Shown: positions 1-41,293 of the stretch, in pieces | Layout: the number at the start of each line of letters is the position of its first letter | How positions within the stretch are numbered: the first letter of the stretch is position 1 | From: an uncultured Alphaproteobacteria bacterium | GTDB lineage: Bacteria > Pseudomonadota > Alphaproteobacteria > CAAHEQ01 > UBA3637 | Assembly: GCA_944390205.1 (NCBI GenBank) | Contig: CALXPF010000003.1 | Coordinates: 1 to 41,293, forward strand | Direction: 5' to 3' | Length of the DNA: 41,293 nucleotides | Program-made: the position numbers and the translations under genes | The notes under the pieces: generated by a model | Database searches by the model: none | What the model saw: only the letters and a program-made list of their open reading frames with translations | What the model was told of the DNA's origin: nothing

Positions 1-127
1 CGGTCAGCCTCAACAATTTAATCAGTCGGCCGTGTATTTTTATTTGTTCCGACCATGATACATAATGATTCCGCCATACAAGCGAATCTGACGATTCTCC
101 ATTTAAAAAAGCGGAAAGAAAAAGTCA

Positions 128-156
128 TTGCATTTATAGTCATACTTCATTATAAT
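128..156 (+). promoter_or_regulatory. Sigma-70-type promoter of the rhamnose operon
   Basis: TTGCAT at 128-133, a 17-bp spacer, and a perfect TATAAT at 151-156. Transcription would start near 163 and give a leader of about 27 nt before the glycosyltransferase ATG at 190. An AGGA ribosome binding sequence lies just before that ATG. Positions 1-127 hold no gene I can support: short frames ending near 58 and 65 are open from the window edge but match nothing I recognise. Confidence 0.7.
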
Positions 157-189
157 CGCTCCATAATAAGTTTCAATATGAGGACCTGA

Positions 190-1038
190 ATGAATCACCC
201 TAAAGTATCCGTGCTCATGCCGGTTTATAAGACGAATCCCGAACATTTAAAGTCGGCGATAGAATCTATTCTCAATCAAACGTTTAAGGATTTTGAATTT
301 GTGATTGTGGATGACTGTCCGAAAGACGATCGGGAAAAAATCATCAAATCGTTTAATGATGATCGCATCCGCTATGTTAAAAATAAAACGAATCTGGGAA
401 TTACCCCCAGTCGAAACAGGTTGATAGATATGGCTCGAGGCGAATATCTGGCTGTTTTTGATCATGATGACATATCTTTACCCGACCGATTGGAGGAACA
501 AGTCAAAGTTTTAGACACACATCCCGAGATTGGGGTTGTCGGATGTTATGTTGAAAGATTTCCCGACACAAAAACGGCTCGTTATCCGGAGCAGAATCAA
601 GATATTGAGTTTTATTTGATGCAAGGTTGCGCCATTGCTCATACGGGGGCGATGATTCGCAAATCGGCACTGGGAGAAATCCGCTATGAAGAAGAATTTA
701 CGCCCTGTGAAGATTACAGACTCTGGTGTCAACTGATCGGCAAAACAAAATTTTATAACATACCGAAAGTTTTGGTGAAATACCGTTGGTATGAAGGAAA
801 TACAAGTAAAAAACAATCGAAAAAGATGGCGGATGCTACAAAAAACATTCACACTTGGGTGCGTTCAAAACATTTTGCTCTTTGGGAGAAAGTTTGTACA
901 AAAGCACCGCATCTTGTTCGGCTCAAGCTGTTCGGAATTATTCCTTGCGGTAAATTTACTCAAAAAGGGAATAAGAGGAATGGACTTTTGAAATATATAC
1001 CCTTTGTAAGTATAAAAAGTAAACTGGAGGTCAAGTGA
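190..1038 (+). CDS. Family 2 glycosyltransferase
   Basis: 282 residues with a GT-A fold signature. The N-terminal strand has the VSVLMPVYKT motif, a nucleotide-binding Asp pair follows at residues 41-42, and the metal-binding DHDD motif (the DxD equivalent) is at 91-94. This is expected to transfer a sugar from a nucleotide-sugar donor during synthesis of a surface polysaccharide, acting at the cytoplasmic face of the inner membrane; no membrane segment is seen. It is the first gene of an operon with the dTDP-rhamnose genes and overlaps rmlA by 4 nt (GTGA). The context suggests a rhamnosyltransferase or a partner acting on the same glycan, but donor and acceptor cannot be read from the sequence. 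Confidence 0.9.
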   Translation: MNHPKVSVLMPVYKTNPEHLKSAIESILNQTFKDFEFVIVDDCPKDDREKIIKSFNDDRIRYVKNKTNLGITPSRNRLIDMARGEYLAVFDHDDISLPDRLEEQVKVLDTHPEIGVVGCYVERFPDTKTARYPEQNQDIEFYLMQGCAIAHTGAMIRKSALGEIRYEEEFTPCEDYRLWCQLIGKTKFYNIPKVLVKYRWYEGNTSKKQSKKMADATKNIHTWVRSKHFALWEKVCTKAPHLVRLKLFGIIPCGKFTQKGNKRNGLLKYIPFVSIKSKLEVK

Positions 1039-1922
1039 AAGGAATTATTTTAGCGGGTGGTAGCGGAACACGATTATATCCTCTAACCCAAACAGTCTCA
1101 AAACAACTTTTACCTGTTTATGACAAACCGATGATTTACTATCCTTTATCCACGTTAATGCTATTCGGGATAACGGATATTTTGATTATTTCAACACCAA
1201 AAGACACTCCCCATATTCAAGAATTGTTTGGGGACGGCACCCAGTTAGGCATTCACATTCAATATGCCGTTCAGCCGGAGCCCAAAGGGATTGCTCAAGC
1301 GTTTACCATCGGGGCTGATTTTATCGGCAATGATGAAGTCTCTCTGATTTTGGGGGATAATATTTTTTATATGGGTGATCAACTTTACTCCTTTCAACAG
1401 ACGGTTTCAAAAAATCGGGAGAAATGTGCCACCATTTTTGCCTATCATGTTTCTGATCCGGAACGGTTTGGGATTGTGGAATTTGATCAAAATTTGAACG
1501 TTCTTTCCATCGAGGAGAAACCGACCTCCCCCAAATCTAATTATGCCTCGGCGGGACTTTATTTTTATCCATCCGATGTTGTGGAAAAAGCCAAAAAATT
1601 AAAACCATCTGCTCGAGGTGAATTGGAAATAACGGATTTAAACAATCTGTACCTCAAAGAAGGGCGGATGAGTGTCGTCCCGATGAGGCGTGGGAATGCT
1701 TGGTTAGATGCGGGAACACCGACCAGTTTGATGGAATCAAGTATTTTTGTTCAAATCATAGAAAAAAGACAGGGATTAAAAATTGCTTGTATTGAAGAAA
1801 TTGCCTACCGAAAAGGGTTTATCACGGATGCACAAATGAAATCTCTCATTGATCATGCAAAAGAGGGAGATTATAAAAAATATTTATTGAAAGTGTATGA
1901 GGAGTGTCATGAACTTTATTAA
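1035..1922 (+). CDS. rmlA: Glucose-1-phosphate thymidylyltransferase
   Basis: 295 residues, full family length. It makes dTDP-glucose from dTTP and glucose-1-phosphate, the first step of dTDP-L-rhamnose synthesis in the cytoplasm. The nucleotide-binding loop GGSGTRLYPLT sits at the N-terminus, followed by SKQLLPVYDKPMIYYPLS, then EPKGIAQAF and LILGDNIFY, all hallmark RmlA motifs. The start is a GTG at 1035 with GGAGG at 1026-1030; it overlaps the stop of the glycosyltransferase. The 3' end overlaps rmlC by 14 nt, so the two are translationally coupled. Confidence 0.96.
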   Translation: MKGIILAGGSGTRLYPLTQTVSKQLLPVYDKPMIYYPLSTLMLFGITDILIISTPKDTPHIQELFGDGTQLGIHIQYAVQPEPKGIAQAFTIGADFIGNDEVSLILGDNIFYMGDQLYSFQQTVSKNREKCATIFAYHVSDPERFGIVEFDQNLNVLSIEEKPTSPKSNYASAGLYFYPSDVVEKAKKLKPSARGELEITDLNNLYLKEGRMSVVPMRRGNAWLDAGTPTSLMESSIFVQIIEKRQGLKIACIEEIAYRKGFITDAQMKSLIDHAKEGDYKKYLLKVYEECHELY

Positions 1923-2462
1923 AACGAATATTGAGGGGGTTCTTATTATAGAACCTAAAATTTTTGAGGATGACCGTGGTTATTTTTTTGAAAGCTACAA
2001 TGAGCAAGAATTTATCGAAAACGGTATTTCGGCACGCTTTGTTCAAGATAACCAATCCAAATCTTCCTATGGGGTTATTCGTGGATTGCACTGTCAGTTA
2101 GGGGAACACGCACAAGCAAAACTTGTCCGTGTTTTGCAAGGAACGGTTTTAGACGTAGCTGTTGATACACGTCGGAATTCTCCGACATTCGGACAGTATA
2201 TTACAGTTGAATTATCAGAAGAAAACAAACGTCAGCTCTTTATCCCTCGCAACTTTTTACATGGATTTCGGTCCTTAGCGAGACTGCTGTCTTATCCTAC
2301 AAATGTGATAATCTCTACTGTAAGGAATCTGAATTTACCGTTCGATATGATGATCCGGAAATCGGTGTAGATTGGTTAATTCCGGATTCGAAAATTATCA
2401 TATCGCAAAAAGATCGTTTAGCAAGCAAAAAATTGAAGGATATTTTAACATATGAGCAATAA
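1909..2462 (+). pseudogene. rmlC: dTDP-4-dehydrorhamnose 3,5-epimerase, frameshifted
   Basis: The ATG at 1909 follows GAGGAG. The frame reads normal RmlC (FEDDRGYFFESY, the catalytic-His motif RGLHCQ, FIPRNFLHGF) up to codon TTT at 2266-2268. It then turns into unrelated sequence that stops at 2370. In the next frame from 2271 the correct RmlC C-terminus resumes (VLSETAVLSYKCDN, then YDDPEIGVDW) and runs to TAA at 2460-2462. One base is therefore missing near 2268-2270. With it restored the protein would have about 184 residues, the normal family length, and would overlap the rmlD start by 11 nt, like the other junctions in the operon. No slippery heptamer is visible. It is either a recent inactivating mutation or a sequencing/assembly error. 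Confidence 0.85.
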
Positions 2463-3282
2463 CGTATTGATAACGGGAGCAAACGGGCAATTGGGTTGCG
2501 AATTACAAGCCCTGTTGCCGGAAGTGATTCTAACGGATGTGAGCACTCTTGATATCACAGATTTAGAGGCGGTAAAAGCATTTATCACTGACCATCAGAT
2601 AGAAACCGTTATCAACTGTGCTGCTTACACGGCCGTTGATAAAGCCGAAGATGAACCGGAGCTGGCAGCTAAAATTAACACGCTCGGTCCTGCAAATCTG
2701 GCTAAATCCGGAGCAAAAATAATTCATATTTCAACAGATTATGTTTTTGACGGGAAAAATTATAAACCTTATACGGAAGAAGATACACCTAATCCCATTT
2801 CAATATACGGTAAAACAAAGTGGGCCGGTGAAAAAGCCGTACTCGACAATGCCGAAATTGCCATCATCATTCGCACTGCATGGCTTTATTCATCTCACGG
2901 CAACAACTTTGTAAAAACAATGCGCCGACTGGGTTCCGAGAAAACTTCTTTAAATGTCGTGACAGATCAAATCGGAAGCCCCACTTATGCAGGTGATTTG
3001 GCCAAAGCAATTATCGCCATTTTACCGCAGATGAATAAAAAGAATAACGGGATATATCATTATACAAATGAAGGGGTTTGTTCTTGGTATGATTTTGCGA
3101 CAAAAATCATGGATCTATCGGGGTTAAATTGCAGGATCAATCCAATTCCTTCCTCAGACTATCCCACAAAGGCAAATCGTCCGTTTTACAGTGTTTTAAA
3201 CAAATCTAAAATTAAATCAACTTTTGGAATTGAAATTCCACATTGGGAAAAGGGGTTAAAAAAATGTCTCAAACAGTTCTAA
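2452..3282 (+). CDS. rmlD: dTDP-4-dehydrorhamnose reductase
   Basis: 276 residues, a short-chain dehydrogenase/reductase that carries out the final NAD(P)H-dependent reduction to dTDP-L-rhamnose. Visible motifs are the Rossmann loop ITGANGQLG at residues 7-15, AAYTAVDKAEDE at 57-68, ISTDYVFDG at 93-101 and the catalytic Tyr119/Lys123 pair in YGKTK. The start overlaps the restored rmlC frame, and the 3' end overlaps rmlB by 19 nt. The reading frame is intact, which matters because the gene just upstream is broken. Confidence 0.95.
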   Translation: MSNNVLITGANGQLGCELQALLPEVILTDVSTLDITDLEAVKAFITDHQIETVINCAAYTAVDKAEDEPELAAKINTLGPANLAKSGAKIIHISTDYVFDGKNYKPYTEEDTPNPISIYGKTKWAGEKAVLDNAEIAIIIRTAWLYSSHGNNFVKTMRRLGSEKTSLNVVTDQIGSPTYAGDLAKAIIAILPQMNKKNNGIYHYTNEGVCSWYDFATKIMDLSGLNCRINPIPSSDYPTKANRPFYSVLNKSKIKSTFGIEIPHWEKGLKKCLKQF

Positions 3283-4271
3283 TAACCGGAGGGGCCGGTT
3301 TTATCGGATCTAATTTTGTGCCGTACTTCTGTCAAAAATATCCGAATGATCATATTATCAACTTGGATAAGTTAACCTATGCAGGGAATCTCGATAATTT
3401 AAAAGAATGCGAAACGATGAGTAATTATACCTTTATTCAAGGAGACATTTGCGATCGAGCTTTAATTGAAAAATTATTTGTCGAAAATGACATTCGCGGA
3501 GTCATTCACTTTGCGGCCGAAAGTCATGTGGATAATTCCATTAAGAATCCGGGGGCATTTATTAAAACCAACATTGAAGGCACGTTTAATTTGATCGATG
3601 TCGCGTTTCGGCATTGGATGGAGGGGCCAAGCAAAGCCAAACCGGGCTATGAAAGCTGTCGGTTCCACCATATTTCGACAGATGAGGTTTATGGGGCGTT
3701 GGGTCAAGAAGGATACTTTACCGAGAAAACACCCTATGCACCAAACAGTCCGTATTCTGCCAGTAAAGCCGGTTCGGACTTTATCGTCAGAGCCTATCAC
3801 CATACATTCGGAATGAATGTGACAACATCCAATTGTTCCAACAACTATGGTCCCAAACAACATCCCGAAAAGCTGATTCCGCACATTATTCAAAAAGCAC
3901 TTGCCGAACAACCATTACCCATTTATGGAAAAGGAGATAATGTTCGAGACTGGCTATACGTTTTAGATCACTGCAAGGCAATAGATCTCATCTATCATAC
4001 GGGAAAATCCGGCGAGACCTATAATGTCGGCGGGCACAATGAACGCAACAATATCACGATTGTTAAAACAATCTGCTCCATCTTGGATGAAAAAAGACCT
4101 CGAGCCAACGGTCAAAAATACGAAGATCTGATTACTTTCGTTCCGGATCGCGCCGGACATGATTTTCGTTATGCCATTGATGCGACAAAACTGGAAACCG
4201 AACTCGGCTGGAAAGCGGAAGAAACTTTTGATACCGGCATTATCAAAACCGTAGAATGGTATTTAAAATAA
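3264..4271 (+). CDS. rmlB: dTDP-glucose 4,6-dehydratase
   Basis: 335 residues. It converts dTDP-glucose to dTDP-4-keto-6-deoxyglucose with tightly bound NAD+, the second step of the rhamnose pathway. The NAD-binding loop TGGAGFIGSN is at residues 8-17, HFAAESHVDNS at 82-92, the catalytic Asp140-Glu141 in STDEVYG, and Tyr164/Lys168 in YSASK. I chose ATG 3264 because AAGGGG sits about 10 nt upstream and the family starts right before the Rossmann strand; the frame is open to 3243. It is the last gene of the operon. I see no convincing terminator between 4272 and 4493, only weak AT-rich hairpins. Confidence 0.95.
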   Translation: MSQTVLITGGAGFIGSNFVPYFCQKYPNDHIINLDKLTYAGNLDNLKECETMSNYTFIQGDICDRALIEKLFVENDIRGVIHFAAESHVDNSIKNPGAFIKTNIEGTFNLIDVAFRHWMEGPSKAKPGYESCRFHHISTDEVYGALGQEGYFTEKTPYAPNSPYSASKAGSDFIVRAYHHTFGMNVTTSNCSNNYGPKQHPEKLIPHIIQKALAEQPLPIYGKGDNVRDWLYVLDHCKAIDLIYHTGKSGETYNVGGHNERNNITIVKTICSILDEKRPRANGQKYEDLITFVPDRAGHDFRYAIDATKLETELGWKAEETFDTGIIKTVEWYLK

Positions 4272-4493
4272 AGACCGATTCAGCGTATCTCCTTCCCTCG
4301 CCCGAACGTTTGATCGAATCGATGAAACGCCTATCGAAAGCAGATTGAGACCAAATTCGGATTCGCTTGAATTTTGTATTTCTCTATTAAATGGAAAATC
4401 GAATCTCCAAGCGATATCTCATAACTTGCTTTTTCTTTTAGGTAAATCCCTCAAAGCTCAAAACAATCAGATGGATCTGTTTATTTGATTATT

Positions 4494-6008
4494 CTAATAA
4501 GACCGTGCATAAATAACATCGAGCGTGGCTTTTTTATTTGTCAACAAACAAACACCCTCTTCATGCGTTTGATCTTCCGGAATACACCGAATGGATATTT
4601 TCATTTCTTTCATTTTTTCGACCGTCTCCGGATCTTCGCACCACTTTCCGCGAACAAAGGCAACCTTTCCTTCAGAACCATCAATCCAAGAATTTTGATG
4701 AGAGAAATAGGCTTGCATTTCTTCGGCCGTCTTAATATCCGTCCGTTGATTTTCTTTCAATCGTTTATCGGCCGCCTGATACAATTCCTGATGAAACGTC
4801 CCCAATCTTTCCGAGACCGTTTGCACAAAATCATCAAAAGAAACAACTTTTTTCCAATCGGGCGTATTGATCTTATTTCTGGTTCTGAGCATTAAACCAT
4901 TGTTTTGAATGTCTCTGGCTCCAACCTCGCAAACAAGAGGAGCTCCTTTTCTGGTCCACTCCCACATTTTATCAACCGCCTCTTTATCTCTTTCATCCAC
5001 CTTAACACGCAGTTTTTCGCCGTCATAGATCTGAGAAGATAAAGCAGAAGCTAATTTATGAGCATATGCCAGAATCTCCTCTTTTTGAGACTTATCCTTA
5101 ATAATCGGAACAATAATAACCTGTTGCGGAGCAATTTTCGGCGGAACGACCATTCCCTCATCATCAGCATGGGTCATAATGAGACTTCCGATTAAACGCG
5201 TTGTGACCCCCCAAGAGGTTGTATAAGCATATTCTTGTTTTCCTTCATTATTTTGGAAACGAATATTAGCTGATTTTGCAAAATTTTGTCCCAAGAAATG
5301 AGAGGTTCCGGCTTGTAAAGCTCGCCCGTCTTGCATCATGGCTTCGATACAATAGGTATCCACGGCCCCCGGAAACTTTTCATGCTCCGGCTTTCGTCCT
5401 TTGATAACCGGCATGGCCAAAGCATTTTGAGCGACTTTAGCATAAACATCCAACATTGTTTTAGCCTCTTTTTCGGCTTCTTCATAAGTGGCATGAGCCG
5501 TATGCCCTTCTTGCCACAAGAATTCACGTGTTCTTAAGAACAATCGCGGTCTCATTTCCCATCGAACGACATTGGCCCACTGATTGATCATAACAGGCAA
5601 ATCCCGATATGACTTAACCCATTTTGAAAAAGAATCGGCAATAATCGTCTCAGATGTCGGACGCACAATCAAGGGTTCTTCCAATTTACCGTCAGGCGTT
5701 AACTTTCCATCTTGCATGGTCAGACGACTATGCGTGACAATAGCCATTTCTTTGGCAAACCCTTCGACATTGTCGGCCTTTTTGTGGAAAGAGCTTAAGG
5801 GAATGAACAAGGGGAAATAACAATTTTCATGACCGGTTTCTTTAATTTTATCATCAAGAACCCGTTGAATTCGCTCCCAAATACCATATCCCCACGGACG
5901 AATCACCATACACCCCGGAGAAGAGGAGACTTCAGCCATATCGGCGACACTAATAACATTTTGATACCAATCCGGATAATTGCTTCCTCTGGTGCTTTTC
6001 AACGGCAT
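4494..6008 (-). CDS. proS: Prolyl-tRNA synthetase, archaeal/eukaryotic-like type
   Basis: 504 residues; charges tRNA-Pro. Class II signatures are present: RPTSETI, then NQWANVVRWEMRPR and FLRTREFLWQEGHTAH (motif 2), and AYTTSWGVTTRLIG (motif 3). There is no insertion editing domain. A C-terminal extension ends in IYARSY, as in Thermus and archaeal/eukaryotic enzymes. In those relatives four cysteines bind zinc in this extension; here only isolated cysteines remain (WCED, RCIPE, CLLTN), so the zinc site looks degenerate. Most alphaproteobacteria carry the bacterial-type enzyme, so lateral transfer is plausible. AAGGAAGG lies about 9 nt before the ATG, and a strong promoter is at 6071-6099. Confidence 0.95.
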   Translation of the reverse strand: MPLKSTRGSNYPDWYQNVISVADMAEVSSSPGCMVIRPWGYGIWERIQRVLDDKIKETGHENCYFPLFIPLSSFHKKADNVEGFAKEMAIVTHSRLTMQDGKLTPDGKLEEPLIVRPTSETIIADSFSKWVKSYRDLPVMINQWANVVRWEMRPRLFLRTREFLWQEGHTAHATYEEAEKEAKTMLDVYAKVAQNALAMPVIKGRKPEHEKFPGAVDTYCIEAMMQDGRALQAGTSHFLGQNFAKSANIRFQNNEGKQEYAYTTSWGVTTRLIGSLIMTHADDEGMVVPPKIAPQQVIIVPIIKDKSQKEEILAYAHKLASALSSQIYDGEKLRVKVDERDKEAVDKMWEWTRKGAPLVCEVGARDIQNNGLMLRTRNKINTPDWKKVVSFDDFVQTVSERLGTFHQELYQAADKRLKENQRTDIKTAEEMQAYFSHQNSWIDGSEGKVAFVRGKWCEDPETVEKMKEMKISIRCIPEDQTHEEGVCLLTNKKATLDVIYARSY

Positions 6009-6070
6009 TTTTTTAACCTTCCTTGAATAATAAAAAATAAAAAGCGATAAAACCTAAAAAAACGGCCTTA

Positions 6071-6099
6071 TTTTTAGCACAACCCCCTTTCATTGTCAA
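6071..6099 (-). promoter_or_regulatory. proS promoter
   Basis: On the minus strand TTGACA (6094-6099), a 17-bp spacer and TAAAAA (6071-6076). Transcription would start near 6064, giving a leader of about 55 nt. The spacing and perfect -35 box make this one of the clearest promoters in the window. Confidence 0.7.
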
Positions 6100-6181
6100 G
6101 CAGGAGCAAAAGCGACAATACGATTTTATTAAAGGAATACCCCAACAAAGAAAATCTCCGTTCAATTTTGTATAACAGCAT

Positions 6182-6212
6182 TTTAAAATTTAATTGACAA
6201 TTAAATTTTAAA
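6182..6212. repeat. 31-bp perfect palindrome upstream of the CRISPR array
   Basis: Two perfect 15-bp arms (6182-6196 and 6198-6212) flank a single A at 6197. The arms are almost pure A/T apart from one G:C pair at the inner end. It lies about 150 bp before the first repeat, in the 262-bp stretch between the proS promoter and the array. It has no adjacent T-run of the usual terminator form. The right half overlaps a TTGACA (6194-6199). It could be a protein-binding operator or a cruciform-forming site; the function is not known. Confidence 0.75.
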
Positions 6213-6361
6213 TAATTATTTTAAATTTTGTTTTAATATACAAAAAGAGAAGAGAGTCAGAAACACCAACGCTCAATTATTATGAACGATCTGTAATTAC
6301 CCATGAGACTCTAAAAGCAACATACTGTCATATCGAATACACAATACTCTAGCTTTGAATG

Positions 6362-6662
6362 GTTGCGACTTGACATCTAAATCCAATATGCTACAATATG
6401 ATTGGTGAAAGCAAAATTAAAGACATTGTTGCGACTTGACATCTAAATCCAATATGCTACAATGGCACGTGTTCGTTATTGTTAAAGCTAGGTGTTGCGA
6501 CTTGACATCTAAATCCAATATGCTACAATAGAAGAACTTGAACAACAATTTGCTTCGGCGGTTGCGACTTGACATCTAAATCCAATATGCTACAATTTAC
6601 TGTTGACTACAATCATTCGTGTATCTGTTGCGACTTGACATCTAAATCCAATATGCTACAAT
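6362..6662 (+). CRISPR. Type II-C CRISPR array, 5 repeats and 4 spacers
   Basis: Five identical 36-bp repeats lie at 6362-6397, 6428-6463, 6494-6529, 6561-6596 and 6627-6662. Spacers are 30, 30, 31 and 30 bp. The repeat starts GTTGCGACTTGACATC and ends CAATATGCTACAAT, the GTTG...CTACAAT pattern of Neisseria-like type II-C repeats. The anti-repeat of the tracrRNA at 11576-11605 is complementary to the + strand copy, so crRNA is read on +, towards cas2. Each repeat holds TTGACA, 16 bp, then TACAAT preceded by an extended -10 TG, so each spacer can have its own promoter. No repeat is degenerate, so the array ends cannot be polarised by repeat decay. Confidence 0.97.
6370..6397 (+). promoter_or_regulatory. 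Promoter embedded in each CRISPR repeat (first copy shown)
   Basis: TTGACA at 6370-6375, 16 bp, TACAAT at 6392-6397, with TGC directly before the -10. The same element recurs in the other repeats, starting at 6436, 6502, 6569 and 6635. A start about 7 nt past the -10 would leave about 24 nt of each 30-nt spacer in the RNA. That equals the guide length of processing-independent crRNAs described for Neisseria meningitidis. Motif and spacing are seen directly; activity is inferred. Confidence 0.7.
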
Positions 6663-6666
6663 CAAT

Positions 6667-6709
6667 CAGCCCATTTCCTAGGAAAATAAGGTAATTGGGC
6701 TGGTTTTTT
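6667..6709 (+). terminator. Terminator closing the CRISPR array
   Basis: CAGCCCA at 6667-6673 pairs with TGGGCTG at 6696-6702, with further partial pairing inside, followed by a run of six T at 6704-6709. It begins only 5 nt after the last repeat, and the T-run lies on the + side only. It therefore ends + strand array transcription before the convergent cas2 gene, and independently supports the + orientation of crRNA. Confidence 0.8.
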
Positions 6710-6785
6710 ATTTTGAAAAATCATTTTTTTGACCTTTTTTACACCACAAAAAATACATTTTTTTCAGAAAAATTATGCTTAAAAA

Positions 6786-7091
6786 TTAGAACAACTCAAA
6801 CTGATTTGGCTCTTTTTTAAGTAATTTTTCTTTCCGATTCGTAATGTGAATAATGTTGGAAAATTGCTTATCTGTGAAAAAAAGGATATTTACATCTCCA
6901 TAAGCCGGATTATTTTTTTTTATAGCTCGCACAAATTTTTGTGAACTTTCCCAAGTCCCAGTAAATTGAACATAAACAGATAATTGAACCATCTCAAATC
7001 CTTCATCCAATAAAAAATTTCTAAATCTCGAAGCTGATTTTCTTTCTTCTACTGTTTCTGTCGGCAAATCAAACATTACCATCATCCACAT
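6786..7091 (-). CDS. cas2: CRISPR-associated endonuclease Cas2
   Basis: 101 residues from ATG 7091. With Cas1 it forms the spacer-integration complex. VMFDLP near the N-terminus carries the conserved Asp, then the RFRNFLLDEGFEMVQLSVYV block typical of type II Cas2 and a C-terminal IHITNRKEKLL. The frame is open to a TTG at 7127 that overlaps the cas1 stop. I prefer ATG 7091 because GGGAGG stands 6 nt before it and type II Cas2 proteins start just before MFDLP. It is the last gene of the cas9-cas1-cas2 operon. Confidence 0.93.
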   Translation of the reverse strand: MWMMVMFDLPTETVEERKSASRFRNFLLDEGFEMVQLSVYVQFTGTWESSQKFVRAIKKNNPAYGDVNILFFTDKQFSNIIHITNRKEKLLKKEPNQFELF

Positions 7092-7123
7092 CAGCTTCCT
7101 CCCATTTATATACTCTTTCGTTA

Positions 7124-8032
7124 TCAAACCAGCTTTTCCTCAAATAAGTATTTATTAAAATTAAAATTTATTTCTTTTGTCTTATAGATTCTCACCAAAT
7201 CCCAAACCAATTGTTGCAAAATCATATACAATGGAGAATTCCCATTTCCATTGTAAAATTCTTTTATAATTAATCCTGATAATCGCTCCTTATGTTGCGG
7301 TAATATCTCAGATAAATCTACTTTTGTTTCATAAAGCTGATAAACATAAGCATCTACAAGAGGTCGAAACGGTTCAATTAAATCATCAACCAAACAAAAT
7401 GGATTCAATTTATTTCTATGACCTATACCATAACAAGGATTCAGGCCTGATGCCACGACATATCTGGCTATAGTTGCTCTCAAAATCGCATATCCATAGT
7501 TTAAAAAAGCATTGATTCCAGATGTACCTCTATCCCTTACGAATTTTTCTCCGAATAGTGCTTTAAAATATAATTTTGAAGCATATCCCTCTCTGTTTGT
7601 CTTATCCCCCGATAAAACAGTTTTATGCATATTAACTAATCGATTTTCTTTATTAAAGAGACTTAATACACGTGATTGATTTTTGATCTTTTCTTGTATA
7701 ATAATCTGCCATAATTTCTTTTCCAATGGCTTTTTATTTTCTATCTGCAAATATTGTATTTCTGTTTGTTTACTCTGACCAATATAGGAAAGAAGAAAAC
7801 CGCTTGGAAGATAATTCTTATCCAGAATCATAAGAGGGATATTCTCTTCACATAAACGTTGTAATAAATTATTTGTATAAATCACGCCATATCCACTCAC
7901 AAATATTGTATGAATAGAATGAAAGGGAATGTCCGATCTAACATCCCCCTCATCGGTTTCTATACGAAGAAAGCCCCTATATACACTTAATCTGCGATTA
8001 TTTCCTGAAATTTCAACAATTTTGTTTCCCAT
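7124..8032 (-). CDS. cas1: CRISPR-associated endonuclease Cas1, type II
   Basis: 302 residues; the integrase that inserts new spacers. The metal-binding catalytic residues are visible as Glu148 (REGYASKLYF), His205 (YGIGHRN) and Glu220 (DDLIEPFRP). These match the E, H and E positions of type II Cas1. The frame extends to 8059, but ATG 8032 fits better: the family starts with (M)xxKIVEISxxxRxLSVYRG, and GGGGAAAA lies about 10 nt upstream. It overlaps the cas9 3' end by 20 nt. No Cas4 or Csn2 gene is present, which fits subtype II-C. Confidence 0.96.
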   Translation of the reverse strand: MGNKIVEISGNNRRLSVYRGFLRIETDEGDVRSDIPFHSIHTIFVSGYGVIYTNNLLQRLCEENIPLMILDKNYLPSGFLLSYIGQSKQTEIQYLQIENKKPLEKKLWQIIIQEKIKNQSRVLSLFNKENRLVNMHKTVLSGDKTNREGYASKLYFKALFGEKFVRDRGTSGINAFLNYGYAILRATIARYVVASGLNPCYGIGHRNKLNPFCLVDDLIEPFRPLVDAYVYQLYETKVDLSEILPQHKERLSGLIIKEFYNGNGNSPLYMILQQLVWDLVRIYKTKEINFNFNKYLFEEKLV

Positions 8033-11000
8033 AGCAAATTTTCCCCATAGGTGAAACAAAAACCTTCCTCGCTTTATAGGTTTGCAAAGAGCTCCCAGAA
8101 GCTACCCATGACTTTGTATCATGATCTTCCTTTGCAATATTATGTGGCGTCAAAGATACAATTCCGTTCCCCATCTTTTTTACCCGAAACAAAACATCTA
8201 CTTCTTGTATTAGATTCTTTTGATCGAATTTTTCGCGAACATATTCGACAATCCCCTTGGGGAAGCTCTCCTGGAATGCCTGAGCTCTCGTAAATGTAGC
8301 CATAACCATGTCATTACGACGCAAACACATCACCCGTTTAGCATTTGGATATTTATATCGCCAATAAGAAATCTCCTCTCCCCGTGATTGACGAATGGTG
8401 GCATTATAGTTCGAAACAATCTCTATTTTCCACTTCCCCTGATCATTTGTCGGAACACCTGCAATTTTATTTTGAGGATTGATTTGATACACATCCGCAC
8501 AATAATTTCTTCCACTAATAAACCATTTAAAAGCTTTTTGAGCAGTTAAACGCAACTTCTGAATTGATTCTAATTCTTGTTCGGCCATCATTTGTTTTTG
8601 TTGCTTTTGTTCTTTCCCCTGCGCTTTCATACTCGAAGCTTTTTTGTTTAATATAAACCACTCCTTATAAGCATCATAATATGCTTGTTTATCCTGTTTA
8701 TCATAAAACATCGGAACATAATCAATGATCTTAATATTTTTTCTATCCTTTTTCTGCTTAAAAACAGCTGTTAATCCATTCGCATCCACAAAGCATTGCA
8801 ATCCATATGCAGTATCTTCATGCAACTGACCAATCGTAGATTCTTTTGCTGCAATATCCTTAAGATTTGGTTTATGTGAAATATTTATTTTCTTAACTTT
8901 TGTCAACAATTCAGTGATGTTAAGTGTAGACGGCATCTTAAAATATTCATTAACAAGAGCATTCGTACGATCCTTTTCAAAATCTTTAATTTCTTTTTTC
9001 AATTTCTTTTTTTCTTCTATAGAAATTTTTTCATCTTTCAGTAACGGAAATTTGTCTTTAAATTCATCTTTCACGCTTTTTTTTATAGCCCTCAACATTT
9101 CAGCGACATGTGCTAGCTGATTCCGTTCAACCATAGAAACGATGATCGCATCAATTGCATGATGATTGTGAAACGTTCTATATAACTCCTGTTCCTCTTT
9201 GTTTTTATATAAATTCAACCCCCAGGCCTTTCTGATAAGAGATGTTAACGCTCCAACAACAGATAAAACCGTTTGTTTGCCATCCTCTCTTACAATCGGT
9301 TGCAAATAAGAATAAAGCAATCGAGTCATATATCGCGTATCATTCAAAGAACGGGCTATCAGACTTGGCTTATTTTCAAAAATTTCTATCGCATTTTTAG
9401 AAAATCGCCATTGCTGTTCTATTGGTAATTTCTTTGACCTTTTAACAATTTCTTCCCAATTATACCCTCCGGGACTATTGCCAAAAGCCTCAAAAGGGGT
9501 ACAATTTCTCTTAAACCTATTAGCCTCTACATAAGCCAATACTTTATTATCCAAAGAATCATCCAAACTTCTCGAAAAAGGAATTAAATGTTCAATCTGT
9601 ATATTTTGACCATTTATCAAATCGGAAACCGAAATAGGCTTTCCAGTAAACGGACACTCTTTTCTAAGAGGCTCCTTCGAATAACTACCCAATCTTTTCC
9701 AAATCTTATATTTTGTGATATCATATTTTGTATAATTTCTATCTCCGCATTTTAATTTTAGCTCTTCCTTAATTTTTTGATTCTCTTTCTCATTAGCTTC
9801 CCGAATCTTTGTCATATTTTGACGTTCTTTTGCGGAGGCAGGCAAATCTCTTGCATACTCTATCGCAATATCAAAGGGGCGCCCATATTTTTGAATTATT
9901 TCATTAACAAGATGCCGAATTTGATTCAAAGCAACATGAACGGTTGCATTATTGATTTTACCATATTGTTCCTCTGGTGTTCTTGGATTTTTCTTTTTCC
10001 CTAAACAATTTTGAGATAATATCTCTCCATAATATGGCAAAAAATCTAAATGTTCTCTACTCAGAGTAGGATAAAGTTCCTGACAGGCATCCGAATACAT
10101 AATACCATTTTTCATCAATCCCAAAATCTTACGAATCGCTTTTTCTGAAAGTGAACCAAAATCCGGTTCGAAATCAATCTCAAACAAAACCTCTTGCGCA
10201 GCTTCAACAGAAAGATGAAATTCATTCATAAGATATTCTAAAATTAAATTATTTTCATCCTCAATAGAAATTCTTGTCTTCGGATATTCAATGTATGTAT
10301 GGGGCCTTGCAAGAACATTTATAAGCTTACCACGTTGGGTTTCATCCATATCTTTCCAATATGAAAAAAAATAATGAGATTTATTAATAGCAAATTGTGT
10401 AGTATTAACCAACAGCCCCTTCTCTGATGCCAACTCTTTATTATTTTGATCCTCAAATTTATTATTTTTTCCCTCAAGATTAAATGATCCAAACTTATCC
10501 AGACCCAATTCTTTTTTTATACGCTTATATGTGATAATTCCGGTTTTATCCGTTTTTACTGAAACAGGATTTTGTAAAAGCTCAACCAAACGAAAACTAG
10601 CCTGCTTATCAAAAGCTTTTTCATCTGAAAACTTCAAATTAGTGATATTTTGCCAAATTCTGAATTCTTGAAATAAAGGATGAGCACGAGGAATTCTCTT
10701 TTCTCCTTTTTCAAACAAACATTCCCCTTCATCTGCTTCCTTCAACGGGCGTTGAAAAAAGATAACATTTTTAATTTTATGATAATTTTCATCCGAAAGA
10801 ATATTAAAATAAGACTTATCCTTCCAATATTCTTTTTGTTTTTCCCAAATGGTATCAAACTCATTTATATAAAGCTCCCTAAATGGGAAAAGCCCCCCTT
10901 GATACTTTCCATTTTCATCAAAAAGATCACTCAACCGAATCTTTTGATTATTTTCCAATTGTTTGGCGAGAAACTCTCCATAAGTCCGAGCTTTATTTTC

Positions 11001-11453
11001 TTCCATCGCCGACAATAAAGTTTCATAACCACCTTTTAACTTTCCTCCTTCTTTTTTGTCCTCTTTTCGATTAGAAAGAAAACCTTTCCGTTTTGATAAG
11101 TGCATAAATACCCGACCCAATTCAAAAGGAGACAGTGCTCTATCTAAAGCTGCCTTACGCAAAATATATGGATTTTTATTTTTTAATGCCTCCTTTTCCT
11201 CTTTTTCTGTTGGCATCAAATTAAGTCTCGTTAAAATACTTAACAACTCTGATATTTTTATATGTCTCCGATGAGTTAATCTACGAGATCCACGAGCCTT
11301 CCGCCGCTTAACACAGAGAGAGGCCTTGCTTTTATCTTCACGTCCATCGTCAAAAATTCTAACACCAAAATCAATTAATTTTTGATTATCCAGATCAAAA
11401 AGAGACCATCCAATAGACGTAGCACCCATATCAAGACCTATTCTATATTTCAT
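8013..11453 (-). CDS. cas9: CRISPR-associated endonuclease Cas9, type II-C
   Basis: 1146 residues, slightly larger than Neisseria Cas9 (1082). It cleaves DNA under crRNA:tracrRNA guidance. All catalytic parts are present: RuvC-I Asp8 in IGLDMGATSIGW; the arginine-rich bridge helix at about 45-66; an alpha-helical REC lobe at about 67-510; RuvC-II Glu532 in DIAIEYARD; HNH His622 in IQIEHLIPFSRSLDDS with Asn645; and RuvC-III His765/Asp768 in HHAIDAI. Glu621 replaces the more common Asp before the HNH His, as in some Bacteroidetes Cas9s. A lysine/glutamate-rich stretch at about 791-830 follows RuvC-III, and the WED/PAM-interacting region fills the last 280 residues. GGGAGGAAG lies just before the ATG. 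All catalytic residues are intact, so it should be an active nuclease. Confidence 0.98.
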   Translation of the reverse strand: MKYRIGLDMGATSIGWSLFDLDNQKLIDFGVRIFDDGREDKSKASLCVKRRKARGSRRLTHRRHIKISELLSILTRLNLMPTEKEEKEALKNKNPYILRKAALDRALSPFELGRVFMHLSKRKGFLSNRKEDKKEGGKLKGGYETLLSAMEENKARTYGEFLAKQLENNQKIRLSDLFDENGKYQGGLFPFRELYINEFDTIWEKQKEYWKDKSYFNILSDENYHKIKNVIFFQRPLKEADEGECLFEKGEKRIPRAHPLFQEFRIWQNITNLKFSDEKAFDKQASFRLVELLQNPVSVKTDKTGIITYKRIKKELGLDKFGSFNLEGKNNKFEDQNNKELASEKGLLVNTTQFAINKSHYFFSYWKDMDETQRGKLINVLARPHTYIEYPKTRISIEDENNLILEYLMNEFHLSVEAAQEVLFEIDFEPDFGSLSEKAIRKILGLMKNGIMYSDACQELYPTLSREHLDFLPYYGEILSQNCLGKKKNPRTPEEQYGKINNATVHVALNQIRHLVNEIIQKYGRPFDIAIEYARDLPASAKERQNMTKIREANEKENQKIKEELKLKCGDRNYTKYDITKYKIWKRLGSYSKEPLRKECPFTGKPISVSDLINGQNIQIEHLIPFSRSLDDSLDNKVLAYVEANRFKRNCTPFEAFGNSPGGYNWEEIVKRSKKLPIEQQWRFSKNAIEIFENKPSLIARSLNDTRYMTRLLYSYLQPIVREDGKQTVLSVVGALTSLIRKAWGLNLYKNKEEQELYRTFHNHHAIDAIIVSMVERNQLAHVAEMLRAIKKSVKDEFKDKFPLLKDEKISIEEKKKLKKEIKDFEKDRTNALVNEYFKMPSTLNITELLTKVKKINISHKPNLKDIAAKESTIGQLHEDTAYGLQCFVDANGLTAVFKQKKDRKNIKIIDYVPMFYDKQDKQAYYDAYKEWFILNKKASSMKAQGKEQKQQKQMMAEQELESIQKLRLTAQKAFKWFISGRNYCADVYQINPQNKIAGVPTNDQGKWKIEIVSNYNATIRQSRGEEISYWRYKYPNAKRVMCLRRNDMVMATFTRAQAFQESFPKGIVEYVREKFDQKNLIQEVDVLFRVKKMGNGIVSLTPHNIAKEDHDTKSWVASGSSLQTYKARKVFVSPMGKICYGKQNC

Positions 11454-11472
11454 TACTTCCTCCCATGCGTTA

Positions 11473-11518
11473 TTAGATAAAAATACTATTTTGATAAATA
11501 TATTATATTTTTATCTAA
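11473..11518. repeat. Inverted repeat between cas9 and the tracrRNA gene
   Basis: Perfect 13-bp arms, TTAGATAAAAATA at 11473-11485 and its complement at 11506-11518, with 20 bp between them. It straddles the probable cas9 -10 region and ends 9 bp before the tracrRNA -35 box. It has the form of an operator that could control cas9, tracrRNA or both. The arms are AT-only apart from one G:C pair, so some chance contribution is possible in this AT-rich DNA. Confidence 0.65.
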
Positions 11519-11525
11519 AAAACAA
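11497..11525 (-). promoter_or_regulatory. Candidate cas9 promoter
   Basis: On the minus strand TTGTTT (11520-11525), 17 bp, TATATT (11497-11502), giving a start near 11490 and a leader of about 37 nt. The -35 match is weak, so this is tentative. It is separated by one base from the -35 box of the divergent tracrRNA promoter. Confidence 0.4.
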
Positions 11526-11526
11526 G

Positions 11527-11555
11527 TTGACATTTTAATAATAATATCCTATATA
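11527..11555 (+). promoter_or_regulatory. tracrRNA promoter
   Basis: Perfect TTGACA at 11527-11532, 17 bp, TATATA at 11550-11555. The predicted start is about 11562, some 14 nt before the anti-repeat. Confidence 0.7.
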
Positions 11556-11561
11556 TGTAGT

Positions 11562-11662
11562 ATCGAATAAGTTTCGTAGCATATTGGTTTTAGATGTCAG
11601 GTCGCTAATAAGAAATTTATTTCGATATTAAACCCGACTACTTTGGTAGGCGGGTTTTCTTT
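11562..11662 (+). ncRNA. tracrRNA for the type II-C Cas9
   Basis: The anti-repeat core at 11576-11605 is complementary to the CRISPR repeat at 28 of 30 positions. Of the two differences, one gives a G-U wobble and the other a U-U mismatch. It is followed by a stem-loop at 11606-11630 (TAATA/TATTA outer, GAAA/TTTC inner). A terminator hairpin follows at 11632-11653: CCCG/CGGG and CTAC/GTAG around a TTTG loop, then a T-rich tail. Start and end are predicted from the promoter at 11527 and this terminator. It is divergent from cas9 and carries the parts needed for crRNA pairing and Cas9 binding. The exact 5' end is inferred. Confidence 0.88.
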
Positions 11663-11708
11663 TTAATCTCTCAAACGGTTCCAAAAAAAATCTCATTTTA
11701 CAAAATGT

Positions 11709-11737
11709 TTGTCAAAAACAGAAAAATATGATATAAT
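11709..11737 (+). promoter_or_regulatory. Promoter of the orphan membrane-protein gene
   Basis: TTGTCA at 11709-11714, 17 bp, perfect TATAAT at 11732-11737. The start is predicted near 11744, about 30 nt before ATG 11775. Confidence 0.7.
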
Positions 11738-11774
11738 CCCATTTACAATCGTTTATGATAAAAGGAAAAGAAAA

Positions 11775-12245
11775 ATGACCGGCAAACCTGTTGACCATAA
11801 AATTCGAAGAGAAAGCTCTCAAAAATTAGCTCCTTATTTTGGAGAATATATGAAAAAAACATTCGACACTCTTCCCAAAAGTGCTCAAGAGGCCGACATG
11901 CGTCAAGCTTATATGTGTGGAGAATACCAACCTCAACACACGCAACGGGCGGATACCGTTCCACTGCTTCCCCCAAAAAAATTTATTCACACAAAAAAAG
12001 AAGAACCGGCTCAACCGAAAACAGCGCCCCATGACAATTCAATCCCCCAAACAAGGGGTTCTCATGACACCTCAACAACGTTAAAGCAAATTTTGGTCGG
12101 ACTTTGTCTCATGGGAAGCGCTTTGATTCTTGGATGGTGTTCCTCCAACAACAGGCAGAGCTCTCAACAGTCCGTAAGAGCTCAAAAAATATCATCGCAT
12201 AACGATGTTAAGCCAACCCAACTCCATCAGCGGTCCCTCCCGTAG
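11775..12245 (+). CDS. Small membrane protein of unknown function
   Basis: 156 residues, family not recognised. Residues 1-60 are charged and probably helical; 61-100 are rich in Pro, Lys and Thr and look disordered. One hydrophobic segment at about 103-122 (LKQILVGLCLMGSALILGWC) is followed by a polar Ser/Gln-rich tail of about 34 residues. The layout suggests a single-pass protein with a cytoplasmic head. The open frame extends upstream to 11709, but that part lies in the promoter; ATG 11775 has AAAGGAAAAG before it. The gene stands alone between the tracrRNA and leuS. The 275 bp after it show no clear terminator. Confidence 0.65.
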   Translation: MTGKPVDHKIRRESSQKLAPYFGEYMKKTFDTLPKSAQEADMRQAYMCGEYQPQHTQRADTVPLLPPKKFIHTKKEEPAQPKTAPHDNSIPQTRGSHDTSTTLKQILVGLCLMGSALILGWCSSNNRQSSQQSVRAQKISSHNDVKPTQLHQRSLP

Positions 12246-12457
12246 AATAAAAAATATTCCTGCCCGATCCAATAAAGATTTTGAAGGCTTTTAAAGGAAT
12301 TGTCCGCCGGTCACAAGGACGGCCCACCAACCGCTCTAAAAACGGGGATGTCATATTTTGAAAGCTCCTTGTTCTTACTTTAAAGCTCTTTTTAAAATAT
12401 TGCCGAAAACGTATTTTATGTTAAAGCGATTATTCCGTCTCAAAAATCAAATAATAT

Positions 12458-12486
12458 TTGACTTTTAGAGAGATGTTTTATATCCT
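12458..12486 (+). promoter_or_regulatory. Candidate leuS promoter
   Basis: TTGACT at 12458-12463, 17 bp, TATCCT at 12481-12486. The -10 is weak. I found no T-box or other leader element in 12246-12520. Confidence 0.4.
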
Positions 12487-12520
12487 CTTTTCAATTATTT
12501 TTTTGTGATAGGAGAAATCA

Positions 12521-15025
12521 ATGGCAGAATATAATCATATTGAAATTGAAAACAAATGGAAAAAGTACTGGGATCAAAACAAAACCTTTAAAACAGAAAT
12601 AGATAAAAACAAGCCCAAATACTATGTCTTGGATATGTTCCCCTATCCGTCAGGCGCCGGCCTTCATGTCGGTCATGCCGAAAATTATACGATTTCGGAT
12701 ATTATGGCTCGCTATAAAAGAATGAACGGTTTTAATGTTCTTCACCCAATGGGGTGGGACGCTTTCGGTCTTCCGGCCGAACGATATGCCGAAAAAACAG
12801 GAATGCACCCTGCCGATGTCGTGAAACAAAATGTTAATACATTTCGAGATCAACTGAAATCTATCGGTCTGTCTTATGATTGGGATCGAGAAATCAATAC
12901 AACCGATCCGTCCTATTACAAGTGGACTCAATATATTTTTAAAATCTTGTTCGACAGAGGCTTGGCATACGAGGTGATTACCCCCGTTAATTGGTGTCCC
13001 AAATTGGGAACCGTTCTGGCCAATGAAGAAGTGAAAGACGGGAAATACGTTGAAACCGGTGATGAAGTTATTCGAAAGCCTCTTCGTCAATGGATGTTAA
13101 AAATTACGGCTTACGCCGAACGGCTCTTACAGGGATTGGATAAACTGGATTGGCCCGAAAGTATTAAAACAATGCAACGGGAATGGATCGGAAAATCAAC
13201 AGGTGCCGATATTGTCTTTAAAGTTGCCGGACAAAACGCCGAATTTACGGTTTATACAACACGTCCCGACACTTTGTTCGGAGCCACCTATTGTGTATTG
13301 GCACCCGAACATGCTCTGGTTAAGGAAATAACAACACCGGAGCATAAGGCCAAAGTCGATGCTTATGTCGAAGCAGCGTCCAAAAAGTCCGCTCAAGATC
13401 GCTTAGCTGATGTTAAAGATAAAACAGGAGCCTTTACGGGAGCTTACGCCATCAATCCATTGAATGGGAAAGAAATTCCGATTTATATTGCCGACTATGT
13501 TTTGGGAGATTACGGGTACGGTGCCATTATGGCTGTTCCGGCTCATGATCAACGGGACTATGACTTTGCCAAAAAGTTTGGTATTCCCATGATACAAGTC
13601 ATTGAAGGCGGTGATATTTCCAAAGAAGCCTTTGAAGGAGACGGGGCGTTGATTAACTCCGACTTTTTAAACGGCCTCCATGTCGCCGAATCAAAAAAGA
13701 AGATGATTGAATATGCGGAAAAGAACGGCTTTGGAAAAGGAACTGTCAATTATAAATTAAGAGACTGGCTCTTTGCCAGACAACGCTATTGGGGAGAACC
13801 GTTCCCGATTATTCATTGTGAAGATGGAACAATCAAGTCTTTGCCCTTAAAAGATTTGCCCGTTTTATTGCCTCCTATGGCAGAATTCAGACCAACGGCC
13901 GATGGGGAACCGCCCTTGGCTCGATGCACGGAATGGCTCAAAACAACCGATCCCGAAACAGGAAAACCGGCTCTTCGAGAAACAAACACCATGCCCCAAT
14001 GGGCCGGAAGTTCTTGGTACTTCCTCCGTTTTTGTGATCCGCATAATGATTCTGCTTTTGTCAGCAAAGAAGCTGATGAATATTGGATGCCGGTGGATTT
14101 GTATGTCGGTGGTGTCGAACATGCCGTTTTACATCTTCTCTATGCTCGTTTTTGGCAAAAAGTTCTGTTTGATGCCGGTCTCGTTTCAACGGATGAACCG
14201 TTTAAAAGATTGGTCAATCAAGGCATGGTGTTAGCCTATTCTTATCAGGATGATAACGGAAAGTATTATTATCCAAAACAGGTTGAACGCCGTGGAAATG
14301 ATTGGTATGTCAAAGAAACAGACATTAAAGTGAACACGCAGGTCGAAAAAATGAGTAAATCTCGTTATAACGTTGTCAATCCGGATGATGTGGAAACTGA
14401 GTTCGGTGCCGACTCCATGCGTCTTTATTTGATGTTTATGGGTCCGATCGATGCCGAAAAACCGTGGACATCCGATGGAATTAACGGGGTCAATCGGTTT
14501 GTAAAACGTGTCTGGAACATCTTTGAAACACCCGAAAAAATTCAAGAGACCGGAGATCCCGAATTGACAAAAATCATGCATAAAACAATTAAAGGGGTCA
14601 CGGAAGATATGGAAAGAATGACATTTAACACAGCCATCTCCAAAATGATGGAAATGGTCAATGCCATTTATAAGTCAGAAAAGCCGATTGCCAAAAAAGA
14701 TATGGAGAGTTTTGTAAAATTACTCTCTCCTCTTGCCCCGTTTGTTGCGGAAGAGCTCTGGGAAAAGTTGGGACATACGGAAACAATCACGTATGCGCCG
14801 TGGCCAACCTATGATGAATCGCTTTTGGTCAAAAACGATATGGAAATTGTTGTCCAGATCTTAGGAAAGAAAAGAGCCTCTCTGATTGTTCCGGTTGACA
14901 GCACTCAAGATGAAATCCTAAAATCAGCTCAACAAGAACCACGCATTCAAGAGCTTTTGAAGGGGAAAGAAATCATCAAGGTGATCTATGTCCCTGGTCG
15001 GTTGATGAATATCGTCATTAAATAA
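12521..15025 (+). CDS. leuS: Leucyl-tRNA synthetase
   Basis: 834 residues, a class I synthetase that charges tRNA-Leu. The HIGH signature is HVGH at residues 49-52 in [12 protein letters not shown], and KMSKS is at 610-614. The CP1 editing domain is recognisable by [19 protein letters not shown], and the C-terminal anticodon-binding and LeuRS-specific regions are present. The SGAGLHVGH...[14 protein letters not shown] style is that of Firmicutes and Bacteroidetes enzymes, not the SGRIHMGHVRNYT style of typical alphaproteobacteria. AGGAG precedes the ATG. A strong terminator follows, so it is a single-gene unit. Confidence 0.97.
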
Positions 15026-15037
15026 AAAAGTCACAAT

Positions 15038-15075
15038 AAAAAAACAGGAAAAGATTGTTCTTTTCCTGTTTTTTT
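15038..15075. terminator. Strong terminator after leuS
   Basis: A perfect 17-bp hairpin (15038-15054 with 15059-15075) around a TTGT loop. The core is ACAGGAAAAGA, with an A-run on the left and a T-run on the right. It ends leuS on + and could also work on -. Confidence 0.92.
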
Positions 15076-15202
15076 GTATGGTGAACAAGGTCCGGACAGG
15101 CATGAATTTATAAAAAAACAATAAAAAACCTGCTTCAAAAAAAACAACCAAAAAAGTTCAATCTATCAATACTCCTTTTTCAAAAAATTTAAATATAATT
15201 TA

Positions 15203-15245
15203 TTGAAAAAAACAAAAACAATGTATACATATATATGAATACATT
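15203..15245 (+). promoter_or_regulatory. Promoter/operator region of the FMN oxidoreductase
   Basis: TTGAAA at 15203-15208 with a weak -10 around 15226. An inverted repeat AATGTAT (15220-15226) and ATACATT (15239-15245) with 12 bp between overlaps the -10 and start region. That placement suits a repressor site. The promoter match is weak and the region is AT-rich. Confidence 0.4.
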
Positions 15246-15277
15246 ATTGCTCAGTCTAAAAAATAAACGGAGGTCGA

Positions 15278-15913
15278 ATGAAAGTTTTATTAGTAAACGG
15301 TTCTCCGCATCCCAAAGGATGCACCTATACGGCTTTAAAAGAAATTGCCGATCAACTAAAAAAAGAAGGCATAGATTCGGAAATCTACCAAATCGGAACA
15401 AAGCCCATTCAGCCGTGCATGGGTTGTTATGCTTGTAAAAAGCTGGGAAAATGTGTGGTTGATGATCAAGTAAACTCATTTGTAAATATGGCAGAAGACT
15501 TTGATGGTTTTATCTTTGGATCCCCTGTTCATTATGCTTCTGCCTCCGGTGTTATCGTCCCCTTTTTGGATCGTGTTTTCTTTGTCGCAGCCTCTTGCGG
15601 ACGACAAATCTTTCGTCATAAACCGGGGGCGGCCGTTGTCAGCGCCAGACGAGCCGGCACGACTGCCACCTTGGATCAACTCAACAAGTATTTCCAAATA
15701 TCGGAAATGCCCGTCATTTCCGGTCGCTATTGGAATATGATTCACGGATCCAACCCCGCAGAGGCTCTTCAAGATAAAGAGGGAATGCAAAATATGCGGA
15801 TTTTAGCCAAAAATATGGCTTATTATCTAAAATGTCAACAAGTGGCGCAAAAGCAAGGAATTCTCCCTCCGGATCCGGAACCCGTCGAATGGACTAACTT
15901 TATTCGGGCCTAA
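15278..15913 (+). CDS. NAD(P)H-dependent FMN oxidoreductase, flavodoxin-like
   Basis: 211 residues with a flavodoxin fold. The FMN-phosphate loop is NGSPHPKGCTYTAL at residues 7-20, and GSPVHYASASG near 90 is the second flavin-contact loop. A cysteine cluster PCMGCYACKKLGKC (Cys47, 50, 53, 59) resembles the compact cluster of iron-sulfur flavoproteins, so it may carry a 4Fe-4S centre or redox cysteines. It is probably a soluble reductase of quinones, nitro compounds or other electrophiles; the substrate is unknown. CGGAGG precedes the ATG. It is a single gene with a possible operator upstream. Confidence 0.85.
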   Translation: MKVLLVNGSPHPKGCTYTALKEIADQLKKEGIDSEIYQIGTKPIQPCMGCYACKKLGKCVVDDQVNSFVNMAEDFDGFIFGSPVHYASASGVIVPFLDRVFFVAASCGRQIFRHKPGAAVVSARRAGTTATLDQLNKYFQISEMPVISGRYWNMIHGSNPAEALQDKEGMQNMRILAKNMAYYLKCQQVAQKQGILPPDPEPVEWTNFIRA

Positions 15914-16029
15914 AAACAAGAATGAAACATTTTGTTTTTAATCTGATTTTTGTTTTTTATAAATCAATTTGACTGAACCAATCGTGATAATAGAGGCCCG
16001 ATAAAGGATTCTTCGGCATTAAAAATGTG

Positions 16030-16075
16030 TTGACAAGAGATGGACTTTTGTCAATATTCAGATGAGGAGTATATT
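16030..16075 (+). promoter_or_regulatory. Promoter with overlapping dyad before the hydrolase
   Basis: TTGTCA (16048-16053), 16 bp, TATATT (16070-16075). A perfect dyad TTGACAA (16030-16036) and TTGTCAA (16048-16054), 11 bp apart, covers the -35 box, as expected of a regulator site. Confidence 0.5.
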
Positions 16076-16095
16076 TCGTATAAGGAGAACATGAC

Positions 16096-17118
16096 ATGAA
16101 AATCGTGATTTTAATTATTTCAATCTTAACTCTGATTATGTTGGTTTTGACCGGATATTATTATTTAACTTGTCGATGGGATAAAACGTTTCCGCCGAGT
16201 GATCAGGTTTCTGTCAAAAAAGTCTCCTTTAAAAACCGATACGGGATTCAACTCGTCGGCGATCTTTATATTCCCAAAGGAGCTCGAGGGAAATTACCGG
16301 CAATTGCCGTATCCGGCCCCTTTGGCGCCGTTAAAGAACAATCTTCCGGTCTCTATGCTCAAACAATGGCCGAAAAAGGGTTCATTACATTAGCGTTTGA
16401 TCCGTCTTATACCGGAGAAAGTTCCGGAAATCCACGCCTTGTCGCCTCTCCGGACATCAATACGGAAGACATCAGCGCCGCAGTCGACTTTTTAAGCACA
16501 TATCCCCTTGTCGACCCCGAACGAATTGGCGTTATCGGGATTTGCGGATTTGGTGGCTTTGCCCTTAATGCCGCCGCCATGGACACGCGCATTAAAGCAA
16601 CCGTCACCTCAACAATGTATGATATGAGCCGTGTCAATGCAAACGGATATTTTGACAGCATGACACCCGAGGATCGCTATGCCCTTAAAAAGAAACTCAA
16701 TGAGCAAAGGACAAAAGATTTTGAACAGGGAACCTATGCTAAAGAAGCCGGTCTTCCCGATCAATTAACCGGAAAGGAGCCTCAATTTGTCCAAGACTAT
16801 TTTGGATACTACAAAACCAAAAGAGGGTACCATAAACGCTCCAAAAATTCAAATACGGGCTGGAATATGACATATGCTCTCTCATTTATCAATATGCCGA
16901 TTTTGTCTTATAGCCACGAGATTAAAACACCCGTCCTTATGATTCACGGAGAAAAAGCCCATAGCCGTTATTTTAGCGAAGATGCCTTCAAAAAATTAAC
17001 GGGAACAAACAAGGAATTACTGATTATTCCGGGGGCAAATCACGTGGATTTATACGATCAAAAAGACAAAATTCCTTTTGATAAAATAACCCAATTTTTT
17101 AAAACAAATTTAAAATAA
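16096..17118 (+). CDS. Alpha/beta hydrolase with a cysteine nucleophile
   Basis: 340 residues. An N-terminal hydrophobic segment (residues 2-24) anchors or exports it, so the catalytic domain likely acts in the periplasm. The nucleophile elbow is GICGFGG, with Cys150 where most family members have Ser, as in dienelactone-hydrolase-like and YcjY-like proteins. The C-terminal catalytic His is in PGANHVDLYD, near residue 316. HTS-like features and the VTSTMYDMSRVN segment are typical of this subfamily. The substrate is unknown. AAGGAG lies 8 nt before ATG 16096. A terminator follows directly. Confidence 0.85.
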   Translation: MKIVILIISILTLIMLVLTGYYYLTCRWDKTFPPSDQVSVKKVSFKNRYGIQLVGDLYIPKGARGKLPAIAVSGPFGAVKEQSSGLYAQTMAEKGFITLAFDPSYTGESSGNPRLVASPDINTEDISAAVDFLSTYPLVDPERIGVIGICGFGGFALNAAAMDTRIKATVTSTMYDMSRVNANGYFDSMTPEDRYALKKKLNEQRTKDFEQGTYAKEAGLPDQLTGKEPQFVQDYFGYYKTKRGYHKRSKNSNTGWNMTYALSFINMPILSYSHEIKTPVLMIHGEKAHSRYFSEDAFKKLTGTNKELLIIPGANHVDLYDQKDKIPFDKITQFFKTNLK

Positions 17119-17130
17119 AAATTTTTGCAT

Positions 17131-17165
17131 AAAAAAGAGACAAGAAACACTCTTGCCTCTTTTTT
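17131..17165 (+). terminator. Terminator after the hydrolase
   Basis: AAAAAAGAG pairs with CTCTTTTTT, and CAAG with CTTG inside it, around a 7-nt loop. One A/C mismatch separates the two helices. Confidence 0.85.
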
Positions 17166-17270
17166 ATGAAGAATCTTCTTGCTGGTAAAATTTTCTATTT
17201 TTTGATAAAATTAAAAAATACGAAATAAATAAATTAATAAAAAAACAAAAAAATTAAAAGAAACAAAATC

Positions 17271-18143
17271 ATGTCTGTTATCCCATTCGATCGTTTTGCC
17301 TGTCCTATTGATCTCTCTTCGCTCACACAAACAAATACCGTATTTTCTTGTGCGCAAAAACACTCTTTTGATCAATCTCAAAAAGGGTATGTGAACCTTC
17401 TTCCCGTCCAATTTAAAAAAACAAAAGACCCCGGAGATAATCAAGAAATGGTTCTGGCCCGAAAATCTTTTTTAGAAACGGGACAATATCATTTTATTAT
17501 GGATACCATCATCGATTTTTTATCCGGCATTGTCTCTTCTCATCCGTCAGAGCCGATATATTGCGTGGATGCCGGTTGCGGAGAGGGATACTATCTGGAC
17601 CGATTTCAAAATTTATTTGTCCGACAATTTCCAAATACGCCTCTCGCCTGTTTGGGCTATGACATTTCAAAAGAGGCCATAAAAAAAGCAAGCGCCCGAT
17701 CTAAAACCATTCATTGGGCAGTCGCCACCAATGCCCATATTCCCGTCTTGTCTCAAAGTGTTGACTATCTTTTTTGTTTTTTCGGCTTTCCGGTTCCTTC
17801 CGAATTTTATCGAATTTTAAAAAAAGACGGGCTCCTGTTTTTGGTCGACCCCGGAGAAAAACATCTTTTGGAAATTCGTAAAAAATTATATCTTAAAATA
17901 AAAAAAGAAACCCCTTATCACTTGAATATGGATAAATTTCCTCAATTTAAACACATTAAAACCATCTCTCGGATAAAACAAATGGAGCTGTTATCTGACA
18001 CTGATCTGTTTAATCTGATCGCCATGACCCCTCATATCCACAGAGCCTCTGCCGAAAAAATTCAAACAACACTCCGGTGCTCTTTTCCGTCAATAACGGC
18101 TGATATTCGTATCAATGTTCTTTCCCCCGCCGATAAATCATGA
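17271..18143 (+). CDS. rlmA: 23S rRNA (guanine-N1)-methyltransferase, RlmA-like
   Basis: 290 residues, co-linear with E. coli RlmA. It has an N-terminal zinc-finger region, then the signature KGYVNLLPVQFKKTKDPGDN, the SAM-binding motif DAGCGEGYY, GYDISKEAIKKA, and the C-terminal MTPH helix. RlmA methylates G745 of 23S rRNA. The zinc ligands of the E. coli enzyme are Cys, Cys, Cys, His. Here Cys11, Cys27 and His31 are kept, but Asp14 replaces the second Cys, so zinc binding may be altered. It overlaps the next gene by 4 nt (ATGA). No strong ribosome binding site is visible. Confidence 0.85.
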   Translation: MSVIPFDRFACPIDLSSLTQTNTVFSCAQKHSFDQSQKGYVNLLPVQFKKTKDPGDNQEMVLARKSFLETGQYHFIMDTIIDFLSGIVSSHPSEPIYCVDAGCGEGYYLDRFQNLFVRQFPNTPLACLGYDISKEAIKKASARSKTIHWAVATNAHIPVLSQSVDYLFCFFGFPVPSEFYRILKKDGLLFLVDPGEKHLLEIRKKLYLKIKKETPYHLNMDKFPQFKHIKTISRIKQMELLSDTDLFNLIAMTPHIHRASAEKIQTTLRCSFPSITADIRINVLSPADKS

Positions 18144-18532
18144 CCGATATATTAGAAAAACTATCAACCTCTCCCTTTCGATCTCGATTTCATCTGTCCA
18201 CTCAAGACAGATTATATGTCCGTCAAAAGGGAATGGAGACCCTCAAAAAGCATGCCCTTGATTTTATTCACAAGCGTCTCTCCCCTGCTTTTCCGCCAAA
18301 CGACGGGAAACAAACACCCATGCGGGGGCACCCCGTGTTCATTGCCCAACATGCCACGGCAACTTGCTGTCGTACCTGCTTAAAAAAGTGGCATCACATT
18401 CCTCTTCACACACACTTGTCACCACGACAAGAGGAAGAGATCGTCTCGATTATCCTTCGTTGGATCGACCGAGAAATGAGCACAAAAACACAAGCTCCGC
18501 CCCCCAAACAAGAAGAACCGCTTTTGATTTGA
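18140..18532 (+). CDS. DUF4186 family protein
   Basis: 130 residues. It matches the conserved DUF4186 core: KLSTSPFRSRFHLS, then a helical stretch, NDGKQTPMRGHPVFIAQHA, and TATCCRTCLKKWHHIP. The conserved His, paired Cys and CxxC-type residues suggest a metal site. No function is established for the family. It is translationally coupled to rlmA through an ATGA overlap, so a link to RNA or ribosome maintenance is possible but unproven. The Pro/Gln-rich tail after residue 115 is probably disordered. Confidence 0.85.
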   Translation: MTDILEKLSTSPFRSRFHLSTQDRLYVRQKGMETLKKHALDFIHKRLSPAFPPNDGKQTPMRGHPVFIAQHATATCCRTCLKKWHHIPLHTHLSPRQEEEIVSIILRWIDREMSTKTQAPPPKQEEPLLI

Positions 18533-18603
18533 TCATCTTCAGACGACTCGACAAAAGAGTCTCCTTTTCAATCCCAAAATATCTCTTCAAAAGTTGCCCG
18601 TTC

Positions 18604-19623
18604 TTATCGACCCGCACTGTTTCGGCGCGCCAGAATATTAACCAATGTTGACGGTTTCATGAGAGGCGTTTCGTGCTTTTTCATAAACGGATTATCCGTA
18701 TGCGGTTGAACCGAATCTACCATCATTTTAGACAACTTCATGAGAGCGTCCTTATCATGACGTTCAATAACCCGTCTTAACAACATAAGTTTTGTATCCA
18801 AGTCATCTCGTTCTTTTTGAAACGATTTAAGCTTTTCGGCATTTTTTTCTTTTTGAGCCTCATTTAATCCTTTTCGAATTTCGGCAATCTGATTCAGATA
18901 AAGGCCCGAAAATACTTTTTGAGGTAATTCTCGCCCAAAAAAGGACATGTCCGCCTTCATACCGCACTCTTTTGCAAAGCTCTCCGCTTTTTTAATTTCT
19001 TTTTGATTAACGGATAAATTTGCTTCCCCCTTCATGCCGACAACCGTGGAAACATGAATACCGTTTCTCTCCAAAAAACGTTTGTAGGCATAAACGGAAG
19101 CAGCCGTTGTCAACGCATCCTCAACCAAAACAATTTCATAAAATTGGCTCACCCGTCTTAATGCCTTTAAAAACGGTGTTTTTTTGTTTTCCTCATAAAA
19201 TCTGGGGAAAAAAATACGATCTCCTCGTTTGACGATTTTCATCATCGTGTTATGAAGCGGGACAACGTGCGTATCGCTGTTGATCCACAAAGAGCCCAAA
19301 TTTTCAGGATAAACAGTATCTCCGAATATTTTTTGCAAATGTCTGGCAAAAGCTCCCGGTATCTGATTTTTATGACTTGTCCCCGGCATGGATAAAAACA
19401 AAGGCGGGCGATCGGTATCCAAAATTGCCTTTAGTTCTGCCGTTTTCTCCGGTGTCCAGCGCTGAGCGATCAGTCGCTCCGCCGATTGAATATCTCCCGT
19501 TTTACCGGCCTCAAACAAAGGATCATTCAAAAGACCATCCACATCCTTTTTCGAATAAATCGTCACACCGGCCTTCAACGGACGGCAAACATCCGTCACC
19601 GGTTCTTCTAAAATCCGTTCCAT
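18604..19623 (-). CDS. Phosphoribosyltransferase-like protein of unknown function
   Basis: 339 residues. The clearest feature is VLVEDALTTAAS at about 166-177, which has the form of the PRPP-binding motif of type I phosphoribosyltransferases: hydrophobics, two acidic residues, then T-T-A-S. It is followed by a second Rossmann-like strand VSTVVGMKG. A charged coiled-coil-like helix covers about 235-285, and the C-terminus is basic. I do not recognise the exact family; a nucleotide- or nucleoside-related role is only inferred. ATG 19623 overlaps the stop of the upstream 66-residue gene (TAATG), pointing to coupled translation. The frame also extends to a GTG at 19653. Confidence 0.6.
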   Translation of the reverse strand: MERILEEPVTDVCRPLKAGVTIYSKKDVDGLLNDPLFEAGKTGDIQSAERLIAQRWTPEKTAELKAILDTDRPPLFLSMPGTSHKNQIPGAFARHLQKIFGDTVYPENLGSLWINSDTHVVPLHNTMMKIVKRGDRIFFPRFYEENKKTPFLKALRRVSQFYEIVLVEDALTTAASVYAYKRFLERNGIHVSTVVGMKGEANLSVNQKEIKKAESFAKECGMKADMSFFGRELPQKVFSGLYLNQIAEIRKGLNEAQKEKNAEKLKSFQKERDDLDTKLMLLRRVIERHDKDALMKLSKMMVDSVQPHTDNPFMKKHETPLMKPSTLVNILARRNSAGR

Positions 19624-19823
19624 TATTTTGTCTTTTCTTTTTCTTTCTGACACAACATTTTCATCACAAGGTCCATATTATCTTGTTGACGTGCCGGAGA
19701 TGCCCCGTCACGGCGAACAAATTCGGCAACCTCACGCATATCATTCGGTGTCAAATCGGAACTCTTGCCCTGTTGAATATTTTTTAAATTCTGTTCAATT
19801 CTTTTTTGATCTTCTTGTTTCAT
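19623..19823 (-). CDS. Small hypothetical protein upstream of the phosphoribosyltransferase-like gene
   Basis: 66 residues from ATG 19823, which has GGAG at the right distance. The frame is open to 19871, but the promoter occupies that part. The sequence is charged and helical, with an N-terminal KQEDQKRIEQNLKNIQQG stretch and no membrane segment. Its stop overlaps the next start by one base, so it is the lead cistron of a two-gene operon. No known family recognised. Confidence 0.65.
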   Translation of the reverse strand: MKQEDQKRIEQNLKNIQQGKSSDLTPNDMREVAEFVRRDGASPARQQDNMDLVMKMLCQKEKEKTK

Positions 19824-19842
19824 GATTTTTCTCCGTTTTGAT

Positions 19843-19871
19843 ATTATATCCGTTTTTTGTCTCCTTGACAA
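19843..19871 (-). promoter_or_regulatory. Promoter of the two-gene phosphoribosyltransferase-like operon
   Basis: On the minus strand TTGTCA (19866-19871), 17 bp, perfect TATAAT (19843-19848). This places the start within about 15 nt of ATG 19823, a short leader. Confidence 0.7.
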
Positions 19872-19936
19872 GGCGTATTTTTAAATCTCTTTTGAGAAAA
19901 ATAAAAAATATCACAAAAAAAAAATGAACTATCCGA

Positions 19937-19965
19937 TTGACTCATCGTTATTTTAAATGTAGTTT
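19937..19965 (+). promoter_or_regulatory. Promoter of RND pump 1 operon
   Basis: TTGACT (19937-19942), 17 bp, TAGTTT (19960-19965). The start is predicted near 19972, shortly before ATG 19990, which is preceded by GGGTGAG. Confidence 0.5.
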
Positions 19966-19989
19966 ATCCTAAAAAAGAAAGGGTGAGAC

Positions 19990-21132
19990 ATGACTAAAGG
20001 GAAAAAACAATCTATATCATTCAAACTGCTGATTTATGCCGTTATCCTCTGCTTTGCCGGCGGTATCGGTTGGTATTTAAAAGGAAAAACGATTATTCAG
20101 GCTCGTCCTACCTATTCGGCGACAGACCCTTACGTCATTACGGGAAATCCCGTCATTAAAGATATTGCCCCCAAACGTAAATTCATCGCAACGGTTGAAT
20201 CCATCAACAGCGTTGACATAAAACCGCAAGTCTCCGGATATATTGATCAGGTCTTATTTAAAAACGGATCTTTCGTCAACGAAAACGATACTCTGTTTAT
20301 CTTAGAACAAAACAAATATGCCGCCAATGTCGATATTAAAAAAGCTGCTCTCGAAAAAGCAAAAGCAAACTATAATCAGCTCAAGAGCGATTATAAGCGA
20401 CAAGAGAAACTTCTTAAGGAAAAAATCTTGCCGGCTGCCGAATTTGAGGTTGTCGAAAGCACTCTGGTTCAGGCCGAAGCCGGTATTAAAGAGGCCGAAG
20501 CCGATCTTAAATTGGCAGAAATTAACTTGGATTATACAACCATTAACGCACCCATCAGCGGATATATCGGTAAAGCCTTGATGACAAAAGGAAATTATGT
20601 TGACACAAATACCACCAGTTTGGCCCGTATTGTCCAAACAGATCCGATCCGAATCAGTTTTTCCGTGACGGATAAAGACCGCCTTACCGGCCTTAACCGA
20701 ATAAAACCACACAATATGACTCTCCAAATTGTTCTGTCGGACGGGGAGATAATGACCGTAGAAAATCCAACGATTTTTACAGACAACGAAGCCAACAACG
20801 AAACGGCAACAATGGCGGTCTATGCCGAATTTGAAAATAAAGATCAGAAGCTCCTTCCCGGAAATTATGTCGACATCTTAATCGGGAACAAAGAAGAACA
20901 AAAATCTTTAACCGTTCCCCAAACAGCCATTGTCCAAGATATGAACGGTCATTATGTACTAACGGTTGATTCAGAAAATACCGTCAGTCAGAAATACGTC
21001 AAACTCGGAGAAATGAGCGGTAAAGATTACGTGATTTTAGAGGGGCTTTCCCCTACCGATAAAATCATTATTCAGGGGACACAAAAAGTCCAGAATGGTC
21101 AAAAAGTTAAGACAACCGAAGTATTGGAATAG
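19990..21132 (+). CDS. RND efflux periplasmic adaptor subunit (pump 1)
   Basis: 380 residues, AcrA/MexA-type membrane fusion protein. The N-terminal membrane segment (residues 12-30) has no lipobox. Then come the lipoyl-like halves (VDIKPQVSGYIDQVLFKNGSFV and INAPISGYIGKALMTKGNYV) flanking a long alpha-hairpin at about 115-180. Beta-barrel and membrane-proximal domains follow (VQTDPIRISFSVTDKD, then KLGEMSGKDYVILEGL). It links the inner-membrane permease to an outer-membrane channel. It lies 9 nt before its permease. No outer-membrane factor gene is in this operon, so it must borrow a channel, possibly the one encoded at 32100-33605. Confidence 0.93.
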   Translation: MTKGKKQSISFKLLIYAVILCFAGGIGWYLKGKTIIQARPTYSATDPYVITGNPVIKDIAPKRKFIATVESINSVDIKPQVSGYIDQVLFKNGSFVNENDTLFILEQNKYAANVDIKKAALEKAKANYNQLKSDYKRQEKLLKEKILPAAEFEVVESTLVQAEAGIKEAEADLKLAEINLDYTTINAPISGYIGKALMTKGNYVDTNTTSLARIVQTDPIRISFSVTDKDRLTGLNRIKPHNMTLQIVLSDGEIMTVENPTIFTDNEANNETATMAVYAEFENKDQKLLPGNYVDILIGNKEEQKSLTVPQTAIVQDMNGHYVLTVDSENTVSQKYVKLGEMSGKDYVILEGLSPTDKIIIQGTQKVQNGQKVKTTEVLE

Positions 21133-21141
21133 GAAGAAAAA

Positions 21142-24100
21142 ATGTTTGCCCGTTTTTTTATTGATCGTCCGCGTTTTGCCATCGTTATTTCTTTGGTTCT
21201 CACTTTGGGAGGTCTCATTTCCTTATTTTCTCTCCCGATTTCGCTATATCCGGACATTACCCCACCGGAAATTCGTGTATCGGCGAGATATCCGGGAGCC
21301 AGCGCCGATGTGGTAGCCAAAACAATCGGTATTCCTTTGGAAGAAGAAATCAACGGCGTGGAGAATATGCTGTATATGAACTCTTCTTCTTCCGACGGTC
21401 GTTATACACTTACCGTCACGTTTGAGAGCGGTGTTGATCCCGATATCGCTCAGGTGAAGGTTCAAAACCGTATTCAACAAGCCACGTCAAAGCTTCCGAC
21501 GGAAGTGACAAGACAGGGATTAACCGTTTCGAGACGAGCCTCGGATACACTCGGATTTATTAGTTTTATTTCTCCAAACGGCACTTACGATACATCATAT
21601 ATCAATAACTTTTTGGAAAATAACGTCAAGAAGAGCATCAGCAAGCTAAACGGTGTCGGAGAAGTCAGTATTCACGGGGCCAAAATCAGTATGCGTGTTT
21701 GGTTAAACGCCGATAAAATCGCCGCTCTTAATCTTCCCGTTGAAAGTATCAGAAGCGCCATTGAAAGTCAAAACTATCAACCGTCTTTAGGAAAAATCGG
21801 TGCTCTGCCCAATGACGGATCACCGCAAATGGTCTATTCTTTGCAAACACAAGGACGAATCAATGAGGTCGAAGACTTTAAAAACATTATCGTGCGAACG
21901 GATACACAAGGGGGATTGGTCCTCTTAAAAGATATCGCCCGAGTTGAAACCGGGTTGGAAGATTACAGCAAAAGCGCCGAATTCAACGGACGGCCCTCCG
22001 TATCCATGTCCATCAGTCTGTCTTCCGGTGCCAATGCATTGGAAACAATGGATCGTGTCAAAGCAGAGCTCAAACGTCTCTCACAGTTCTTTCCGGAAGA
22101 CCTCACCTACGTCATTAACATGGATACAACGCTCTACATTAACGAATCCATTCATGAGGTGGTCTTAACGCTCTTTATCACTTTTGCGCTCGTGATCGCC
22201 GTCTGCTACATCTTCTTACAAAACTGGAGATCTACGTTAATTCCGTCTTTGACAATTCCCGTCTCTTTGTTGGCAACATTTATGGTTATGCTTTCTTTGG
22301 ACTACTCCATCAATATGTTTACGTTATTCGGATTGGTCTTGGCCATTGGGGTTGTTGTCGATGATGCCATTGTTGTTGTGGAACGTGTGATTTATTTGAT
22401 GGAGACGGAAAAGATCAATTCGAAAGAGGCAGCCATTCAAACCATGCAAGAAGTTTCGGGGGCCCTCATTGCCACAACGCTTGTTCTTTTAGCCATCTTT
22501 GTCCCTATCGGGTTTTTGGGCGGAATTACCGGAAAGATTTATCAACAATTTGCCATTACCATTTCAACGGCGGTCTGTTTTTCAACCCTGAACGCCCTTA
22601 CCTTATCGCCGGCTTTGTGCTCAATTTTGCTAAAACCGATTCCGCCTTATCAATCCGGTCCGCTTCACTGGTTTAACATCGGATTAAAAGCGTCTTCAAA
22701 CAAATATGCCGCCTTTGTTCGCCTTTTTGCACGAAAGCTCACGTTTATTCTGTTGGCCTTTTTAATCTTTGTCATGACATCTTGGGGATTGCTCAAAATC
22801 AGTAAAACATCTTTTATCCCCGGAGAAGATCAAGGGATTGTCATGCTGAACATTCAATTACCCGAAGGAGCCTCTTATCATAGAACAAAAGAAATTATTG
22901 ACCGTGTGACTCCCATCATGAAAAAAGAACCGGGGGTTGAAAACGTCATGAGTATCGCGGGCTTTAGTTTTACGGGCGGTGAAGGTGAAAATATGGGAAT
23001 GGCCGCCATAAAACTGGATCCTTGGGAGAACAGAACGGATCCTTCTTTGTCCTCAACAGCCATTTTAAATAAATTAAAAGCTAAGTTTGATCAATTTCCG
23101 GAAGCCCAGTTTCAATTTATGGAGCTACCGGCTATTCCGGGGCTCGGAATGTCCGGAGGCTTGGATTTTAGATTACAATCTTTAATGGATACGGATTATG
23201 AACAATTAGACGCCAATACGCAACGGTTCTTACAAATTATCAATCGTGATCCTCGTATTCAATTTGCCTATACAACCTTTACGGCAAAAACACCCAATAT
23301 TTATTTGGATATCAATCGAACAAAGGCGGAATCCTTAAAAGTTCCGCTCAGCAATATTTATACAGCCCTTGAAAATTATCTGGGATCCGGATACGTCAAT
23401 GATATCAACTTCGGAACACAGGTCAACAAGGTTGTGATTCAATCCGATTGGAAATACCGTGCCAATCTGGACAGCCTCAACTCTCTTCATGTTCCGAATC
23501 AAGATGGTGTCATGATCCCTCTTAACACGTTTGTAGATTTAAGATACACGTTAGCGCCAAGAACCATTACCCGATACAATCAGTATCCCAGTGCCAATAT
23601 TAACGCCGTTCAAAAACAAGATGCCAGCTCGGGAGAGGCAATGGCCGTTTTGGAAAGCGCTGCCACACAAATGCCGACCGGATACGCCTATGAATGGTCA
23701 GGCATGAGCTATCAAGAAAAACAAAACCAAGGACAAGTCGGATACTTGATTGCTTTGGCCATTTTGTTCGCTTATTTATTTTTAGTGGCTCAATATGAAA
23801 GCTTTATTGTACCGCTTCCCGTGTTGATGTCCATTGTGGTTGCCATGACGGGCGGTATGATCGGTTTATTTATTACGGATTTACCCCTCAGCATTTATGC
23901 CCAATTGGGACTGGTCTTATTGATCGGATTGGCCGCTAAAAACGCCATATTGATTGTCGAATTCGCTAAAGAAGAGCGAAATAAAGGCAACTCCATCGTT
24001 AATGCCGGATTAAAGGGATTAACCGAACGGTTCAGAGCGGTTTTAATGACGGCCTTTACGTTTATTTTGGGTGTTTGGCCCATGATTGTTGCAACGGGGG

Positions 24101-24273
24101 CCGGTGCCGGTTCTCGAAGGGCCATCGGAACACCCGTTTTTTACGGGATGTTGGTCGGAACGGTATTGGGGTTGTTTATTATTCCGCTCTTATATATTCT
24201 CGTTCAAACGGGATATGAAAAATTTCGGGATCGTTTTTTAACACATAATCAACCTAAACCGGTTAAAAAATAG
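21142..24273 (+). CDS. RND multidrug efflux permease (pump 1)
   Basis: 1043 residues, AcrB/MexB (HAE-1) family, normal length with 12 predicted membrane helices and two large periplasmic loops. The proton-relay residues are present: Asp407-Asp408 in [11 protein letters not shown] (TM4) and Lys933 in [11 protein letters not shown] (TM10). The N-terminus [13 protein letters not shown] is typical. It expels hydrophobic or amphipathic compounds by proton antiport. It sits directly after its adaptor and 24 bp before the ABC-F gene, all on +. Specific substrates cannot be read. Confidence 0.95.
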
Positions 24274-24297
24274 TTTTAATCACCCCAACAATTTGAC

Positions 24298-26127
24298 ATG
24301 GATAATATCGCACCGATTTACACGCTTAAAAACGCTTATCTGACCTTTGGAGTTCATCCTCTTTTTACCGGAGTCGATATTTATATTCAAAGGGGAGATA
24401 AAATTTGTCTTATCGGTAGAAACGGATCCGGCAAATCAACGCTTCTGAAGGTAATTGCCGGTTATTTAGAGCCGGATAACGGAGAAAAATTTATTCAACC
24501 GGGGCTCCAAATTGCCTATATGCCTCAAGAATCTGACCTAACAGGCTATAAAACCCTCAGGGAATATATTCTTTCCGGTCTCAAAAAAACGGATAAAGAT
24601 GCCTCTTATAAAGCGGATATTTTAATTGAGCAATTAGACATTCAAAAAGATCTGAATCCGGATCAAGCCTCCGGCGGAGAGAGAAAAAAAGCCTCTCTTG
24701 CCAGAGTGCTGATTCAAGAGCCGGATATTCTTTTGTTAGATGAGCCGACAAACCATTTGGACATCACCACGATTGAAAAATTAGAACAGATCATTCGACA
24801 AACCGCTTCTGCCGTGATTGTTATCAGTCATGATCGTTCTTTCTTAAAGCGGGTTTCCACCAAAACATTTTGGTTGGATCGAGGTATTTTAAGAATCAAT
24901 AACGCCGGATATGATCAATTCGAAGATTGGCAGGAACAAGTCATCAATCAAGAGATTATTGAACAAAAACAGCTCATGAAACGGATTGAGGAAGAAACCG
25001 AATGGCTTCATAAAGGGGTAACGGCTCGCCGAAAAAGAAATATGGGCAGGCTGAGACGTCTTATGGCTCTCCGACAAGAAAGACGCAATCAAATTAAGCA
25101 ACAAGGATCCGTGAAATTACAAATTGACAAAGGATCTCTTTTATCAAAGATGATTATTGAAGCCAAACATGTTTCAAAATCATACGGGGAACGAAAACTG
25201 GTAGATAATTTTTCCACGCGCATCATGCGAGGCAATAAAATCGGAATTGTCGGACCAAACGGGGCCGGAAAATCGACCCTTATTAAACTCTTAACCAAAC
25301 GGATTGAACCGGATCAAGGAACCGTTCGATTAGCAAAAAACATTCAAGAGGCCTATTTTGATCAAAACAGGATGACTCTCGATCAAACAAAAACACTCTG
25401 GAAAACTCTGGCTCCCGAAGGAGATCACATTTTTGTCAGAGGTCATTTTCGTCATGTGGTATCCTACTTAAAAGATTTCCTGTTCACCTCCGCTCAAGCC
25501 AACACGCCCGTAAGCGCTCTCTCCGGCGGTGAAAAAAACAGGCTGATGTTAGCTGTCGCACTGGCTAACCCTTCTGATTTTTTGGTTTTGGACGAACCAA
25601 CCAACGATCTGGATATGGATACGCTTGACCTGCTCCAAGAAGTTTTGGATGAATATGACGGAACCGTTTTGATCGTCAGTCATGACCGAGATTTCTTGGA
25701 CAAAGTTGCCACCTCGCTTTTCTACATGCCGGGGGATGGGACAATTACCGAATTTATCGGTTCATATTCAGAGCTTTTGGAACAAAACCGTCACAAAAAA
25801 AAGTCATCTCCCGCAAAATCCTCCGGCCAAGGGAAAAAAGAAGATTTCGCACAAAACAGACCGAGCCTCTCCCGAATACCGTCTCAAAACAAAAAAAAGC
25901 TGTCATTTACGGAAGAACACCGATTAAAAACACTGCCGGCGCAGATTGCTTCTTTGGAGGACAAAATTCGCCGTCTGGAAGAGCAAATATCCGATCCCCT
26001 TTTATATCAAAAAGATCGTCTCCTCTTTGAAAAAACAGGAATGGATCTGACGGCATTAAAGAATAATCTGGATCAATTGGAAACGGAATGGCTGGATTTA
26101 CAACTCCGATCGGAAGAAAATACGTGA
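24298..26127 (+). CDS. ABC-F family ATP-binding protein, Uup-like
   Basis: 609 residues, soluble, with two ABC ATPase domains and no membrane segments. Walker A motifs are GRNGSGKST (40-48) and GPNGAGKST; signatures are ASGGERKKA and LSGGEKNRL; Walker B motifs are LLLDEPTNHLD and LVLDEPTNDLD. The inter-domain linker carries a basic stretch (TARRKRNMGRLRRLMALR), and the C-terminus is a charged linker plus a coiled coil at about 535-600, as in Uup. ABC-F proteins act on the ribosome. It follows the RND permease by 24 bp and has no clear Shine-Dalgarno, so translation may depend on the operon transcript. Confidence 0.93.
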   Translation: MDNIAPIYTLKNAYLTFGVHPLFTGVDIYIQRGDKICLIGRNGSGKSTLLKVIAGYLEPDNGEKFIQPGLQIAYMPQESDLTGYKTLREYILSGLKKTDKDASYKADILIEQLDIQKDLNPDQASGGERKKASLARVLIQEPDILLLDEPTNHLDITTIEKLEQIIRQTASAVIVISHDRSFLKRVSTKTFWLDRGILRINNAGYDQFEDWQEQVINQEIIEQKQLMKRIEEETEWLHKGVTARRKRNMGRLRRLMALRQERRNQIKQQGSVKLQIDKGSLLSKMIIEAKHVSKSYGERKLVDNFSTRIMRGNKIGIVGPNGAGKSTLIKLLTKRIEPDQGTVRLAKNIQEAYFDQNRMTLDQTKTLWKTLAPEGDHIFVRGHFRHVVSYLKDFLFTSAQANTPVSALSGGEKNRLMLAVALANPSDFLVLDEPTNDLDMDTLDLLQEVLDEYDGTVLIVSHDRDFLDKVATSLFYMPGDGTITEFIGSYSELLEQNRHKKKSSPAKSSGQGKKEDFAQNRPSLSRIPSQNKKKLSFTEEHRLKTLPAQIASLEDKIRRLEEQISDPLLYQKDRLLFEKTGMDLTALKNNLDQLETEWLDLQLRSEENT

Positions 26128-26281
26128 TCCTTTAATCAACAAACAAAAATACAACTCCTTTCAAGGCTTGTTTTTATCCTGTCACAAAAACCGTCTCATG
26201 CCGTTATTTCTCTATTCTCAAAAACATGGTTTCTAACCGGTTATGTTGATCAAAAACCATAAAAAATTCTTAAAAACACAC

Positions 26282-26310
26282 TTGATTTTTTGAGATTTTG
26301 AGAGTAAAAC
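26282..26310 (+). promoter_or_regulatory. Candidate antiporter promoter
   Basis: TTGATT (26282-26287), 17 bp, TAAAAC (26305-26310). The rest of the 264-bp gap 26128-26391 shows only a weak hairpin near 26145-26175 that could end the ABC-F transcript. Confidence 0.4.
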
Positions 26311-26391
26311 TAAAGCGTTTTCAAATAGATTACGCATTCATCCTCTCGGACTGTTTGTGTTTGTTTAAAATTTATTCTACGGATCAAAAAA

Positions 26392-28740
26392 ATGCACGGA
26401 ATACCAACTTTAATTACTGATTTGACACTCATTACGATTTACGGAGCTCTTATTACTTTGTTATTTAAATGGATGAAGCAACCGGTTGTTTTGGGGTATA
26501 TCATTGCCGGCATTTTAGCCGGTCCGCATTTTAATGCACTTCCGACCGTTACGGATAATGAAAGCATTAAAATCTGGGCGGATATCGGCGTTATCTTTCT
26601 TTTATTCAGCTTGGGGTTGGAATTTAGTTTTAAAAAGATTGTCAATGTCGGGAAAGCCGCGATGATCACGGCAAACGCCAATATTTTATTTATGCTGTTT
26701 CTGGGCTATAACGTGGGACTGATGTTGGGGTGGACAACGACAGACAGTTTGTTTTTGGGGGGGATGATTTCAATGTCATCCACAACCATTATCATCAAGG
26801 CTTTTGAAGAGCTCAATCTCAAAAAAATGAAATTTACCGATTTGGTTTTCGGCGTATTGGTTGTTGAAGACATGGTGGGTATTTTACTTTTGGTTTTACT
26901 TCCGACCATTGCCCTCAGCAACAGTGTTAACAGTACCGAATTATTACTCAGCACCTCAAAACTCATTTTCTTTTTGGTGATTTGCTTTGTGATCGGCATT
27001 TACATTATTCCGACATTTATTTCCAAAGTGGCTCGCTATTTAAATGACGAAATGTTATTGTTGGTTTCGATCGGATTGTGTTTAAGCATGGTTTTGCTTG
27101 CGACAAAATCCGGTTTTTCATCGGCTTTGGGAGCCTTTATCATGGGATCCATTTTAGCGGAAGCCAGCATTGTCCATCGAATTGAAACCGTCCTAAAACC
27201 GGTAAAAGATTTCTTTGGCGCCGTCTTCTTTATTTCTGTCGGAATGATGGTGGATCCGGCCATGTTCCTTGAGTATGCTTGGCCGATCGCCGTTATCACG
27301 CTGATTGTCATGGTCGGTAAAATTTTGTTCTCATGTTTTGGATTTATGCTGTCGGGGCAACCGCTTAAAACATCAATCTTATGCGGTTTTTCATTGGCTC
27401 AAGTCGGTGAATTTGCCTTCATTATCGCCGCCCTCGGGATGAGCCTCGGGGTTATCAGTGACTATGTTTATCCGATCATTGTAGCTGTTTCCGTTATCAC
27501 GACATTCACAACGCCGATGATGATCAAGTCCGCTGTTCCGTTTTACAATAAACTCAATAAGATTCTGCCCGAAAAATGGCATGATTTTTTGGATCGCAAC
27601 ACATCACGTCTTCCCGACTCGCATGAAGAAACGAATTTATGGAAAGACCTGTTTAAAAACTTTTTCATTCGTTTCTTTTTATTCTCTATTATTTTAATTT
27701 TTATCGTCAACCTCTCGTTCCATGTTTTCCAACCGTTGGTTCTCAAAACTTTTCCGAACTGGGAGGGACGTATTCTCATGACCATAACAACCCTCATGAT
27801 GATGGCACCGTTTTTGAACGGTCTGTTGGTTTCTAAAAGTAAAGTTTTACAATTGTATTTCGATTTATGGTTGGCTAAAAAATCAAACCGGATTCCGCTC
27901 ATTTTATTAACCAGTTTTAGAATTTTGACGGTCGTCTTTTTTGTCATGATTGTCATTCAACAATTTTTAACCGCCAATCCGATCGTCACGTCTTTGTTGG
28001 TTATCGGCTCTATTTTCTTGTTGTTAAAATCCAAGTGGGTTTTAAACCAATATATGAAAATCGAAACACAGTTTTTGGTCAATTTAAACAGAGAACAAAT
28101 GGAAAATCAGTTTAAAAACACCAAACAGGAAAGCCGTATTTCGGATGAAGAACAGTGGTTGGATTCTTCCTTATCCATTGCACAGTTTAATATTGAAGAT
28201 TTAAGTTTCTTTGCGAACAAACCGTTACGAGAAACACAATTTCAAGAGAATTTTGCCATAAATGTTTTAAAAATCATTCGTGGCAAGCAAGTGATCAGTG
28301 TTCCGAGAGGATCTGAAATTCTTTTGGCTGGCGATAACCTATTGGTTGTCGGTACGGATAAGCAAATTAAACTCTTTAAAAACGCCATGAAAAATAAAGG
28401 GCTCAAAAACACAACCATTGCCGAAAGTGAAGACAAAAGCATCAATTTACATGACTACATTTTATCTCAGGAAAAATACGAGATTAAAAATGATACCATT
28501 ATTTTATGTTGTGCCGTTCAAGTGACTAAAGAATCTCTTTTGGCCGGTCATACCATTCACGAATCCAATATTCGCAACAAAACAAAATGTCTTGTTGTCG
28601 GAGTGGAACGAAAATCTTCCCTGTTTATTAATCCGGATGTTTCTTTTACCTTTAAAGAGGGAGATTTGATCTGGATTGTCGGGGAACAAAAAGCCGTTTC
28701 CAAAGAGGTCTTTCGAGAGCGCTCTTTCCAAACAGCCTAA
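26392..28740 (+). CDS. CPA2 cation/proton antiporter with two TrkA-C domains
   Basis: 782 residues. Residues 1-390 are a Na+/H+ exchanger domain (KQPVVLGYIIAGILAGP, then GLEFSFKKI and the SMSSTTIIIKAFEEL motif). Further membrane helices at about 420-540 follow. Two soluble regulatory domains resembling TrkA-C are at about 595-670 (LSFFANKPLRETQF) and 690-775 (LLAGHTIHESNIRNK, then FKEGDLIWIVG). A separate NAD-binding TrkA-N domain is not visible, unlike KefB/KefC. It is likely a K+ or Na+/H+ antiporter of the inner membrane. The last codons lie inside a 128-bp tandem duplication. Confidence 0.88.
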   Translation: MHGIPTLITDLTLITIYGALITLLFKWMKQPVVLGYIIAGILAGPHFNALPTVTDNESIKIWADIGVIFLLFSLGLEFSFKKIVNVGKAAMITANANILFMLFLGYNVGLMLGWTTTDSLFLGGMISMSSTTIIIKAFEELNLKKMKFTDLVFGVLVVEDMVGILLLVLLPTIALSNSVNSTELLLSTSKLIFFLVICFVIGIYIIPTFISKVARYLNDEMLLLVSIGLCLSMVLLATKSGFSSALGAFIMGSILAEASIVHRIETVLKPVKDFFGAVFFISVGMMVDPAMFLEYAWPIAVITLIVMVGKILFSCFGFMLSGQPLKTSILCGFSLAQVGEFAFIIAALGMSLGVISDYVYPIIVAVSVITTFTTPMMIKSAVPFYNKLNKILPEKWHDFLDRNTSRLPDSHEETNLWKDLFKNFFIRFFLFSIILIFIVNLSFHVFQPLVLKTFPNWEGRILMTITTLMMMAPFLNGLLVSKSKVLQLYFDLWLAKKSNRIPLILLTSFRILTVVFFVMIVIQQFLTANPIVTSLLVIGSIFLLLKSKWVLNQYMKIETQFLVNLNREQMENQFKNTKQESRISDEEQWLDSSLSIAQFNIEDLSFFANKPLRETQFQENFAINVLKIIRGKQVISVPRGSEILLAGDNLLVVGTDKQIKLFKNAMKNKGLKNTTIAESEDKSINLHDYILSQEKYEIKNDTIILCCAVQVTKESLLAGHTIHESNIRNKTKCLVVGVERKSSLFINPDVSFTFKEGDLIWIVGEQKAVSKEVFRERSFQTA

Positions 28741-28962
28741 CGGGGACACCGCTCTTTTTATCTCAGACACTCTTTCTTGTCACTCATAAAGCGGGGTGAC
28801 GATCGGTAGTGAGATTAGGCTCCTGCCTGTTGGGGGTCTTTCGAGAGCGCTCTTTCCAAACAGCCTAACGGGGACACCGCTCTTTTTATCTCAGACACTC
28901 TTTCTTGTCACTCATAAAGCGGGGTGGCGATCGGTAGCGAGATTAGTCTCCTGCCTGATGGT
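28707..28962 (+). repeat. 128-bp tandem duplication over the antiporter stop codon
   Basis: Copy 1 is 28707-28834 and copy 2 is 28835-28962. The first 92 bp are identical, and differences appear only later (28799, 28810, 28819, 28830, 28834). Copy 1 includes the last antiporter codons and its TAA; copy 2 repeats them untranslated. Each unit has an AGAGCG and CGCTCTTTTT pair that could form a weak terminator. Confidence 0.95.
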
Positions 28963-29006
28963 TGCAACAAGTTTTGAAAGAATAATCAGGGCACACATGA
29001 AAGAGG

Positions 29007-29375
29007 CTAATTAAAAACCCCGTACAAAATAACGCCCCAACTTAACATCATGTTAACAAAAGACAAAAGGACCAATAAACTTCCGATATCTTTTGCTTTT
29101 TTAGACAAATCATGATACTCGGGTGAGATACGATCCACAAGAGTTTCAATGGCCGTATTGACCAATTCCATGATCAAGACAAAAAGAAGTGAAAAAAACA
29201 AAACGACCCACTCCAATCCGCTTACCGGCAAGAAAAAAGAAATGCCCCCCAAAATCGTACAAACAAGCAGATCCTGTCGAAAAGCCTCTTCACTCTTAAA
29301 AGAGGCCGTAAATCCGCTCCATGAATAGGTAAAAGCTTTTAAAATCCGTTTCAATCCGGTCTCGGTTGCTTTCAT
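29007..29375 (-). CDS. dgkA: Diacylglycerol kinase, integral membrane type
   Basis: 122 residues, matching proteobacterial DgkA in length and pattern. It has an N-terminal amphipathic part, Glu29-Glu30 near FRQD, three membrane helices, and the catalytic signature MELVNTAIETLVDRIS (Glu70, Asn73, Glu77) with EYHDLSKKAKDIGS. It phosphorylates diacylglycerol to phosphatidic acid in the inner membrane, recycling lipid left over from envelope glycan modification. AAGGAGAG stands before the ATG. It is transcribed divergently from clpB and convergent with the antiporter. Confidence 0.95.
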   Translation of the reverse strand: MKATETGLKRILKAFTYSWSGFTASFKSEEAFRQDLLVCTILGGISFFLPVSGLEWVVLFFSLLFVLIMELVNTAIETLVDRISPEYHDLSKKAKDIGSLLVLLSFVNMMLSWGVILYGVFN

Positions 29376-29497
29376 GGGTTCTCTCCTTCATAATATGAGG
29401 GGAAATTTAATCTACTTTTTCATAAAAATCAATAAATTTATAGAAAATCAGCCCCCTCTTCCGAATTTTCAGATCACAAAAAAACAAAAATTTCCTC

Positions 29498-29526
29498 TTG
29501 AAAAACGAGACATACTTTCCTATGTA
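29498..29526 (+). promoter_or_regulatory. clpB promoter, possibly heat-shock type
   Basis: TTGAAA (29498-29503), 17 bp, TATGTA (29521-29526) as a sigma-70 match. The same bases read CTTGAA, 16 bp, CCTATGT, which resembles the RpoH pattern of alphaproteobacteria. Heat-shock control fits the gene, but the two sigma factors cannot be told apart here. Confidence 0.5.
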
Positions 29527-29550
29527 ATATAAAAAGAAAGGGGTTTTTAA

Positions 29551-32052
29551 ATGAACAGTGAAAAATTAACAGACAGAAGTCAAGGATTTATCCAATCAGC
29601 CCAATCATTGGCTGTTCGAAACTCAAACCAGTTTTTAACGCCGGAACATTTATTGAAAGTTCTGTTGGATGATAAGGAGGGATTGGCCGCCACGCTTTTA
29701 ATGAAAGCGGGAGCCAATGTATCGGAAATTCGATCGAAAGTGGAAGAAGAAGTCAGAAACCTTCCGCAAGTTCAAGGGGCCGGTGTTCAAATATCCGCCT
29801 CTCAAAGTTTTTTAAAAGTATTGGATTTGGCAGAACAAATGGCTGACAAAGCCAAAGATTCCTATGTGACGGTAGAACGGCTTTTACAGGCCTTGATTGC
29901 CACAAAATCTTATGGGGTTGATTCTAAAAAGCTCAATGAAGTGATCAATGACATGAGACAGGGCAGAACGGCTCAATCGCCACAAGCGGAAGATTCTTTT
30001 GAGGCGCTCAAAAAATATGCGACCGACTTTACCGAACGAGCCCGTCAGGGAAAACTGGATCCGGTCATCGGACGAGACGAAGAGATCAGACACACCATTC
30101 AGGTTTTGTCTCGTCGGACCAAAAACAATCCCATTTTGATCGGTGAACCGGGAGTCGGAAAAACCGCCATCGTGGAGGGATTGGCTCTGCGGATCGTCAA
30201 CGGGGATGTTCCCGAAAGTTTAAATCATAAAAGGCTCATGGCTTTGGATATGGGCGCCTTAATTGCCGGAGCCAAATATCGAGGCGAGTTTGAAGAGCGA
30301 TTAAAAGCCGTTTTGCAAGAAGTCAGTGCCTCCAACGGTCAAATTATTCTTTTCATTGATGAAATGCACACAGTTGTCGGTGCCGGTGCGACAAGCGGTT
30401 CCATGGATGCGTCCAATCTGTTAAAGCCGGCGTTGGCTCGAGGAGAATTACACTGTATCGGAGCCACCACCCTCAAAGAGTACCAAAAATATATTGAAAA
30501 AGATCAGGCTTTCGCCCGTCGTTTTCAACCGGTCTACGTCAATGAGCCTCAAGTTGAAGAGACAATTTCCATTTTGAGAGGGATTAAAGAAAAATATGAA
30601 CTTCATCACGGAGTACGAATTTCGGACGCTTCTTTAGTCGCTGCCGCCGTCATGTCAAACCGATACATCACCGACCGTTTTTTGCCGGATAAAGCCATTG
30701 ATTTAATTGACGAGGCTGCCAGTAAACTCCGAATGGCGATTGATTCAAAACCGGAACATTTGGATGAGATTGATCGCCGTCTCATTCAATTAAAAATTGA
30801 ACGTGAGGCCCTTAAAAAAGAGCCGGATCAAGCCTCAAAAGAACGGCTTTCAAAAATTGAAGAAGAAATCAAAACATTAGAGAAACAATCGTTGGATGAA
30901 ACACAAAACTGGAATGCACATAAAAACAGCATTCAGGAAGCCAATCGCTTGAGAGAACAACTGGATAAAGCCAGAAGCGATGTTGAAAAAGCGCTTAGAG
31001 ACGGTCTTTATGAAAAAGCCGGAGAACTTCAATATAAAGAAATTCCGGAGTTGGAAAAGAAATTGGCAGAATTAAATAAACAAAATCAAGAGCGAACAAC
31101 GGTTGAGACCGTCACACCGGATCTCATCGCCGGCGTTATCTCGAAATGGACAGGGATTCCCGTTGATAAACTCATGGGAAGCGAGCGAGAAAAACTTTTG
31201 TCCATGGAAACTAAAATTGCAGAGCGTGTGGTAGGACAAGAAGAGGCCATTAAAGCCGTTTCCAATGCCGTTCGGCGATCTCGTTCCGGATTAAAAGACC
31301 CCAACAGGCCGATCGGTTCCTTCTTATTTTTGGGGCCGACCGGTGTCGGAAAAACCGAATTGGCGAAAGCACTGGCCGAATTTTTATTTGATGAAGAATC
31401 AGCCTATCTGCGGATTGATATGTCCGAGTACATGGAGAAACATGCGGTTGCTCGTTTAATCGGCGCCCCTCCGGGATATGTCGGTTATGACGAAGGAGGT
31501 GTTTTGACGGAAGCCGTCAGAAGAAGACCCTATCAAGTCATTTTGTTTGATGAAGTTGAAAAAGCGCATCCGGATGTTTTCAATATTTTATTGCAGGTCT
31601 TGGATGACGGACGATTGACGGACGGACAAGGAAGAACGGTTGATTTTAAAAATACCTTCTTAATTATGACATCAAATTTGGGAACGGATCAAAAAACAAA
31701 AGACATTCGAGAAATTCTCAAATCGTTCTTCCGACCCGAGTTCATCAATCGCTTGGACGAGATTATCGTTTTCAATCCGCTCAAGAAAGAGAATATTCGT
31801 CAAATCGTTGATATTCAATTAAAACGTCTTCAAGATCGTTTAAAAGAACGCCATATTACATTAAAATTGGACGACAAGGCGAAAGATTGGTTAGCTGACA
31901 ACGGATATGATGAAGCATTCGGAGCAAGACCGCTTAAACGCTTAATCCAGCAAGAAATTGAAAATCCTTTGGCCATCAAATTACTGGATGGAGAGATTAA
32001 AGACAATTCAACGGTTTTAATTTCGGCGGATAAAAATAAATTAATTTTCTAA
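29551..32052 (+). CDS. clpB: ATP-dependent chaperone ClpB
   Basis: 833 residues, a double-AAA+ disaggregase that works with DnaK. It has the Clp N-domain (1-145), Walker A1 GEPGVGKT at 198-205, the coiled-coil middle domain at about 395-525 (rich in Glu, Lys and Leu), and Walker A2 GPTGVGKT at 595-602. The arginine finger region [11 protein letters not shown] and the C-terminal small domain are present. No ClpP-binding loop is expected. It is about 25 residues shorter than typical ClpB, with part of the loss after TSNLG, where others carry an 8-12 residue insert. AAAGGGG precedes the ATG. A strong terminator follows. Confidence 0.96.
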
Positions 32053-32079
32053 AAAAAGCTCCTGAAAAGGAGCTTTTTT
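32053..32079 (+). terminator. clpB terminator
   Basis: AAAAAGCTCCT, a GAAA loop, AGGAGCTTTTT: a perfect 11-bp hairpin directly after the stop codon, with a T-run. Confidence 0.95.
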
Positions 32080-32099
32080 ACAATCCGCTTATGCGATTT

Positions 32100-33605
32100 T
32101 TAATGCGGAATTGTCTTCGAATCTGCCGATATCACGGGTGAATCGGTTGTGGGCGAGACTTCTTTTGATTCCATGTCTCCCCCGATGGCCTTATAAAAAC
32201 GAATCAGATTTTGATAAAGGAGTGCATTGGATTCGGTCAATGATGTTTGAGCCGTCAAACGGCGTTGTTCGGCGTTTAAAACTTCCGAATAGTCAATCAG
32301 TCCGTTTTGATATTTATTTCTGGTTCCGGCGGCGGCATCGGAAATACGGCGATAAGCCTGAGCAAGCGATTGATTTCTCTTTTTTTCCTTTTCCAAAGAG
32401 ACCATGGCGTTTTTAATCTCGGCAGCGGCGGTCAACAGCGTTTGTTCGTATGCAATCACTTGCTCTTCTTTTAAAAGCTTTTGCAAATCAACACGAGCCA
32501 TCAGTTCACCGAAATGGAAAATCGGAACGGTTATCTCCGGCGTATACCCGTATGTATAACTTTTATGATTAAACAACTGTGGAAATTGTATTGATTCAAA
32601 GCCCAATAATCCCGATAAACTGATTTTGGGAAACAAGTCGGCCACGGCACTTCCGACAAGGGCGTTTTGGGCGATTAAATTTTCTTCCGCGACTCGAACA
32701 TCCGGTCTGTTTTTCAAAACATCCATCGGCAATCCGTATAATTGATCCAACGGATAAGAAAATCTCCGTTGCAGACAATTTCTTTTTTGACGTGCTAATT
32801 GTTCGTTTAATTCCCCCGGTAATTTACCGAGTAAAAGCGCTAAGGCATTTTGAGAAGCAATCAACTCTTGCTCCAATTGAGGAATAGAAGCCTTTGTTGT
32901 CTCAACCAAATAAGCTGATTGGTCAAGGGTCATTTGATCTGTCAATCCCGTTTGATACTTATCTTTTGTTAACTGATACAAATTTTCCTGCACGTTTAGA
33001 TTTTGTCGAGCTTGTCTGATCAATTCTTCATTTTTTCGAATATCAATATATGTCTGAGCAACCTCGGCGATCAAAGAGACCGAAACATTTTTTAAAGATT
33101 CGATATCGGCACGCTCTTGAGCCTGTGCTGCTTCAATTTGACGGCGTGTTCCTCCGAATATGTCTATTTCCCAGCTCATATCCAGCCCCGCTTGATAGTA
33201 ATCTTCCCGAACAATTCGATCAAAATTCATATGACGACTTTCATTGGAATAATTATACTCAAAGGCAGAATCAAAAGAGGGGAATAAATAACTTTTCTGA
33301 ATACGCAGTGTTTCTCTGCTTTGCCTTAAGCGAATTAAAGATGTTCTGATCGTCGGGCTCTTTCTTAAAGCTTCTTGAATCAAGCTTTTGAGCGTTTCAT
33401 CTTGAAAATCCAAAAGACTTTGTGGTTTTAAAAGAGGTTGTTTCGGTTGAAGAGACAAAGCTCTTTCAATTCGATTATCTTCAAAAAAGACAGGCTGTTC
33501 ATAATCGGGTCCCAAAAGACATCCGGATACAAGTAAAAAGAAAGCCGTACTCAAAAAAAGCTTTTCGATATCACGGATCGGTGTCTTTTTTTGAAACCGC
33601 TTCAT
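32100..33605 (-). CDS. Outer-membrane efflux lipoprotein (TolC/NodT type, pump 2)
   Basis: 501 residues. A signal peptide ends in the lipobox LVSGC with Cys29, so it is lipid-anchored like OprM. Two repeats of the OEP domain follow, each with long alpha-hairpin helices (SLIQEALRKSPTIRTSLIRL, then IDIRKNEELIRQARQNL; and LLTAAAEIKNAMVSLEKEKK in the second half). The GLPMDVLKNRPDVRVAEENL motif is characteristic. It forms the trimeric channel for the pump. Its ATG overlaps the stop of the 101-residue gene (ATGA), making it the last gene of a four-gene operon. Confidence 0.94.
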   Translation of the reverse strand: MKRFQKKTPIRDIEKLFLSTAFFLLVSGCLLGPDYEQPVFFEDNRIERALSLQPKQPLLKPQSLLDFQDETLKSLIQEALRKSPTIRTSLIRLRQSRETLRIQKSYLFPSFDSAFEYNYSNESRHMNFDRIVREDYYQAGLDMSWEIDIFGGTRRQIEAAQAQERADIESLKNVSVSLIAEVAQTYIDIRKNEELIRQARQNLNVQENLYQLTKDKYQTGLTDQMTLDQSAYLVETTKASIPQLEQELIASQNALALLLGKLPGELNEQLARQKRNCLQRRFSYPLDQLYGLPMDVLKNRPDVRVAEENLIAQNALVGSAVADLFPKISLSGLLGFESIQFPQLFNHKSYTYGYTPEITVPIFHFGELMARVDLQKLLKEEQVIAYEQTLLTAAAEIKNAMVSLEKEKKRNQSLAQAYRRISDAAAGTRNKYQNGLIDYSEVLNAEQRRLTAQTSLTESNALLYQNLIRFYKAIGGDMESKEVSPTTDSPVISADSKTIPH

Positions 33606-33907
33606 TTTTCAATCCTTTCCGCCTCATTTTTAATCGGTGTCAAATCATTATCGAGTACCTGTTTGGCCATATCCAAAACGGTTGTACCCTCTTGTTGAGC
33701 CTCTTGAATGGTTTGTGCCTCTTGCATTTGCGTCTGATTCATCCGAGAAGATGAAAAATCAGGTTCCTCCATTTCCTCTTGAGCCTGAGCCCCCGTTTTT
33801 TCCAGATCCGTTTCCAACAAATCAATGATTTTTTGCGTCCATGGAAGTTGAAACAATAAAATCAAAATAAGGATGATACAAATAATTAAACCCCATACTT
33901 TCGTCAT
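33602..33907 (-). CDS. Small single-pass membrane protein within the RND operon
   Basis: 101 residues. It has one N-terminal membrane helix (residues 5-23, WGLIICIILILILLFQLPW), then a Glu/Gln-rich helical domain, probably periplasmic. No family recognised. Both ends overlap neighbouring genes by 4 nt (ATGA with the permease upstream and with the channel gene downstream), so it is made together with the pump. An accessory subunit of the pump is a reasonable guess from context only. Confidence 0.75.
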   Translation of the reverse strand: MTKVWGLIICIILILILLFQLPWTQKIIDLLETDLEKTGAQAQEEMEEPDFSSSRMNQTQMQEAQTIQEAQQEGTTVLDMAKQVLDNDLTPIKNEAERIEK

Positions 33908-36900
33908 TTTTTTCTCCTCTGTTTTTCCCCCGAGTTATCTTTTTTAATTTGTCTTTTCCCGTTTTCCAAAATCGTTTGAGGATGCCGTAAAGCGTATTTA
34001 TCCGCCCCTATTGCCAACAAAACAAATAAAGCCGGAATAAACAAAATACCAACCGTGACGGCCAGAATCATTCCGAAAAAGACGGCCGTTCCCATGGAAA
34101 TTTGACTGCCTGCTCCCGCTCCGGTTGCGAAAACCATGGGCATCACGCCCAAAATAAATGTTAAAGCCGTCATTAAAACGGCCCGAAACCGCTCTGAAGC
34201 TCCTTTTACCGCAGCCTCTAAAAGAGGCATTCCCGCCCGATGATAGGTTAAAATAAACTGAACAATTAAAATGGCATTTTTACTGGCCAATCCGATCAAT
34301 AAAACAATTCCGAGTTGTGCATAAATGCTTAACGGCAACCCCATTAAAGAAAGGCCGATCAAGGCTCCCAAAATAGCAAATACATTTGAAATAATAACCG
34401 AAACGGCAATAAGCCAACTTTCATAAAGAGCCACCAAAAACAAATATCCGAAAACAAACGCAAAAGCGATCAAAATAAATGCCAAGCCTCTCGTTTCCAC
34501 CTCTTGTAAACTTAATCCCGTCCATGCAATTTGAAATTGCCGTCCCAATGAAGAGGCCATATTCCGAACAACATCAATGGCAGTTCCGGTACTCACACCC
34601 GATCCGGCCGCCGCCGTAACGGAAGCTGTTTGATATTGGTTAAATCGATCAATAATTTTAGGAGCCATAACGATTTTAAACGAAAGAAGTTCTTTGAGTT
34701 GAACAAATCCCCCCGTATCAGTCGGAACATGTAAGTTTTCAATATTTTCAAAACTCTTTCGATAATCATAATCCGCCTGAACAATCACCTTATTAATCTG
34801 ACCGCCGGATGTTATATTATTAACATACCGTGAACCCAAATTATTTTGTAAAACAGTGAATAAAGAAGAAATGGAAACACCCAACATTTTTGCTTTTGTT
34901 CGATCTATCTCCAAATAAGCATGGGGGGTATCCGCCGAAAACGTACTGAAAGCAAATGAAAAGGAGGGATTTTTATTTAATTGTGTCAACAACGTATCTA
35001 GGGCATTCGAAAGCTCTTGAGTTGTCGTATTTGAATTGATTGCATTTAATTGAAACGATAATCCGTCACTGTTACCAACCCCCGGAATGGCCGGTAATGC
35101 AAAAAAATCGATTGAGACAAAAGAAGAGCTTTTATTGTCCCGTCTTGCTTGGTCCATTAAACTTTCCAGTGACAAAGCAGGAGCCGTTCGATCGCTCCAA
35201 GGATCCAGCCCGATAACGGCCATACCGATATTTTCACCGCCACTGCCCAAAAGACTGGCTCCGGAAATGCCGATAAAATAGCGAACCCCTTTCATTTTTA
35301 ATATTTTTTCGGACAGTTTATTTAATTCAATCTCTGTTTGATTGATGGAAGCCGTTTCCGGAAGTTGGATATTGGCAAAGAAAACGCCCTGATCTTCTTC
35401 CGGTAAAAAAGAAGTCGGCGTTTTAACAAACAAGAAAACAATAAAAGATACCGCAATACAAAACAGAAAAAACATCATCCATAAATGCGTTATCAATAAA
35501 CGGACGATTTTTAAATAGATATTTTGACATGATTCCAACAAGCGGTTAAACGGATCAAAAACTTTTTGCAGTAAATACCCTCCCCAAAATTTTCTTTCGT
35601 CTGGAAGAGAACTCTCTTTTTTTGTCAGCTTGTTCAATTGATGCGCGGGATGGCTGAAAAAAATAGCACATAGAGCCGGACTGAGCGTCAAGGCGTTGAT
35701 TGCCGATAAAACAACGGCGGTAGCAATTGTCACGGCAAACTGTTGATAAATTTTTCCGGTCATACCCGCCATCAATCCGACCGGAATAAAAATAGATAAC
35801 AAAACAAGTGTTGTCGCCACAATAGAAGAGCCGATATCTTTCATTGCCTGAACGGCGGCCGAAAGACTATCCAATTTTTTAAATTTCATTAAATACTGGA
35901 CACGCTCTACAACAATAATCGCATCATCCACCACCAATCCGATTGCCAAAATAAGAGCGAACAAGGTTAACAGATTGATATCAAAGCCCAAAACATATAA
36001 AACGGCAAAAGTCGTTATCAAAGAAACCGGAATGGTAATCGCCGGAATAAAAGTCGCTTTGCCGTTTTGCAAAAAAAGAAAAACAACCAAAACAACCAAA
36101 AGGAATGTCGTTGCCAACGTTGTCAATACATTTTGAATTGAAGCACTCACGAAAGAGGTTGCGTCATAAACCAGTTCCAATCGCATATCTTGCGGAAATG
36201 ATTTTTGAAGTCTTGCAATCTCCTTTTTGAGATTTTTCATGGTTGCCAAAGAATTGGAACCGGGGGTTTGACTAAGAGCAATAATAACCGCCGGCTGATT
36301 ATTATAAGAGGCTTCAAGTTCATAACTGTCGGCACCGATTTCCACACGAGCCACATCTTTTAAACGGACAATTCCGCCATCTTTTGAAACAGATAGAATA
36401 ATATTCTCAAACAATTCTACCGTATTTAACTGTCCCGTTGTCGTTAAGGTCAAAACCAAATTACTACCGGCCGTGGCGGGAGCCGATCCGATGGATCCGA
36501 TAGCGGCCTGTATATTTTGACTTTGAATGGCTTCTACAACTTTGTCACTATCCAATCCGAGAGCCGTCAATTTTTGAGGATCCAACCAAACCCGCATACT
36601 GTTTTGTGGGCCGTAAATATTGACGTCACTGACCCCGCTGACGCGTTCCAATGGATTTTGAATATTACTGTAAGCAAAATTACTCAAATATAGATTGTCA
36701 TACGTTCCTTTCGGAGAATCGAACACAAGAAATCCCAAAATATTGGCTGACTGAGTTTTAACACTTAATCCCTCTTGATTGACAATTGAAGGCAACAAAG
36801 AGGTGACTTGTTGCAATCTGTTTTCAACTTTTACCTGAGCCATATCCGGATCGACACCGATATTAAACGTGATTGTCAACTGATATGATCCGTTATCATT

Positions 36901-37152
36901 GGCCGTCGAAGACATATAAAGCATTCCCTCCACCCCGTTAAGGGCGTTTTCAATAGGGACGGCAACCGTGTCCACAATAACGGAAGCGTTGGCTCCCGGA
37001 TAATTGGCCGACACAACAATTTGCGGAGGGGTAATTTGAGGGTACTGAGAAATCGGCAAAACAACAAGCGCAATTAACCCCAACAAAACCATCAAAACGG
37101 CAATAACACCTGAGAATCTGGGATTTTGAATAAAAAATGAAGATAATTGCAT
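33904..37152 (-). CDS. RND multidrug efflux permease (pump 2)
   Basis: 1082 residues, AcrB family, longer than pump 1. The N-terminus MQLSSFFIQNPRFSGVIAVL is typical. Proton-relay Asp409-Asp410 in LVVDDAIIVVE and the Lys in ASKNAILIVQF are present. Two periplasmic porter/docking loops and 12 membrane helices are expected. About 30 extra residues lie near 500-540, before TM7 (AHQLNKLTKKESSLPDERKF), and the C-terminal tail is long and basic. It is distantly similar to the permease at 21142 but clearly diverged. The start is 9 bp after the adaptor gene. Confidence 0.95.
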   Translation of the reverse strand: MQLSSFFIQNPRFSGVIAVLMVLLGLIALVVLPISQYPQITPPQIVVSANYPGANASVIVDTVAVPIENALNGVEGMLYMSSTANDNGSYQLTITFNIGVDPDMAQVKVENRLQQVTSLLPSIVNQEGLSVKTQSANILGFLVFDSPKGTYDNLYLSNFAYSNIQNPLERVSGVSDVNIYGPQNSMRVWLDPQKLTALGLDSDKVVEAIQSQNIQAAIGSIGSAPATAGSNLVLTLTTTGQLNTVELFENIILSVSKDGGIVRLKDVARVEIGADSYELEASYNNQPAVIIALSQTPGSNSLATMKNLKKEIARLQKSFPQDMRLELVYDATSFVSASIQNVLTTLATTFLLVVLVVFLFLQNGKATFIPAITIPVSLITTFAVLYVLGFDINLLTLFALILAIGLVVDDAIIVVERVQYLMKFKKLDSLSAAVQAMKDIGSSIVATTLVLLSIFIPVGLMAGMTGKIYQQFAVTIATAVVLSAINALTLSPALCAIFFSHPAHQLNKLTKKESSLPDERKFWGGYLLQKVFDPFNRLLESCQNIYLKIVRLLITHLWMMFFLFCIAVSFIVFLFVKTPTSFLPEEDQGVFFANIQLPETASINQTEIELNKLSEKILKMKGVRYFIGISGASLLGSGGENIGMAVIGLDPWSDRTAPALSLESLMDQARRDNKSSSFVSIDFFALPAIPGVGNSDGLSFQLNAINSNTTTQELSNALDTLLTQLNKNPSFSFAFSTFSADTPHAYLEIDRTKAKMLGVSISSLFTVLQNNLGSRYVNNITSGGQINKVIVQADYDYRKSFENIENLHVPTDTGGFVQLKELLSFKIVMAPKIIDRFNQYQTASVTAAAGSGVSTGTAIDVVRNMASSLGRQFQIAWTGLSLQEVETRGLAFILIAFAFVFGYLFLVALYESWLIAVSVIISNVFAILGALIGLSLMGLPLSIYAQLGIVLLIGLASKNAILIVQFILTYHRAGMPLLEAAVKGASERFRAVLMTALTFILGVMPMVFATGAGAGSQISMGTAVFFGMILAVTVGILFIPALFVLLAIGADKYALRHPQTILENGKRQIKKDNSGEKQRRKK

Positions 37153-37161
37153 TCCGTCTCC

Positions 37162-38292
37162 CTATAAAGCCGTCTGTATTTGACCTTGTGCCGGATGTCC
37201 GATCATCTGTTGAGAAACCGGCTCCGAAATAACCAAATCATCGTTTTCCAATCCGTTAGAAATGTAAAATTGATGACCTATACTTTGACTGACAACAACC
37301 TTTTGTTTAGCGATAATTCCGTTTTTAATGAGATAGACAAAAGTTCCGTCCGGCTCAAAGGAAACAAGGTTTTGATCAATTAAAACGCCTAAGGGTATTT
37401 TTTTCTCCAACACGACCGTCACATAAGCATTCGGCAGTAGTTGTCGGCGTGGATTTTTAAAATCGGCATATAAAATAACAGAAGACGTTTCGGACGAGAC
37501 TTGGTTGTTCATAAACAGATGTTCTCCCGAAAAAGGATAAACACTTCCGTCCCCCAAAATCAGTTTGACTTGAAAATCGTGCCATAAACTTCCCTTATTT
37601 TTTGCCATATTCTCTAAATAATCTTTATTCGGAACAGAAAACGAGACGCGTATCGGGTTATATTGAACAAGATCGACCAACGGGCTTCCCTCGGGTGAAA
37701 CATAATCTCCTTTTGTGACGGACACATTGCCGATCACACCGCCAATAGGTGATTTGATAACCGTGTAATCATAGTTTACGGAAGCCGATTTTAAACCGGC
37801 CTCCGCCGATTTAAAAGCAGCCATCGCCGATAAATATTGTGTCCGTGCATTATCTAATTCCGTTTTTGAAATGGCGCTTGATTTTGTTTTTTTGATCCGA
37901 TCCAGATATGTCTGCGCATTTTTTAAATCCGCTTTTGCTTTCATCACATTAGCCAAAGCCGTTTCTCGAGCGGCCTTGTAGGAGGCTTGCTGAAGAATAA
38001 ACAATTGGTCTCCCGCTTTAACTTTTTCTCCCCCCTTAACAAAAACTCGATCTATAAAACCGCTGATAAACGGTCGAATTTGAACCGAATGAATGGGAAT
38101 AACCGTTCCGATATATTCCTTTTGGAATAAAATCGGTTGAAGTCGAATCTTTTGAACGGGGACAGTCAACACGGTTGGAATTGTTTGGGGAACTGTTTTT
38201 TGAGAAGAAGCGGAAAACTCGGCTCTCAACAAAAACACGATAACAAAACATAATGCGATAATAATCCCCAAGAAAATATAATCCCGACGCAT
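37162..38292 (-). CDS. RND efflux periplasmic adaptor subunit (pump 2)
   Basis: 376 residues from ATG 38292. An N-terminal membrane segment (residues 5-22) is followed by lipoyl halves (VQIRPFISGFIDRVFVKGGEKV and VIKSPIGGVIGNVSVTKGDYV) around an alpha-hairpin, then the beta-barrel (VQYNPIRVSFSVPNKD). The frame extends to another ATG at 38337; I prefer 38292 because AGGGGGAAG stands close before it, whereas the upstream ATG has only a distant GGGG. It is the first gene of the pump 2 operon. A CCCTTTTAAGGG palindrome lies at 38307-38318. Confidence 0.92.
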   Translation of the reverse strand: MRRDYIFLGIIIALCFVIVFLLRAEFSASSQKTVPQTIPTVLTVPVQKIRLQPILFQKEYIGTVIPIHSVQIRPFISGFIDRVFVKGGEKVKAGDQLFILQQASYKAARETALANVMKAKADLKNAQTYLDRIKKTKSSAISKTELDNARTQYLSAMAAFKSAEAGLKSASVNYDYTVIKSPIGGVIGNVSVTKGDYVSPEGSPLVDLVQYNPIRVSFSVPNKDYLENMAKNKGSLWHDFQVKLILGDGSVYPFSGEHLFMNNQVSSETSSVILYADFKNPRRQLLPNAYVTVVLEKKIPLGVLIDQNLVSFEPDGTFVYLIKNGIIAKQKVVVSQSIGHQFYISNGLENDDLVISEPVSQQMIGHPAQGQIQTAL

Positions 38293-38434
38293 TGTCTTCC
38301 CCCTATCCCTTTTAAGGGAAATTGGGTCGATTTTCATAAAATGTCAATTAAATTTCCCCTTTTTTAACGAAAGTCTGTCTTCTGATAACAAAAAACGGAT
38401 CGACAACACTTTTGTTTGAGCAATCGCTTTTTTC

Positions 38435-38464
38435 TTGATTTTTAAAAACATTTAATCCTATAAT
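38435..38464 (+). promoter_or_regulatory. Promoter of the Mic60-like/HemY-like pair
   Basis: TTGATT (38435-38440), 18 bp, perfect TATAAT (38459-38464). The start is near 38471, and AGGAG precedes ATG 38494. Confidence 0.6.
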
Positions 38465-38493
38465 AACCTATCTTTAGAAAAAGGAGCCTGTTT

Positions 38494-39684
38494 ATGGATA
38501 ACGATACCTCAATACGTTTTGAAGAAGAAAATCTTTCCCGCCCCCAAAACGAGGGAGAGAAAAATACGTTCCGGCAAAAAAAGATGCTCAAATCTGTTCT
38601 GATCGGCATTTTAGCCATTCTTTGTATTATCGGTGGAATTTTTATCCATCGCTTCCATTCCAGTGCGGCGATTCAATATAACACCTTTTCGAAAACAATC
38701 AGAAAAGATCCTTTACAACCCATTCAAGTCAAGCCAAAATCAAACAAACCGGATCTTTTAACGAAAGCCCACGAGGTTTCCGCGCCGAAAGATTTCAAGA
38801 AAAAATCCGAAAAAGTACTGCCGGCTCTCGTCGTTACGCCAAAAGCATCGGAACCTTCTTCGATACATGCAGAAGAGACAAATAAAGAACCGATTGTCGC
38901 TTCCGAACAAGAAAAAGAAGCTCCCTCTTTTGTAGCGGAACAAAACCCAATATCCGATAAACAGCCGGTTGATAAAACTTCTTCCGAGCAAGGGACGGAA
39001 ACACAAAAGGCCTTAAATGATTTTCCGCTTTTAAATAACCCTCAATCTGTCGCGGATGAATCTTCTGTCGCCTCAAATGAGACGGAGAGTCAACAAAATC
39101 CGCTCAATCCGGATCTCTCCGATTCTACGCTTGAGACAATTCCACAGACAGAGGGTACTCAGACATCATCAGCTCCGACCATCAGTCTCAGAGACGTTCT
39201 GCTTTTAAGAGATCGCTTTTTGAACGGCGAGCCCTGTTTGGAAGAATATGAAAAAATAAATGCTTTAGAAAACAAAAATCAAAAAATACAAGATGTTTTA
39301 AATACTCTTGCCCCTTATTGCCTCAGTCATTTAAAAGCGGTGTCGGAGCTTGAAAAAACGTTCAGACAAGATAAGAAACAAGCCGTCATCACCTATTATC
39401 ACGTGACGGAGCCCCGTTTTATTGCTTATTTAAAGGCAATTCCGACTTACTTAATCGATATTCGGGAAATCAACCCCAAAGGGAACACGCCGATCGAAAC
39501 CTTGGATAAAATTCATAACGAGATTGAAAAACAAAATATTGAAAAGGCTCTGGCTCTGACAGATACGCTTCCCGATTACATGAAATCCGCGCTGTCTTCA
39601 TTCCATCGAGAAGCCCAAATTTATCTGAGAGCGAAAAAAAGCATTGAAAAACTTGTTTTATCCTTTGAGGCACAAGGAGAATAG
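38494..39684 (+). CDS. Mitofilin/Mic60-like inner-membrane protein
   Basis: 396 residues. A short cytoplasmic N-terminus is followed by one membrane helix at about 34-51 (SVLIGILAILCIIGGIFI). A long Pro/Ser/Glu-rich, low-complexity periplasmic stretch covers about 70-225, and a helical C-terminal domain begins SLRDVLLLRDRFLNGEP. This layout, and its place directly before a HemY-like gene, match the alphaproteobacterial Mic60/COG4223 family, relatives of the mitochondrial cristae-organising protein. The expected coiled coil between the membrane helix and C-domain is not obvious; the linker looks disordered instead. Assignment rests on layout and synteny more than on motifs. Confidence 0.7.
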   Translation: MDNDTSIRFEEENLSRPQNEGEKNTFRQKKMLKSVLIGILAILCIIGGIFIHRFHSSAAIQYNTFSKTIRKDPLQPIQVKPKSNKPDLLTKAHEVSAPKDFKKKSEKVLPALVVTPKASEPSSIHAEETNKEPIVASEQEKEAPSFVAEQNPISDKQPVDKTSSEQGTETQKALNDFPLLNNPQSVADESSVASNETESQQNPLNPDLSDSTLETIPQTEGTQTSSAPTISLRDVLLLRDRFLNGEPCLEEYEKINALENKNQKIQDVLNTLAPYCLSHLKAVSELEKTFRQDKKQAVITYYHVTEPRFIAYLKAIPTYLIDIREINPKGNTPIETLDKIHNEIEKQNIEKALALTDTLPDYMKSALSSFHREAQIYLRAKKSIEKLVLSFEAQGE

Positions 39685-39686
39685 AA

Positions 39687-40877
39687 ATGTTAAAACTTAT
39701 TTTATTTGCAATCAGCATGGTCTTTGTCGGATACCTCATCGTCACGGACGGTTTTATGGTTTCCGTCTCTGCTTTTGGTTATGAAGTGACGCTTTCCATC
39801 ATTTTATTGGTTGTATTGGTCGCTTTATTTTTCTACATTCTCCATGTCGGTAAAAAACCATTTTGTTGGTTGTTCGGTTTTAAAGAAAGACGCGACCGCA
39901 AACACTTGATGAAAAAAGAAGGCTTTTTAACATTTTCTTTACAAACCGTTCTGGATCAAAATGATTCGGCGATTGAAAAAATCTTACATCAAAAACGTAA
40001 TATCTTTAGAAAAAAGGATACGGAACAACTGTTATTGACAGCTATTTTTGAACCGACTCCCGCTATTTTTGAACAACTTTTGCAACATCCGGATACGGAA
40101 TTGGCCGGTATTCGAGGATTGTTTTTAGAGGCTCAGAAAAAAGGAGATTTAACAGAAGCCTCCAAACTGCTCAATCGGGCTGCTCAAAAATACACGGCCG
40201 TTTCTTGGCTTCGACAAGCTCAATTTGATCTTCAAGTCTTACAAAATGATTGGGAAGGCGCTTTAAAAACAATTGAAGACTTAAAAAAGAGAGGGCTTAT
40301 TTCAAAACCGGATTATTTGTTAAAAAAATCAGCTATTTTGTTGTGTTTAGATCGTCCCGAAGAGGCTTTTTCGTTAGATCCTCAAAATCCGGCAACCGGT
40401 TTGGCCTATGCTCAAAAAAATCCGTCAAAAGCAAAAGATATTTTAATGCAGTCGTGGAAAGAAACGCCCTGCTGGGATACTTATCTGGCATTTAAAAAAG
40501 TAATTAAAGAAGAGACACCTGCCAAACAAATAAAATGGGTCGAGAAACTTGTTTCAAAAAATCCAACCGCAAAACTCTCATTATTGGCGCTGGCCGATTC
40601 TGCCATGGGTGCCGAAATGTGGGGACTGGCCAAAGAACATCTGGACGTATATATGCAAACATATCCTCTGACGGAACAAGCGGCTCTGATGATGGCTCAT
40701 GTAGAAAGAGCCGGTTGGCATCACGAAGCAACCGCAAAAAAATGGGAAGAAAAAGCACTGGAAACAACCGAGAAATCAGGTGTCTTTATTTGTGCTAACT
40801 GCAACCACACACAGCGCGACTGGTCTGCCGGATGCCCCGTTTGCAACACGTTTGCCGGTCTACGCTACACCGCCTGA
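39687..40877 (+). CDS. HemY-like membrane protein with C-terminal zinc ribbon
   Basis: 396 residues. Two N-terminal membrane helices (about 3-22 and 33-55) are followed by a basic cytoplasmic loop. Next come TPR-like helical repeats (for example DLTEASKLLNRAAQKYTAVS and LAKEHLDVYMQTYPLTEQAA). A C-terminal zinc ribbon has Cys369, Cys372, Cys383 and Cys386 (CANC and CPVC). HemY-N proteins are linked to haem synthesis loci, though this window shows no haem genes. It starts 2 nt after the Mic60-like stop with AGGAG upstream, so the two are one unit. No terminator is visible downstream. Confidence 0.8.
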   Translation: MLKLILFAISMVFVGYLIVTDGFMVSVSAFGYEVTLSIILLVVLVALFFYILHVGKKPFCWLFGFKERRDRKHLMKKEGFLTFSLQTVLDQNDSAIEKILHQKRNIFRKKDTEQLLLTAIFEPTPAIFEQLLQHPDTELAGIRGLFLEAQKKGDLTEASKLLNRAAQKYTAVSWLRQAQFDLQVLQNDWEGALKTIEDLKKRGLISKPDYLLKKSAILLCLDRPEEAFSLDPQNPATGLAYAQKNPSKAKDILMQSWKETPCWDTYLAFKKVIKEETPAKQIKWVEKLVSKNPTAKLSLLALADSAMGAEMWGLAKEHLDVYMQTYPLTEQAALMMAHVERAGWHHEATAKKWEEKALETTEKSGVFICANCNHTQRDWSAGCPVCNTFAGLRYTA

Positions 40878-40995
40878 CACAATACTTTTCGTCTAGGCCA
40901 CCCGTTTTCGATATAAGTCCGTCTCGACAAGATATCGGCTACGCGCCCCCTTGTGAACTCTTTTGTGGCTCATATTCTGACGAGAAATAAGCATC

Positions 40996-41253
40996 GATCG
41001 TCCCGTCCCCCTTGCGACACACCTATGACATGCGTTCTCTCACGCCCCGATCATTCCCCCTTGCAACACACCCATGACTTGCGTTCTCTCACACCCCGAT
41101 CATTCCCCCTTGCAACACGACCATGACCTACGTTCTCTCACGCCCCGATCGTCCCGTCCCCCTTGCGACACGCCTATGACCAGTGTTCTCTCACGCCCCG
41201 ATCATCCCCCCTTGCGACACACCCATGACATGCGTTCTCCCACACCCCACCTT
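40996..41253 (+). repeat. 49-bp imperfect tandem repeats, C-rich
   Basis: Units begin with CCCCCTTGC at 41007, 41056, 41105, 41158 and 41207, so the period is 49, 49, 53 and 49. Each unit continues with ACAC, ATGAC, CGTTCTCTCAC and CCCCGATC blocks with scattered substitutions. A more diverged CCCCCTTG occurs at 40947. The period is not a multiple of three and no long frame is kept, so it is non-coding. The stretch from 40878 to the window end holds no gene I can support. Confidence 0.9.
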
Positions 41254-41263
41254 CCCTTCTCCC
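41239..41263 (-). other. G-quadruplex motif on the minus strand
   Basis: The + strand runs CCC at 41239-41241, CCCC at 41245-41248, CCC at 41254-41256 and CCC at 41261-41263, so the minus strand has four G-tracts with loops of 4, 5 and 3 nt. From 41235 to 41293 the + strand contains no G at all. Confidence 0.6.
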
Positions 41264-41293
41264 TTACCACCTACTCATTCCCTCCACCTTCCC

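Follow-up and report, generated by a model that had tools for sequence, protein, structure and literature searches.

A type II-C locus in an uncultured alphaproteobacterium

The window, meaning the whole stretch of 41,293 nucleotides that was analysed, belongs to a 1.3-Mb draft genome and contains a CRISPR array beside a short cas operon. The array consists of five identical 36-nt repeats, GTTGCGACTTGACATCTAAATCCAATATGCTACAAT, which lie on the + strand, span positions 6362-6662 and are separated by spacers of 30, 30, 31 and 30 nt. This repeat occurs in the genome only at the window array. The other components of the locus are as follows.

6786-7127, - strand: cas2
7124-8059, - strand: cas1 of the type II / NMENI family (TIGR03639, 243 bits against a cut-off of 120)
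8013-11453, - strand: cas9, encoding 1146 aa with HNH and RuvC domains (TIGR01865, 538 bits)
11527-11664, + strand: predicted tracrRNA gene with promoter, anti-repeat and a terminator hairpin followed by a T-run

The cas genes run on the - strand towards the array, so that array and operon are convergent, and the tracrRNA gene is divergent from cas9. The promoter of the tracrRNA gene has TTGACA at 11527-11532, a gap of 17 bp and TATATA; its anti-repeat (11574-11609) pairs along the window repeat, and its terminator (11630-11664) has a hairpin at 11630-11656 followed by a T-run. A search against Rfam gave no match at gathering thresholds. Among the ORFs searched around the array there is no match to csn2 or cas4, and the flanking ORFs comprise proS, leuS and a third that has no family. 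The closest relatives of the window Cas9 with solved structures are Cas9s of about 1,080-1,150 aa, and its nearest relatives overall come from uncultured Alphaproteobacteria, mostly gut MAGs. Because cas9, cas1 and cas2 are the only cas genes, with neither csn2 nor cas4, and because Cas1 is of the NMENI family, Cas9 has II-C kin and the tracrRNA gene lies beside cas9, this is a common type II-C CRISPR-Cas system of standard layout.

In the genome G001, which is of the same genus as the window, leuS adjoins a Cas9 of another lineage (32% identity to the window Cas9) with a different repeat; in the window, the region 11453-15025 places its own II-C system beside leuS in the same chromosomal slot. 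One II-C system appears to have been replaced by another at this position. The four window spacers have no exact match to IMG/VR contigs, and therefore no targets or PAM were derived. Among viral contigs, no close relative of Cas9 was found with the window protein as query, and three distant ones were found with an alignment. One contig classed as viral (IMGVR_UViG_3300022664_000409) encodes a related Cas9 and has an array in which the repeat, GTTTCAGCTTGACACCAAAACCTTATAGAGTGATAT, contains TTGACA.

A complete promoter sequence within each repeat

The first-pass annotation had described five repeats, each with TTGACA, a 16-bp gap, TACAAT and an extended -10 TG, and both the coordinates and this anatomy were confirmed. 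In each repeat, TTGACA occupies nt 9-14 and TACAAT nt 31-36, with 16 bp between them and TG at nt 28-29.

6362-6397, + strand: CRISPR repeat 1, the upstream end of the array; -35 TTGACA 6370-6375, TG 6389-6390, -10 TACAAT 6392-6397
6428-6463, + strand: CRISPR repeat 2; -35 6436-6441, -10 6458-6463
6494-6529, + strand: CRISPR repeat 3; -35 6502-6507, -10 6524-6529
6561-6596, + strand: CRISPR repeat 4; -35 6569-6574, -10 6591-6596
6627-6662, + strand: CRISPR repeat 5, terminal, on the cas2 side; -35 6635-6640, -10 6657-6662, its putative promoter facing a hairpin that begins at 6664

The repeat tail TGCTACAAT, which holds the extended -10, is present in all five repeats. Its -10 box is TACAAT and not TATAAT, which counts against the promoter reading, though the Neisseria-type repeat shares this box. 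The window repeat has the form of a sigma-70 promoter (TTGACA, 16-18 bp, a TATAAT-like hexamer and an optional TGn). As had been proposed, the whole promoter is encoded by the repeat: both boxes lie inside the 36-mer, which matches 11/12 consensus positions and has the extended -10 in addition. The repeats are the sole sites of TTGACA-N15-19-TAYAAT in the 41-kb window, where shuffles average 0.10. Elsewhere in the host genome there are nine sites of TTGACA-N16-18-TAYAAT, and a reversed-pattern control gives none; from this enrichment it follows that the TTGACA/TAYAAT consensus is in use by the host.

Is the array instead transcribed as one long pre-crRNA from an upstream promoter, the promoter in the repeats being vestigial or silent? 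One candidate for such a promoter lies in the AT-rich region upstream of the array.

6194-6222, + strand: weak candidate promoter, TTGACA-17-TATTTT, 10/12

This site is no better than chance, as 16% of shuffles of the region match or exceed it, and the upstream regions of 22 related arrays have promoter scores that are on average no better than those of shuffles. With no excess over shuffles, an upstream leader promoter was rejected as the driver of the array. In the II-C systems that have been studied, moreover, it is the repeats that drive transcription, and a long upstream transcript is very unlikely to be the source of the crRNAs. The same upstream stretch contains near-perfect AT-rich palindromes with arms of 15-16 bp at 6182-6228, overlapping the candidate promoter.

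The -35 box among related repeats

Are the -35 and -10 bases kept in related repeats, as the first-pass annotation had asked? Arrays for the comparison came from 28 related genomes, from 80 loci identified by scanning a genome collection and from an additional sample of Pseudomonadota. In 32 of 65 distinct related repeats, TTGACA is matched at five or more of six positions with a gap of 16 or 17 bp to the -10 box, against a mean of 0.95 and a maximum of 7 in shuffles; since these repeats share descent, the comparison is not to be read as a probability. Matches of this quality are confined to repeat nt 8 and 9. On Cas9 trees the trait requires 5-6 changes, compared with 21-27 for shuffled labels, and because independent gains and losses are so few, the shuffle statistics overstate independence.

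AT-rich repeats easily resemble promoters, and promoter matches in the related repeats do correlate with low G+C. As an account of the window repeat, however, coincidence is extremely improbable, for a shuffled 36-mer reaches at least 11/12 in only 19 of 100,000 trials and about half of the related repeats have the box in a single location.

The complete repeat promoter is not peculiar to the window. The -35 box is found in 22 of the 25 systems of the clade that holds the window and in 8/9 of a clade with Treponema, where some repeats match 12/12; Mucispirillum also has it. Judged by the titles of their records, the hosts belong to at least five phyla (Pseudomonadota, Spirochaetota, Deferribacterota, Verrucomicrobiota and Cloacimonadota), although many are MAGs, so that individual assignments may be in error. 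Within the window's own family, a distant lineage whose Cas9 is about 32% identical has TTGACC one base earlier in the arrangement TTGACC-17-TATACT. At the -35 site, sister systems that are rich in G+C carry TGGACC, TTGGCC or still poorer matches. In the window clade, TTGAC and TA.A.T change slowly, and the -35 box is kept over much of the Cas9 tree, which answers the question above in the affirmative.

One genome of the comparison (G019) has a single cas9 with an array on either side; the repeats of the two arrays, GTTGCGACTTGACAATAATTTCCTATATGCTATAAT and GTTTTAGTCCCCTTCTAAATTCGGGGCTGCTTTAAT, are unrelated. The array with GTTGCGACTTGACAATAATTTCCTATATGCTATAAT has a perfect 12/12 promoter.

Promoter constraint or pairing with tracrRNA

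The bases of the repeat also pair with tracrRNA, and conservation alone proves little. This leaves room for another explanation, in which the extended -10 alone is sufficient, as in Neisseria and Campylobacter, and TTGACA is kept for tracrRNA pairing, for contact between Cas9 and the repeat:anti-repeat duplex or for recognition by the integrase. In favour of this explanation, the repeats of the Neisseria type and of C. jejuni function without any -35 box, and repeat nt 11-13 are paired with tracrRNA in nearly all systems. Positions 9-13 are, furthermore, somewhat conserved in a sister clade that lacks the -35 box, and part of the constraint on these positions may therefore come from Cas9 or RNA structure.

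The pattern of change within the window clade nevertheless follows the promoter base by base. In the clade of 25, the TTGAC positions have a mean of 1.6 changes, against 4.9 for the interior positions 15-27 (p = 0.004). The sixth base, the weakest of a -35 box, has 10 changes, as expected, and the -10 bases T1, A2 and T6 have 0, 1 and 0. The first T of the -35 box has no changes in the repeats, against four at the anti-repeat position of tracrRNA that faces it, and the T is invariant even where it is unpaired or wobble-paired; in many relatives, the repeat TTT stands opposite UUU of tracrRNA in a bulge. The constancy of the first T is thus not due to tracrRNA pairing. Where the box is shifted, in the distant lineage, the spacing is still 16-17 bp. 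Sister clades carry TGGAC, TAGAG or TTGGC at the same site, and TTGAC is therefore not demanded by Cas9. Taken against this evidence, it is rather unlikely that the extended -10 acts alone and that TTGACA serves another purpose.

The tracrRNA genes contain antisense copies of the promoter, and these have decayed, from 5.3 to 4.2 matches at the -35 box and from 5.4 to 2.9 at the -10 box. Such decay would follow from a harmful effect of antisense firing, but drift alone would also produce it. The qualities of the -35 and -10 boxes are correlated across loci (raw Spearman 0.57), but this correlation loses significance once phylogeny is corrected for (p = 0.21) and also when the analysis is restricted to AT-rich loci. 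Both qualities follow base composition, and the number of pairs was too small for independent-pair tests. Co-evolution of the two boxes is accordingly not supported.

The hairpin after the last repeat and the polarity of the array

Directly after repeat 5, the sequence can fold into a strong hairpin.

6664-6712, + strand: hairpin and T-run, predicted intrinsic terminator or leader-end palindrome (-18.0 kcal/mol)

A strong hairpin (z < -2) lies directly 3' of the last repeat in 54 of 67 related arrays, and there is no hairpin signal before the first repeat in these arrays. The hairpin centre is about 22.5-24 nt from the repeat end, independent of stem length; 51/64 centres fall at 20-25.5 nt, compared with 22% in shuffles. 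The hairpin is followed by a T-run in 28/33 arrays with a -35 box and in 9/31 without one, a difference for which base composition is a confounder. The fixed distance of the centre suggests that the hairpin is a leader element for spacer integration, possibly by Cas1-Cas2, either in addition to a terminator or in place of one. Riemerella offers a published case of a leader palindrome (PMC5006608).

Which end of the array is the older? New spacers of II-C systems enter at the cas2-side end (PMC6008519, PMC12080349). In the related arrays the last repeat is mutated in 3/67 and the first repeat in 23/67; the five window repeats are all identical. By II-C precedent, repeat 1 would be the oldest of the window array and repeat 5 its acquisition end.

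Comparison with known II-C systems

In the II-C system of Neisseria meningitidis, crRNAs start inside the spacers and are driven by promoters in the repeats. Its repeat, GTTGTAGCTCCCTTTCTCATTTCGCAGTGCTACAAT, resembles that of the window in being a 36-mer with the same tail of nine bases, TGCTACAAT, and in being accompanied by cas9-cas1-cas2, but it has no -35 box: nt 9-14 are TCCCTT (2/6 matches). This Neisseria-type repeat was recovered in the comparison as L204, and thus bears out the earlier statement that Neisseria has the extended -10 and that the window adds the -35.

In Campylobacter jejuni, an extended -10 (GGTAAAAT) forms the end of each repeat, transcription starts have been mapped at spacer position 5, and the 3' side of the crRNA is trimmed by RNase III and tracrRNA; only the -10 box has been described in this repeat (PMC3656092). 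The II-C system of Clostridium cellulolyticum is like that of the window in that the last nine bases of its repeat resemble an extended -10 and its array is convergent with the cas genes, but no -35 box has been reported; the spacer part of its crRNAs is 23-26 nt long (PMC7038990). The guide length of about 24 nt that had been proposed for the window fits these published crRNAs, both the start at spacer position 5 in C. jejuni (PMC3656092) and the lengths in C. cellulolyticum (PMC7038990). In Flavobacterium columnare and F. psychrophilum, TTG at 33-35 bp upstream of each spacer has been proposed as a repeat-encoded promoter element (PMC8092290, PMC10309648). Unlike the window repeat, this conjectured promoter is of the Bacteroidetes type, with TTG only, without the usual -10 and without a TTGACA/TACAAT pair.

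Repeat-embedded extended -10 promoters are therefore already known in II-C systems, from Campylobacter and Neisseria. In the literature searched, no report of TTGACA or of a -35/-10 pair within II-C repeats was found, the nearest case being the TTG of Flavobacterium, and an earlier mention is possible. The -35 box that completes the repeat promoter, conserved in much of the Cas9 tree, is apparently undescribed.

A model for transcription of the array

The repeat-encoded promoter is a real feature of the window and is probably functional. It is likely that every repeat of the window II-C array is a self-contained promoter of the sigma-70 type (TTGACA, 16 bp, TGC-TACAAT) that initiates in the next spacer. 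RNA polymerase would bind a single repeat through both boxes and start about 6-7 nt into the following spacer, so that the guide would be about 24 nt long and would not require processing at its 5' end. The tracrRNA would pair with the downstream repeat, and host RNase III would then trim the 3' side. The precedents of C. jejuni and N. meningitidis are the basis on which start sites, promoter activity, termination and processing by RNase III are inferred.

Under this model, a promoter upstream of the array would not be needed, and a new spacer inserted beside a promoter-bearing repeat would be expressed immediately in whatever host recognises the consensus. Behind the last repeat there is no spacer; the transcript from this repeat may be stopped by the hairpin and T-run at 6664-6712, before the convergent cas genes, and the same hairpin would also end read-through towards cas2.

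Implications for II-C arrays

For the family as a whole, the balance of the comparison leans towards a broader conclusion. A large part of the II-C tree, in at least five phyla, appears to keep a complete -35/-10 promoter in each repeat under selection separate from tracrRNA pairing. Spacers would then be autonomous, leader-free units that are active right after integration or transfer, and a terminator-like palindrome at a fixed distance would stop the orphan transcript.

In the II-C systems studied so far, the repeat supplies only the extended -10 and the upstream spacer fills the -35 position, so that spacers could differ in promoter strength. A repeat that holds both boxes would give every spacer the same core promoter strength, whatever the order of the spacers. 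If both boxes work, crRNA levels are predicted to be even across the array and new spacers to be used immediately. A full promoter carried by the repeat could also explain function without a leader promoter after horizontal transfer. Such repeats could be used as compact self-expressing guide arrays. The repeat would have four simultaneous roles, as promoter, integration target, tracrRNA partner and Cas9 scaffold, and would therefore be a compact model for overlapping sequence constraints.
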